NCBI GenBank assembly: GCA_015066665.1
Contig: SVNX01000013.1
Coordinates: 1 to 57,641 of the forward strand
Direction: 5' to 3'
Origin: Ruminococcus sp.
GTDB lineage: Bacteria; Bacillota; Clostridia; Oscillospirales; Ruminococcaceae
Length of the DNA stretch: 57,641 nt
Shown: positions 1 through 57,641 of the stretch, piece by piece
Layout: each line of letters begins with the position of its first letter
Position numbering within the stretch: the first letter of the stretch is position 1
Program-made: the position numbers and the translations under genes
Notes under the pieces: model-generated
The model's input: only the letters and a program-made list of their open reading frames with translations
Databases searched by the model: none
Told to the model about the DNA's origin: nothing

Positions 1-103
1 CTGCCATTGGGTTTGTCTCAGATACAGGCCCTGTGCCTTGCGGAAGGCTTTCGCCTCCTCAAAGGGGAAGGTGTACCGGAATAAGGGCAGTTGTAAATTT
101 CGC
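1..103. other. left-edge stretch without a supported gene
   Basis: This is the sequence downstream of ppdK at the window edge. A minus-strand open frame runs off the edge (it includes the residues FPFEEAKAFRKAQ), but no start codon with a ribosome binding site is visible. It is left as unassigned, and could be the start of a gene lying outside the window. Confidence 0.4.
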
Positions 104-2731
104 TTAGCCCTGTGCGATAGCAGCCTGTGCAGCGGCCAGTCTTGCGATCGGAACACGGAAAGGAGAGCAAGATACATAGGTCAGGCCCAGCTTGTGGCAG
201 AACTCAACAGATGTCGGGTCGCCGCCGTGCTCGCCGCAGATACCAACGTGCATCTCGGGACGAACAGCCTTACCATTCTTGATAGCCATTTCCATCAGCT
301 TGCCAACGCCAGTCTGGTCGAGCTTAGCGAAGGGATCGTTCTCGAAGATCTTTGCATCATAGTAAGCGTTCAGGAACTTACCAGCATCGTCTCTGGAGAA
401 GCCATAAGTCATCTGAGTCAGATCGTTTGTACCGAAGCAGAAGAACTCAGCTTCCTTAGCGATCTCATCAGCTGTCAGGCAAGCTCTCGGGATCTCGATC
501 ATTGTACCAACTTCATACTTCAGCTCTACGCCAGCCTCAGCGATAACAGCATCAGCAGTTGCTACAACTACGTTCTTAACATACTTCAGCTCCTTGATCT
601 CGCCAACCAGGGGAATCATGATCTCAGGAACGATTGTCCAGTCGGGATGAGCCTTCTGAACATTGATAGCAGCCTTGATAACAGCCTTTGTCTGCATTGC
701 TGCAATCTCAGGATAAGTTACAGCCAGACGGCAGCCACGGTGACCCATCATGGGGTTGAACTCGTGCAGGGAAGCGATGATAGCCTTGATGTCCTCAACA
801 GTCTTGCCCTGAGCAGCAGCCAGTGCAGCGATGTCAGCTTCCTCAGTGGGAACGAATTCGTGCAGAGGCGGATCCAGGAAACGGATGGTAACAGGGCAGC
901 CTTCCAGAGCCTCGTACAGAGCCTCGAAGTCAGCCTGCTGCATGGGTTCAATCTTAGCCAGAGCAGCTTCTCTCTCTTCAACAGTATCAGCGCAGATCAT
1001 CTCACGGAATGCAGCGATTCTGTCTGCCTCGAAGAACATGTGCTCGGTACGGCACAGACCGATACCCTCAGCACCCAGCTCACGAGCCTTCTTAGCGTCA
1101 GCGGGTGTATCTGCGTTTGTACGAACCTTCAGAACTCTGTACTTGTCAGCCCAAGCCATGATTCTGCCGAACTCGCCAGCGATCTGAGCGTCAACAGTCG
1201 GGATGATGCCGTCATAGATGTTACCGGTGGAACCATCGATGGAGATGCAGTCGCCCTCGTTGAAGGTCTTGCCAGCCAGCTCGAACTTCTTGTTCTCTTC
1301 GTCCATCTTGATGTCGCCGCAGCCGGATACGCAGCATGTACCCATACCACGAGCAACTACAGCAGCGTGAGAAGTCATACCGCCGCGAACGGTCAGGATA
1401 CCCTGAGCAGACTTCATACCTGTGATATCCTCAGGAGAGGTTTCCAGACGAACCAGGATAACCTTCTCACCCTTTTCAGCCCAAGCAACAGCGTCATCAG
1501 CTGTGAATACAACCTTACCGCAAGCAGCGCCGGGGGATGCACCCAGACCCTTGCCCATGGGAGTTGCAGCCTTCAGAGCAGCAGCATCGAACTGGGGATG
1601 GAGCAGTGTGTCGAGGTTTCTGGGATCGATCATAGCAACAGCCTCTGCCTCAGATCTCATGCCTTCGTCAACGAGGTCGCAAGCGATCTTCAGAGCAGCC
1701 TGAGCTGTTCTCTTACCATTTCTTGTCTGCAGCATGTAGAGCTTCTCGTTCTCAACGGTGAACTCCATATCCTGCATGTCTCTGTAGTGGTTCTCGAGGA
1801 TCTGGCAAACTTCCTGGAACTGCTTGAATGCAGCCGGGAACTTCTCTTCCATCTGAGCGATGGGCATGGGAGTACGAACACCAGCAACTACGTCCTCGCC
1901 CTGAGCGTTTGTCAGGAACTCACCCATGAGCTTCTTCTCACCTGTAGCAGGGTCACGAGTGAACGCAACACCGGTACCGCAGTCGTCGCCCATGTTACCG
2001 AATGCCATCATCTGTACGTTTACAGCAGTACCCCAGCTGTAGGGAATGTCGTTGTCACGACGATATACGTTTGCACGGGGGTTGTCCCAGCTGCGGAATA
2101 CAGCCTTAACAGCGCCGATCAGCTGCTCCTTGGGATCGGTCGGGAAATCTGCACCGATCTTGGACTTGTACTCAGCCTTGAACTGGCCAGCCAGCTCCTT
2201 GAGGTCTTCAGCAGTCAGCTCTACGTCCTGACTTACGCCCTTCTTTTCCTTCATCTCGTCGATGAGCTCTTCGAAGTACTTCTTACCAACTTCCATAACT
2301 ACGTCAGAATACATCTGGATGAATCTTCTGTAGCAGTCCCAAGCCCATCTGGGGTTGCCGGACTTAGCGGACATGAACTCTACAACTTCCTCGTTCAGAC
2401 CGAGGTTCAGGATGGTATCCATCATACCGGGCATGGATGCACGAGCACCGGAACGAACGGAAACGAGGAGCGGATTCTCCTTGTCGCCGAACTTCTTGCC
2501 GACTCTTTCTTCCATGATCTCGATGTTCTTCATGATCTCAGCCATGATCTCATCATTGATCTGACGGCCGTCCTCATAGTACTTTGTGCAAGCCTCTGTG
2601 GAAATGGTGAAGCCCTGGGGAACAGGCAGACCCATCTTGGTCATCTCTGCCAGGTTTGCACCCTTACCGCCGAGGGTATTACGCATGGAAGCGTCGCCCT
2701 CATTGAACTGATAAACGTATTTTGTGCTCAT
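104..2731 (-). CDS. ppdK: pyruvate, phosphate dikinase
   Basis: 875 aa, the usual length for bacterial PPDK, which interconverts pyruvate + ATP + Pi and PEP + AMP + PPi in the cytosol. In anaerobes it acts with PPi-linked glycolysis. The N-terminal nucleotide-binding domain opens with GGKGANLAEM. The swivelling His domain carries GGMTSHAAVVARGMG with the phosphorylated His near residue 450. The C-terminal PEP/pyruvate barrel carries the ICGEHGGDP motif with the catalytic Cys. The start is the ATG at 2731, with GGAGG 6-7 nt upstream. The gene stands alone and is divergent from glmU. Codon use is biased to GCT, GTT and few rare codons, as in rpsP and ptsH here, which suggests high expression (inference). 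Assignment is secure. Confidence 0.98.
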   Translation of the reverse strand: MSTKYVYQFNEGDASMRNTLGGKGANLAEMTKMGLPVPQGFTISTEACTKYYEDGRQINDEIMAEIMKNIEIMEERVGKKFGDKENPLLVSVRSGARASMPGMMDTILNLGLNEEVVEFMSAKSGNPRWAWDCYRRFIQMYSDVVMEVGKKYFEELIDEMKEKKGVSQDVELTAEDLKELAGQFKAEYKSKIGADFPTDPKEQLIGAVKAVFRSWDNPRANVYRRDNDIPYSWGTAVNVQMMAFGNMGDDCGTGVAFTRDPATGEKKLMGEFLTNAQGEDVVAGVRTPMPIAQMEEKFPAAFKQFQEVCQILENHYRDMQDMEFTVENEKLYMLQTRNGKRTAQAALKIACDLVDEGMRSEAEAVAMIDPRNLDTLLHPQFDAAALKAATPMGKGLGASPGAACGKVVFTADDAVAWAEKGEKVILVRLETSPEDITGMKSAQGILTVRGGMTSHAAVVARGMGTCCVSGCGDIKMDEENKKFELAGKTFNEGDCISIDGSTGNIYDGIIPTVDAQIAGEFGRIMAWADKYRVLKVRTNADTPADAKKARELGAEGIGLCRTEHMFFEADRIAAFREMICADTVEEREAALAKIEPMQQADFEALYEALEGCPVTIRFLDPPLHEFVPTEEADIAALAAAQGKTVEDIKAIIASLHEFNPMMGHRGCRLAVTYPEIAAMQTKAVIKAAINVQKAHPDWTIVPEIMIPLVGEIKELKYVKNVVVATADAVIAEAGVELKYEVGTMIEIPRACLTADEIAKEAEFFCFGTNDLTQMTYGFSRDDAGKFLNAYYDAKIFENDPFAKLDQTGVGKLMEMAIKNGKAVRPEMHVGICGEHGGDPTSVEFCHKLGLTYVSCSPFRVPIARLAAAQAAIAQG

Positions 2732-2761
2732 TGGTTTTTACCTCCAATTAGATTTTATCCA

Positions 2762-2786
2762 AAAACGGGCACAATGATCCCGTTTT
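2762..2786 (-). promoter_or_regulatory. leader hairpin of ppdK
   Basis: Within the presumed ppdK 5' leader, AAAACGGG (2762-2769) can pair with CCCGTTTT (2779-2786). On the minus strand the 3' arm ends in a short T run. This could be a weak attenuator or a protective hairpin; function is not shown. Confidence 0.4.
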
Positions 2787-2801
2787 CAGATTTACATCTC
2801 T

Positions 2802-2830
2802 ATTATAACACACAAATCAAAAAAAAGCTA
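2802..2830 (-). promoter_or_regulatory. candidate ppdK promoter
   Basis: A perfect -10 TATAAT (plus-strand 2802-2807) faces ppdK. The -35 at the right distance is poor (TAGCTT, 2825-2830), so either an activator or an AT-rich upstream element would have to help. The predicted leader is about 65 nt. Confidence 0.5.
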
Positions 2831-2913
2831 TAGCTTTTCAGAAAAAACTTCCACGTTTTTTTATGGCAATTTTCACAAAAATTGTGAATTTTATAAAAAC
2901 TTATGAAAAAAGC

Positions 2914-2942
2914 TTGTAAAAACTGCGAAAGCGTGCGATAAT
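2914..2942 (+). promoter_or_regulatory. promoter toward the structured leader and glmU
   Basis: TTGTAA (2914-2919), a 17-nt spacer and GATAAT (2937-2942). Transcription would begin near 2949 and run through the GC-rich structured region into glmU. Confidence 0.55.
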
Positions 2943-2949
2943 ATTTAAT

Positions 2950-3150
2950 GTACGTTGTTATATAAGTGTGGGTGTGACGGAAGCGGCCGCTGCGGCTGTC
3001 CTTCGGACAGCACTGCGGAAATTGAAGAGCGGGTGGGGCTCCGGCCCCGGACCCCTGTGGGAGTGCCCCGCCTGCCGGAAACAGACATGCCGCACATCGG
3101 GTGCTCTGTCCAGTGAAAACGGAACACTGCTGTCACAGCCGCACTACAGA
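2950..3150 (+). ncRNA. structured RNA or long glmU leader, family unknown
   Basis: This roughly 200-nt GC-rich stretch has no convincing ORF but strong pairing. The 5' strand 2966-2980 can pair with 3130-3144 over 14 of 15 positions (two G-U), closing a long domain. Inside lie a hairpin with a C(UUCG)G loop (about 2995-3011) and G-rich/C-rich arms (about 3027-3080) that can pair in two alternative ways. A long terminal helix enclosing about 180 nt resembles the general plan of 6S RNA, but I see no sequence motif that proves this. It could equally be a regulatory leader of glmU. No SRP, RNase P or tmRNA signatures are present. Confidence 0.45.
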
Positions 3151-3224
3151 CATACATTTGTTTCTGCCCTCTTTCAGTGACATACAGTCAGGCAGAACAT
3201 AGATTAAATCAGGAGGAAATACAT

Positions 3225-4613
3225 ATGGATTTTGGTGTCATTCTTGCCGGCGGCAAGGGAAAGCGAATGAAGGCAAACCGCCCCAAGCCCCTCTTTGAGG
3301 TGCTGGGCAGACCCATGCTCGAATGGGTCATCCGTGCCTGTGAACAGGCTGAGGTCAAGGATCTCTGCATCATCAAGGGCTTCTGCGGTGAGCAGATCGA
3401 TGCCTATCTGAACGGCAGATATACCACCGTTCTGCAGGCGGAACAGAAAGGGACCGGCCATGCTGTACAGCAGGCGGAAGCTTTCCTCTCCGCTGATACA
3501 AACGGCCACACCCTCGTGCTCTGCGGCGATGCACCCTTCATGGATGCAGAGACCATCCGTCTCGCCAGAGAGCAGCACATCGCCGATGGCAATGCTGTGA
3601 CCGTCATCACTGCAAGTATTGCAAACCCCACAGGCTATGGCCGTATTCTCCGTACAGAGGCGGGCATTGCCGGCATCGTGGAGGAGAAGGATGCCACTGC
3701 GGAGCAGAAGGCCATCTGCGAGATCAATTCCGGCGCATACTGGTTCAAGACCGGTGCACTGCTCGAGGCCCTCAAGGCACTCGGCTGCGAGAATGCCGCA
3801 GGCGAATATTATCTGACCGATACCGTTGCCATCCTGCTCGGAAAGGGCGAGAAGGCCGGTGCATACTGCACAGAGAACACCGATGTGATTCTGGGTGCCA
3901 ACAGCCAGCGTGATCTGCTGGAGCTGAACACACTTGCCAGAATGCGTGAGATTGACAAGCATCTTGATAACGGCGTGGTGTTCACCTGCACCGACGGCAT
4001 CACCATCGAACCGGATGTACAGATCGGCGCAGGCACGGAGATCCTGCCGGGCACCATTCTGCGTGACGGCACTGTGATCGGCGAGGGCTGCACCATCGGC
4101 CCGAACTGCCTGATCGAAAAGTGCAACATCGAGGACGGCGTACGGCTGAACTATGTACAGGCCTACCAGTCCACGATCGAGAAGAACGTCAAGATCGGCC
4201 CGTTTGTACATATCCGCCCGAACAGCCACATCAAGCAGGGCGTCAAGATCGGCGACTTTGTCGAGATCAAGAACTCCACCATCGGCGAGGGCACGGCCGT
4301 GGCACATCTGACCTATGTGGGCGACAGCGATGTCGGCAAGAAGGTCAACTTCGGCTGCGGCACAGTCACCGTTAACTATGACGGCATCATCAAGAGCCGC
4401 TGCGTGATCGGCGACAACTGCTTCATCGGCTGCAATACGAACCTTGTGGCACCCGTGAAGCTCGGCAAGTATGTGTACACTGCCGCCGGCACAACCGTCA
4501 CAAAGGATGTTCCGGATTATTCTCTGGCAATCGATAGAGGTGCGATGACGGTCAAGGAGGGCTACAGCCTGAGAAAGTTCAGCAGCAAGATCGAGTATAA
4601 GGATAAGAAGTAA
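3225..4613 (+). CDS. glmU: bifunctional GlmU: GlcN-1-P acetyltransferase / GlcNAc-1-P uridyltransferase
   Basis: 462 aa, full length for GlmU, which makes UDP-GlcNAc for peptidoglycan and other cell-wall polymers. The N-terminal uridyltransferase domain (about 1-230) begins with the nucleotide-binding loop LAGGKGKRMK. A left-handed beta helix of hexapeptide repeats (about 250-450) includes NFGCGTVTVNYDG, typical of the acetyltransferase active site. The start is the ATG at 3225, with AGGAGG 8 nt upstream, rather than the longer open frame beginning at 3177. It follows a long structured leader and is 26 nt upstream of an orphan gene. Assignment is secure. Confidence 0.97.
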   Translation: MDFGVILAGGKGKRMKANRPKPLFEVLGRPMLEWVIRACEQAEVKDLCIIKGFCGEQIDAYLNGRYTTVLQAEQKGTGHAVQQAEAFLSADTNGHTLVLCGDAPFMDAETIRLAREQHIADGNAVTVITASIANPTGYGRILRTEAGIAGIVEEKDATAEQKAICEINSGAYWFKTGALLEALKALGCENAAGEYYLTDTVAILLGKGEKAGAYCTENTDVILGANSQRDLLELNTLARMREIDKHLDNGVVFTCTDGITIEPDVQIGAGTEILPGTILRDGTVIGEGCTIGPNCLIEKCNIEDGVRLNYVQAYQSTIEKNVKIGPFVHIRPNSHIKQGVKIGDFVEIKNSTIGEGTAVAHLTYVGDSDVGKKVNFGCGTVTVNYDGIIKSRCVIGDNCFIGCNTNLVAPVKLGKYVYTAAGTTVTKDVPDYSLAIDRGAMTVKEGYSLRKFSSKIEYKDKK

Positions 4614-4639
4614 GGGCGTACGACGCAGGGGTGTGACAT

Positions 4640-5899
4640 ATGGAGAACGGACATAACACTGCTGGAATCAGTCCGGAATTGCTTGCGCAATACGGCATCC
4701 GTGCAGGCTTTCTTGAAGAGAAGCCGCAGGCGGCGGCACTGCAGGAACAGGGCTATGAGCCCATGCCGGAATCGGCCTTTGGTTATCTCGGTATGCTGAT
4801 GCAGGCGATTCCGGATCTTGTGAATGGCGTTGCCTCGCAGGATACTTACCATGTGATTTATGATAAGACACTCGGTCATTTGCAAAGAGACAAGTCCGGC
4901 CGTTATTTTCGTGCAAATGTAGTAGCGTCGGGCACGAATAATGACATTGTAGAGCAGGCAGTCCTGCAGAAAGCATCGGCTGCCCCGATGGCGGTGGGCA
5001 TGATCTTCACAGCCATGTCGGCGATTACAGGGCAGTATTTCCTTGCGGAAATCAATGCGTCCCTGTCCTCGGTCGGCAGCAATGTTGAAGGGATTTATCA
5101 GTTTCTGGATACGGAAAAACGCAGCCGCCTCTGGGCAAACGAGCAGTTTTTGCGCCAGATCATGCAGTCCTTGCTGTATATACAGGAGAATGCTTATCAG
5201 AAGCAGGCGTCTTTGAACAGATTGCAGGACATCCGTATCAACAGCATGGCGGACGTGGATTTCTATGCCAGAATGATCAGCTATCGCACGGAATCACTGC
5301 CGAAGCTCGGAAGCAAGCAGGATGCCGTGGAAAAGTGCATGAAGGAAATTCATGACAAGATACCGCTGTATTACTATGCCGTATATCTTTTTGCGCTTTC
5401 CTATTATCTCGAAACAGTGCTTTCCGGCAATACTGACAGCGGCTATATTGCCTATGTAAAAGAGGAAATTCACAAAGCGGTGGCTTCGTATCAGGAACAT
5501 GTGGATTCTTTCGTGGAAAAGACGCTGCATTATCTGGAAGAGAATTATCGTCCGGATGAGATGAAAAACAGGGTTAAAAAATTCGCCGCTGTTACGCTGA
5601 CCCATTCGTTTCTGCATAATCCTGCGTTGGGCGTTGTTGTCAGCCGGATTGTGGATGAAAAATCCAAGGAGAAGAAAAAGGCAGCGCAGGAAGAAGCCAA
5701 GCGGATTCTGATCTCGGATCTGGAGAATCAGTGCGAAATTGCATCTGTTGCGGCCATTGAAAATTATCTGACACAGTATGATCTGCTGCATAATCAGAGC
5801 ACCATAGAGATTCTCTGCATGGCGGACGGCTCGTATATCAGAACAACCCCCATGCAGACAGAGCAGAATACTGTGCAGCGTGATTATGCCCGTTTGTGA
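4640..5899 (+). CDS. hypothetical 419-aa protein
   Basis: I do not recognise this protein. It is 419 aa, has no clear signal peptide, and has a small hydrophobic, Ala/Met-rich stretch around residues 115-135 (AAPMAVGMIFTAMSAITG). The rest looks largely alpha-helical and charged. A Lys/Glu-rich segment (KSKEKKKAAQEEAKR) lies near residue 345. The pattern recalls helical cytosolic or membrane-associated proteins encoded near phage or defence genes, but no motif supports a function. It starts 26 nt after glmU behind a weak SD, so it is probably co-transcribed with it. A strong htpG promoter follows. It could also be a lineage-specific gene. Confidence 0.75.
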   Translation: MENGHNTAGISPELLAQYGIRAGFLEEKPQAAALQEQGYEPMPESAFGYLGMLMQAIPDLVNGVASQDTYHVIYDKTLGHLQRDKSGRYFRANVVASGTNNDIVEQAVLQKASAAPMAVGMIFTAMSAITGQYFLAEINASLSSVGSNVEGIYQFLDTEKRSRLWANEQFLRQIMQSLLYIQENAYQKQASLNRLQDIRINSMADVDFYARMISYRTESLPKLGSKQDAVEKCMKEIHDKIPLYYYAVYLFALSYYLETVLSGNTDSGYIAYVKEEIHKAVASYQEHVDSFVEKTLHYLEENYRPDEMKNRVKKFAAVTLTHSFLHNPALGVVVSRIVDEKSKEKKKAAQEEAKRILISDLENQCEIASVAAIENYLTQYDLLHNQSTIEILCMADGSYIRTTPMQTEQNTVQRDYARL

Positions 5900-5927
5900 A
5901 AATCCCGTGAAAACTCCCGTCCCCCTA

Positions 5928-5956
5928 TTGCATTTTCATCCCGAAAGTGCTATACT
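5928..5956 (+). promoter_or_regulatory. sigma-A promoter of htpG
   Basis: TTGCAT (5928-5933), a 17-nt spacer and TATACT (5951-5956). The predicted start is near 5963, inside the CIRCE element, so HrcA bound there would block initiation. Confidence 0.85.
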
Positions 5957-5960
5957 TGAA

Positions 5961-5987
5961 TTAGCACTCTTCCGGTTAGAGTGCTAA
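5961..5987 (+). promoter_or_regulatory. CIRCE element (HrcA operator)
   Basis: The perfect inverted repeat TTAGCACTC-N9-GAGTGCTAA is the canonical CIRCE operator bound by the heat-shock repressor HrcA. It overlaps the predicted transcription start of htpG and lies about 50 nt before its ATG. hrcA itself is not in the window. Confidence 0.95.
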
Positions 5988-6036
5988 TTCTTGCCGGAAG
6001 GCAGCATCAATCTATAGAAAGAAAAGAGGATGTAAG

Positions 6037-7914
6037 ATGGAAACAAAGGCATTTCAGGCCGAGTCCAAGAAGCTCTTGGACATGATGATTCATTCGATTT
6101 ACACACATAAGGAGATCTTCCTGCGTGAGCTGATCTCCAATGCAAGCGATGCCATCGACAAGCTCTACTTCCGTTCCCTGACGGATGAGGGCGTGGGCAT
6201 GAACCGTGATGAGTTCTTCATCCGCATCGATCTCGATAAGGAAGCACGCACCATCACCATCACCGACAACGGCATCGGCATGACCGCCGAGGAGCTGGAA
6301 AACAACCTCGGCACCATCGCCAGCAGCGGTTCGCTCAAGTTCAAGACCGACAACAAGCTCGGCGAAGATCAGCAGATCATCGGCCAGTTCGGCGTCGGCT
6401 TCTACTCCGCCTTCATGGTGGCAAAGCGTGTGACCGTATATTCCAAGGCCTTCGGTCAGGATGAGGCCTACCAGTGGGCTTCCGAGGGTGTGGAGGGCTA
6501 CACCATCCAGAAGTGCGACAAGGCCGAGCACGGCACCTGCATCGTCCTCGAGCTGATGGATGACTCCGAGGAGGAGAACTACAGCGAATCCCTCGAGCAG
6601 TACCGCATTCAGGCACTCGTGAAGAGATATTCCGATTACATCCGCTTCCCCATTCAGATGGAAGTGTCCCACCGCAAGCTCAAGGACGGCACCGAGGACG
6701 AGTTCGAGACCGAAGTGACCCTCGATACCCTCAACAGCATGGTGCCCCTGTGGAGAAAGAACCGCAGCGAGCTGACCGATGACGACTACAACACCTTCTA
6801 TCAGGAGAAGTTCGTCGACTACATGCCTCCCATGGCGTACAAGCATGTGCACAATGAGGGCATGATCTCCTATGATGCACTGCTGTACATTCCTTCCAAG
6901 GCGCCCTTCGATTTCTATTCCCGTGACTATGAGAAGGGTCTGCAGCTCTACACAAACGGCGTACTGATCATGGAGAAGTGCGGCGATCTGCTGCCCGATC
7001 ATTACAGCTTTGTCCGCGGTCTTGTGGATTCCGAGGATCTGTCCCTGAACATTTCCCGTGAGATGCTCCAGCACGACCGCCAGCTCAAGCTCATCGCCAA
7101 GAGCATTGAAAAGACCATTCACAGCCAGCTGACCAGCATGCTGAAGTCCGATCGTGATAAGTACGAGCAGTTCTTCGAGGCCTTTGGTCTGCAGCTGAAG
7201 TACGGCGTATACAGCGAGTACGGCGTGCACAAGAACGAGCTGCAGGATCTGCTGCTGTTCCGTTCTTCCAGAGGCGAAAAGCCCATCACACTGGCCGAAT
7301 ATGTGGACAATATGCCCGAGGCACAGAAGGAGATCTACTATGCATCCGGCCCGAGCATCGAGCGCATTCAGGCACTGCCCCAGACGGAAGCCGTGCTGGC
7401 CAAGGGCTATGAGATCCTCTACTTCCTTGACAATGTGGATGAATTCGCTGTGAAGACCATGATGTCCTACAAGGACAAGCAGTTCAAGTCCGTTTCCGCC
7501 AATGACATCGACCTCGATACCGAGGAAGAGAAGAAGGCACTGGAGGAGAAGAAGGAAGCCAACAAGGATATGTTCGAGACCATGTGCGGCGCACTGGACG
7601 GCAAGGTGCAGAGAGTGACGATTTCGAGCCGTCTCAAGAGCCATCCCGTATGTCTGACCACTGAGGGCGATCTGACACTGGAGATGGAAAAGGTGCTTAA
7701 CGCCATGCCGACCGATAACAAGGTGCAGGCAAAGCTGGTGCTGGAAATCAATCCGGAACATCCGGTATTTGACAGACTGACTGCCCTGCACGGCACAGAT
7801 GAGGAGAAGCTGCAGAAGTACAGCAAGCTGCTGTTCAATCAGGCTCTCCTGATCGAAGGCATGCCCGTGGAAGATCCGGTGGCCTTCTCCAATCTCATTT
7901 GTGAGCTTATGTAA
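6037..7914 (+). CDS. htpG: chaperone HtpG (Hsp90)
   Basis: 625 aa, the standard length for bacterial Hsp90, an ATP-dependent cytosolic chaperone that matures client proteins. The N-terminal GHKL ATPase domain shows LRELISNASDAIDK, the DNGIGM motif, and GQFGVGFYSAFMV for the ATP lid. The middle domain carries the catalytic-loop Arg (NISREMLQ). The C-terminal dimerisation domain runs to the end. The start is the ATG at 6037, behind AAAAGAGGATG. A sigma-A promoter and a perfect CIRCE element precede it, so it is predicted to belong to the HrcA regulon. A run of hairpins follows the stop codon. Confidence 0.98.
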   Translation: METKAFQAESKKLLDMMIHSIYTHKEIFLRELISNASDAIDKLYFRSLTDEGVGMNRDEFFIRIDLDKEARTITITDNGIGMTAEELENNLGTIASSGSLKFKTDNKLGEDQQIIGQFGVGFYSAFMVAKRVTVYSKAFGQDEAYQWASEGVEGYTIQKCDKAEHGTCIVLELMDDSEEENYSESLEQYRIQALVKRYSDYIRFPIQMEVSHRKLKDGTEDEFETEVTLDTLNSMVPLWRKNRSELTDDDYNTFYQEKFVDYMPPMAYKHVHNEGMISYDALLYIPSKAPFDFYSRDYEKGLQLYTNGVLIMEKCGDLLPDHYSFVRGLVDSEDLSLNISREMLQHDRQLKLIAKSIEKTIHSQLTSMLKSDRDKYEQFFEAFGLQLKYGVYSEYGVHKNELQDLLLFRSSRGEKPITLAEYVDNMPEAQKEIYYASGPSIERIQALPQTEAVLAKGYEILYFLDNVDEFAVKTMMSYKDKQFKSVSANDIDLDTEEEKKALEEKKEANKDMFETMCGALDGKVQRVTISSRLKSHPVCLTTEGDLTLEMEKVLNAMPTDNKVQAKLVLEINPEHPVFDRLTALHGTDEEKLQKYSKLLFNQALLIEGMPVEDPVAFSNLICELM

Positions 7915-7918
7915 GCAT

Positions 7919-7970
7919 GCAGGGGGCGCTGCCCCCTGACCCCCGCCAAAGGGATGTGATCCCTTTGGAA
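7919..7970 (+). repeat. interspersed repeat, module B copy 1
   Basis: Two hairpins in tandem. AGGGGGC/GCCCCCT spans 7921-7937, and a 10-bp stem CCAAAGGGAT/ATCCCTTTGG with a GTG loop spans 7946-7968. The second hairpin is identical over 23 nt to 54230-54252, and a half copy occurs in reverse at 8724-8755. It lies just after the htpG stop codon and could also serve as a 3' mRNA hairpin. Confidence 0.75.
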
Positions 7971-7979
7971 TCCCATGGC

Positions 7980-8074
7980 GTTTTACCGATTGCCCCATAA
8001 AGGGACAATCGGTAAAACCTTGCGATTGCAAGAATTGCATTCTTGGGCGAAAAACAGGAAACAGCGTTCCTGCA
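7980..8074 (+). repeat. cluster of three further hairpins between htpG and the GtrA gene
   Basis: GTTTTACCGATTG (7980-7992) pairs with 8006-8018, and after one mismatch CCC/GGG extends the stem to about 17 bp. Then follow CAAGAAT/ATTCTTG (about 8029-8045) and CAGGAA/TTCCTG (about 8056-8073). With the two module B hairpins this makes five stems in about 150 nt. No T tract follows any of them, so they are not classical terminators. Confidence 0.6.
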
Positions 8075-8107
8075 GCCTAATGAATCACAAAAGAAAGGAA
8101 AACAAGT

Positions 8108-8632
8108 ATGGAAGCATTCCTGCATTTTTGTGTACGGCTTTTGCCGAAGCCTCTGAGAAAGATTTATGACCGGTTCGAGGAACTGGCGGTTTATGTATAT
8201 TACGGCGTGCTGACCACAATCGTGAATACAATTGTCCAGTTCGGCGTGGAATTCGGTCTGCTGGCGCTGGTGCCTTGGTCGGCCAATGTGGAGAACTTCA
8301 TCTCCACCACGACGGCATGGCTTGTGGCAGTCATTTTTGCGTTCTATGTCAACAAGAAATACGTATTTAAGAGCGAAGCCAAGGAATTCAAGCGTCTCAT
8401 GTGGGAATTCTGGACATTCATTTCCGGCCGTCTTGCCACATGGGGGCTGACGGTGCTGATCATGCAGTTTGCAACGCTCTTCTATGTCCGCGAGGATGGC
8501 ACGAAGAATATTGTGGTTTACGCCATTTTCTATTTCCTCCAGCAGGTGATCATCACGCTGTCGAACTATTTTATCAGCAAGCTGATTGTATTCCGCAAAA
8601 AGAAGCAGCCCGAAACGGCTGAAGCAGAATAA
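8108..8632 (+). CDS. GtrA-like membrane protein
   Basis: 174 aa with four predicted membrane segments (about 27-50, 58-78, 100-120 and 135-158) and a basic C-terminal tail. The order of segments and the YFxxxxxTTIVNT-type first helix and FAFYVNKKYVFKSE loop match the GtrA family. GtrA proteins are linked to export or flipping of lipid-linked sugars for surface polysaccharides, usually next to a GtrB-type glycosyltransferase. No GtrB is adjacent here, though a GT2 of that kind lies at 39.3 kb. The start is the ATG at 8108, with AAAGGAAAA upstream. A strong terminator follows. The substrate is unknown. Confidence 0.85.
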   Translation: MEAFLHFCVRLLPKPLRKIYDRFEELAVYVYYGVLTTIVNTIVQFGVEFGLLALVPWSANVENFISTTTAWLVAVIFAFYVNKKYVFKSEAKEFKRLMWEFWTFISGRLATWGLTVLIMQFATLFYVREDGTKNIVVYAIFYFLQQVIITLSNYFISKLIVFRKKKQPETAEAE

Positions 8633-8640
8633 GATTGTGA

Positions 8641-8670
8641 AAAGCCGCAGCATCCGCTGCGGCTTTTGCC
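8641..8670 (+). terminator. Rho-independent terminator after the GtrA gene
   Basis: The 11-bp stem AAAGCCGCAGC/GCTGCGGCTTT with a four-base loop is followed by TTGCC. It starts 8 nt after the stop codon. Confidence 0.85.
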
Positions 8671-8713
8671 TTATATCCATGTCGTGATCAAAGAGCAGTT
8701 CACCCTGATTTGC

Positions 8714-8860
8714 GGAGATTCAATGGAATCAAAGGGCCGTGCCCTTTGGCGGGGCGGGTGCGCAGCACCCGCATTGATCCCCTCCCCTCCGGGGAGGGGC
8801 AGGGGTGGGGCAGTTTCAGGCGAGCCAGCTTTGGAAGAGCAGTTTCCATCCGCAGGGGGA
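8714..8860 (+). mobile_element. small inserted repeat element flanked by 14-bp direct repeats
   Basis: The perfect direct repeat TCACCCTGATTTGC occurs at 8700-8713 and 8861-8874. Between them lies a composite of a reversed half module B (8724-8755, hairpin CAAAGGGC/GCCCTTTG) and module A (8754-8816). The arrangement looks like an insertion with duplicated flanks, or a local duplication. No coding capacity is seen. Confidence 0.5.
8754..8816 (+). repeat. interspersed repeat, module A copy 1
   Basis: It contains GGGTGCGCAGCACCC and CCCCTCCCCTCCGGGGAGGGG palindromes followed by a G-rich tail. The same set of blocks recurs in inverted orientation at 12202-12269. Confidence 0.75.
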
Positions 8861-8905
8861 TCACCCTGATTTGCAGTCACCTCTTCGTTTCTCTCCACAA
8901 AATCA

Positions 8906-8934
8906 TTGACAAGATGTGGAAAATGTGCTATAAT
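8906..8934 (+). promoter_or_regulatory. consensus sigma-A promoter of the thioesterase gene
   Basis: Perfect TTGACA (8906-8911), a 17-nt spacer and perfect TATAAT (8929-8934). Confidence 0.92.
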
Positions 8935-8977
8935 AAACACGATGATCTGCGGCGCTGCGCCGCATGGAAGGAGCCAG

Positions 8978-9409
8978 ATGAATATGGACAGATATATCCG
9001 AATCCCTAACTACTACGAAACCGATCAGATGCGTGTCATTCACCATTCCAATTACATCCGCTGGTTCGAGGAAGCAAGAATCCATTACCTCGCCGGCATC
9101 GGCATCCGCTTTGCCGATCAGGAGGAGAAGGGCATTGTCTGCCCCGTACTGACGGTGGAAGCGACCTATAAGCGTATGGTGCGTTACGGCGATACCGTCG
9201 AGATCCTGACACGGCTCAATGTCTATAACGGCCTGCGCTACGGCTTTTCCTATGAGGTGCGCAATGCCGAAACGGGCGAAATCTGCTGCACCGGCAAAAC
9301 AACCCACTGCTTTCTGGATGCAGAGGGCAATATCATGCGCGTGAAACGGCATTATCCCGAGATGCATCAGGTTCTGGTGCAGTGTCTCGATGAAGATATG
9401 GTCGACTGA
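8978..9409 (+). CDS. acyl-CoA thioesterase, 4HBT/YbgC-like
   Basis: 143 aa, a single hotdog-fold domain of the 4-hydroxybenzoyl-CoA/YbgC thioesterase family, which hydrolyses acyl-CoA thioesters. The family motif is visible at the N terminus (YETDQMRVIHHSNYIRWFEEAR), with Asp16 in the position of the catalytic acid. The start is the ATG at 8978 behind AAGGAG. A second ATG two codons later, at 8984, has the more usual spacing. The longer open frame from 8906 would start inside the -35 element and is rejected. It is a monocistronic unit between a consensus promoter and a terminator. The true acyl substrate cannot be read from sequence. Confidence 0.88.
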   Translation: MNMDRYIRIPNYYETDQMRVIHHSNYIRWFEEARIHYLAGIGIRFADQEEKGIVCPVLTVEATYKRMVRYGDTVEILTRLNVYNGLRYGFSYEVRNAETGEICCTGKTTHCFLDAEGNIMRVKRHYPEMHQVLVQCLDEDMVD

Positions 9410-9413
9410 TCTG

Positions 9414-9447
9414 ACCGCACCGGCTGCGAGACCGGTGCGGTTTCTTA
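9414..9447 (+). terminator. terminator after the thioesterase gene
   Basis: The 10-bp stem ACCGCACCGG/CCGGTGCGGT (9414-9423 with 9432-9441) is followed by TTCTTATT. Confidence 0.8.
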
Positions 9448-9555
9448 TTAACAAAGTGTATAATTATTTTGATAAATCACGAAAGATAGCCAAGATTTGC
9501 ACGCTTATCTACATTTTGTAATGCAGTAAGGAATAATATTTGTCGAAAACGTCAA

Positions 9556-9584
9556 TTGCAAGGGCGGGTAAAATCGGGTATACT
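9556..9584 (+). promoter_or_regulatory. promoter of glgP
   Basis: TTGCAA (9556-9561), a 17-nt spacer and TATACT (9579-9584). It leaves a leader of about 90 nt before the glgP start. Confidence 0.8.
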
Positions 9585-9680
9585 ATTATATGTGAAGTTA
9601 TGCGTAAAATGGATATAGTTCAGAAAGAGCATGTTTTACGAAGAAACTGCAACTAAATGTGAAAGGAGACTCGTTCCGGA

Positions 9681-12101
9681 TTGGCGGAACGAAATATGAC
9701 AATGGCTGCTATGAAAAAAAGCGAACTGGATAAGTTCAAGAAGTCTTTCATTGAGAGACTCCAGGCAAAGTTCAGCGTTTCTCCCGATGAGGCATCCGAC
9801 CAGCAGGTCTATCAGGTGCTCTCCGAAATGGTTGTGGAGGTGCTGAAGAACAAGCGCCGCCAGTTCATCAATCAGGTGAACTCCGCCGGTAAGAAGCAGG
9901 TATACTACCTCTCCATGGAATTCCTCATGGGCCGCTCCCTCAAGACCAGTCTGTATAATCTGGAAATGGTGGACGGCGTGAAGAAGATCCTCGACGAATT
10001 TGACATCAATCTCGACAAGATTTATGAGTATGAGCCCGATGCCGGCCTCGGCAACGGCGGTCTCGGCCGTCTGGCTGCCTGCTACCTCGATGGTATGGCA
10101 ACACAGGCAATGCCCGCAATGGGTCACTCCATCTGCTATGAGTACGGTATCTTCAAGCAGAAGCTCGAGGACGGCTGGCAGACTGAGCTCCCCGACAACT
10201 GGCTGCCCGGCGGCAGCGTGTGGCTCGATCCCAAGCCCGAGCGTGCCATCGAGATTCACTTCGAGGGCGATCTGAATGAGTACTGGGATAATCAGTACCA
10301 CCACATTTCCCATGTGAACTACAACACCGTTATGGCAACACCCGTGGATATGTATGTATCCGGTTACGGCAGTGACGGCGTGTCCGTGCTCCGTCTGTGG
10401 ACTGCAAAGGCACCCAACTTCAACATGGAAATGTTCAACCAGGGCGACTATGCAAGAGCTCTGGGTCAGAACTCCATCGCCAATGCGATCTCCAAGATTC
10501 TGTACCCCAATGACAATCACCTGGAGGGTAAGTCCCTGCGTCTGCGTCAGCAGTACTTCCTGTGCGCTGCCGCCGTTGGTGACATCGTCAATACACATAT
10601 GAATGTCTACGGCACACTGGATAATCTCCATGAAAAGGTTGCCATCCACATCAACGATACCCATCCCACACTGGCCATCCCCGAGCTGATGCGTATCCTG
10701 CTCGATGACTGCGGCTATGGCTGGGATAAGGCATGGAACATTGTTACCAAGACCTTCGCTTACACCAACCACACCGTTATGGCTGAGGCTCTGGAGAAGT
10801 GGGATGTGAACCTTGTAAAGCATGTCATTCCGAGAATCTTCTCCATCATTGTGGAGATCAACAACCGCTACTGTCAGGGTCTGATGGAGCGCAACGGCTA
10901 TGACAGTGCCAAGACCACAAGAATGTCCATCATCAAGGACAACATGATCCACATGGCGACTCTCTGCGTGGCTGCTTCCCACAGCGTCAACGGCGTATCC
11001 AAGCTCCACTCCGAGATCATCAAGGTGGATGTATTCCGTGATGAGGCACAGGATACGCCTGAGAAGTTCAAGAACGTGACCAATGGTATTGCATACCGCA
11101 GATGGCTGTATCAGTCCAATGCCGGCCTGACAAAGCTGCTGCAGGATAAGATCGGTGACGGCTTCCTGAAGGACGGCGCAGAGCTTGCAAAGCTCGCTGC
11201 ATTTGCAGATGACAAGGCTGTTCTCGAGCAGATCGCTGCCATCAAGAAGCAGAACAAGGACCGTTTTGCAAAGTATGTCAAGCAGAATTCCAAGATCGTT
11301 CTGAACACAGACAGCATCTTCGACGTTCAGGTAAAGCGTCTGCATGAATACAAGCGTCAGCACCTGAATGTGATGAATATTCTGGCACAGTACAACTACC
11401 TGCTGGAGAATCCCAATGCAGATTTCACACCCAAGACCTACATCTTCGCTGCAAAGGCTGCACCGGGCTACTATCTGGCAAAGCAGATCATCAAGATGAT
11501 CTGGGCAATTTCTGAGGAAATCAGAAAGAACCCCAGACTGAAGGATAAGCTGGCTGTACACTTTGTAGAAAACTACAGCGTGACCCTGTCCGAGCTGCTC
11601 ATGCCTGCAAGTGATATTTCTGAGCAGATCTCTCTGGCCGGCACAGAGGCATCTGGTACCGGCAACATGAAGCTCATGCTGAATGGTGCAGTGACTCTGG
11701 GTACACTTGACGGTGCAAACGTAGAGATCAAGGATGCAGTGGGCGATGACAACATCATCATCTTCGGTATGAAGACCGAGGAAGTGAATGCACGCAAGCC
11801 GCACTACAATCCTGAGCAGATCTACAACAGCAACGAGATTGTCCGTGCATGTATTGATCGTATGTACAAGGGCATCAACGGCTGCACATTCAATGAGGTA
11901 GCAAACTCCCTGAAGACGACTGATCCTTACATGGTTCTGGCTGACTTCGATGATTATGCAAGAGCACAGGCGCTCAGCTCCGAGCTGTATGCTGACAGAG
12001 AGCGCTGGGCAAGAATGTCCCTGATGAACACTGCCGGTGCAGGCATCTTCTCTGCCGACAGAAGCGTCAGCGACTACGCAAGAGATATCTGGTATCTGTA
12101 A
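9681..12101 (+). CDS. glgP: glycogen/starch (maltodextrin) phosphorylase
   Basis: 806 aa, normal for GT35 alpha-glucan phosphorylases, which release glucose-1-phosphate from glycogen or maltodextrins using PLP. The N-terminal half shows YYLSMEFLMGRSL and GNGGLGRLAACYLD. The PLP-binding site EASGTGNMKLMLNGA has the Schiff-base Lys near residue 664. The start is uncertain. A TTG at 9681 sits 12 nt after AAAGGAG, while in-frame ATGs at 9696, 9702 and 9711 are further from it. Either choice changes only the extreme N terminus. The gene is followed by a hairpin, a repeat copy and a GH13 enzyme, making a glucan-degradation pair. Confidence 0.97.
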   Translation: MAERNMTMAAMKKSELDKFKKSFIERLQAKFSVSPDEASDQQVYQVLSEMVVEVLKNKRRQFINQVNSAGKKQVYYLSMEFLMGRSLKTSLYNLEMVDGVKKILDEFDINLDKIYEYEPDAGLGNGGLGRLAACYLDGMATQAMPAMGHSICYEYGIFKQKLEDGWQTELPDNWLPGGSVWLDPKPERAIEIHFEGDLNEYWDNQYHHISHVNYNTVMATPVDMYVSGYGSDGVSVLRLWTAKAPNFNMEMFNQGDYARALGQNSIANAISKILYPNDNHLEGKSLRLRQQYFLCAAAVGDIVNTHMNVYGTLDNLHEKVAIHINDTHPTLAIPELMRILLDDCGYGWDKAWNIVTKTFAYTNHTVMAEALEKWDVNLVKHVIPRIFSIIVEINNRYCQGLMERNGYDSAKTTRMSIIKDNMIHMATLCVAASHSVNGVSKLHSEIIKVDVFRDEAQDTPEKFKNVTNGIAYRRWLYQSNAGLTKLLQDKIGDGFLKDGAELAKLAAFADDKAVLEQIAAIKKQNKDRFAKYVKQNSKIVLNTDSIFDVQVKRLHEYKRQHLNVMNILAQYNYLLENPNADFTPKTYIFAAKAAPGYYLAKQIIKMIWAISEEIRKNPRLKDKLAVHFVENYSVTLSELLMPASDISEQISLAGTEASGTGNMKLMLNGAVTLGTLDGANVEIKDAVGDDNIIIFGMKTEEVNARKPHYNPEQIYNSNEIVRACIDRMYKGINGCTFNEVANSLKTTDPYMVLADFDDYARAQALSSELYADRERWARMSLMNTAGAGIFSADRSVSDYARDIWYL

Positions 12102-12128
12102 TGCACAGAGCCTGCAAATAGCATTATC

Positions 12129-12158
12129 AGTCCCGACCCGCAAGCGCAGGTCGGGACT
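12129..12158 (+). terminator. hairpin after glgP
   Basis: The 10-bp stem AGTCCCGACC/GGTCGGGACT encloses a 10-nt loop. The downstream T tract is poor, so it may be a partial terminator or an mRNA-stabilising stem. Confidence 0.55.
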
Positions 12159-12201
12159 GTGTATCAATAATATGCTGATTTCAATTTTTATTCGTTCTGC
12201 A

Positions 12202-12269
12202 AAACTGCCCCCACCCCTGCCCCCTCCCCGAGGGGAGGGGAATGAGTGCGGGGTGCTGCGCACCCCGCA
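12202..12269 (-). repeat. interspersed repeat, module A copy 2 (inverted)
   Basis: Its reverse complement shares the GGTGCGCAGCACC, CCCCTCCCC/GGGGAGGGG and CAGGGGTGGGG blocks, in the same order, with 8754-8816. It lies between glgP and the GH13 gene and ends about 45 nt before the GH13 start. Confidence 0.75.
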
Positions 12270-12313
12270 TCGGGCAGCAGAACCTTCATAACATTCCAAT
12301 AGGAGCTGAATTT

Positions 12314-14206
12314 ATGAGCCATCTCTATGACAGCTGGGATGCGGCCTATAAAACGCCCTTCGGTGCAGTCAGAAAAGGCAAGCTCTGCCGCTTCAATCTG
12401 CGTCTGCCGAAGGATGTCCATCCCGATTATCCCCCCGTACTCGTGCTCTTCCGCACGGGCTTCAAGGAACGCTTCCTCAATCTGCACTTTGCGTGTGAAG
12501 AGGACGAATGCAATGTCTGGACTGTGGAGTATCTCCCCAAATATGCCGGCGTGCATTACTACTACTTCGCCTATACCCAGAACGGTCAGCGTCACTATAT
12601 CAAACGCCGTGACGGCCATTACGGCAACCTCGACGACGGCGACCTCTTCCAGCTCACCATCTATGCTGAAGATTATAAAACCCCCGAATTCCTCAAGGGC
12701 GGCATCATGTACCAGATCTTCCCCGACCGCTTCTGCAAGAGCGGCAAGGTGCATGAGAATATCCCCTGCGGCCGTGTGCTCCGTGAGGACTGGGGCGGTA
12801 CCCCCTACTACAGACCCGATGAAAACGGCCATGTCTGGAACAATGACTACTTCGGCGGCGACCTCGAGGGCATCCGCATGAAGCTCCCCTATCTTTCCGA
12901 TCTGGGCGTGACATGCATCTACCTCAACCCCATTTTCGAATCCCATGAGAACCACCGCTACAATACCGCCAACTACCGCAATGTTGACCCGCTCCTCGGT
13001 ACGAATGAGGACTTCCGCATTCTCTGCGAGGAGGCGAAGAAATACGGCATCAGCGTGATCCTCGACGGCGTCTTCTCCCATACGGGTGCCGACAGCATCT
13101 ACTTCAACAAGTTCGGCCGTTATGACACCGTGGGTGCCTTCCAGTCACAGGACAGTGCGTATTACAAATGGTACACATTCTGGAACTATCCGAACGAATA
13201 TGAGGCATGGTGGGGCATCGATACCCTCCCGAATGTACGCGAAAACAACAAGGAGTATACAAACTACATCTGCGGCGACGGCGGCGTGCTGGACTACTGG
13301 ATCTCCCTCGGTGCGGCCGGTTATCGCCTGGACGTAGCCGATGAACTGCCGGATGAATTCCTTGATAATCTCAATAAGGCCGTCAAGAAGCACGGCTCAG
13401 AAAAAATCGTCATCGGTGAAGTCTGGGAGGATGCCTCCAACAAGGAAAGCTACGGTGTAAAACGCCGCTATCTCCTCGGCGATCAGCTGGATTCCGTCAT
13501 GAACTATCCCTTCCGTGACGCCATGATCGGCTATGTCAAGGGCATGAGTGCGCAGGAATTTCGCCGTCGGATCATGGGCATTCTGGAGAATTATCCGCGT
13601 CCCTCCGTGGATGTGCTGATGAATTTCGTCTCCACCCATGACATCGAGCGTGCCATCAACCGTTTCGGCGGTGAGAGCTGCGATGACAAGTCCAAGGACT
13701 GGATGGCTGAGCGCTATCTGAATGAAGCCGAGTATGCCAAGGGCAAGGCCATGCTGCAGTCCGCCATGGCACTGATGTTCTTCCTGCCCGGTGTGCCGAG
13801 TATTTACTATGGCGATGAGGCCGGTCTGCAGGGCTACAAGGATCCCTTCAACCGCCGCTGCTATCCGTGGGGCAATGAGGATCACGATCTGATCGCCTAT
13901 GTCAGAGAGCTTGGCCGCATCCGTAAGGCCTACAAGGTGTTCCGCAACGGCCGCCTGTATTTCCTGCGTACCCCCGAGGATGTAATGGGCTTCTGCCGTG
14001 TGCAGAAGACAGCGGGCGTAGCCGTACAGGTTTATGTCAACCGCAGCGAACACGAGCAGGAGGTTGCACTTGCACCGTGGCGTGAGGATTATGTGATGGA
14101 TGCCGTGGAACGCGGCCATGTGGAGGGCAGCACTCTGCGTATTCCGCCGCATGATTATGCAGCGATCGTCTATCTCGATCCTGAAAAGCAGCACGAAGAA
14201 GCATAA
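12314..14206 (+). CDS. GH13 alpha-glucan hydrolase, neopullulanase/cyclomaltodextrinase-like
   Basis: 630 aa. The N-terminal domain (about 1-125) is beta-rich and followed by the catalytic barrel opening with GGIMYQIFPDRF. GH13 catalytic residues are visible: the nucleophile Asp339 in YRLDVADE, the acid/base Glu369 in GEVWED, and the transition-state Asp443 in STHDIERA. The extra N-terminal domain and the domain order fit neopullulanase/cyclomaltodextrinase types that act on maltodextrins. It has no signal peptide, so it is cytoplasmic and fits beside glgP. The start is the ATG at 12314 with AGGAG 8 nt upstream; the longer frame from 12242 lies inside repeat DNA. Exact linkage specificity is not certain. 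Confidence 0.93.
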   Translation: MSHLYDSWDAAYKTPFGAVRKGKLCRFNLRLPKDVHPDYPPVLVLFRTGFKERFLNLHFACEEDECNVWTVEYLPKYAGVHYYYFAYTQNGQRHYIKRRDGHYGNLDDGDLFQLTIYAEDYKTPEFLKGGIMYQIFPDRFCKSGKVHENIPCGRVLREDWGGTPYYRPDENGHVWNNDYFGGDLEGIRMKLPYLSDLGVTCIYLNPIFESHENHRYNTANYRNVDPLLGTNEDFRILCEEAKKYGISVILDGVFSHTGADSIYFNKFGRYDTVGAFQSQDSAYYKWYTFWNYPNEYEAWWGIDTLPNVRENNKEYTNYICGDGGVLDYWISLGAAGYRLDVADELPDEFLDNLNKAVKKHGSEKIVIGEVWEDASNKESYGVKRRYLLGDQLDSVMNYPFRDAMIGYVKGMSAQEFRRRIMGILENYPRPSVDVLMNFVSTHDIERAINRFGGESCDDKSKDWMAERYLNEAEYAKGKAMLQSAMALMFFLPGVPSIYYGDEAGLQGYKDPFNRRCYPWGNEDHDLIAYVRELGRIRKAYKVFRNGRLYFLRTPEDVMGFCRVQKTAGVAVQVYVNRSEHEQEVALAPWREDYVMDAVERGHVEGSTLRIPPHDYAAIVYLDPEKQHEEA

Positions 14207-14238
14207 AAATCAGCCCTCGGCTTAAATTCCCCCAGCTC

Positions 14239-14267
14239 TTGACAAACGCATGGAAATGTTGTATAAT
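14239..14267 (+). promoter_or_regulatory. consensus promoter of the 154-aa membrane protein gene
   Basis: TTGACA (14239-14244), a 17-nt spacer and TATAAT (14262-14267). Confidence 0.9.
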
Positions 14268-14297
14268 AAACCCATCACAAGAAGGGGGATGTAAAAA

Positions 14298-14762
14298 ATG
14301 GCAAAATTCAAGAAAAAACCGAAAAAAAGCAGAGCAGACGAGCTGGAAGAGATGATGGCGGAGCTGGACGAGAGAGATCGTGCACGCAGACACGGCAAGA
14401 ATGATCTCCTGATGTTCCTGATCGGCCTTCTGATGTTCGGCGGCGGCCTGTTCATGATTCTGCAGCGTGTGACAGTGAGTACATCCTGGGGACATTCCTT
14501 CTACCATATCGGCGGATGGAACGTACCGAACGGCATGATCATGCTCCCGCTCCTGATCGGCATCGTGATGCTGTTCGTGCTGGATCGCAAGATCTTCGGC
14601 TGGATCGTCACGGGACTGGGCATATTGTTCATATTGCTCACGGTCATTATGAGCGTCAAAATCACATGGCGCACCACCAGTGCATACGAATTCATTATGA
14701 TGTTCGGCCTTGCGGCAGCCGGCGGCGGCATGCTCCTTAAGACCCTGTTTACACGAAGATAA
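14298..14762 (+). CDS. small membrane protein, function unknown
   Basis: 154 aa. A strongly basic N terminus (KFKKKPKKSR) and an acidic, Met/Glu-rich helix (about 15-30) precede four hydrophobic segments (about 38-56, 75-92, 95-118 and 128-148). The short interhelix piece after the first segment contains the residues SWGHSFYHIGGWNVPNG. I do not recognise a family. It has its own consensus promoter, a GGGGG-type SD 9 nt before the ATG, and a hairpin after the stop, so it is a single-gene unit. Confidence 0.8.
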   Translation: MAKFKKKPKKSRADELEEMMAELDERDRARRHGKNDLLMFLIGLLMFGGGLFMILQRVTVSTSWGHSFYHIGGWNVPNGMIMLPLLIGIVMLFVLDRKIFGWIVTGLGILFILLTVIMSVKITWRTTSAYEFIMMFGLAAAGGGMLLKTLFTRR

Positions 14763-14769
14763 CAGAGAA

Positions 14770-14793
14770 AGACCCCCGGGAAACCGGGGGTCT
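14770..14793 (+). terminator. hairpin after the membrane protein gene
   Basis: The 10-bp stem AGACCCCCGG/CCGGGGGTCT has a GAAA tetraloop. Only a weak T tract follows. Confidence 0.7.
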
Positions 14794-14822
14794 CAGTTTG
14801 TGTGGGGTGACGGGATCAGGAG

Positions 14823-14900
14823 GATGCAAACGGCGATGCCACCGCCTCCGATTCCCTCCTCATCCTCAAATCCCTCGTGGATCTTGTAACCCTCAGTTGA
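14823..14900 (+). pseudogene. remnant of a dockerin-bearing gene
   Basis: A short open frame with no start encodes DANGDATASDSLLILKSLV followed by a stop at 14898-14900. It matches the second F-hand repeat of a type I dockerin: D-x-N-x-D calcium ligands, then A-S-D, then a hydrophobic helix. A terminator follows at the distance expected for the end of a gene. The most likely reading is the decayed 3' end of a lost secreted dockerin protein. The match is short, so chance cannot be excluded. Confidence 0.55.
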
Positions 14901-14906
14901 CCCGAT

Positions 14907-14952
14907 ACAGAGCGATTTCCCCATGTTATGCGGGGGGATCGCTCTGTTTTTG
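14907..14952 (+). terminator. strong terminator after the dockerin remnant
   Basis: ACAGAGCGAT... (14907-14922) pairs with GGGGGGATCGCTCTGT and is followed by TTTTTGTG. It separates the remnant from the ylxM promoter. Confidence 0.85.
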
Positions 14953-14989
14953 TGCATTCCTCCAAAAATCAGAAAACTTGTAAAGCCCC

Positions 14990-15018
14990 TTGACTTTCCC
15001 CTTGGATTGTGGTATACT
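14990..15018 (+). promoter_or_regulatory. promoter of the ylxM-ffh-rpsP operon
   Basis: TTGACT (14990-14995), a 17-nt spacer and TATACT (15013-15018). No other clear promoter is seen before trmD, so it may drive the whole run. Confidence 0.85.
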
Positions 15019-15059
15019 GTAAGGGAAGTAAAATTGCTTTACAAGAGGAGGACAGCAAC

Positions 15060-15401
15060 ATGGCAAAGGATTTATCTCTTGTGCTGCTGCTGGACTGCTA
15101 CGGCGAGCTTCTGACCGAACGTCAGCAGGATGTCGCCGCACTCTATTTCAATGAGGATCTCTCACTGACCGAAATCGCCGAGGCACGGGGCATTACCCGA
15201 CAGGCGGTGCGGGACAGCATCCGCCACTCCGAGCAGACGCTGCTTGAGCTTGAGGACAAACTCGGCATGGCCGAGCGTCTCTGCGGCATGCGTGACTGCC
15301 TTGAAGGGATCCTGCAGCGCTGTGAGGAAGGAGCTGTGCTCCCGCCCGAAACAACAGCCGACATTATGCGGCTTGCCCGTGAGGGCCTGTCGCTTCTATA
15401 A
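15060..15401 (+). CDS. ylxM: YlxM/p13-like DNA-binding protein
   Basis: 113 aa. A sigma-70 region 4-like helix-turn-helix (LTEIAEARGITRQAVRDSIRH, about 39-60) follows LTERQQDVAALYFNEDLS. This is the signature of the YlxM/UPF0122 family, nearly always encoded directly before ffh and thought to affect signal recognition particle function or expression. The start is the ATG at 15060, with GAGGAGGA upstream; the frame opening at 15009 lies in the promoter region. It is the first gene of the ffh operon and lies 23 nt before ffh. Confidence 0.95.
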   Translation: MAKDLSLVLLLDCYGELLTERQQDVAALYFNEDLSLTEIAEARGITRQAVRDSIRHSEQTLLELEDKLGMAERLCGMRDCLEGILQRCEEGAVLPPETTADIMRLAREGLSLL

Positions 15402-15424
15402 ACTGATGGAAAGAGGTGCTGATC

Positions 15425-16807
15425 ATGGCATTTGAAGGACTTTCTGAAAAGCTGGGTAAGGTGTTCAAAAAACTGAAATCCCACGGCAAACTGACCGAAT
15501 CCGATGTAAAGGAAGCAATGCGTGAGGTGCGCCTTGCTCTCCTCGAGGCTGATGTCAGCTACAAGGTCGTCAAGGACTTTGTTGCCAAGGTCTCCGAACG
15601 TGCCGTCGGCGAGGAAGTGCTGTCCAGCCTGACGCCCGCACAGCAGGTCATCAAGATCGTAAACGAAGAGCTCTGCGCTCTCATGGGCAACGCCAACGAG
15701 CGCATCAATATCCCCTCCAAGCCCCCCTGCATCATTATGATGTGCGGCCTGCAGGGTTCCGGTAAGACCACACATACCGCAAAGCTTGCAAAGCTTCTCA
15801 AGGACGAGGGCCATCGTCCGCTGCTGGCAGCCTGCGATATCTATCGTCCCGCAGCGATTCATCAGCTGCAGGTCGTGGGTGAGCGTGCCGGTGTCAAGGT
15901 CTTCGAGATGGGTCAGATCGATCCCGTCATCATCGCAAAACAGGCAGTGCGCCACGCCAAGGATTACGGTCACGACATCGTCATCCTCGATACGGCCGGC
16001 CGTCTGCATATTGATACGGAGCTCATGGAAGAGCTTCAGAAGATCAAGGAAGTGACTGAACCGCACGAGATCATGCTGGTCGTGGATGCCATGACCGGTC
16101 AGGATGCTGTCAATGTGGCCAAGTCCTTCGACGATGCCCTGGGCATCGACAGCGTACTCATGTCCAAGCTCGACTCCGATACCCGTGGCGGTGCGGCACT
16201 CTCCGTACTGGCGGTAACCGGTAAGCCCATCAAATTTGTGGGTATGGGCGAAAAGCTGGACGAGTTCGAGAAGTTCCATCCCAGCCGTATGGCCTCCCGT
16301 ATCCTTGGCATGGGCGATGTGCTCACACTCATCGAACGTGCGGAAACGGTGATGGATCATAAGGAAGCGGAAAAGCTCACAAAGAAGCTGCAGGAGCAGA
16401 AGTTCGATATGGACGACCTGCTCGACCAGCTCAGACAGATCCGCAAGATGGGTTCCCTCAAGTCCATCGTGTCCATGCTCCCGGGCGTGGGCGATAAGGT
16501 GAAGGATGAGGATCTGGACGACCGTCAGTTCTATCGTCTGGAGGCAATGATCACCTCCATGACCAAGGCGGAGCGTGCCAAGCCCTCCATCATCAATCCC
16601 TCCAGAAAACGCCGTATTGCCGCAGGCTCCGGCACAAAGGTGGAGGATGTCAACCGCCTGCTCAAGCAGTTTGAGCAGATGCAGAAGCTCATGAAGCAGT
16701 TCTCCGGCGGCAAGAAGACCAAGATGATGGCACGCCGTGCAAGAAAGCAGCTGGCCGGCATGAACTTCGATAAAATGAAGGGCGGCGGCATGCCCCCGAT
16801 GATGTAA
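15425..16807 (+). CDS. ffh: signal recognition particle protein Ffh
   Basis: 460 aa, full length. Ffh binds SRP RNA and signal sequences of nascent membrane proteins and docks with FtsY. The four-helix N domain is followed by the GTPase G domain, with the P loop [24 protein letters not shown] and [14 protein letters not shown]. The Met-rich M domain (about 300-445) carries [12 protein letters not shown] and the RNA-binding RRIAAGSGT segment. The start is the ATG at 15425 after AAGAGGTG. It lies between ylxM and rpsP, the classic order. Confidence 0.98.
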
Positions 16808-16883
16808 GGACAGTTTGTCCGGTTCGATTCAATGCGGTTCCCCGCTTGAATATAGATATTTCAATTGTGGAGGTGAAAGAAAA

Positions 16884-17126
16884 ATGGCAGTAAAAATCAG
16901 ACTGAGAAGAATGGGTGCTAAGAAGGCTCCTTTCTATCGTATCGTTGTTGCTGATTCCAGATATCCCAGAGATGGCAGATTCATCGAGGAGATCGGTTAC
17001 TATGATCCGACTAAGGAACCCAGCGTTGTGAAGGTTGATGCTGACAAGGCTAAGGACTGGATGGCAAAGGGTGCACAGCCCACTGATACCGTTAAGACAA
17101 TCCTGAAGAACGAGGGCGTACTGTAA
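16884..17126 (+). CDS. rpsP: 30S ribosomal protein S16
   Basis: 80 aa. It begins [20 protein letters not shown], the S16 hallmark, and continues through [15 protein letters not shown]16 is a primary binding protein of the 16S rRNA 5' domain. The start is the ATG at 16884, with GGAGGTG 8 nt upstream, which rejects the longer frame at 16815. Its codons are those of highly expressed genes. A short stem GGACA/TGTCC (16808-16820) separates it from ffh. Confidence 0.98.
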
Positions 17127-17138
17127 GAAGTGTGCGAC

Positions 17139-17198
17139 GGGGGTAGAAGCAGCGGCATCCTGCCGATATTGCTTCTATCTTCTCCATCTCGTTCCCCC
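17139..17198 (+). other. intercistronic hairpin between rpsP and khpA
   Basis: TAGAAGCA (17144-17151) pairs with TGCTTCTA (17170-17177), with an inner stem CGGCA/TGCCG (17153-17157 with 17161-17165). Flanking GGGGG and CCCCC may extend it. No T tract follows, so it is more likely a processing or stabilising element. Confidence 0.55.
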
Positions 17199-17218
17199 AG
17201 AAACAAGGAGAAATTACA

Positions 17219-17455
17219 ATGAAAGAATTGTTATATACAATCGTGGAGACACTTGTGGAAAACAAGGATGCCATCGAGATCACAGAAGATGCCCCCAACG
17301 AGGAGGGCGTGGTTGTGTTCCATCTGCATGTGGCAGAGGATGACATGGGCCGTGTAATCGGCAAGCAGGGCAGAATTGCCAAGGCCATCCGTACCATCAT
17401 GCGCTCCGGTGCAGCCAGAAACGGCATGGATGCCATTGCTGTGGAGATCGGCTGA
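17219..17455 (+). CDS. khpA: RNA-binding protein KhpA (KH domain)
   Basis: 78 aa, one KH domain with the GRVIGKQGRIAKAIR loop (GxxG core) that contacts single-stranded RNA. KhpA pairs with KhpB (Jag) in Firmicutes and affects cell elongation and RNA metabolism. AAGGAG lies 8 nt before the ATG. Its stop overlaps the rimM start (TGATG), so the two are translationally coupled. This is the usual rpsP-khpA-rimM-trmD order. Confidence 0.96.
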   Translation: MKELLYTIVETLVENKDAIEITEDAPNEEGVVVFHLHVAEDDMGRVIGKQGRIAKAIRTIMRSGAARNGMDAIAVEIG

Positions 17456-17979
17456 TGGGACAGAAACGATTCCTTGAAATAGGTGAGATCACAAACGTCC
17501 ATGGATTGCGCGGCGAGGTAACAGTTTACCCCTGGTGCGATTCTGCGGCGTTTTTGTGTTCTTTTGATACCTTATATCTCGACAAGGACGGCAGAAAGCC
17601 CGTCCGCATTCTGCGTGCCAGAGTGCATAAGAATATGGCCATCCTTCAGCTGGAGGGCTGTACCACCCGCGAACAGGCGGAAACCATGCGCCGTCAGGTG
17701 CTTTTCATGGACAGAGAGGAAGTCGAGCTGGATGACGACTGCTACTTCATTCAGGATCTGATTGACCTTGAGGTGCGTGATGCCGATACGGACGAGGTCT
17801 ACGGCCGGATCGTCGATGTGCTCGAAACCGGTGCCAATGATGTCTATATGATCGGCCGGGGCGACGGCAAAAAGGAACTTCTCGTGCCTGCCATTCCCGA
17901 TGTGATCGTGTCCACTGATCTCGAACAGGGCGTGATGACTATCCGCCCGCTGAAAGGACTGTTTGACGATGCGGATTGA
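17455..17979 (+). CDS. rimM: 16S rRNA processing protein RimM
   Basis: 174 aa. The N-terminal RimM domain begins with IGEITNVHGLRGEVTVYPW, and a C-terminal PRC barrel (about 100-172) ends with PAIPDVIVSTDLEQGVM. RimM assists assembly of the 30S head with S19. It starts within the khpA stop codon and runs 11 nt into trmD, so it has no independent expression signal. Confidence 0.97.
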   Translation: MGQKRFLEIGEITNVHGLRGEVTVYPWCDSAAFLCSFDTLYLDKDGRKPVRILRARVHKNMAILQLEGCTTREQAETMRRQVLFMDREEVELDDDCYFIQDLIDLEVRDADTDEVYGRIVDVLETGANDVYMIGRGDGKKELLVPAIPDVIVSTDLEQGVMTIRPLKGLFDDAD

Positions 17980-18679
17980 GATTGCCACCCTGTTTCCCGA
18001 TATGTGTGAGGCCGTGCTGTCCGAAAGCATCATCGGCCGTGCACGGAAAAGCGGTGCCATTACGGTGAATTGCCATAATATCCGTGACTATACCCTCGAT
18101 AAGCACCGCCGTGTGGATGATACGCCCTATGGCGGCGGCATGGGCATGGTCATGCAGGCAGAACCCATTTATCGCTGCTGGCAGGCTGTCTGTGAGCAGA
18201 TGGGACAGCGTCCGCATACCATCTTTCTTTCCCCGCAGGGAAAGGTGCTCACCCAGCAGAGAGCCGTGGAATTGTCGAAAATGCCCGGATTATTTCTGCT
18301 CTGCGGGCATTATGAGGGCGTAGATCAGAGAATTCTGGATAAAATAGTGGATGAGGAGATCTCCGTGGGCGATTATGTCCTCACCGGCGGCGAGCTGCCG
18401 GCACTTGTCCTCACTGATGCCATCGCCAGAATGTGCGGCGGTGTACTGCCCGCAGCGGCAGCCTTTGAGGATGAAAGCCATTTCAGCGGCCTGCTGGAAT
18501 ATCCCCAGTACACCCGTCCGGAGGTCTGGGAGGGGGAGGCTGTGCCCGAGGTGCTGCTCTCCGGTCATCATCTAAAGATCAGTCAGTGGCGCAGAGCCGA
18601 GAGTCTGCGTGTCACACAGGAAAAACGCCCCGATATGTACGAGAGCTATATGCAGGCGCAGGACAGCGCCGAGGAGTGA
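17969..18679 (+). CDS. trmD: tRNA (guanine37-N1)-methyltransferase TrmD
   Basis: 236 aa. TrmD makes m1G37 in tRNA to prevent frameshifting. The trefoil-knot SAM site is visible as LLCGHYEGVDQRI and SVGDYVLTGGELPAL, and the N terminus MRIEIATLFPDM is typical. The start is the ATG at 17969 with AAAGGA upstream, overlapping rimM by 11 nt; the TTG at 17963 is less likely. The downstream CotH gene starts 5 nt after its stop codon. Confidence 0.97.
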   Translation: MRIEIATLFPDMCEAVLSESIIGRARKSGAITVNCHNIRDYTLDKHRRVDDTPYGGGMGMVMQAEPIYRCWQAVCEQMGQRPHTIFLSPQGKVLTQQRAVELSKMPGLFLLCGHYEGVDQRILDKIVDEEISVGDYVLTGGELPALVLTDAIARMCGGVLPAAAAFEDESHFSGLLEYPQYTRPEVWEGEAVPEVLLSGHHLKISQWRRAESLRVTQEKRPDMYESYMQAQDSAEE

Positions 18680-18684
18680 CAGCT

Positions 18685-20298
18685 ATGATGAAACGATGTC
18701 TTGCAGGTCTTGCCGCACTGGTACTGCTGGGCCTTGCCGGCTGTGCGGAAATGCCGCAGAATGAGAGCGCATCCCCCACGGAGGAAAGCATCGCAGACAC
18801 GGAAACCCAGCCGGAAACGCTGCCCCACTCGGGCTATGTGCTCGATGGTACGCTGCCGGTGCTGCGGATTACAACCGTGAGTCAGGAAGAGAATGTGATG
18901 GATTTCGTCACAAAGCCCGTGAATGATTATGTCGCACGCTCCATCGCTTCGTGGACGCCCGGCTATAAAATGCCCCCTGCGCCCTATTATGAAAGCTGTA
19001 CCGTCACACTGACGGATACCGACAGTTCCGTGCCCCTGAACGGCGTTTCGGCGCAGGTCAAGGTCCGCGGCAACTGGACCACATCCTATGATAAAAAGCC
19101 GCTCCGTCTGAAATTCACCGAAACCCAGAATCTGCTCGGCCTCAATGAGGGCGCCAAGATGAAGAACTGGGTGCTGCTGGCTGAATACAAGGACGCTTCC
19201 ATGCTGCGTGATAAAACCGCACTTGCCATTGCAAGAGAGATTCTTGCTCCCCATGGCCTGTATGCCGCCGATGCCGCCTTTGTCGAGGTGGAGATCAACG
19301 GCCAGTACTGGGGTGTCTATCTGCTCACGGAACAGCAGCAGATCAACATTGACCGTGTGGATATCACCGAGGCCGCTGCCGGTTATACCGGTACGGATAT
19401 CGGCTACTTCATGGAGTTTGACGGCTATTATACGAATGAAGAACCCCTGCAGCAGTTCGAGATGACTTATGCCGACAACGCCCCCCTCATTCCGTTTGAC
19501 GGCGGGAACAGCGGCAAGCCCATCAAGCCCCTTGCGGAAGGCCGGCGTGACCCCAAGCAGAATGTCGGCATCTCCATCAAGAGCGATATCTATAGTCAGG
19601 AACAGCATGACTTCATTGCTGCCTATACAAACAATGTCTACACAATTCTGTATGAGGCTGCCTACAATGACAGCGCATGGCAGTTCAATGCGGACTATAC
19701 GGAGATTGCACCCGCAGAGGGTCTGACGCCGCAGCAGGCCGTCGAGCAGGTGCTTGATGTGCAGTCCCTTGCGGATATGTACATCATCAGCGAGCTGACC
19801 TGCGATGCCGATATCTATTGGTCGAGCTTCTTCATGAGTGCCGATTTCGGTGCGGCAGGCAGCCGGAAGCTGACCTTTGAGGCCCCTTGGGATTTCGATT
19901 CCGCCATGGGCAACAAGGATCGCTGTGCAAACGGCGAGGGCTTCTATGCCGCCAATACCCTGTACGATGTCAATGACGTCTACAAGACCATCAACCCCTG
20001 GCTTGCCGTGCTCATGCACGAGGACTGGTTCCAGAACTGCATTCGTGATACCTGGACGGAGGCCTATGATGCCGGTGTGTTCGATCGGGCCTTTGCCATG
20101 ATCGATGCGGATACTGCTGAGTATCAGGCAGCCTTTGCCAGAAGTGAGCAGCGCTGGGACAACATCCGGCGGAATACTGCCGCAAGTGAATGGTCAAGGG
20201 GCGCGGCACGATGCAGAACGCATGAAGAAACTGCCGCCTATCTGAAGGACTGGCTGCAGAAGCGTGTGGCCTTCCTCAATGAAGCGTGGCACCGCTGA
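18685..20298 (+). CDS. CotH-kinase-family lipoprotein
   Basis: 537 aa. A lipobox (LLGLAGC) near residue 20 predicts a lipid-anchored exported protein, followed by a Ser/Thr/Glu-rich linker (about 22-45). The CotH domain shows VKVRGNWTTSYDKKPLRLKF, NWVLLAEYKDASMLRDKTAL and the late PWDFDSAMGNKD motif, which corresponds to the metal-binding DFD of CotH atypical kinases. CotH proteins phosphorylate spore-coat proteins in Bacillus and are common in cellulolytic ruminococci. No dockerin is present here. The start is the ATG at 18685 with GAGGAGTG upstream, only 5 nt after trmD, so it is probably read through from the housekeeping operon. The substrate is unknown. Confidence 0.9.
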   Translation: MMKRCLAGLAALVLLGLAGCAEMPQNESASPTEESIADTETQPETLPHSGYVLDGTLPVLRITTVSQEENVMDFVTKPVNDYVARSIASWTPGYKMPPAPYYESCTVTLTDTDSSVPLNGVSAQVKVRGNWTTSYDKKPLRLKFTETQNLLGLNEGAKMKNWVLLAEYKDASMLRDKTALAIAREILAPHGLYAADAAFVEVEINGQYWGVYLLTEQQQINIDRVDITEAAAGYTGTDIGYFMEFDGYYTNEEPLQQFEMTYADNAPLIPFDGGNSGKPIKPLAEGRRDPKQNVGISIKSDIYSQEQHDFIAAYTNNVYTILYEAAYNDSAWQFNADYTEIAPAEGLTPQQAVEQVLDVQSLADMYIISELTCDADIYWSSFFMSADFGAAGSRKLTFEAPWDFDSAMGNKDRCANGEGFYAANTLYDVNDVYKTINPWLAVLMHEDWFQNCIRDTWTEAYDAGVFDRAFAMIDADTAEYQAAFARSEQRWDNIRRNTAASEWSRGAARCRTHEETAAYLKDWLQKRVAFLNEAWHR

Positions 20299-20474
20299 GG
20301 AAAACCATGGACAAAGTGCACAGAATTCAAAAGTTAAATTTGGTTGTTACGCAGAGTATATTTCACAAAAAAGATTTGTGGTGATTATACACAAACAAGG
20401 GATTCGGTTTTGGTCGGTCATTTTGGCAAAGCGTAGAATTTTTGCAAAAATCGTGCAGAACTTGCGAAAAGCCG

Positions 20475-20503
20475 TTGACGAGTCCGCACTTTGCATGTAT
20501 AAT
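20475..20503 (+). promoter_or_regulatory. promoter of ptsH
   Basis: TTGACG (20475-20480), a 17-nt spacer and TATAAT (20498-20503). The preceding 170 nt are AT-rich and hold no gene. Confidence 0.88.
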
Positions 20504-20561
20504 AACAATATACACTGGTAAACAAAAACAAAAGCTTTACGCAAAGATGGGAGAGTTTGAT

Positions 20562-20834
20562 ATGTTTGTTAAAGATGTAACAGTTCAGAATCAGGTTGGT
20601 CTGCATGCAAGACCTGCAACATTCTTCATCCAGAAGGCTAATGAGTACAAGTCCTCTATCTGGATTGAGAAGAAGGAGCGCCGAGTAAACGCTAAGAGCC
20701 TGCTGGGTATCCTGTCCCTGGGCATCGTTGGCGGTACCGACATCCGCATCATCGCTGATGGCTCTGACGAGCAGGCAGCTGTTGACGCACTGGTAGAGCT
20801 GGTAGAGAGCGGCTTCAGCGACGACAATAGATAA
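20562..20834 (+). CDS. ptsH: HPr phosphocarrier protein
   Basis: 90 aa. His15 lies in GLHARPA and Ser46 in NAKSLLGILSLG, exactly the HPr positions for PEP-dependent phosphorylation and for regulatory HPr kinase phosphorylation. It therefore looks like a true HPr rather than Crh, which lacks His15. It acts in PTS sugar uptake and carbon catabolite control. No ptsI is adjacent. The start is the ATG at 20562 behind GGGAG; upstream in-frame codons are in the promoter. It has its own promoter and a strong terminator. Confidence 0.96.
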   Translation: MFVKDVTVQNQVGLHARPATFFIQKANEYKSSIWIEKKERRVNAKSLLGILSLGIVGGTDIRIIADGSDEQAAVDALVELVESGFSDDNR

Positions 20835-20851
20835 GAAATGCATGAGCATGA

Positions 20852-20884
20852 CGGGGGCTGCGTAAGGCAGCCCCCGCTTTTTTA
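20852..20884. terminator. terminator of ptsH, shared with convergent spoIVB
   Basis: The 10-bp GC stem CGGGGGCTGC/GCAGCCCCCG with a five-base loop is followed by CTTTTTTTATT on the plus strand. The T run overlaps the spoIVB stop region on the other strand. Confidence 0.92.
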
Positions 20885-22057
20885 TTCTGCGCCCGCATTG
20901 TACATGGTTTCGATGAAGATGCCGTAGCCGCGGGTGGGATCGTCCACAAAGACATGCGTCACCGCCCCGATGAGCCTGCCGTCCTGCAGGATGGGGCTGC
21001 CGCTCATGCCCTGGACAATGCCGCCGGTCTGTTCCAGCAGGGCTTCATCCGTCACCTCGATGGTCATGTTGCGTGTGTCATCCGTATGATCGATCGATAC
21101 AATGTCGATGGTGTAGGGCTGCGGTTCCGTACCCGTCACCGTGCTGAGGATGACTGCTTCGCCAAGTGTGATCTCCTGCTTGAAGGCAATGGGCAGGGCG
21201 TCCTCTGCCGCCGGCGGTGCGGTCATTGTGCCGAAAAGCCCGCAGCTGCAGTTGCGCTCAAGTCGTCCGAGGGGTTCCTCTGCGGAAAAATACCCGCGGA
21301 GCTGTCCCGGCAGACCGGCACGGCCTTTCACCGCACCACTGATGGTGACCGCATCCGCTTCGCCGCTGGCAAGGGGAATGCATTCGCCGGTGTCCGCATC
21401 ACAGATGGGATGCCCCAGTCCCCCGAAACGCCCGGTGGCGGGGTCATAATACGTCAGTGTTCCGATGCCCGCTGTGCTGTCCCGTACCCAGAGTCCCGTC
21501 CGGCAGCACTGCGATGCTTCGTCCCAGACCGGTGTGAGGCAGACCGTGCGGTTCTCCTCGCCCCGCAGGATGGTCAGCGTGAGGGGATCGCCCGTTTCGG
21601 CAATCTTGCGGAACTGGTCGGTCGAGGTCACGGCGATGCCGTTGACCTGCCGGATGATGTCCCCCTCCTGCAGTCCCGCTGAAGCTGCCGGACAGCAGCG
21701 GCCGTCGGGGGATGTGATCTCCCCGAATCCGATGACCATGATGCCCTCCATCAGCATGCGGATGCCGAACGGCTGCCCGCAGGGAACAAGGCGGATGTCA
21801 TCGGTTTTCTGAATTTTTGCCGTTTTGATGGGAAAGATACCAAAAAGACGGAGCGAAACCCGCTCGGCCTGACTTTGACTTTGTGGTGCGGCCCTCTCCG
21901 CCGTGATGGGCAGGGCAGCGGAAAGCGCCAGCGTTTCGCCATGGCGCACATAATAGTGATCTGACAGCCGTCCCGCATAGAACAGGGAAGTCACTGCGGG
22001 ACACATCAGAAGGAAAGCGGCTGCCGCTGTCACTTTTTTCTTGCAATTTTGTTTCAT
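20882..22057 (-). CDS. spoIVB: SpoIVB-type sporulation signalling peptidase
   Basis: 391 aa with an N-terminal membrane anchor (about 9-30), a PDZ domain (about 105-175, GLQEGDIIRQVNGIAV) and an S55 serine protease domain. The catalytic Ser is in GIVQGMSGSPI and the His in GGLGHPI. SpoIVB is secreted from the forespore and activates pro-sigma-K processing in Bacillus. The SD AAGGTGA lies just before the ATG. It is monocistronic and convergent with ptsH. Its presence suggests sporulation ancestry, but one gene does not prove the cell sporulates. Confidence 0.93.
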   Translation of the reverse strand: MKQNCKKKVTAAAAFLLMCPAVTSLFYAGRLSDHYYVRHGETLALSAALPITAERAAPQSQSQAERVSLRLFGIFPIKTAKIQKTDDIRLVPCGQPFGIRMLMEGIMVIGFGEITSPDGRCCPAASAGLQEGDIIRQVNGIAVTSTDQFRKIAETGDPLTLTILRGEENRTVCLTPVWDEASQCCRTGLWVRDSTAGIGTLTYYDPATGRFGGLGHPICDADTGECIPLASGEADAVTISGAVKGRAGLPGQLRGYFSAEEPLGRLERNCSCGLFGTMTAPPAAEDALPIAFKQEITLGEAVILSTVTGTEPQPYTIDIVSIDHTDDTRNMTIEVTDEALLEQTGGIVQGMSGSPILQDGRLIGAVTHVFVDDPTRGYGIFIETMYNAGAE

Positions 22058-22185
22058 CCGTCACCTTCTTTCTGTGCAAGTGCACAGTACTATCATGGAC
22101 CATGCCGCGGGGGATTATCATTGAAAATGATTGCCCGCCGGCGCATTATTTTCCGACCGGAAAGATTGTCAGTGGAGGAAATTTT

Positions 22186-22737
22186 ATGAAATCAACAGAA
22201 ACCCTGCAGGAAGCACCCGTCTGGCACAGACATGTGAAAAACTGCCTGCGGCTGGTGCTCGGTGTGACCACCTGCATCTATCCGCTGTTTATGGGGCTGA
22301 TGTCCGCAGCGGGCTGGCAGTATAATGTGAATGCCGGAAATTATCCCGCATTGTTCAGTACCTTTGCCACATGGATGACCATCGGCTGCCTGCTGCTGGC
22401 AGCGGGTACGGTGCTCAGCTTTTTCGGAATGAAGCACCGCTTCTGGCGATGCAATGTGATCGCCCTCGCCTGCGGCGTGCCGGGCGTCATTGCGGCAATG
22501 GCTGTGCTGCATCGCTTCACGCTCTATGCCGACCAGAATTTCCCCGGCCACCGTGAAACCATGCAGCCCATCAGTGAGATCTACCGTGACAGACTCCTGC
22601 CGATCCTGCTGCCCTTTGGGCTGCTGTGCGTGATCTGCCTGTGGCAGCTGTTCGCATATGATGCAAGGGTCTACCGCAGTGAGCAGAAGAAACAACAGAA
22701 TGCGGAGGCTCCGAGTATCCTCGGGGATGACAAATGA
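22186..22737 (+). CDS. four-helix membrane protein, unknown
   Basis: 183 aa. Four hydrophobic segments (about 23-45, 60-80, 92-112 and 137-158) are linked by short loops, with a charged, Gln-rich C-terminal tail (SEQKKQQ). No family is recognised. The start is the ATG at 22186 with GGAGGA 6 nt upstream. It overlaps the next gene by ATGA, so the two are translated together and probably work together in the membrane. Confidence 0.8.
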   Translation: MKSTETLQEAPVWHRHVKNCLRLVLGVTTCIYPLFMGLMSAAGWQYNVNAGNYPALFSTFATWMTIGCLLLAAGTVLSFFGMKHRFWRCNVIALACGVPGVIAAMAVLHRFTLYADQNFPGHRETMQPISEIYRDRLLPILLPFGLLCVICLWQLFAYDARVYRSEQKKQQNAEAPSILGDDK

Positions 22738-24911
22738 CAGCGCAGCGTGCCGGTACATACCGCCGGACGATTGCGGCAGGTGCGGCGGCACTCGTTTTTC
22801 TGATTGCGCTGTATTACATCCTATCCCGCTTCACCTTCTGTGAGAACCGCCTTCTGCCCATGTGCCTTGCGGCACTCGGTGCGGCGGCTGCCGTGCTTGG
22901 CACAATGCTCCGGCCGGATACCGCAGGCAGGCGTTTTCTCCGTCGTGCCGGTTTCATTGCGGCGGGCGTGATTTTCCTTGAGCTGACCGCATTTCAGCTG
23001 CACAGCTTTGCCTCTGTACCGCAGACCTGCACCGTCCCCCTGACCGAGTCGGTGCAGGAGCCCGACAAGCGTGCCGCTGCCTTTGAAGGCGGGGACCTCG
23101 TCATCACCGGCAACACGAATGTGAAGATCCCGTTTGAAGCCGAAAACATCCGCTGGCTTTCAATGCAGCTCGATGCCGAGGCCAGCTTCTATGAGATCGC
23201 CTGCTCGATGGAGGATGAGAACTTCTCCTCGTCCAGTATCCGTACATCCAAGGCAAGGCTCAACGGCTCGCAGAAATCCGTGCTGCTCGAGCTGCGGCCC
23301 CATGGCCGGCTGCATTCATTCTCGCTGCATTTTATGAGCATGAGCGAGGGAGAAACGGTGCGCATCACCGGCATTGCCCTCCGGAATGCCCGCCCCTATG
23401 AGATCTCCTGGCTCCGGATGCTCCTGCTGGCCGTTCTGCTCCTTTTCTGTACCGCTGTGCAGTGCTTCGGCTGGCACAGAATTGAATATGACAGCAGCAG
23501 TCTTGTGCATCGTGAGGCTGTCACCATGCTGTTCATCGTGTGTGCATTCGCAGCGGGGGCATTCTGCGGCGGCGGCATACTGCGTCCCTACGAGCCGGAC
23601 AGTGATCTTACCGTGCAGGATCCGTATTACCAGACCTTTGATGCATGGCATAAGGGCCAGCTCCACCTCGATCTTCCCGTGGATGAGGCACTTCTTGCCC
23701 TTGATAATCCTTATGATCACAGTGCCCGTACAGATGCGGGCGTCACATGTGCATGGGACAGAGCCTTTTATGAGGGGAAATATTACTCGTACTTCGGCAT
23801 TGCTCCCGTTCTGTTCGTCTATGAGCCTGTCTATGTCCTGACAGGCCGTCTTCCGAGCATGGCCGCAGCCGTCTGCCTGTTTGCTGTGATGGCACTTGCC
23901 TGTCAGTTTCTGCTTATCCTGACACTTGTGAAGCACCATTGCCCGCAGGTGAAGCTGCTTGCGCTCCTGCTCGGACTTGCTGCTGCTGCTGTCTCTTCCG
24001 GCGTGTATCTCTGCATGAATTATGCCGATTTCTATTATGCGGCACTGGCAGCGGGCATGGCGTTTCTGTATCTGAGCCTGTGGCTCGGACTGCTCGCCAT
24101 CCATGCAAAGACGCAGCGCAGCCGTCTGCTGCTGCTGGCCGGATGCGGCTTGTCCGTAGTCTGCATTGTGCTCAGCCGCCCGAATATGGCATTGTACATT
24201 CTTTTGCTCGTGCCGGGATTTCTCTCGCTCCTGCGTGAAGCATCCCGTCCTGTGAGGGAACGGCTTGCACTCCTGCCGGCCTTTTTTGTTCCGGTGATGT
24301 TGGGGGCAGCGGGCGTGATGGCCTATAATGCTGCACGGTTTGCATCCCCCTTTGACTTCGGTACGGCTTATCAGCTGACCGTCAGCGATACGTCCGCCAA
24401 TACCCTGCGTCTTTCTGCCATTCCTGAAATGCTCATCGCCTATTTCTTCCACCCGCTCCGGCCGGAACCGCAGTTCCCGTTTTTCAGCATGGATACGCCC
24501 TCGCTCGGCGATACCGGACAGTATATCTATGCGGCTCCCGGCTTCGGTGTACTGCTGTATCCCATTGCGGCAGCGGCGTTTGTGCTCGCTGTGCGGCAGT
24601 GCCGGCGTGAAACGAGGGGGACGGCTCTCATTTGCATGGGTGCGGCGGTGCTCACTGTTGCTGTTGCGTGGCTGGACTACTGCATGGGCGGCTATAATCT
24701 CCGCTATCAGTGCGATATTCTGCCCGTTCTGGCCGTGCTTGGCACTGTGCTGCTTCTCCGTGAACATAAGGACAGCCGGTGGCCTTCCTGCTGTTTTGCG
24801 GCGAGTATTGCTTTCAGCAGCCTCACGCTGCCGGCACTGGGGATGGACTGGGCCTTCTGGTATCTGTCACCTGCGCTGTTTTTCGATCTGCAGCGGCTTT
24901 TCATCATATGA
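22734..24911 (+). CDS. large polytopic membrane protein, GT-C glycosyltransferase-like
   Basis: 725 aa with two N-terminal helices, a soluble extracytoplasmic domain (about 85-220, beta-rich), then about ten helices. The loop after the second helix cluster (YDHSARTDAGVTCAWD followed by FYEGKYYSYFGIAPVL) resembles conserved loops of membrane glycosyltransferases of the GT39/GT-C kind that use lipid-linked sugars. The assignment is tentative because no catalytic Asp can be identified with certainty. It overlaps the preceding gene by 4 nt and ends at a strong terminator. Confidence 0.7.
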   Translation: MTAQRAGTYRRTIAAGAAALVFLIALYYILSRFTFCENRLLPMCLAALGAAAAVLGTMLRPDTAGRRFLRRAGFIAAGVIFLELTAFQLHSFASVPQTCTVPLTESVQEPDKRAAAFEGGDLVITGNTNVKIPFEAENIRWLSMQLDAEASFYEIACSMEDENFSSSSIRTSKARLNGSQKSVLLELRPHGRLHSFSLHFMSMSEGETVRITGIALRNARPYEISWLRMLLLAVLLLFCTAVQCFGWHRIEYDSSSLVHREAVTMLFIVCAFAAGAFCGGGILRPYEPDSDLTVQDPYYQTFDAWHKGQLHLDLPVDEALLALDNPYDHSARTDAGVTCAWDRAFYEGKYYSYFGIAPVLFVYEPVYVLTGRLPSMAAAVCLFAVMALACQFLLILTLVKHHCPQVKLLALLLGLAAAAVSSGVYLCMNYADFYYAALAAGMAFLYLSLWLGLLAIHAKTQRSRLLLLAGCGLSVVCIVLSRPNMALYILLLVPGFLSLLREASRPVRERLALLPAFFVPVMLGAAGVMAYNAARFASPFDFGTAYQLTVSDTSANTLRLSAIPEMLIAYFFHPLRPEPQFPFFSMDTPSLGDTGQYIYAAPGFGVLLYPIAAAAFVLAVRQCRRETRGTALICMGAAVLTVAVAWLDYCMGGYNLRYQCDILPVLAVLGTVLLLREHKDSRWPSCCFAASIAFSSLTLPALGMDWAFWYLSPALFFDLQRLFII

Positions 24912-24917
24912 TTGCCC

Positions 24918-24957
24918 AAACCCGTTCTGTATCAGGATGCAGAACGGGTTTTCTGTA
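24918..24957 (+). terminator. terminator after the membrane protein pair
   Basis: The 12-bp stem AAACCCGTTCTG/CAGAACGGGTTT with a 10-nt loop is followed by TCTG. Confidence 0.85.
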
Positions 24958-25017
24958 AAATATTGGTGCGGACGCAAAAAATCATATATATAAATTATGA
25001 ATTTTTTCCAAATCTAC

Positions 25018-25047
25018 TTGACAAAATGATTCTCCCTGGAGTATAAT
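25018..25047 (+). promoter_or_regulatory. promoter of the LRR-dockerin gene
   Basis: TTGACA (25018-25023), an 18-nt spacer and TATAAT (25042-25047). The leader of about 90 nt folds into two stems, TCTTTCC/GGAAAGA (25061-25082) and GATTCTG/CAGAATC (25104-25123). Confidence 0.88.
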
Positions 25048-25143
25048 GAAGTTGTATATATCTTTCCTGCGCTTGGGAAAGAATATCGTGGAAAATTTAC
25101 AACGATTCTGAGAGGGCAGAATCAGAGAGGTAGGTAAAGTATT

Positions 25144-27084
25144 ATGAAAATGAGAAAAATGGCTGCCGGTATTTTCGCCGCAGCAATTGTATTTGCCGCA
25201 GCCGTGCCGGCAGTACAGAATGCCGTACCGAGAGATGCTGTTTATGCGGATGCAATGTCTTCTGCTGTAAAGAGCGATCTCAAGCCGAATTACAATTATC
25301 AGGAAGGTCCGCTGACATATCAGTACTGCCAGCAGGGCTATATCCAGATCATGGACTGCGATTCGACTGTGGAAACCGTGGAAATTCCGGAGACCATCGA
25401 GGGCTATCCGGTTACCATTCTGTATGGTGAGAGCTTCCAGGATTGTACCAATCTGAAGAGCGTTACCATTCCGAAGACCGTCACCAAGATCGGTGCCTAT
25501 GCATTCTGTAATTGTACATCCCTGGCTGAGGTGAAGGGCATGGAAGGCCTGCAGATCATCGCTGACTCTGCATTCCTGAGCTGTACCGCACTGACCGGTC
25601 TGACTCTGCCTGACACACTCCAGCGTGTGGATGCTTATGCATTCGGCTACTGCACTTCCATTCAGGAAATGACACTGCCCGGCAGCATTATTTCCATGGG
25701 TGAGTATGTCTTCTCCAACTGCACCAGCATGAAGAAGCTGACACTGAGTGAGGGCTTCACAAGACTGGGTACTTATGCACTGTACATGTGCAAGGGTCTG
25801 GAATCTGTGGACATCCCCAGCACACTGACCCATGTGGCAAGCGGTGCGTTTGCTGAGAGCGGCATCCAGTCCATCGTATTCCCCGATACCGTACAGCAGA
25901 TCGACAGCTTTGCCTTCAATAACTGTGCACAGCTCAAGAGCGTAACTCTGCCCGACGGTATGACCATCATCAACATGAACACCTTCGCCGGCTGCGCAGC
26001 ACTGGAGGAAGTGAATATTCCCGACACAGTTACCGATATCAAGATCAACTCCTTCCTGGACTGCATCTCGCTCAAGACCATCAAGCTCCCCACAAACCTG
26101 ACCTATCTTGGTGAGTATGCATTCTACGGCTGTACTTCTCTGGAGTCCATCCCGCTGCCCGAGGGCCTCAAGACACTCGACAACTATGCACTGTGCAGAT
26201 GCCCCGCTCTGACTGAGGTGAAGCTTCCCTCCACACTCGAGACCATCGGTGCTTATGCATTCTATGATTCCACAGGCCTCAAGACCATCTCCATCCCTGC
26301 TTCTGTAAAGAAGATCGGCAGCTATGCATTCTTCAACTGCACCGGCCTTGAGAGCGTTGTATTCGAGGGCGAAATGGAGAAGGTTGGTATCTGGTGCTTT
26401 GCAAACTGCACCGGCCTGACCGACATCCAGCTGCCTTCCAACCTGAAGACCATGAGCAATCACATGCTCTACTCCTGCACATCCCTGAAGGAGCTTGAGA
26501 TTCCGGAGACTGTGACCACACTCGATCGCTATGCTCTGGCAGGCTGCTCTTCCCTGACACCTCTGAATCTCCCTGAGAGCATCACAGAAGTGAAGGAATA
26601 TGCCATCGGTTATGATTCCGGTGCCATTCCGTCCGTTGACAGCAACATCACCATCGTCAGCGATTCTTCCGCTGTACAGGATTTTGCTACCAACAACAAC
26701 CTGACCATGGAGGGTCTGGAGCCCCCGACAACTGAGCCGACGACTGAACCGACCACAGAACCGACTACCGAGCCGACAACTGAGCCGACAACCGCTCCCA
26801 CAGCACCTTCTGAAACAACAGAAGAGCTGACCACGGGTACCGTACAGGATGTCAAGGTGGGCGACGTGAACAAGGACGGCGACGTTACACTGATGGATGC
26901 CATCTATCTGCAGAGATACATCATGGGCAATCTCCCGATCGCTGCTGACCAGACCACCGGTGCTGACCTCAATGCCGACGGCAAGGTAAATGCATTTGAT
27001 CTGGCAATTCTGAAGATGAAGCTGCTGTCCGGTGATGAACAGATCCCTGCGCCGACAGAAATGTCTCCGGAGCAGATGCAGTAA
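25144..27084 (+). CDS. secreted leucine-rich-repeat (BspA-like) protein with C-terminal dockerin
   Basis: 646 aa. A signal peptide (about 1-30) precedes about 17 LRR_5/BspA-like repeats (about 75-515). They have the form LKSVTIPKTVTKIGAYAFCNC, the surface LRR type used for protein or host binding. A Pro/Thr/Glu linker of PTTE repeats (about 529-558) leads to a type I dockerin (about 572-632). Its two calcium loops, GDVNKDGDVTLMDA and ADLNADGKVNAFDL, are intact. Dockerins bind cohesins, so this protein should dock onto a scaffoldin or an anchored cohesin. It has its own promoter and a perfect terminator. Confidence 0.94.
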   Translation: MKMRKMAAGIFAAAIVFAAAVPAVQNAVPRDAVYADAMSSAVKSDLKPNYNYQEGPLTYQYCQQGYIQIMDCDSTVETVEIPETIEGYPVTILYGESFQDCTNLKSVTIPKTVTKIGAYAFCNCTSLAEVKGMEGLQIIADSAFLSCTALTGLTLPDTLQRVDAYAFGYCTSIQEMTLPGSIISMGEYVFSNCTSMKKLTLSEGFTRLGTYALYMCKGLESVDIPSTLTHVASGAFAESGIQSIVFPDTVQQIDSFAFNNCAQLKSVTLPDGMTIINMNTFAGCAALEEVNIPDTVTDIKINSFLDCISLKTIKLPTNLTYLGEYAFYGCTSLESIPLPEGLKTLDNYALCRCPALTEVKLPSTLETIGAYAFYDSTGLKTISIPASVKKIGSYAFFNCTGLESVVFEGEMEKVGIWCFANCTGLTDIQLPSNLKTMSNHMLYSCTSLKELEIPETVTTLDRYALAGCSSLTPLNLPESITEVKEYAIGYDSGAIPSVDSNITIVSDSSAVQDFATNNNLTMEGLEPPTTEPTTEPTTEPTTEPTTEPTTAPTAPSETTEELTTGTVQDVKVGDVNKDGDVTLMDAIYLQRYIMGNLPIAADQTTGADLNADGKVNAFDLAILKMKLLSGDEQIPAPTEMSPEQMQ

Positions 27085-27119
27085 ATGACTGCTCAAATAG
27101 CTGAATAATGTATGAAATG

Positions 27120-27150
27120 ACCGGTGCAGCTTTTGCTGCACCGGTTTTTT
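27120..27150 (+). terminator. terminator of the LRR-dockerin gene
   Basis: The 11-bp stem ACCGGTGCAGC/GCTGCACCGGT with a TTTT loop is followed by TTTTTG. Confidence 0.95.
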
Positions 27151-27157
27151 GCTGCGG

Positions 27158-27187
27158 TTGACAAATCCCCATCACCCGTGCTATAAT
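27158..27187 (+). promoter_or_regulatory. promoter of the RNA methyltransferase pair
   Basis: TTGACA (27158-27163), an 18-nt spacer and TATAAT (27182-27187), directly after the terminator above. Confidence 0.9.
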
Positions 27188-27216
27188 AGAGAAAAAAGCG
27201 GAAGGCGGTGCATTTC

Positions 27217-27951
27217 ATGGAAGACGCCATGCATCGGGAGCCGATCGGCGGCGGTATTTTTGTCTATACATCACAGGAGCATCGGTTCGGAACGGATGCT
27301 TTTTTGCTGACCCATTTCAGCCGGTACAGGGAAAAGGATGTGGTCTGCGAGTTCGGCACGGGCTGCGGCATCATTCCCCTGCTCATGCAGAAGCATCGCC
27401 CGCCGAAGCAGATCTATGCACTCGATATTCAGGAGCAGGCGATTGCACAGCTGCAAAAGGGCATTGCCGACAGCGGACAGCCTGCCATTACGCCGGTGCT
27501 GGCCGATCTGCGGGAGCTGTGGACGGAGGCCCCCCTCGGACAGCTCGATCTCGTGCTGTGCAATCCCCCCTATCAGCCCTGCGGCAGCGGCTATGAATGC
27601 GGTCTGGAAGCCCAGCGCATCGCCCGCCACGGTGTGTTCTGTACGCCGGAGGATGTGTGTACGGCCGCCGCAAAACTCCTGAAATTCGGCGGCAGAGTCT
27701 GCGTCTGCGGCAGACCCGAACGCCTGCCCGATTATATCTGTGCCATGCGTGCAGCCGGCACCGAGCCGAAGCGTCTGCGCTTTGTCTCGAAAACAGCAGC
27801 GGACATGCCCTGGCTCTTTCTGCTGGAAGGCAAGAAGGGCGCCAAGCCCTTTTTACAGATGGAAAAGCCCTTTATTATGTATGAAAACGGTGCGCTCACC
27901 AAGGAAGCGGATGCACTGTATACGAACGGATCGGAGGAAGCGGACGCATGA
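27217..27951 (+). CDS. tRNA1(Val) adenine-37 N6-methyltransferase-like (TrmN6/YfiC)
   Basis: 244 aa. A Rossmann SAM domain shows VCEFGTGCGIIPLL and the N6-adenine motif NPPY (LVLCNPPYQPCGSG). The N terminus, with HRFGTDAFLL, is characteristic of the TrmN6/YabB family that methylates A37 of a tRNA. The start is the ATG at 27217, about 8 nt after GGAAGGCGG; a GTG at 27208 overlaps that SD and is rejected. It overlaps rsmI by 4 nt, the common Firmicute pairing. Confidence 0.92.
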   Translation: MEDAMHREPIGGGIFVYTSQEHRFGTDAFLLTHFSRYREKDVVCEFGTGCGIIPLLMQKHRPPKQIYALDIQEQAIAQLQKGIADSGQPAITPVLADLRELWTEAPLGQLDLVLCNPPYQPCGSGYECGLEAQRIARHGVFCTPEDVCTAAAKLLKFGGRVCVCGRPERLPDYICAMRAAGTEPKRLRFVSKTAADMPWLFLLEGKKGAKPFLQMEKPFIMYENGALTKEADALYTNGSEEADA

Positions 27952-28784
27952 GCGGAATTTTATATGTCACAGGTACCCCCATCGGCAATCTGGAGGATAT
28001 CACACTCCGGCAGCTGCGGATTCTCGAGGAGGTCGATTTCATCGCCGCCGAGGATACCAGAGTCACCCGCAAGCTGCTGACACATTTTGAGCTGAAAACG
28101 CCCCTCGTCAGCTATCACGATCACAGCGGCATCGCTGCGGCACAGGCCATTGCCGACCGCATTGCTGCCGGAGAAAACTGCGCCATCGTGACCGATGCGG
28201 GCATGCCCTGCATCTCCGACCCGGGCGAGGATCTGGTCAGAATCTGTCGGGAACGAGGCATCAGCGTGCAGGCAGTGCCGGGGCCGAGTGCTGTTGTGAC
28301 GGCTCTGGCCGTCAGCGGCGGCAGTACCGCACAGTTCACGTTCTATGGCTTCCTGCCGGTGGATAAGAAGCCCCGAAGGGCCATGCTCACGGAGCTGGCT
28401 GTCCAGACCCATACTGCCATCCTCTATGAAGCACCCCACAAGCTCTGCCGGACGATTGCCGATCTGCAGGCCGCCTGCGGCGGTGCACGGATGGTTGCCT
28501 TCTGCCGTGAGCTGACCAAGCTCCATGAGGAGGTGCGCCGCATGACGCTCGATGAGGCGGCGGCCTATTATGAGGCGAATGCCCCCCGTGGTGAGTTCGT
28601 GCTCGTGCTCGAGGGGGCATCACCGGTGCAGAGTGAATTCACCGCCGCAGATGCCGTGAAGATCGCAAAAACCTATCTGGAACAGGGCATGTCCGCCACA
28701 GCCGCTGCAAAGCTGGCCGCCAAGGAAACGGGCTGTACCAAAAATGAGATCTACCGGCTGCTGCACGAAGAGGAAAATGGGTGA
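27948..28784 (+). CDS. rsmI: 16S rRNA 2'-O-ribose C1402 methyltransferase RsmI
   Basis: 278 aa. The N terminus LYVTGTPIGNLEDITLRQL, AEDTRVTRKLL and VTDAGMPCISDPGEDLV are diagnostic of RsmI (YraL), which acts with RsmH on C1402 of 16S rRNA. The C-terminal extension (about 235-278) is normal for the family. It is coupled to the upstream methyltransferase by an ATGA overlap. Confidence 0.96.
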   Translation: MSGILYVTGTPIGNLEDITLRQLRILEEVDFIAAEDTRVTRKLLTHFELKTPLVSYHDHSGIAAAQAIADRIAAGENCAIVTDAGMPCISDPGEDLVRICRERGISVQAVPGPSAVVTALAVSGGSTAQFTFYGFLPVDKKPRRAMLTELAVQTHTAILYEAPHKLCRTIADLQAACGGARMVAFCRELTKLHEEVRRMTLDEAAAYYEANAPRGEFVLVLEGASPVQSEFTAADAVKIAKTYLEQGMSATAAAKLAAKETGCTKNEIYRLLHEEENG

Positions 28785-28812
28785 TTTTGCCGCTCTGATT
28801 CAAAATCAGCAG

Positions 28813-28841
28813 TTGACAAGATGCCGATTATACGGTATAAT
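28813..28841 (+). promoter_or_regulatory. promoter of the amidase-queH pair
   Basis: TTGACA (28813-28818), a 17-nt spacer and TATAAT (28836-28841). Confidence 0.9.
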
Positions 28842-28917
28842 TAAACTAATGATGTCTGCAGGGCGGACAGATACAGAGCCGTGCAGAATGTGAAGGACGG
28901 AAAGAGAGGACACTTAT

Positions 28918-29724
28918 ATGTCAAAAAAACTTGATTGGGTCGACCTGTATGCCCGTGCCCGCTGGGATCGTCTTGCCGGTGCGGCCGTTGTGCTTGTGCT
29001 GCTGATCATTGTGATCGTGGCCATGTGCGGTGCCTGCGGCAAAAAGGACGATGTACCCGCCAATACCAATGTACAGACCACACTCCCCACACAGCCGGCC
29101 ACGGAGGCCGAGCCGGACAATTCCCGTGCCGTATATCTCAGCCCCTCCACCCAGTATGATAATCTCTACGCCTGCGACAACAAGACATCCGAGAAGGATG
29201 CCATGATCGATCTTGCCAATCGTGTGAAGGCACTGCTCGAGGCCGATGGCTATACTGTGTATATGTGCGGCCCCGAATATTCCGTCAAGACCAAGGTCGA
29301 TGAGGGCAACACGCTCCGCTGCGGTGCCTATGTGGCGCTGCACAGCAATTCCGGCGGCGAGTCCGGAAACGGACAGGGTACGGAGTGCTTCTATAACTCG
29401 AATGTAACCGGCAGCCGTGAGCTGGCCGAGTGCGTCTATAACAAGATGGCAGCCCTCACACCCACGGAGGATCGCGGTCTGAAGGATGAGACGCATCGTG
29501 ACCTCTATGAGATCACCAACAATGAGACTGCCTGCTGTCTGCTTGAAGTGGAATTCCATGATATCAGCAATCTGGCACAGTGGATTCTGGACAATCAGGA
29601 TGCTTCCGCCAAGGCCATTGCCGACGGCATCAAGGCCTATCTGTCCATTGCACCCTCCATTCCGGAGCAGGCCACCGATCCCACCCACGAGACCATGGCA
29701 TGGAATTCGGAGATCGAGCACTGA
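28918..29724 (+). CDS. N-acetylmuramoyl-L-alanine amidase-like protein (Amidase_3)
   Basis: 268 aa. One membrane anchor (about 18-37) and a short Thr/Pro linker place an Amidase_3 domain (about 72-245) outside the cell, where such enzymes cut the sugar-peptide bond of peptidoglycan. ALHSNSGG and LLEVEFHD match the later zinc-ligand and catalytic-Glu motifs. The usual first ligand motif (DPGHGG) is replaced by YLSPSTQYDN, so the metal site differs from the textbook enzyme. GAAAGAGGA lies upstream of the ATG. It overlaps queH by one base. Confidence 0.85.
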   Translation: MSKKLDWVDLYARARWDRLAGAAVVLVLLIIVIVAMCGACGKKDDVPANTNVQTTLPTQPATEAEPDNSRAVYLSPSTQYDNLYACDNKTSEKDAMIDLANRVKALLEADGYTVYMCGPEYSVKTKVDEGNTLRCGAYVALHSNSGGESGNGQGTECFYNSNVTGSRELAECVYNKMAALTPTEDRGLKDETHRDLYEITNNETACCLLEVEFHDISNLAQWILDNQDASAKAIADGIKAYLSIAPSIPEQATDPTHETMAWNSEIEH

Positions 29725-30332
29725 TGGTAAAGCGTAATTTTCAGCGTGAGATGGAGCAGATCCTCGCAGTGAGAAAGCCCCGTGTGCTTCTGCACGCCTG
29801 CTGCGCCCCCTGTTCAAGCGCCGTGCTGGAACGTCTTGTGGCACAGGCCGAGATCACGCTGTTTTTCTACAACCCCAACATCCTCCCCGAGGAGGAGTAT
29901 CGTTATCGGCTGACGGAGCTGAAACGGCTTTTGCAGGAGATGCCCCTGCCCGGAGAGATCGGGCTGATGGAGGGCACCTACGAGCCGGAGGCCTTCCTTG
30001 CCTTTGCAGAGGCACTGGCGGACGAACCGGAGCGGGGTGAACGATGCAAAAAATGCATCCGCATGCGTCTGGAAGCGGCTGCACGAGCCGCCAGGGAAAT
30101 CGGTGCGGATTACTTCGCCACGACCCTGACGGTAAGTCCGCATAAGGATGCCGTCTTCATTAACGAATGCGGCTTTGCGGTAGCAGAAGCCTATGGCATT
30201 GCGTGGCTGCCTTCTGATTTCAAGAAGAAAGAGGGATACAAGCGTTCCATCCAGCTGTCCCATGAATATGATCTGTATCGTCAGAATTTCTGCGGCTGCC
30301 CGTTTTCAGCGGCAGCATGTGAAGAGAAATAA
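29724..30332 (+). CDS. queH: epoxyqueuosine reductase QueH
   Basis: 202 aa. HACCAPCSS (Cys26, Cys27, Cys30), CKKCIRMR and the late FCGCPFS give the cysteine pattern of QueH (DUF208). QueH reduces epoxyqueuosine to queuosine in tRNA using an Fe-S cluster and replaces QueG in many anaerobes. It starts in the TGATG overlap with the amidase gene; the long open frame from 29580 is a shadow of that gene. No other queuosine gene is in the window. Confidence 0.94.
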   Translation: MVKRNFQREMEQILAVRKPRVLLHACCAPCSSAVLERLVAQAEITLFFYNPNILPEEEYRYRLTELKRLLQEMPLPGEIGLMEGTYEPEAFLAFAEALADEPERGERCKKCIRMRLEAAARAAREIGADYFATTLTVSPHKDAVFINECGFAVAEAYGIAWLPSDFKKKEGYKRSIQLSHEYDLYRQNFCGCPFSAAACEEK

Positions 30333-30335
30333 ACG

Positions 30336-30365
30336 AACCGGCACCCATTAAGGGTGCCGGTTTTA
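30336..30365. terminator. terminator between convergent queH and the CPBP gene
   Basis: The 11-bp stem AACCGGCACCC/GGGTGCCGGTT with a five-base loop is followed by TTATTTT on the plus strand. Confidence 0.9.
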
Positions 30366-30398
30366 TTTTGGGGACAATGAAAGATAGGGCGGAGCACA

Positions 30399-31076
30399 TC
30401 ACCCGATCACCACCACAAAGAGATCATACAGCACATGCAGCACCACCGGTACCGCAAGGCTGCGGGACTTCAGGAAGCTCCAGCTGAACAGTACGCTCAG
30501 TGCCATGACCTCAAGAAATCCGAAGCTTGTGAAGGCATACACAAAGATCCCTTCGCTTATCCACTTCGGGAAATGGATCGCAAGGAACAGCAGTGCATTT
30601 ACAAGCACCGCCTGCCATGTGCGGCCTTCCTTGACGGTACTGTTGAGCAGCCAGCCGCGGAAAACAGATTCTTCCGTGATGCCCACAAATGCGATCCAGA
30701 TCAGATCCGTGGGCTTCCATTCCGGAGACAGCCCGATGCGGCCGTGATTCACCCATGCAGCCGCTGCCGCATACAGCAGGAACAGACCGATCCATGGCAG
30801 CCACGGCAGCCAGTTGACCTTCTGGGTCAGCATTTCTTTGCGGGAAATATGCATCTCCTCTGCAAAGTGCCCCATCAGCCAGAATGCCGGAAGCGTCCAG
30901 ACCAGATTCTTGATCACGCCGCTTTTGAGCAGCTGCAGAATCCATTCGCCGGCGCCGACGGATGCGGCCCATCCGTCCAGTACATCCCTGAACCACAGTT
31001 CAAAAACCGCCCAGATTCCGAAAAAGAGTACGCAGTAGAGCAGAAGTGTCCAGTGCAGGGCTTTTGACGTTTTCAT
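30399..31076 (-). CDS. CPBP-family intramembrane metalloprotease
   Basis: 225 aa, multi-pass. The three CPBP motifs are visible: TEESVFRGW (EExxxR), AIHFPKW (His) and a late LHVLYD (His). CPBP/Abi proteases process prenylated or membrane proteins and often accompany bacteriocin, immunity or LytTR systems. It is the last of three tightly spaced minus-strand genes, 4 nt after the membrane protein gene, so it is part of the LytTR operon. The substrate is unknown. Confidence 0.92.
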   Translation of the reverse strand: MKTSKALHWTLLLYCVLFFGIWAVFELWFRDVLDGWAASVGAGEWILQLLKSGVIKNLVWTLPAFWLMGHFAEEMHISRKEMLTQKVNWLPWLPWIGLFLLYAAAAAWVNHGRIGLSPEWKPTDLIWIAFVGITEESVFRGWLLNSTVKEGRTWQAVLVNALLFLAIHFPKWISEGIFVYAFTSFGFLEVMALSVLFSWSFLKSRSLAVPVVLHVLYDLFVVVIG

Positions 31077-31080
31077 GCGG

Positions 31081-31857
31081 TTATTCCTCCGCAGGGTTCA
31101 GCTCGAATGTGACTTCGCCCGTGTTCAGCACATAGGCATCGGGGAAGGCACCGTCCTGACTGAGATAGTAGTTCAGATCGGTCTCTGCATCGGCCGAAAG
31201 GACATGGCAGGTCAGATGCAGCGTGTAGCTGTTCTGCCAGGCATCCTCCTCCATGCCGCTGATGATGCAGGTCGGCATATCCTCGCTGTAGAGTGCCTGG
31301 CTGTAGCCGGAAACCGGCTCGCCATTCTCCAGAAGCGTCCCCTCCACCAGAAGGATGCTGTCCTGCGGGATGTCTGCATCAGCATCGACATAGACAAGAT
31401 AATGCGGGTGGAGTTCGTCCGTCAGCTCCTCGGCGGAAAAGCAGGTGAATTCAAAAATGCCGCTTGTTTCTTCGGATTTTGTGTAGCCGGCGTTGCTGTC
31501 CATGGAGTAGACACTGCGGTAGCCCTCGGCCATCTCCTCGGCGGAATACATGCCGATCTCCATCCCTGTGCTGACCACATGAGTTTCGGTGGATGTGACG
31601 ACGCTGAATGCCCCCGCAGCGGCAATCACAATGGTCAGCAGGATGGGCATGATCATTGCCACCATGACCAGCAGCAGGATGAGCGGCATCCAGAGCGGTG
31701 AGAGCATTTTTTTCTTGTTGGTTACGCCCTCGGCAAGGCGTTTGTTGATGACGTGCTTGTAGATGAAGTAATAAATCAGTGTGCCGCCGCCGATGATGAG
31801 CAGTGTTGCACCGGCAAAGAGCACCATGAATAACATAACAACGGACATATTTGTCAT
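31081..31857 (-). CDS. two-helix membrane protein with extracytoplasmic domain, LytTR partner candidate
   Basis: 258 aa. Two hydrophobic segments (about 6-30 and 55-86) are joined by a basic cytoplasmic loop (KHVINKR, TNKKK). An acidic domain of about 170 aa follows, with no motif I recognise. It sits 12 nt after a LytTR regulator and 4 nt before a CPBP protease. In streptococcal LytTR systems the gene next to the regulator encodes a membrane inhibitor of it, so that role is possible here by context only. It does not look like DUF3021. Confidence 0.8.
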   Translation of the reverse strand: MTNMSVVMLFMVLFAGATLLIIGGGTLIYYFIYKHVINKRLAEGVTNKKKMLSPLWMPLILLLVMVAMIMPILLTIVIAAAGAFSVVTSTETHVVSTGMEIGMYSAEEMAEGYRSVYSMDSNAGYTKSEETSGIFEFTCFSAEELTDELHPHYLVYVDADADIPQDSILLVEGTLLENGEPVSGYSQALYSEDMPTCIISGMEEDAWQNSYTLHLTCHVLSADAETDLNYYLSQDGAFPDAYVLNTGEVTFELNPAEE

Positions 31858-31869
31858 AGAAACTCCTCC

Positions 31870-32316
31870 TTAGATTCCGTAGGCGTCACGGAAAATATAG
31901 TAATAGCTGCGGGTGACATCCACCACAGCACCGTTTTTGAGTGTCAGGATGAATTTGGTACGCAGAGTCGGCTTGATCCTGCTCACGCTGTTCCGTGCGA
32001 TGATGACTGAGTTGCTGATGCGCATGAATTTTTCACTGTCGAGCAGAACCTCAAGCTCCTTGAGACGTTCGGTCAGGCTGTATTCGCCGTCCATCGTGTG
32101 CAGGATGACATTTTTGCCGAAGCTCTCGATATAGACGATATCTTCTGTGCGGATGCGGCAGACAGCATCCTCCCTGCGGGCATTGAGAAAGGCTGCGCCC
32201 TTCTGCCGTTCCTGCAGGATGAAGTCGGCATCGTCGGAGATCTGAAAGCCATGTAAGGTCAGCAGAGCTTCCAGCTCTGCGTAATGTTCTTCGGAAACGC
32301 TGAGTTTGATTTTCAT
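31870..32316 (-). CDS. LytTR-family transcriptional regulator
   Basis: 148 aa. The C-terminal LytTR DNA-binding domain (about 52-146) includes RTEDIVYIESFGKNVILHT, KFMRISNSVIIA and ILTLKNGAVVDVTRSYYY, the usual LytTR strand pattern. A short N-terminal part (1-50) lacks a receiver phosphoacceptor, so this is a stand-alone LytTR regulator, not a response regulator. The start is the ATG at 32316 behind GGGGAG; the open frame extending to 32532 runs through the promoter and repeats. A 21-bp phased repeat array lies just upstream and is the likely autoregulatory site. The operon continues with a membrane protein and a CPBP protease. Confidence 0.93.
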   Translation of the reverse strand: MKIKLSVSEEHYAELEALLTLHGFQISDDADFILQERQKGAAFLNARREDAVCRIRTEDIVYIESFGKNVILHTMDGEYSLTERLKELEVLLDSEKFMRISNSVIIARNSVSRIKPTLRTKFILTLKNGAVVDVTRSYYYIFRDAYGI

Positions 32317-32361
32317 GTTGTCTCCCCTTCCTGGAAATTTGTACCGCCGGTCGGTGTCATT

Positions 32362-32390
32362 ATCATACCACACATGCGATGGGAATGCAA
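32362..32390 (-). promoter_or_regulatory. promoter of the LytTR operon
   Basis: Minus-strand TTGCAT (plus 32385-32390), a 17-nt spacer and TATGAT (plus 32362-32367). Confidence 0.85.
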
Positions 32391-32475
32391 GGGGTTTGGC
32401 ATACTTTGCACTGCCGCCGGAATGGATTGCAGAACCGCCGGAACGGATTGCACGCTGGGCGGAATGGATTACATT
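32385..32475 (-). promoter_or_regulatory. 21-bp phased direct-repeat array, probable LytTR binding sites
   Basis: Three tandem 21-bp units (32413-32433, 32434-32454 and 32455-32475) share CCGGAAYGGATTGCA-like sequence. The pentamer TTGCA/TTACA recurs at 32406, 32427, 32448 and 32469, and an ATGCA at 32385, within the -35 hexamer, keeps the same phase. A 21-bp centre-to-centre spacing is typical for LytTR dimers contacting successive turns of one DNA face. The array lies upstream of, and in helical phase with, the operon promoter. Confidence 0.75.
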
Positions 32476-32563
32476 TGGGGGCAACCCTGCGCAATCACGG
32501 GACTTTGTTTCTTGCGGGATACGCCATGCCATGTCCCTGTCAGATTCTGTCGAAACTTACTGC

Positions 32564-32592
32564 TTGCAAAAGCCGCAGAATTGTGGTATAAT
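32564..32592 (+). promoter_or_regulatory. promoter of pth-mfd
   Basis: TTGCAA (32564-32569), a 17-nt spacer and TATAAT (32587-32592). Confidence 0.85.
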
Positions 32593-32675
32593 GAATACCG
32601 ATATGAACGCAGACGGCATGATTCATTTCTGCCGTCTAAAGCTGTTTCTGCACAAAATGCAAAGGAGTACATAAA

Positions 32676-33302
32676 ATGGGTATTATGGATATTTTTGCAC
32701 AGCTCTCCGCATCCTCCCAGAATGCCGGAGGCAAGCCCGAATTTCTGCTCGTGGGTCTGGGCAATCCCGGCATGACCTATGAAAACACCCGCCACAATGC
32801 GGGATTCATGACACTCGATGCCCTCGCAAAGGCACACAGCACCGATATCATGCGTATGAAGTTCAAGGCCTACTGCGGTGATGTGGTGCTGGGCGGCAGG
32901 AAATGCCTCCTGCTCAAGCCCAATACTTATATGAACAACAGCGGTGAGGCCGTAGTCGAGGCCATGCAGTTCTACAAGCTCGATATGGATCATGTGATTG
33001 TAATCTATGATGATATCTCCCTCGATGTGGGCAAGCTCCGCATCCGCCGCAAGGGCAGCGACGGCGGCCACAACGGCATCAAGAGCATCATTGCCCTGAC
33101 CGGTTCCCAGGATTTCGCCCGCATCAAAATCGGCGTCGGCAAAAAGCCCCATAAGGACTACGACCTTGCAAAATGGGTGCTCAGCAAATTCACAGATGAC
33201 GAGATGAAGCAGATGGAGACCTCCTGCAGGAATGCCTGTGAGTGCCTCGAGCTGATGGTCGCCGGCAAGACGGATACGGCCATGAACAAGTTTAACGCCT
33301 GA
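32676..33302 (+). CDS. pth: peptidyl-tRNA hydrolase
   Basis: 208 aa. LLVGLGNPGMTYENTRHNAGF holds the catalytic His of Pth. LKPNTYMNNSGEAV and GSDGGHNGIKSI complete the family signature. Pth recycles peptidyl-tRNA released from ribosomes. A lead segment of about 20 aa before the domain is slightly longer than usual. AAAGGAG lies upstream of the ATG. It is followed after 20 nt by mfd, a common Firmicute pair. Confidence 0.97.
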   Translation: MGIMDIFAQLSASSQNAGGKPEFLLVGLGNPGMTYENTRHNAGFMTLDALAKAHSTDIMRMKFKAYCGDVVLGGRKCLLLKPNTYMNNSGEAVVEAMQFYKLDMDHVIVIYDDISLDVGKLRIRRKGSDGGHNGIKSIIALTGSQDFARIKIGVGKKPHKDYDLAKWVLSKFTDDEMKQMETSCRNACECLELMVAGKTDTAMNKFNA

Positions 33303-33322
33303 CGATCCCTATGAGGTGAACC

Positions 33323-36300
33323 ATGCAATTTTTTACGCAAACCTTCGCTGAACTGCCCGACTGGGAGCGAATCAGCGATGCACTCTGTACGGGTGAAGTA
33401 CCGTTCTGTGTCACCGGCCTTTCCGGTGTCCACAAGGCACAGCTGGCGCTGACTCTGGCCGCCCATGAAGAAGACCCCATCCTCCTGCTGACCGGCACGG
33501 AGGCCGATGCCCTGCGCCTTTGTGCGGATATCAATGCCATGGCCGGTGAGACAACGGCACTGCATTTCCCCGCCAAGGAGCTTTTGTTCACATCCGCCGA
33601 GAGCCGCTCCTATGAATATGAGCATGAGCGCCTCCATGTCCTCTCCGCTCTGCAGGAAGGCAGCGTCCGGATTGTGGCCAGCGGCATCGAAGCCCTCATG
33701 CAGCCCACGCTTCCGCCCGATGTGCTGCGGGATGCACACATCACCCTCGCTGCCGGTGCGGAGATTGATCTGCAGGAGCTCATCCGCAAGCTTCTGGCCG
33801 CCGGTTATACCCGCTGCGAAACCGTCGAGGGCAAGGGACAGTTTGCCGTCCGCGGTGCCATTGCGGATGTTTTTCCCGTACAGCTGTCTGCTCCCGTCCG
33901 TATGGAGCTGTGGGGGGATGAGATTGACACGCTCACTTATTTCGATCCCGAAACCCAGCGCCGCACGGAACCGGTGGAAAGCGTCACCATCTCACCCGCT
34001 GCGGAGCTGCTCTGTGCACCGCAGGAGCTGGCTGACCGCATCCGTGCGTTTTCTGCAAAAGTCCGCGGCAAGCGTACCGCCCAGATCCGTGAGCATCTCG
34101 AACGGGATGCCAAGCGTCTGGAGGACGGCCTGACCCTTGCCAATATTGATAAATATTATGCGCTGCTCCACGACCGTGTTCTGCTGACGGATTATGTGGG
34201 GGGCACCGTTCTGCTGTCCGAATCCAATGACATTACCCGTCAGGCACAGAATCTTGAGGCACAGCACCGTGAGGATCTATCCATGCTCTACGAGGACGGC
34301 ATCCTCTGCAAGGGGCTGGATGGCTGCATTCCGGAATTTTCGGAAATCCAGTCGGTTCTGGCTGAGAGAAGCTGCATCTACCTCAATCAGTTCCTGCAGG
34401 GCAGCGAGCGGATTCCCTTTCGGAAGATCATCACCATTGAAGCCATGCAGAATGCCACCTGGGGCGGCGAGATCCGTCAGCTCCTCGAGGATCTGCAGGA
34501 ATACGCATCGCAGGGCTACCGCACCGTGCTGGCGGCCGGCAGTGAGAAGACCCTGCCCATCCTCTGCAATGACCTGCAGGAGAGCGGCATCCGCTGCAGC
34601 ATTGCGCAGGAAAATGACCTCTGTCCGCCCGGTGCGGTGCTGCTGACGGCACGCAGCATCAGCAGCGGCTTTGCCTATCCCGAAACCAAGACCGCTCTCA
34701 TCGTCCAGACCAAGATGCACAGTGCCAAGAAACGCCGCCCGAAGCATAAGGCGGGCATGGAGATCCGTACCCTTGCCGATCTGCACGCAGGCGATCTTGT
34801 GGTGCATGCCATGCATGGTGTGGGACGCTTTCTGGGTATTCATAAGCTCGAGATGGAGGGCATCGCCAAGGACTATATCACCATCCAGTATGCCGGCACG
34901 GAAAAGCTCTATGTGCCCGTGACACAGCTCGATCTGGTCTCCCGCTACATCGGTGCGCAGGATGAGGGCACGGTCAAGCTGAACCGTCTTTCCTCGCCCC
35001 AGTGGCAGAAAACCTGCAATAATGTCCGCAAGGCCGTGAAGGATATGGCCGAGGAGCTGATGAAGCTCTACGCCAAGCGTGAGAAGAGCAAGGGCTATGC
35101 CTTCTTCCCCGATGACGAAATCCAGCGGAATTTCGAGGAACGCTTCCCCTATGCCGAAACCGAGGATCAGCTGCAGAGCATCGGCGAGATCAAGAGCGAC
35201 ATGGAGCGTGATCGCCCCATGGACAGACTGCTCTGCGGCGATGTGGGCTTCGGTAAGACTGAGGTGGCCTTCCGTGCGGCGATGAAATGCGTCCTGAGCA
35301 ACCGCCAGTGCGCCATCCTGACACCCACCACGGTGCTTGCACTGCAGCATTACCGGACGGCCATCCAGCGATTCGACCGCATGCCCGTGCGGATTGAGAT
35401 GCTCTCACGCTTCCGCACAGCCAAGGAGCAGAAGAAGATTCTGGAGGATCTGGCCAAGGGCAAGATCGATATCATCATCGGCACACACCGCATTGTGCAG
35501 AAGGATGTGAAATTCCATGCACTGGGTCTGGCTATCATTGATGAGGAGCAGCGCTTCGGCGTGGCACATAAGGAACGCTTCAAGGAGATGTTTGCGGGCA
35601 TTGATGTGCTGACGCTGTCGGCCACACCCATTCCCCGCACGCTGAATATGGCGCTTTCCGGCATCCGTGATATGTCCGTACTTGCCGATCCGCCGCAGGA
35701 TCGTCATCCCGTCCAGACCTATGTGACCGAGTATCAGGAGGGCGTGGTGATGCAGGCCATTGCCCGTGAAATGAAGCGGGGCGGTCAGGTCTACTATATC
35801 CACAACCGCATCGACACCATCATGCACTGTGCTGCACGGCTGCAGAATCTCTTCCCGGATGCCAGAATTGCTGTGGCGCACGGTCGTCTCTCCGAGGATG
35901 AAATGTCCGAAATCTGGCGGCAGGTGGTGGACGGCGAAGCGGATATTCTCGTGTGCACCACGATTATTGAAACCGGTGTGGATGTGGCGAATGCCAATAC
36001 CCTGATCATTGAGGATTCCGATCGTCTCGGACTGAGTCAGCTTTATCAGCTGCGCGGCCGTGTCGGACGCTCCAACCGGCGTGCCTATGCCTACTTCATG
36101 TTCAAGCGTGACAAGGTGCTGACGGAGATCGCCGCCAAGCGTCTGGAAGCAATGCGTGAGTTCACGCAGTTCGGCAGCGGCTTCCGCATTGCCATGCGGG
36201 ATCTTGAAATCCGCGGTGCCGGCAGCATCCTGGGCGGCAGGCAGCATGGCCACATGGAGACCGTGGGCTATGACATGTATATGCAGATGCTCAACGAAGC

Positions 36301-36778
36301 CATTGCTGAGGTCAAGGGAGAAAAGCTCCCCAAGGCCGCCACCTGTACAGTGGACATCCAGCTCGAGGCCTATATCCCCGAGCATTACATCGAGAGCACG
36401 GCGGGACGCATTGACATGTACCGCAAGATTGCCACTGTGCATGATGAAGCCGACCGGATGGAGCTGATCGACGAGCTGATCGACCGCTACGGCGAACCTC
36501 CCAAGGCCATTGTGGGACTGATTACGGTTTCCATGTTCCGCAACACCGCTGCGGCTATGGGCATTACGGAAATCACCCAGCGTTCGGGCAGTCTGCAATT
36601 CTTCATCCAGTCCCCCGAGCCGGAGCAGATTGCAGCCCTCTCGGGCAAGTACGGCAGACGGATCCTGTTCTCCTGCGTGGATAAGCCCTACATCGGCGTG
36701 CGGCTTAATCCCGGTCAGGAACCCGGTACGCTGATGCAGGAGGTCATCCTCTGCATGCGTGATGCAGGGAAGAAGTAA
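33323..36778 (+). CDS. mfd: transcription-repair coupling factor Mfd
   Basis: 1151 aa, full length. Mfd removes stalled RNA polymerase and recruits UvrA. Order: UvrB-like N-terminal modules (1-350), a CarD-like RNA polymerase-interacting domain (about 480-560), the RecG-like translocase with Walker A GDVGFGKTEVAF (about 639) and the DEEQRFGV box (about 739), and the C-terminal TRCF domain (about 1000-1120). The start is the ATG at 33323 after GAGGTGA. It is transcribed with pth. Confidence 0.98.
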   Translation: MQFFTQTFAELPDWERISDALCTGEVPFCVTGLSGVHKAQLALTLAAHEEDPILLLTGTEADALRLCADINAMAGETTALHFPAKELLFTSAESRSYEYEHERLHVLSALQEGSVRIVASGIEALMQPTLPPDVLRDAHITLAAGAEIDLQELIRKLLAAGYTRCETVEGKGQFAVRGAIADVFPVQLSAPVRMELWGDEIDTLTYFDPETQRRTEPVESVTISPAAELLCAPQELADRIRAFSAKVRGKRTAQIREHLERDAKRLEDGLTLANIDKYYALLHDRVLLTDYVGGTVLLSESNDITRQAQNLEAQHREDLSMLYEDGILCKGLDGCIPEFSEIQSVLAERSCIYLNQFLQGSERIPFRKIITIEAMQNATWGGEIRQLLEDLQEYASQGYRTVLAAGSEKTLPILCNDLQESGIRCSIAQENDLCPPGAVLLTARSISSGFAYPETKTALIVQTKMHSAKKRRPKHKAGMEIRTLADLHAGDLVVHAMHGVGRFLGIHKLEMEGIAKDYITIQYAGTEKLYVPVTQLDLVSRYIGAQDEGTVKLNRLSSPQWQKTCNNVRKAVKDMAEELMKLYAKREKSKGYAFFPDDEIQRNFEERFPYAETEDQLQSIGEIKSDMERDRPMDRLLCGDVGFGKTEVAFRAAMKCVLSNRQCAILTPTTVLALQHYRTAIQRFDRMPVRIEMLSRFRTAKEQKKILEDLAKGKIDIIIGTHRIVQKDVKFHALGLAIIDEEQRFGVAHKERFKEMFAGIDVLTLSATPIPRTLNMALSGIRDMSVLADPPQDRHPVQTYVTEYQEGVVMQAIAREMKRGGQVYYIHNRIDTIMHCAARLQNLFPDARIAVAHGRLSEDEMSEIWRQVVDGEADILVCTTIIETGVDVANANTLIIEDSDRLGLSQLYQLRGRVGRSNRRAYAYFMFKRDKVLTEIAAKRLEAMREFTQFGSGFRIAMRDLEIRGAGSILGGRQHGHMETVGYDMYMQMLNEAIAEVKGEKLPKAATCTVDIQLEAYIPEHYIESTAGRIDMYRKIATVHDEADRMELIDELIDRYGEPPKAIVGLITVSMFRNTAAAMGITEITQRSGSLQFFIQSPEPEQIAALSGKYGRRILFSCVDKPYIGVRLNPGQEPGTLMQEVILCMRDAGKK

Positions 36779-36849
36779 TCACTTGGGCACAGCTGCGGGC
36801 AGTTTCTCGGTACCGATCAGAAACGAGCTGAAAACTTTCGCCAAAACGC

Positions 36850-36878
36850 TTGCCAAGCCCGCAAGAATCTGGTATAAT
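36850..36878 (+). promoter_or_regulatory. promoter upstream of the corA leader
   Basis: TTGCCA (36850-36855), a 17-nt spacer and TATAAT (36873-36878). Between the mfd stop and this promoter (36779-36849) I see no other feature. The transcript would pass through the hairpin element and the short ORF before corA. Confidence 0.75.
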
Positions 36879-36925
36879 AAAAGTAAGTATCGCCGCAGGG
36901 CGACGCAATGAGTATGAACTAGGGA

Positions 36926-37079
36926 GTGTTGACACTAAAATAATACGCAGATTTTCGAGCAGAAATTTCATGCAGACAAGGCGAAAAGGTGCAGGCAGGC
37001 TGTCGCCTGTCAAACCTTTTCAACGCAGGATGCGTGAAATTTTGCCGAAAAAATGCATTGTTAGGCTTAGTGTCAACAC
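36926..37079. mobile_element. MITE-like palindromic element
   Basis: 154 bp bounded by perfect 13-bp inverted repeats GTGTTGACACTAA (36926-36938) and its complement (37067-37079). The complementarity continues, imperfectly, through most of each arm, including GAAAAGGT near the centre. Beyond the ends, ACTAGG and CCTAAT may extend the repeat. There is no coding capacity. This is the look of a non-autonomous transposable element or a very large hairpin. No clear target duplication was found. Confidence 0.65.
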
Positions 37080-37099
37080 GACCTAATGGAGGTGGCATC

Positions 37100-37168
37100 A
37101 TGAGTACGGACCCGTATGGGCGAGCGAACAGCAAAAACCGGACGGCGTCCGTGAGCCGTCCGCAGTAA
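37100..37168 (+). CDS. 22-aa leader peptide candidate before corA
   Basis: A 22-codon frame (MSTDPYGRANSKNRTASVSRPQ) has a very good SD, GGAGG, 7 nt before the ATG. It ends 16 nt before corA. Its 3' half contains the stem CGGACGGC/GCCGTCCG. A well-initiated short ORF in an Mg transporter leader recalls the leader peptides of enterobacterial mgtA and corA, but the peptide has no matching motif. It may be a chance frame. Confidence 0.45.
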   Translation: MSTDPYGRANSKNRTASVSRPQ

Positions 37169-37184
37169 GAAAGGCGGCATATGC

Positions 37185-38111
37185 ATGATTCATTTCTACC
37201 AGACGCAGGACAACTGTGTTCGGGAGATTCCTGCACCCGTTCAGGGCTGCTGGGTGTCCGTTGTGGATCCCACGGCTCAGGAAATTCAGCAGCTGATTGA
37301 GACCTATGGTCTGGACAGCGGCTTTGTGCGTTCGTCCCTCGACGAAGAGGAATCGTCCCGTATTGAACGTGAGGATGACCAGACTCTCATCATTGTCGAT
37401 ACGGCAATGTCCGAGATCCAGACGGAAGACACCATCCTCTTTTTTACGATGCCACTGGGCATCATCATCACCAATGACTATGTATTCACCATCACCCTCA
37501 AAGAGAATCGTGTGCTTCATGACATGGCGGACGGCGTGGTGAGAGGTGTGCAGACACGCATGAAAACACGCTTTGTGATGCAGCTTCTGCTGCGTATCAC
37601 AGCGATTTACCTGGTTTATCTGAAGCAGATCGACAAGACCACCAATGCCATGGAGCAGCAGCTCAGCCGTGCCATGAAGAATAAGGAACTGATGCAGATG
37701 CTCGAGCTGGAAAAATCCCTCGTTTACTTCTCCACATCCCTGAAGGCTAACGAAGTGACCATCGAGAAGCTCCTGCGCGGCCGTACCATCCGGCTCTATG
37801 AGGAGGATCAGGATCTGCTGGAAGACGTCCTCATCGAGGTGCGTCAGGCCATTGAGATGAGCCATATCTATTCGGGCATTCTGTCAAGTATGGTCGAAGC
37901 CTTTGCTTCCATCATCTCCAATAATCTGAATATCGTGATGTGGCAGCTGACCGTCGTGACCATCATCATGGCCATCCCGACGATGATCTTCAGCTTCTAT
38001 GGCATGAATACTGCGGGACTCCCCGTGCCGCATACATGGTTTGCCACACTCCTTGCCGTGGCAGCCACGGGCATTGTGGCCTTCTTTATGCTCAGACGCA
38101 AGAAATTCTGA
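37185..38111 (+). CDS. corA: CorA-family divalent cation (Mg/Co) transporter
   Basis: 308 aa. A long cytoplasmic alpha/beta funnel domain precedes two C-terminal membrane helices (about 250-272 and 283-303). The first ends with the signature YGMN (Tyr272-Asn275) that forms the selectivity loop. The Lys-rich C-terminal end is typical. Start codons at 37181 (other frame) and 37185 are both near the SD AAAGGCGG; 37185 is in frame. Its leader carries a palindromic element and a short ORF. Confidence 0.95.
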   Translation: MIHFYQTQDNCVREIPAPVQGCWVSVVDPTAQEIQQLIETYGLDSGFVRSSLDEEESSRIEREDDQTLIIVDTAMSEIQTEDTILFFTMPLGIIITNDYVFTITLKENRVLHDMADGVVRGVQTRMKTRFVMQLLLRITAIYLVYLKQIDKTTNAMEQQLSRAMKNKELMQMLELEKSLVYFSTSLKANEVTIEKLLRGRTIRLYEEDQDLLEDVLIEVRQAIEMSHIYSGILSSMVEAFASIISNNLNIVMWQLTVVTIIMAIPTMIFSFYGMNTAGLPVPHTWFATLLAVAATGIVAFFMLRRKKF

Positions 38112-38143
38112 GTGCGGCGTGAACAATTGCCGTTCATTTCCGA

Positions 38144-38172
38144 TTGACAAGGAAGGCTGCATGCGCTACAAT
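38144..38172 (+). promoter_or_regulatory. promoter of the SGNH-dockerin gene
   Basis: TTGACA (38144-38149), a 17-nt spacer and TACAAT (38167-38172). Confidence 0.85.
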
Positions 38173-38217
38173 AGAATTACCATGAGGGATAGATCAAATT
38201 ACAGGAGGAAATTGGGT

Positions 38218-39318
38218 ATGAGAAACAGAAAAAACAAAATCACTGCCGTACTGGCATCCGCTGTGCTGCTGATGACCGGCAGCATGACCGCTTCCGCATC
38301 CGGCGATGCAATGAAGATCGTGGTGCTCGGCGACGGCATTTCTTCCGGCGCAAAGCTCGCATCCGGTGCACAGAGCTATGTGCAGCTCGTGGAAAGCTAT
38401 ACCGGTGCCGATGTGACAAATTATGCAGTCGAGAACAATACCATGGCAGGACTCCTGACCCAGCTGGAGGATGCAGCTGTCCGGCAGTCCCTGCAGGAAG
38501 CCGATGTGATCCTCGTGACCATCGGTACCCATGATGCACTGGATCCGTTCATGGCCAAGACCCATGAATTCATGACGCAGTTCGGTTTTGCAAAGTTTGC
38601 CGATGTCTTTACTGCACAGCTTGAGGACTATGGCCTGACCGAAACTACGCTCCAGACTGTGTACCAGCCCCAGCTCAAGGAAGCAGCGATTGTCAATCGC
38701 CAGGCTGCGGCCGATGCCATGCATGAAGTGACGGCGGCCCTGTCCGGCTATGAGGGACAGGTCGTGTTCCAGACTGTCTATAATCCCATTGATACCATCG
38801 AAAATCTCGATGAACTGACTTCCAAGCGCCGTCTGGCCTATAACACCATCTGCAATCCTGTTTCGGCTGCCGTGAACGGCACAACTGATCAGTATGGCAC
38901 GGTACTGGAAGAAGCGGTGAATACTTCCATTCATGCAGATGCCGCACAGTATGGCTTCACCGTGGTCGATACATTTAACGGTTTTCTGGATTATGCTTAT
39001 AAGTATGTGAATCTGGCCGATCTCGATGTGCATCCCACTGCGGAGGGCCATCGCTGGATGGCCACACAGGTGCTTGCTTCCGCCGGTCTGCTCAAAAAGG
39101 GCGACGTGGATGCCAGCGGTGAGGTCAATGCTGCGGATGCCGCCGAGGTGCTTGTGCATGCCGCCACTGTTGGTGCGGGCGAGCCCGGTACCCTGACAGA
39201 GGGTCAGCTGGCCATCGGCAATGTCATCGCAGATGAAAATACGGATGCCTCCGATGCCGCCAGAATTCTGGTGTATGCCGCAGAGGAAGCTGCCGGCAAC
39301 AACCCTACTTGGGACTGA
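38218..39318 (+). CDS. secreted SGNH/GDSL-like protein with dockerin-like C terminus
   Basis: 366 aa with a signal peptide (about 1-29). The SGNH-hydrolase pattern is visible: VVLGDGISSG (block I), NTMAGLL, VTIGTHD (block III) and DVHPTAEGH with the catalytic Asp/His pair (block V). Such enzymes are usually esterases removing acetyl or feruloyl groups from plant polysaccharides. Block I has Ile where GDSL has Ser, followed by SSG, so the nucleophile position is uncertain. The C-terminal dockerin-like pair (about 294-360), GDVDASGEVNAADAAEVLVHAA and a second ENTDASDAARILVYAA, lacks some calcium ligands. The start is the ATG at 38218 behind AGGAGGA. Confidence 0.88.
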   Translation: MRNRKNKITAVLASAVLLMTGSMTASASGDAMKIVVLGDGISSGAKLASGAQSYVQLVESYTGADVTNYAVENNTMAGLLTQLEDAAVRQSLQEADVILVTIGTHDALDPFMAKTHEFMTQFGFAKFADVFTAQLEDYGLTETTLQTVYQPQLKEAAIVNRQAAADAMHEVTAALSGYEGQVVFQTVYNPIDTIENLDELTSKRRLAYNTICNPVSAAVNGTTDQYGTVLEEAVNTSIHADAAQYGFTVVDTFNGFLDYAYKYVNLADLDVHPTAEGHRWMATQVLASAGLLKKGDVDASGEVNAADAAEVLVHAATVGAGEPGTLTEGQLAIGNVIADENTDASDAARILVYAAEEAAGNNPTWD

Positions 39319-39331
39319 TTTAGGAATGACA

Positions 39332-40300
39332 ATGACGGAAAAAACAAAGACAGCCCCCGTGGTGTATCTGGTCGTGCCCTGCTATAATGAGGAGGAAGCA
39401 CTGCCGGTCACTGCGGAAAAGCTGACAGAAAAAATGCGTCGGCTGTGCTGGGACGGAAAGATCTCACCGGCAAGCCGTGTGGTACTGGTCGATGATGGCT
39501 CGAAAGATGCCACATGGGAATGCATTGCTGCCCTCCATGCGGAAAGTCCGCTGTTTCAGGGCATCAAGCTCTCCCGCAACTGCGGACATCAGCGGGCGCT
39601 TCTGGCAGGTCTTATGACCGTGCGTGATCACTGTGATGCAGTCATCTCCATGGATGCCGATCTGCAGGATGATATCGATGCCATGGACGGAATGATCGAA
39701 AAGTTCTGCGAGGGCTGCGAGATCGTCTACGGTGTACGCAGTGACCGCAAGACCGATACTGTCTTCAAGCGCGGTACGGCACAGGCCTATTATAAAATGA
39801 TGCGTCTGATGGGTGTCGAGATGGTTTATAACCACGCCGACTACCGTCTCATGAGCAGCCGTGTGCTGCGGGAACTGGCGGATTATGAAGAGGTCAATCT
39901 CTTCCTCCGCGGCCTTGTTCCTATGCTCGGCTACCGGACGGATGTGGTCTACTATGCCCGTGCACCCCGTATGCAGGGCGAATCGAAATATCCGCTGAAG
40001 AAAATGCTGGCATTCGCCTTCGAGGGCATCACCTCGCTTTCCATCAAACCCATCCGCATGATCACCATGCTGGGCGTGGGCATCTTTCTGGTGAGTCTGG
40101 CCATGCTGATCTATGTGCTGATCCGTCATTTTCTGGGCTATACCGTGGTCGGCTGGACGTTCCTTGCCGTTTCCCTCTGGGGCATCGGCGGACTGCAGCT
40201 GCTGAGCATCGGCATCGTGGGCGAGTATATCGGCAAGATCTATCTTGAAACCAAACGCCGGCCCCGCTATCATCTGGAAACCTATCTCGGCGACCGGTAG
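39332..40300 (+). CDS. family 2 glycosyltransferase, GtrB/dolichol-P-mannose-synthase type
   Basis: 322 aa. The GT2 catalytic domain shows LVVPCYNEEEALP, VLVDDGSKDATW and SMDADLQDD (metal-binding DxD region). Two C-terminal helices (about 250-272 and 285-308) place it at the membrane. This architecture transfers sugars to undecaprenyl phosphate. The GtrA-like protein at 8.1 kb could be a partner. ATGs at 39326 and 39332 compete; AGGA is 6 nt before the second, which I chose. It follows the SGNH gene by 13 nt and ends at a terminator. Confidence 0.93.
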   Translation: MTEKTKTAPVVYLVVPCYNEEEALPVTAEKLTEKMRRLCWDGKISPASRVVLVDDGSKDATWECIAALHAESPLFQGIKLSRNCGHQRALLAGLMTVRDHCDAVISMDADLQDDIDAMDGMIEKFCEGCEIVYGVRSDRKTDTVFKRGTAQAYYKMMRLMGVEMVYNHADYRLMSSRVLRELADYEEVNLFLRGLVPMLGYRTDVVYYARAPRMQGESKYPLKKMLAFAFEGITSLSIKPIRMITMLGVGIFLVSLAMLIYVLIRHFLGYTVVGWTFLAVSLWGIGGLQLLSIGIVGEYIGKIYLETKRRPRYHLETYLGDR

Positions 40301-40318
40301 ATACATATATATAATAGA

Positions 40319-40353
40319 GAGGCTGCTTCGTTCACGGGACAGCCTCCTTTTTA
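40319..40353 (+). terminator. terminator after the GT2 gene
   Basis: The 7-bp stem GAGGCTG/CAGCCTC has a 14-nt loop and is followed by CTTTTTATC. Confidence 0.75.
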
Positions 40354-40496
40354 TCACCTTCCGAAAACGCTGCAACACATGTCTTTTCTCCCCTTTTCTG
40401 CACATTATCATGGAATTATCACATTGGCGAGTATAATTAAGTACATAGAGAATACAAAGCAGCGATCCGCTGCACGCTTATATAGAAAGGATGATC

Positions 40497-41924
40497 ATGA
40501 TGATGGATCAGAACGAAAACCGCATCCAGAACAGCGAACAGCCCGTGCAGAACCCCTACAATGCACAGTACGCCCAGCAGGCCGCACCGCAGAATCATTA
40601 CCAGCAGGAGAGCCAGACGGCACCGGGTGCAGCCAATTATGTGAATTACTATGCCGACCCCGACGGCCGTGAGCCGAAGAAGGGCGGTGCAGGCGCCGTC
40701 TTCCTGAAGATCGTGGCAGGCCTTGCGGCGCTGGCGATCGTGTCCGTTTCGTCCATCGAGCTGTATAAGATTTTCGGCAAGAACGGCTCGGGTCTCACAT
40801 CCATGACCGAGACCAGTTCCCAGAAGGAAACAGAGGACAAGACACCCGCTCCCACGGATGAGAACAAGGCTGATGCCAGCTCCATGGCAAGCTGGGTGGC
40901 CATGGCTTCCCCCGAGGATGCCCTGAGCATTCCGGATATCGTGGATAAGGCTCTGCCCTCCGTTGTCGGCATCAGTGCCGTATTCGAATACACACCTTCC
41001 TACAGCTGGGGCTTCTACAGCTATGACGGCCAGACCCAGCAGGGCACCGGTACCGGCACCGGCATCGTGCTCAATGAGGACGGCTATATCATCACCAATG
41101 CCCACTGCATTTACGACACGGGCGAGACCGACGCCGGCAAGGCGGTCAGCGTCAGCGTATTCATGGGCGATGCGGATAAGACGGAGTACGAGGCACAGAT
41201 TGTGGGCTATGACCTCGAGACCGACCTTGCGGTACTGAAGGTCAACCCCGATACTCCCCTTGTTCCGGCAGAGTTCGGCGACAGCGATACACTCCGTGTC
41301 GGTGAGCTTGTGGTGGCCATCGGCAACCCGCTCGGCTTTGAACTGTTCGGTACGACCACCTGCGGCATTGTCTCCGCACTGAACCGTGAGGTGACCATCA
41401 ACGAAAAGAAGATGACCCTCATCCAGACGGATACTTCTATTAACAGCGGCAACTCCGGCGGCCCGCTCCTCAACAGCTATGGCCAGGTCATCGGCATCAA
41501 TTCCGCCAAGATCTCCAGCAGCTATTCCGCTGGTGCCTCCGTTGAGGGTCTCGGCTTTGCGATTCCGATCACCGATGCCCGCGAGATCATTGACGATCTG
41601 ATCAATTATGGCTATGTGACCGGTCGTCCGCAGCTCGGCGTCATGGGCGTCGATGTCAGCGAGATGGATGCAGAACGCTACAACATGCCCCAGGGCGTCT
41701 ATGTGCACGCCGTGACCGAGGGCAGCGCTGCAGAGCTGGCCGGCATCCGTCAGGGCGACGTCATCACCAAGATTCAGGATCAGCGCATCCTCACAATGGA
41801 CGAACTCAACGAGATCAAGAATGAATACGACGCCGGTGATACGGTCGTTCTTGAGGTTTTCCGTCAGGGCGAGGCACTGAATATCGAACTCGTACTGAAG
41901 GAAGTCACCCAGCAGAATTCCTGA
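40497..41924 (+). CDS. HtrA/DegP-like membrane serine protease
   Basis: 475 aa. A Gln/Asn-rich cytoplasmic N terminus (1-60), one membrane helix (about 64-85) and an acidic linker lead to a trypsin-like domain. The catalytic triad is His203 (TNAHCI), Asp243 (ETDLAVLKV) and Ser320 (NSGNSGGPL). One PDZ domain (about 380-465) follows. HtrA proteases clear misfolded proteins at the outer face of the membrane. Several ATGs cluster at 40491-40503; 40497 has the best spacing from AGAAAGGA. A perfect TATAAT at 40432-40437 precedes it but lacks a good -35. Confidence 0.95.
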   Translation: MMMDQNENRIQNSEQPVQNPYNAQYAQQAAPQNHYQQESQTAPGAANYVNYYADPDGREPKKGGAGAVFLKIVAGLAALAIVSVSSIELYKIFGKNGSGLTSMTETSSQKETEDKTPAPTDENKADASSMASWVAMASPEDALSIPDIVDKALPSVVGISAVFEYTPSYSWGFYSYDGQTQQGTGTGTGIVLNEDGYIITNAHCIYDTGETDAGKAVSVSVFMGDADKTEYEAQIVGYDLETDLAVLKVNPDTPLVPAEFGDSDTLRVGELVVAIGNPLGFELFGTTTCGIVSALNREVTINEKKMTLIQTDTSINSGNSGGPLLNSYGQVIGINSAKISSSYSAGASVEGLGFAIPITDAREIIDDLINYGYVTGRPQLGVMGVDVSEMDAERYNMPQGVYVHAVTEGSAAELAGIRQGDVITKIQDQRILTMDELNEIKNEYDAGDTVVLEVFRQGEALNIELVLKEVTQQNS

Positions 41925-41957
41925 TATACTTCTTAAATTCTCCTTACAACATGGCAG

Positions 41958-41990
41958 ACGGACGGAAACACGTGTTTTCGTCCGTTTGTC
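41958..41990 (+). terminator. hairpin after the HtrA gene
   Basis: ACGGACGGAAAC pairs with GTTTTCGTCCGT across an ACGT centre (41958-41985) and is followed by TTG. The tail is short of T residues. Confidence 0.6.
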
Positions 41991-42154
41991 CGTGAAAGAG
42001 GGCGGAGAGGAAAAATTTGCGAAAAATAGCGAGATTGTGCAAAATGAGTAATAACCGCACCGTTTTGGGAATAAAAACTGTTTCCTTTGTGCAAAAGATA
42101 TAAAAATGGCCTGAATGTTCATGCAATATTTTCAAAGAAAAACGAAATGCTGTA

Positions 42155-42183
42155 TTGACAATTGCGAAATAATGTGATAAAAT
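42155..42183 (+). promoter_or_regulatory. promoter of the repeat-rich dockerin gene
   Basis: TTGACA (42155-42160), a 17-nt spacer and TAAAAT (42178-42183). The AT-rich DNA from 41990 to 42154 shows no gene. Confidence 0.85.
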
Positions 42184-42202
42184 ATGTAGTATAAAGCGTT
42201 CT

Positions 42203-42294
42203 GACGCCCGAATTAGGTGTCCGTGCGTGAAGGAACACAAGGAATGATCGGTGCGAATAAGGCAGTTTGTACGCACCTGCTGCGGAAAACGCAG
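42203..42294 (+). promoter_or_regulatory. structured 5' leader of the repeat-rich dockerin gene
   Basis: Three successive stems follow the promoter: GACGCC/GGTGTC (42203-42221), GGTGCG/CGCACC (42250-42277) and CTGCG/CGCAG (42280-42294). I could not match a known riboswitch. They may stabilise the mRNA of a highly expressed surface protein. Confidence 0.45.
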
Positions 42295-42346
42295 AGTCAA
42301 TCCTGTGAAAAATTGAATCATCAAAAGAAGAGAGAGGTAATCGAAC

Positions 42347-44638
42347 ATGAAGAAGTCACTTCTGAAAAGAGTAATGGCTGCTGCAGTTGCAGTACCGGTT
42401 GCTCTGACACAAACTGTTCTCTGGTCTGTGGGCGCTGCTGAAGCAGAGGCTGCTGCAGAGACAATCACAGTGGATACCTTTATGAATGTACCCGTTGACG
42501 CTGAGATCAATGTTGTAGACGGTGCATATGTTCAGGAGTCCATCTGGAACAACACACTCGACTCCGCTCTGGCTTCCATCGCTGGCGGCACTTATGATCT
42601 GGATGGCGCTGCAATGGCTGCTGCAGTTCAGGGCGACAGCTGGTATGTGAACGCTCTGAAGGGCGCACTGGCAAACGGCGGTAAGGCAACTGTAACTGTT
42701 ACAACAGGCAAGGTTGTTATCGCTGCTGACGTTGACTATGATTACGCTGCAGATGCTTCCGAGGCTCTGACAAAGAAGCTCGAGGGCAAGGGCGTGACCA
42801 TCGCTGATGCAAACCTGAAGGGTTCTGTTGTGATCACAGTTGATACTGCAACTCTGGCAGGCGACAAGACTGTTCCTTTCACTGTAGAATGCAAGGACAA
42901 GAATGGCGCATCTGTTGATCTGTCCACAATGCTGGCAATGGTAAAGGATGAGTATGCAAACGTTGCTGCACAGGCTCTGGCTGGTGCTGCTGACGAGGCT
43001 ACTGCTGCTGAGATCGCTGATCTGATCGCTAAGGCAAACGACAAGATTGCTAAGGCTGAGGAGAAGATGGACGAGGCTCTGGCAGGCGGCAAGTCCAAGA
43101 GCTACACCGGCGCTGATTACAACGATGTAATCGCTCAGGTGAAGGCTGAGTATGCAGGCAATGCTGTTGCTGACAAGATCCCCGCTTCCATTGGCGAGGC
43201 TGTTCAGAATTCTGTTGCAGTAAGCGTATTTACTGAGGCTCTGAACCAGGTTGGCGCAATCATGGCTGATAGTGCTTACACAATCGATATGAATCTGCCC
43301 GATGTTGGTGCCGCTGCTGAGACCGTAAAGGATGTAACTGTTACTCTGGACGCTGGCGTAAACTGCTATGCTTACACAGACGGTACAATCGATGAGGACC
43401 TGACTGCTGAGGACAAGGCAATCATCGCTGAGGCTCTCCAGGCTATGGTAGGCGAGGATGAGGTTGTTATCGCAGACTCCATCGTAACCTACAAGGTTGT
43501 AACTGCTGAGGCTAACGGCAACGCAATGACATTCAATGGCGATGCTTTCTTCAACGTAGAAAGATACATTGAGTTTGATGTTGAGTCTGTTGACGAGACC
43601 ACAACAACTGAGGAAACAACCACAACAACTGAGGACACAACCACAACTGAGGATACTACAACATCTACAGATGATACAACATCCACAGATGATACAACAT
43701 CCACAGATGATACAACATCCACAGATGATACAACATCCACAGATGATACAACATCCACAGATGACACAACATCTACAGATGATACAACATCTACAGATGA
43801 TACAACATCTACAGATGATACAACATCCACAGATGACACAACATCTACAGATGATACAACATCCACAGATGACACCACAACTACAGACGTAACCACAACA
43901 ACCGATGATACAACATCTACAGATGACACAACATCCACAGATGACACCACAACTACAGACGTAACCACAACAACCGATGATACAACATCCACAGAGGATA
44001 CCACAACAACTGAGGTTACAACTACAACAGCTGTTGAGTCCACAATGGTTGTTGAGGCTAACGCAGTGAATTTCTACTTCTCTCATGATGAGGAAGCATT
44101 CGACGCTGAAGAGCTGATCGCAAATGCTGAGATCACTGTTACTTACACTTACGAGGATGGCAGCACAACAACAGAGAACGTTGCAGTTGACTACAGCCTG
44201 TTCTCCTTCGCTGCTGAGAATCCTGCAGAGCTCTATGCTGACGTAAATGAGGCTTATGCTGCTGTTGAGATGGCAATCAGCTACAATGGTGAGGACACCG
44301 GCGCAATTGTTACTGTTTACATCGGTGTAAAGGGTGACGCAACTCTCGACGGTATTGCAGATGCAAATGACGCTGCTGCAGTTCTGATCTACTCCGCTGC
44401 TAAGAACGCAGGTAACGAGGCTTATGTATACAGTGCAGAAGATGAAGTGCTCGAGCAGCTCGCATTCTTCCTGGCTGATACAGATACAGAGTCCCAGACC
44501 TACGGTGCTGACGGCGAAGTTGTAGACGCAAATGACGCTGCTAACATCCTGGTATTCGCTGCTGACAGAGGTGCAAACCCTGACAAGACCATTGCAAAGG
44601 CTTGGGAAGATGTTCTGAACCCCGAGACTGCTGCGTAA
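42347..44638 (+). CDS. secreted protein with Thr/Asp repeat region and dockerin-like C terminus
   Basis: 763 aa. A signal peptide (about 1-38) precedes an Ala-rich helical N-terminal region of unknown fold (about 40-405). Next is a low-complexity linker (about 415-565) made of TSTDDT hexapeptides, then a beta-type segment (about 566-655). The C-terminal dockerin-like pair follows, GDATLDGIADANDAAAVLIYSA at about 662 and ADGEVVDANDAANILVFAA at about 719. These repeats resemble the YAA dockerin type in the SGNH protein. Codons are biased as in highly expressed genes. A cohesin-like anchored protein follows 81 nt downstream and may be its partner. The N-terminal function is unknown. Confidence 0.85.
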   Translation: MKKSLLKRVMAAAVAVPVALTQTVLWSVGAAEAEAAAETITVDTFMNVPVDAEINVVDGAYVQESIWNNTLDSALASIAGGTYDLDGAAMAAAVQGDSWYVNALKGALANGGKATVTVTTGKVVIAADVDYDYAADASEALTKKLEGKGVTIADANLKGSVVITVDTATLAGDKTVPFTVECKDKNGASVDLSTMLAMVKDEYANVAAQALAGAADEATAAEIADLIAKANDKIAKAEEKMDEALAGGKSKSYTGADYNDVIAQVKAEYAGNAVADKIPASIGEAVQNSVAVSVFTEALNQVGAIMADSAYTIDMNLPDVGAAAETVKDVTVTLDAGVNCYAYTDGTIDEDLTAEDKAIIAEALQAMVGEDEVVIADSIVTYKVVTAEANGNAMTFNGDAFFNVERYIEFDVESVDETTTTEETTTTTEDTTTTEDTTTSTDDTTSTDDTTSTDDTTSTDDTTSTDDTTSTDDTTSTDDTTSTDDTTSTDDTTSTDDTTSTDDTTSTDDTTTTDVTTTTDDTTSTDDTTSTDDTTTTDVTTTTDDTTSTEDTTTTEVTTTTAVESTMVVEANAVNFYFSHDEEAFDAEELIANAEITVTYTYEDGSTTTENVAVDYSLFSFAAENPAELYADVNEAYAAVEMAISYNGEDTGAIVTVYIGVKGDATLDGIADANDAAAVLIYSAAKNAGNEAYVYSAEDEVLEQLAFFLADTDTESQTYGADGEVVDANDAANILVFAADRGANPDKTIAKAWEDVLNPETAA
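43661..43984 (+). repeat. 18-bp in-frame tandem repeat (minisatellite)
   Basis: Twelve near-identical 18-bp units (ACATCYACAGATGAYACA) run from 43661 to 43876, each encoding TSTDDT. A 36-bp variant block at 43877-43912 recurs at 43949-43984 with two standard units between, giving a 72-bp higher-order repeat. Unit differences are mostly synonymous T/C changes. Confidence 0.95.
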
Positions 44639-44656
44639 ATCCCTAATCGAATGTAA

Positions 44657-44682
44657 TATGCCGTGTTGTACGGCACGGCATA
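44657..44682 (+). other. hairpin between the dockerin and cohesin-like genes
   Basis: The 9-bp stem TATGCCGTG/CACGGCATA has an 8-nt loop. No T tract follows, so partial read-through to the next gene is likely and the stem may set relative mRNA levels. Confidence 0.55.
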
Positions 44683-44719
44683 TACATATAAAAAATTATG
44701 TGAAAGGAAAATAACCAAA

Positions 44720-45538
44720 ATGAGAAAGATCAATTTCAAGAAGGCTATGGCAGCTGTTGCTGCACTGTCCATGGTTGCTTGTGTAGCTGCAATTCCCGCT
44801 TCTGCATCTGCTGAGGGCGCTACTGTAGAGATCACACAGATCGAGCTGTCTCTGGATGAGCTGGCTGCTATGAACTATGTAGTTCCGATCGATGTTACTC
44901 TGACTGAGAACAAGGGTATCAATGCATTCGCATTCGGTCTGGAGATCAATGATCGTTGCACATTCGAAGTTAACTTCGATGCTCAGGAGATCATGATGTC
45001 TGTTGAGGCTGCAAAGTCCAACACTCAGAACTTTGCTTGGGTAAACGGCGCTAACACAAGAACATACTCCAAGACTGGTAACATTACTGGTGTATATGTG
45101 ACAGTTCCTTCTGATGCAAAGCCTGGCGATGTATTCGAGATCAACTATGTTGATACTTCCCTCGAGGGCAACGCACACTTCTGGAACGACACCACAACTG
45201 GTGACAAGTGGGTAGACGCTGGTACAGTGGACTACGTAAATGGTTGGATCAAGATCAAGGAAGAGACAACTACAACAGAAGAGACCACAACAACTGAGGC
45301 TACAACTACAACTGAGGCTACAACAACAACTGAGGCTACAACTACTGAGGCTACAACTACAACTGAGGCTACAACAACAGCTGCTACAACAACAGCTGCT
45401 ACTACAACCACAGCTAAGCCCGGCAGCACAGCTTCTCCTGCAACTGGCGCAGCTGACGTTCTCCCGATCGTTGGTGTTGCTGCTGCTGTAGCAGTAGTAG
45501 GCGGCGTTGCTATGGTTTCCAAGAAGAAGGAAGACTAA
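44720..45538 (+). CDS. cell-wall-anchored cohesin-like protein
   Basis: 272 aa. A signal peptide (about 1-31) precedes one domain (about 33-178) with a cohesin-like strand pattern: VPIDVTLTENKGINAFAFGL early, VTVPSDAKPGDVFEINY late. A Thr/Glu/Ala linker (about 180-235) leads to SPATG, a hydrophobic helix and a KKKED tail, which resembles a sortase signal with SPxTG in place of LPxTG. This is the plan of single-cohesin anchoring proteins (ScaE) of ruminococci, which fix scaffoldins or dockerin proteins to the wall. The cohesin call rests on pattern only. AAAGGAAA lies upstream of the ATG at 44720. Confidence 0.7.
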   Translation: MRKINFKKAMAAVAALSMVACVAAIPASASAEGATVEITQIELSLDELAAMNYVVPIDVTLTENKGINAFAFGLEINDRCTFEVNFDAQEIMMSVEAAKSNTQNFAWVNGANTRTYSKTGNITGVYVTVPSDAKPGDVFEINYVDTSLEGNAHFWNDTTTGDKWVDAGTVDYVNGWIKIKEETTTTEETTTTEATTTTEATTTTEATTTEATTTTEATTTAATTTAATTTTAKPGSTASPATGAADVLPIVGVAAAVAVVGGVAMVSKKKED

Positions 45539-45580
45539 TTCTACCTGATTCAAAGAAATTGAGCGATTAGCTTAATACAA

Positions 45581-45611
45581 AAATCCCTCACCTTGCGTGA
45601 GGGATTTTTTT
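45581..45611 (+). terminator. terminator of the cohesin-like gene
   Basis: The stem AAATCCCTCAC/GTGAGGGATTT with a CTTGC loop is followed by TTTTGCG. Confidence 0.93.
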
Positions 45612-45654
45612 GCGATCACAAAGATACCAAGCTGGCTTGCGTTGAGACAAAAAG

Positions 45655-45678
45655 AAATCCACCCCGAAGGGTGGATTT
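45655..45678 (-). terminator. terminator of the rex operon
   Basis: The stem AAATCCACCC/GGGTGGATTT has a tetraloop. On the minus strand it is followed by CTTTTTG, just after the rex stop codon. Confidence 0.88.
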
Positions 45679-45681
45679 TTC

Positions 45682-46320
45682 TTATTCTTCATCACGATGA
45701 TGCATGCAGTATGCAAGTGTCATCAGACTGTCGCCCAGATGAACGTTTTCCACAATGATGGTGGGATTGTTGAGTTTCAGATCGTAGTGGCTGAAATTCC
45801 AGAAGCCCTTGATGCCCAGTGAAACCAGACATTCAGCCAGCTCCTGCGCAGCTCCCTTCGGGATGCACAGCACAGCCACCTCGGGCTGATGGGCACGACA
45901 GAACGTTTCAAGCTGTGTCATCGGCTGAATGGGGAGTCCCGCTGCCGATGTACCGGAGAGATCGGGATTGCTGTCGAAAATACCAACCAGCTCACAGCCT
46001 CGCTTCCGGAAATCCAGATGCGTGGCCACGGCCTTGCCAAGATTACCTGCACCGATCAGGACAACGCCGGTATGCTCCTGCACACCGAGAATCCGGCCGA
46101 TCTCCTCCCGCAGAGCCTTGACATGATAGCCATAGCCCTGCTGACCGAAGCCGCCGAAGCAGTTGAAATCCTGACGGATCTGGGAGGCGGACAGACCCAT
46201 GCGCTGTGCCAGCTCACGGGATGAGATCCGCTCGATGTTTTCATTTTCAAGCTCGCCCAGGAAGCGATAATACCGTGGAAGACGGCGAATCACAGGGGTC
46301 GAAATTACCTGCTTAGCCAT
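45682..46320 (-). CDS. rex: redox-sensing transcriptional repressor Rex
   Basis: 212 aa. An N-terminal winged helix (about 1-80, SSRELAQRMGLSASQIRQDFN) precedes a Rossmann NAD(H)-binding domain with GAGNLGKAV (about 92-100). Rex leaves DNA when NADH rises and controls fermentation and redox genes. It is the last gene of the aconitase-IDH operon, 12 nt after icd. A probable Rex site overlaps the operon promoter at 50.8 kb, so it should autoregulate. It ends at a strong terminator. Confidence 0.97.
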   Translation of the reverse strand: MAKQVISTPVIRRLPRYYRFLGELENENIERISSRELAQRMGLSASQIRQDFNCFGGFGQQGYGYHVKALREEIGRILGVQEHTGVVLIGAGNLGKAVATHLDFRKRGCELVGIFDSNPDLSGTSAAGLPIQPMTQLETFCRAHQPEVAVLCIPKGAAQELAECLVSLGIKGFWNFSHYDLKLNNPTIIVENVHLGDSLMTLAYCMHHRDEE

Positions 46321-46332
46321 TTCACATGCTCC

Positions 46333-47547
46333 TTACTGCATCAGTGCTGCGAGACGAGTGTTGATTTCCTCGAGGAACGCCTTGGAGTTGACCTTCTTCT
46401 TATTCTCGAGAGAGGACAGGAGGTAGAGGTCACCGGTCATCACGCCATCCTCGATGGTCTGGATGGTTGCCTTCTCCAGCTTGTCAGCATACTCGCAGAG
46501 TGCCGGAATGTTGTCCAGCTCGCCGCGCTTACGCAGCGCACCGCTCCATGCAAAGATGGTAGCAACAGAGTTTGTGGAGGTCTCTTCGCCCTTGAGGTGC
46601 TTGTAGTAGTGACGCTGTACGGTGCCGTGAGCAGCCTCGTACTCGTAGATGCCATCGGGAGACACCAGAACGGAGGTCATCATTGCCAGAGAGCCGTATG
46701 CAGTGGAAACCATGTCGGACATCACGTCGCCGTCATAGTTCTTGCAGGCCCAGATATAGCCGCCGTTCGAACGGATGACACGAGCCACAGCATCGTCGAT
46801 CAGTGTGTAGAAATACGCAATGCCGGCAGCCTCAAACTTTTCCTTGTATTCAGCATCGAATACTTCCTGGAAAATATCCTTGAAGCGGTGGTCATACTGC
46901 TTGGAGATGGTGTCCTTGGTGGCAAACCATACATCCTGCTTGAGGTCGAGACCATAGTTGAAGCATGCACGAGCAAAGCCGGCGATGGAATTGTCGATGT
47001 TGTGCAGACCCTGAATGATGCCGTCACCCTTGAACTCATGGATGAGCTGACGTGTCTCGTTGCCTTCCTTATCGGTGAAGACCAGCTCAGCCTTGCCGCC
47101 GCCCTTTACCTGCATTTCAGTGTTCTTGTAAACGTCACCGTATGCATGACGAGCGATGGTGATGGGCTGTGTCCATGTGGGAATGTAGGGTGTGATGCCC
47201 TTTACGAGGATGGGGGTGCGGAATACAGTGCCATCCAGAATCGCACGGATTGTGCCGTTCGGGGACTTCCACATCTGGGTGAGGTTGTACTCGGGCATTC
47301 TTGCTGCATTGGGTGTGATGGTGGCACACTTAACAGCAACGCCGTACTTCTTGGTCGCCTCGGCGCTGTCAAATGTCACCTGATCCTTGGTCGCTTCACG
47401 ATGCTCAAGACCGAGGTCATAGTATTCGGTGTTCAGCTCCACATAGGGAGTGATGAGAATGTCCTTGATCCACTGCCAGAGAATTCTGGTCATCTCGTCG
47501 CCATCCATCTCGACGAGGGGGGTGGTCATTTTGATTTTTTCAGCCAT
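46333..47547 (-). CDS. icd: NADP-dependent isocitrate dehydrogenase (homodimeric type)
   Basis: 404 aa. [18 protein letters not shown] and the substrate motif [16 protein letters not shown] mark the homodimeric NADP-IDH family, also found in eukaryotes, rather than the E. coli type. It makes 2-oxoglutarate and NADPH, mainly for glutamate in an anaerobe with a partial TCA cycle. The ATG at 47547 has GGAGG 8 nt upstream; the longer start at 47568 overlaps the SD. It lies between a small membrane protein and rex. Confidence 0.97.
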
Positions 47548-47589
47548 GGGAATTACCTCCATTTTCAATATTATTGTTGCAGTCCGTCA

Positions 47590-47805
47590 TCAGGTTCCGA
47601 CAACGTAATACCAGATACTCATCACCACAAGCATGATGATGGAACAAATCACACTGATCTTTTTCGGTGAAACACTTGGAAAATACTTCGGCAGAAAGTA
47701 ATGTACTGCCAGAACCAGTGCTGTGACGATCACAAACAGTGCAATGTCAGAAGGCTCGTCGAACCAGTCAGCACGGCGAAGCATAGACAGTGATGTGTTC
47801 ATCAT
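47590..47805 (-). CDS. 71-aa two-helix membrane protein, copy A
   Basis: 71 aa with two hydrophobic segments (about 20-40 and 50-69) and a middle motif YFLPKYFPSVSPKKISVI. It has the same length as copy B (48533-48748) and is clearly similar, so the two are paralogues. The start overlaps the stop of the PARG gene (ATGA), with AGGAG 5 nt upstream. No family is recognised. The location between a PARG-like enzyme and icd suggests a membrane partner of the cassette. Confidence 0.85.
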   Translation of the reverse strand: MMNTSLSMLRRADWFDEPSDIALFVIVTALVLAVHYFLPKYFPSVSPKKISVICSIIMLVVMSIWYYVVGT

Positions 47806-48533
47806 ATATGCTCCTTTGATGATCCTGCCGCCTTCGGATCGGCGAACAGAATCCGGATATGATCAGGTACAAAGCGGTTGATTGCACGTTCGAACATCGG
47901 ATAGACGTCCTCACGCCTGTTGCCGAACTCACCGCAGCCGAATGCCCCGAATACGATCGTATCGGGATTCTGAGAAACCGCAAGCTGCACGATCCTTGTG
48001 ATCCTGCGTTCCATGACGGCATTGCAGTGTTTTTTTGAGAAAAAGAATCTGGCAAATGTCCGGTTGACTGCCGGACAAGTAATGAAATCACAGTGAATCG
48101 CTGTTTCCAGCATGGTACCGTCATTTCTGCGGATAATGGGGACATTTGCCGAATAGATCAGCGTATCCGTATAATCCGGAAGCACATGCAGACGGTTTCT
48201 GCGGTAGTAGGTCTTCTGTGTGCAGATGGTGTGGTACAGCAGGGAAGCCCTGCAGAGTGCCTCCTCCTGCGCATTACCGCCAAGGAGATAGCCGCCGCCG
48301 GGAAACATGGCATTGGCAAAATTGAGGGCAATACAGCGTTTGCCGGAATGTTCCAGCACACAGGAGATCGTATCCATCCTGACAAAATGTTCCGCTATGC
48401 GGAAAACGGAATCCCTCTGCACCTCGGGTGCAGAGGTTTCCGTGAATGTTTGTGAATGCATGTCCGGAAAATGCCCGTCTTTGAAGATACGGTGATTTTC
48501 CAGCATGATCCGGATGTTTCGCAGCATCGGCAT
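47802..48533 (-). CDS. bacterial-type poly(ADP-ribose) glycohydrolase-like macrodomain protein (TIGR02452)
   Basis: 243 aa. ALNFANAMFPGGGYLLGGNA with QEE gives the GGG-x7-QEE signature (residues 79-91) of bacterial PARG, whose second Glu is catalytic. The late TIVFGAFGCGEFGNR motif closes the macrodomain. Such enzymes remove ADP-ribose polymers or related modifications. The stop of copy B and the start of this gene share one base, and its stop overlaps copy A by 4 nt, so the three are translated as a block. No ADP-ribosyltransferase is seen in the window. The biological target is unknown. Confidence 0.88.
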   Translation of the reverse strand: MPMLRNIRIMLENHRIFKDGHFPDMHSQTFTETSAPEVQRDSVFRIAEHFVRMDTISCVLEHSGKRCIALNFANAMFPGGGYLLGGNAQEEALCRASLLYHTICTQKTYYRRNRLHVLPDYTDTLIYSANVPIIRRNDGTMLETAIHCDFITCPAVNRTFARFFFSKKHCNAVMERRITRIVQLAVSQNPDTIVFGAFGCGEFGNRREDVYPMFERAINRFVPDHIRILFADPKAAGSSKEHI

Positions 48534-48748
48534 CAGTCACCGACGATGAAGATGCCGGCGATGATGATGACAAAACCAATTCCGTAGGAAATCACAGAAA
48601 CGGTTTTATCTGAAAGATTCGGCAAGAAGTGTTTCAGAAGATACTGAATGACAAGTACCAGTACAGCTGTTCCCAAGATGAGTACAAGATCCTTCCAGGA
48701 ACGAATCCGGAAACGGCGTGCCATATTTTCGTAGATTGTTAACATCAT
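48533..48748 (-). CDS. 71-aa two-helix membrane protein, copy B
   Basis: 71 aa. Hydrophobic segments at about 20-40 and 50-69 flank QYLLKHFLPNLSDKTVSVI, matching copy A position for position (for example ALVLAVHYFLPKYFP there against VLVLVIQYLLKHFLP here). The N terminus is basic (ARRFRIRSWKD). It lies 33 nt after aconitase and shares its TGA with the ATG of the PARG-like gene. Confidence 0.85.
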   Translation of the reverse strand: MMLTIYENMARRFRIRSWKDLVLILGTAVLVLVIQYLLKHFLPNLSDKTVSVISYGIGFVIIIAGIFIVGD

Positions 48749-48781
48749 TTGCTTTACCTCTCATATCATGGGAAGGCCGGA

Positions 48782-50719
48782 TTACTTCAGATTCTCTCTG
48801 GTGTAATCGAGCAGGCCGCCTGCCAGCATGATGTCCTTGGTTCTGCCGGTCAGCTCGCAGAGAACCGGAATTTCCTTGCCGGTGGTCTTGTTGAGAACGG
48901 TGAACTGTGTCTCGCCAGCCTCAACCTTTGCACGGATATCAGCCAGTTCCAGTACATCACCCTGAGAAATGGCATCGTAATCTGCTTCGTTGACAAATGT
49001 CAGCGGCAGGATACCGGCATTCACGAGGTTTGCACGGTGGATACGAGCGAAGGACTTCACGAGAACAGCCTTGATGCCCAGATACAGAGGTGCAAGTGCA
49101 GCATGCTCACGAGAGCTGCCCTGACCGTAGTTGGAGCCGCCCACAATGATGCTCTTGCCCAGTTCCTTGGCTCTGGTCGGGAATGCCTCATCGCATACGG
49201 TGAAGCAGTGCTGGGAAATGGCAGGAATATTGGAACGCAGAGGAAGGATCTTTGCGCCGGCCGGCATGATGTGGTCGGTGGTGATGTTGTCCTCAACCTT
49301 GAGGGAAACCGGTGCTTCGATGGAAGCTTCCAGCGGAGCAGTCTCCGGATAGGGCTTGATGTTCGGGCCGCGGAGGATCTCCACATCAGCAGCCTCGTCC
49401 TCAGAAGCGGGCAGTGCGATCATGTTGTCGTTCACTGTGAACTTCTCAGGCAGAACGAACTCGGGCATCTCGCCGATCTCTCTGGGGTCGGTCAGGTAGC
49501 CTGTGACTGCGGAAATGGCAGCCAGCTCAGGGGATACGAGGTAGATCTGACCATCCTTGGTACCGGAGCGGCCGAGGAAGTTTCTGTTGAAGGTACGCAG
49601 GGAGATACCGCCGGAGTTCGGGGACTGACCCATACCGATGCAGGGGCCGCAAGCGGACTCGAGGATTCTTGCACCGGCTGCGATCATGATGGACAAGAGA
49701 CCCATGTCAGCCATCATATTGAGCACCTGCTTGGAGCCGGGTGCGATGGAGAGGGAAACGTCCGGATGTACAGTCTTGCCCTTCAGGATGTGAGCAACCT
49801 TCATCATATCGAGGAGGGAGGAGTTTGTGCAGGAACCGATGCAGACCTGATCAATCTTCAGCTTGCCGATTTCCTCGCAGCTCTTTACATTGTCAGGGGA
49901 GTGCGGACATGCAGCCAGCGGAACAAGCTCGGAGAGGTTGATATCAACCACTTCATCGTAAACCGCATCGGGATCTGCGGACTGTTCGCTCCATACTTCG
50001 CCTCTGCCCTGTGCCTCGAGGAACTGCTTTGTGATCTCGTCGGACGGGAAGATGGAAGTGGTGGCACCCAGCTCAGCACCCATGTTTGTGATGGTGGCAC
50101 GCTCCGGTACGGACAGGGTCTTGACACCCTCGCCGCAGTACTCGATAACCTTGCCGACGCCGCCCTTAACGGACAGTCTGCGCAGTACTTCGAGGATCAC
50201 ATCCTTAGCAGCAACCCAGGGAGAGAGCTTGCCGGTCAGGTTTACCTTGACAACCTGAGGATAGGTGATGTAGTATGCACCGCCGCCCATGGCAACTGCA
50301 ACGTCCAGACCGCCTGCACCGATGGCGATCATACCGATACCGCCGCCTGTGGGAGTGTGGCTGTCAGAGCCGATCAGGGTCTTGCCCGGAATGCCGTAGC
50401 GCTCCAGATGTACCTGATGGCAGATACCATTGCCGGGACGGGAGAAATGAATGCCGTGCTTCTTGGCTACAGAACCGATGAAGCGATGGTCATCGGCGTT
50501 CTCGAAGCCGTTCTGCAGGGTGTTGTGATCGATATAGGCAACACTGCGCTCAGTGCGGACTCTCGGTACGCCCATTGCCTCAAATTCCAGATACGCCATG
50601 GTACCTGTTGCATCCTGTGTCAGAGTCTGGTCGATGCGGATACCGATCTCCTGACCCTTGATGGGCTCACCGTCAACGAGGTGTGCACGCAGGATCTTTT
50701 CTGTTAATGTCAAACCCAT
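48782..50719 (-). CDS. acn: aconitate hydratase
   Basis: 645 aa, matching the shorter clostridial/mitochondrial-like aconitase clade. It isomerises citrate and isocitrate with a [4Fe-4S] cluster. Cluster cysteines are in CIGSCTNSS and CGPCIGMGQ, and GSDSHTPTGGG and GGSNYGQGSSREHAAL are also diagnostic. The start is the ATG at 50719 behind AAAGGA. As first gene of the operon it is followed by the small membrane/PARG cassette, icd and rex. The promoter carries a Rex-like site. Confidence 0.97.
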   Translation of the reverse strand: MGLTLTEKILRAHLVDGEPIKGQEIGIRIDQTLTQDATGTMAYLEFEAMGVPRVRTERSVAYIDHNTLQNGFENADDHRFIGSVAKKHGIHFSRPGNGICHQVHLERYGIPGKTLIGSDSHTPTGGGIGMIAIGAGGLDVAVAMGGGAYYITYPQVVKVNLTGKLSPWVAAKDVILEVLRRLSVKGGVGKVIEYCGEGVKTLSVPERATITNMGAELGATTSIFPSDEITKQFLEAQGRGEVWSEQSADPDAVYDEVVDINLSELVPLAACPHSPDNVKSCEEIGKLKIDQVCIGSCTNSSLLDMMKVAHILKGKTVHPDVSLSIAPGSKQVLNMMADMGLLSIMIAAGARILESACGPCIGMGQSPNSGGISLRTFNRNFLGRSGTKDGQIYLVSPELAAISAVTGYLTDPREIGEMPEFVLPEKFTVNDNMIALPASEDEAADVEILRGPNIKPYPETAPLEASIEAPVSLKVEDNITTDHIMPAGAKILPLRSNIPAISQHCFTVCDEAFPTRAKELGKSIIVGGSNYGQGSSREHAALAPLYLGIKAVLVKSFARIHRANLVNAGILPLTFVNEADYDAISQGDVLELADIRAKVEAGETQFTVLNKTTGKEIPVLCELTGRTKDIMLAGGLLDYTRENLK

Positions 50720-50796
50720 TGTAATCAATCCTTTCAGAAAAATATGGATCCTGTCCGCTTTCGGAAACAAACGCACAGCATTCCATTCTATCTTCT

Positions 50797-50825
50797 ATTT
50801 TACTACAAAAAACAAAATTTGTCAA
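50797..50825 (-). promoter_or_regulatory. promoter of the acn-icd-rex operon
   Basis: Minus-strand TTGACA (plus 50820-50825), a 17-nt spacer and TAAAAT (plus 50797-50802). The leader is about 70 nt. Confidence 0.9.
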
Positions 50826-50836
50826 GAATTTCACAA
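50819..50836. promoter_or_regulatory. Rex operator candidate
   Basis: TTGTCAA-GAAT-TTCACAA differs at one base from the Rex consensus TTGTGAA-N4-TTCACAA. It covers the -35 of the acn-icd-rex promoter, so bound Rex would block RNA polymerase, and Rex would control its own operon. Confidence 0.8.
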
Positions 50837-50858
50837 GCATTTCTGCGAAAAAAGAGGG

Positions 50859-50892
50859 GACGGGAAAGGGGCATGGCCGTTCCTTTTCCGTC
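50859..50892. other. stem between divergent acn and LRR promoters
   Basis: The 11-bp imperfect stem GACGGGAAAGG/CCTTTTCCGTC (one G-T) lies in otherwise empty DNA between the two divergent promoters. No ORF is seen from 50837 to 50970. Confidence 0.4.
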
Positions 50893-50970
50893 TCTTCGTG
50901 CAGGGTGCACAGACTGCATTCGCTGTGTTTGTCGGATACGACAGAATTTTAGTGAATCTATTTCAAATGA

Positions 50971-50999
50971 TTGACAAAAGCTGTTTTGTTTTGTATAAT
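50971..50999 (+). promoter_or_regulatory. promoter of the short LRR-dockerin gene
   Basis: Perfect TTGACA (50971-50976), a 17-nt spacer and perfect TATAAT (50994-50999). Confidence 0.92.
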
Positions 51000-51042
51000 A
51001 GAGACAATAAAAGCCCCTGCGGCAGAAATGGAGTGACAGTAT

Positions 51043-57641: not shown

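Follow-up and report, generated by a model that had tools for sequence, protein, structure and literature searches.

A microbial-type PARG gene in a variable slot between acn and icd of Ruminococcus-like Oscillospiraceae

The acn-icd-rex locus and its upstream region

The window, by which we mean the whole 57,641-nucleotide stretch of Ruminococcus sp. DNA that was analyzed, carries six genes of a presumed unit on its minus strand. The first gene, acn (48782-50719, aconitate hydratase), is followed by TM_up (48533-48748), encoding a 71-aa two-helix protein, by a microbial-type PARG of 243 aa (47802-48533), by TM_dn (47590-47805), encoding a 71-aa paralogue of TM_up, by icd (46333-47547, NADP-dependent isocitrate dehydrogenase; NF006156, 667.7 bits) and, as the last gene, by rex (45682-46320, redox-sensing repressor; NF003990, 279.1 bits), with a terminator-like hairpin 3' of rex (45655-45678, minus strand). 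The ATG starts of acn and icd were chosen by eye. The interval between these two genes (47548-48781, minus strand) is referred to here as the slot, which in the window holds TM_up, PARG and TM_dn. The TM_up stop and the PARG start form TGATG, a 1-nt overlap, and the PARG stop and the TM_dn start form ATGA, a 4-nt overlap; the start of TM_dn is uncertain because this gene opens with ATGATG. This gene order, the overlaps and the active-site motif of PARG were all described in the initial annotation, and our reading of the window agrees on each of them. TM_up and TM_dn are paralogues as judged by alignment (17/52 identical residues, E 2e-8 in a single comparison), and neither reaches a Pfam or NCBIfam cut-off. 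A 10-pair hairpin with a terminator-like tail lies within the PARG coding region (48414-48436, minus strand). Elsewhere in the window, 42347-44638 and 44720-45538 encode two proteins that look secreted and contain long Thr-rich stretches; neither has a Pfam match at E 0.001.

Upstream of acn we find a promoter-like sequence, TTGACA-17-TAAAAT (50797-50825, minus strand; 11/12 match), as the candidate acn promoter, whose -35 box is overlapped by a Rex-like palindrome, TTGTGAAATTCTTGACAA (50819-50836, minus strand). The palindrome is close to the Clostridia Rex consensus TTGTTAANNNNTTAACAA given in the available part of PMC8457756, which also reports a Rex site at icd of C. thermocellum; compared with those Clostridia regulons, the putative site of the window is distinguished by its overlap with the -35 box and by a right half that reads TTGACAA. 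When perfect matches of TTGTNAANNNNTTNACAA were sought across the 2.03-Mb assembly, TTGTGAAATTCTTGACAA was the sole one, and a single perfect site is few for a Rex regulon. Sixty regions upstream of acn (the window and 59 loci) contain 18 perfect Rex-like matches and 20 with one mismatch, the best sites having two or more mismatches in the other 22; the left half TTGTTTA occurs in 19 of the 60. The 38/60 regions with no more than one mismatch stand against 0.44 expected from shuffles, an expectation that overstates the case for Rex because the 60 loci are related, and only the left half of the palindrome is new evidence since its other half, TTGACA, is also the -35 box. Operon membership and this Rex-like site are what would tie PARG to NAD(P) status.

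The PARG clade and its linkage to acn and icd

The assignment of the central gene to the PARG family stands. The protein exceeds the cut-offs of both TIGR02452 (E 2.3e-48, 165 bits, cut-off 50) and PF10021 (E 3.4e-25, 89.6 bits, cut-off 23.5), and the closest solved structures, 3sig (9.6e-24) and 5zdb (3.6e-22), the latter of which we take to be the Deinococcus enzyme, were both deposited as PARG. By reading, the segment GGGYLLGGNAQEE matches the signature GGG-x7-QEE. Sequence family and signature are thus shared with the microbial-type PARGs (DUF2263/TIGR02452/PF10021; 3SIG, 5ZDB; DRB0099 of D. radiodurans), and the setting differs: the window gene sits between acn and icd, and DRB0099 in a putative RNA/DNA repair operon, according to the available text of PMC11833690. 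The predicted model is confident, with a mean pLDDT of 91.6 (prediction alone). The window's assembly (77% complete) has one TIGR02452 gene. Among 394 genomes of the order, the best PARG match from another taxonomic family reached E 1e-45, and the four intact PARGs within the taxonomic family reached E 3.2e-100 or better. A viral origin of PARG was considered and set aside; 21 relatives lie on viral contigs, and their top identity is 42%.

Genome contigs were scanned with an alignment of 11 PARG sequences, giving 238 relatives, the best 80 of which were analyzed. QEE is kept in all 80, in the form GG[GA]..QEE (GGG in 45, GGA in 35), and the median dN/dS of PARG is 0.14 over 85 pairs; purifying selection acts on the enzyme. 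PARG adjoins acn and/or icd in 73 of these 80 best relatives, and the order is acn-PARG-icd in every one of the 64 loci with both flanks readable. One neighbour is visible and the contig ends on the other side in 9/80, and neither neighbour is seen in 7/80. Downstream, rex follows icd in 49 of the 70 PARG loci that have icd, some of these contigs ending early. The linked relatives include the named strain R. flavefaciens FD-1 (L129).

A tree of 100 PARG proteins, built quickly and with long-branch warnings, collects 74 linked and 3 unlinked rows (L042, L065 and L066) in one clade with an SH-aLRT of 96; L059 and L106, whose frames seem disturbed, entered it shortened. The tie of PARG to acn and icd, as first proposed from the window, is real. 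In the 54 loci where acn, PARG and icd are all present, the distances of PARG correlate with those of acn at r = 0.78, compared with 0.90 for icd and acn, and PARG is the faster-evolving gene, with a mean distance of 0.44 vs 0.13 for acn and 0.16 for icd. Such vertical persistence in the slot is no proof of functional coupling. The unlinked member in L066 (7001-7702), about 55% identical, lies away from acn and icd on a contig labelled Neisseriaceae, which may reflect transfer or misbinning. A neighbouring clade of five rows (SH-aLRT 99), whose fork with the linked clade is left open by the tree, has PARG upstream of addB. In L043 (8156-16718) the order is PARG-addB-addA-SIR2, with AddB and SIR2 recognized by Pfam and AddA by eye; an AddB homologue, 55-57% identical, also lies downstream of PARG in L118, L120, L122 and L128.

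The two-helix proteins, the slot and its exchange

The initial annotation took the two membrane proteins and PARG for a coupled cassette, and by the test that it set itself this part fails. Two-helix proteins occur on both sides of PARG in 0/64 relatives with both flanks readable, and the trio was found in the window only. Counted on stop-to-stop frames, two-helix proteins lie upstream of PARG in 13/67 and downstream in 4/70 readable flanks; a first census of open reading frames had given 11 and 3, having missed those whose longest frame enters acn. The loci with a match accordingly number 17/73 rather than 14, and some of the extras may represent other membrane segments. In 12/64 relatives PARG is bordered on each side by a gap shorter than 120 nt. 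The window's nearest relatives carry one two-helix copy each, on opposite sides of PARG (L051 upstream, L050 downstream), and the trio may therefore represent an earlier arrangement that these relatives have lost in part, or else a gain in the window. As a unit, TM-PARG-TM was also rejected because two-helix proteins are about as common where intact PARG is missing: they occur in 15/74 gaps with PARG and in at least 12/54 without an intact copy (p = 0.83), one of these 12, G209, holding a PARG remnant.

Across 247 genomes, all 13 two-helix hits at E 2e-5 or better fall between acn and icd, and 8 of the 13 come from genomes that had contributed no seed; 20 weaker hits (8e-4 to 9e-3) lie outside acn-icd, mostly as parts of longer frames. 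The profile was iterated on slot genes, and 1 of 1500 shuffles reached E 0.00093. Because every seed came from the slot, more distant kin elsewhere may have escaped the search, and the members in G035, G158 and G201 are doubtful since the search of the 247 genomes did not recover them. We conclude that the two-helix proteins are a separate slot family and not an obligate partner of PARG; TM_up and TM_dn could touch PARG in this species.

The gap between acn and icd is a variable gene slot. We found icd in 132 and acn in 131 of the 247 genomes, and 93 same-strand acn-icd pairs within 12 kb; the gap measures no more than 130 nt in 31 of these and is longer in the other 62 (the pairing took 113 of 138 icd rows and 98 of 133 acn rows; the remaining rows hold no same-contig pair). 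Intact PARG is present in 8/62 longer gaps, and a ninth copy, in G237, adjoins icd, the acn of that genome being on a different contig. The remaining 54 longer gaps hold TraX (at least 24), DUF3795 (at least 12), two-helix proteins (at least 12), DUF6630 (at least 4) and others, numbers that come mostly from queries with one sequence each and should be read as minima. No family was recognized in 16 of the 54, some of which have room for a tiny gene at most. The cargo recognized most often in these gaps of other genomes (L151-L204) is TraX-like membrane proteins. PARG remnants are found in G209 and G240, and probably also in G156.

Some slot genes look to have been exchanged between species. 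Among 1596 locus pairs, 139 are unsaturated, with a median ratio of PARG to flank dS of 1.59, and the two clearest pairs with low PARG dS are L079/L082 (0.057, vs 0.88 for acn and 1.29 for icd; outside the unsaturated set) and L110/L111 (0.062, vs 0.41 and 0.55; within it). As a control, the lowest acn/icd dS ratio among 212 pairs is 0.52. In two hand-picked pairs, the two-helix gene shows a dS of 0.019 (L053/L056, 79 aa) against 0.50 for acn and of 0.043 (L055/L059, 73 aa) against 0.37 for acn. Sliding identity was followed in four pairs, hand-picked because their cargo dS looked low. In L079/L082, identity is mostly 82-87% in acn, rises to as much as 100% in PARG, drops to 51-66% in a stretch that separates PARG from TraX, returns to 92-95% in TraX and is 77-86% in icd. 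In L110/L111 it stays at 96-99% across the final third of acn and the slot and is 84-94% in icd, and L053/L056 has 96-98% near the two-helix genes, compared with about 90% in acn and 83-88% in PARG; L055/L059 shows a weak rise only. Recombination offers the simplest reading of these peaks, the sequences coming from metagenome assemblies in which chimaeric joins are possible. Capsule loci are variable loci flanked by core genes, whose cargo is exchanged through the conserved flanks; the acn-icd slot differs from them in holding small accessory genes inside a central-metabolism operon. We entertain, tentatively and at well under even odds, the stronger proposal that the acn-icd TCA operon is a recombination-fed cassette slot with acn and icd as the homology arms by which Oscillospiraceae of gut and rumen would trade PARG, slot-specific two-helix proteins, TraX and DUF3795, bringing an ADP-ribose eraser under redox-linked expression. 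If true, the slot would exemplify the exchange of genes within a core operon, and it brings with it a small membrane-protein family whose strong hits all fall in acn-icd gaps.

Function of PARG and rival explanations

PARP and DarT were sought in 27 hand-picked genomes. PARP exceeds the cut-off in 0/27, and hence in 0/9 that bear PARG; one match, in G028, is sub-threshold at 20.1 bits. DarT is present in 1/27, again G028, one of the 9 PARG-bearing genomes, on a contig other than that of PARG; none was found in the window's assembly (77% complete), and the window PARG differs from DarT-DarG toxin-antitoxin pairs in having no adjoining DarT. An association with SIR2 seen in the hand-picked set (8/9 with PARG vs 7/18) was not borne out over the 247 genomes (8/9 vs 161/238, p = 0.28) and was rejected; in genomes at least 90% complete the counts are 8/8 with PARG vs 132/177 (p = 0.20). 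The available text of PMC11833690 states that bacterial PARGs reverse RNA ADP-ribosylation and protect E. coli from an ADP-ribosylating toxin. We think it likelier that PARG clears ADP-ribose adducts than that it belongs to a membrane-bound NAD(P) module, because PARP exceeds the cut-off in 0/27 genomes and DarT is present in 1/27, SIR2 is unassociated, and bacterial PARGs can reverse RNA ADP-ribosylation and give protection from a toxin.

The explanation that we prefer, to which as a whole (slot, resident PARG clade, redox-linked co-expression and adduct clearance) we assign a probability of roughly 0.57, would run as follows. The acn-icd-rex operon of Ruminococcus-like Oscillospiraceae holds a variable gene slot between acn and icd, where a PARG clade whose active-site motif is intact has long been resident. 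This clade has been inherited mainly vertically, with occasional loss, and from time to time it has moved between species along with adjacent slot genes; homologous recombination in the flanking acn and icd is the probable mechanism. Within the window, TM_up, PARG and TM_dn are probably transcribed from the promoter that overlaps the Rex-like site, and PARG would thereby be made alongside enzymes yielding NADPH and 2-oxoglutarate. The protein itself is most likely a soluble hydrolase clearing O-glycosidically attached ADP-ribose, for example at RNA 2'-OH or 5'-phosphate ends, in a role of repair or protection.

The slot might instead be a neutral or weakly selected landing site, with PARG and the two-helix genes as passengers functionally unconnected with aconitase, isocitrate dehydrogenase or Rex. 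The diverse cargo, the 16/54 longer gaps without a recognized family, the 31/93 gaps of at most 130 nt and the PARG remnants all suit this explanation, which we nevertheless regard as unlikely: QEE in 80/80 best relatives and a dN/dS of about 0.14 speak for selection on the enzyme, the linked clade is nearly pure (74/77), and strong two-helix hits are confined to the slot in 247 genomes, even if none of these three observations shows a link to acn or icd function. We give about the same weight to PARG being an orphan immunity enzyme that counters the ADP-ribosylating toxins of competitors and is retained in a favourably placed operon, next to other genes that are swapped between species. Bacterial PARGs shield E. 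coli from the ADP-ribosylating toxin RhsP2, according to the available text of PMC11833690, and our clade, known from sequence, shares the enzyme family and possibly a protective role; the exchange and loss of slot genes, and the counts in PARG-bearing genomes (PARP over the cut-off in 0/9, DarT in 1/9), would also fit, as against the purifying selection on PARG and the lack of any PADLOC match for it.

Less probable again is that PARG acts on ADP-ribose carried by the operon enzymes, or on sirtuin by-products, in a redox-coupled loop; a regulatory loop on Acn and Icd is of low probability. The operon position, the Rex-like site and the PARG-addB-addA-SIR2 order of the neighbouring clade (L043) would agree with it, but SIR2 is not associated with PARG, no transferase was found among the six genes of the operon (Pfam, NCBIfam), and PARG does not cut the protein-ribose bond, as the available part of a review has it (PMC7050489). 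The same part describes SirTM-macrodomain operons with GcvH-L and LplA2, which resemble the window in placing an ADP-ribose hydrolase in a metabolic operon with a redox link; they differ in that neither sirtuin nor GcvH nor lipoyl ligase is found among the window's six genes (Pfam, NCBIfam) and in that the hydrolase is of another class. The initial annotation had envisaged a membrane-associated ADP-ribose-clearing module, in which PARG is held by two membrane proteins. We consider it very improbable: the window does show overlaps on both sides of PARG, and small membrane-type proteins flank PARG in part of the relatives, but the 0/64 loci with two-helix proteins on both sides and the absence of association with PARG (15/74 vs 12/54) weigh against it.

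In bacteria of gut and rumen, a gene for a predicted ADP-ribose-stripping enzyme thus sits within a core metabolic operon, and searches of an open-access library found no paper on an acn-PARG-icd arrangement. The physiological roles of bacterial PARGs are called unknown in the available text of a 2025 paper (PMC11833690), and a PARG clade tied to one metabolic operon, including that of R. flavefaciens FD-1, offers a well-defined setting in which to test them. The tree's 17 divergent TIGR02452 proteins are far off, separated from the linked clade by a long branch, and none of 45 loci of divergent PARGs, whose flanks are short (usually 1.5 kb), matched acn, icd or rex. Some divergent PARGs are fused to other domains, namely ADP-ribosylglycohydrolase (L229, L230), GDSL lipase (L228, L233) and DUF1810 (L231).
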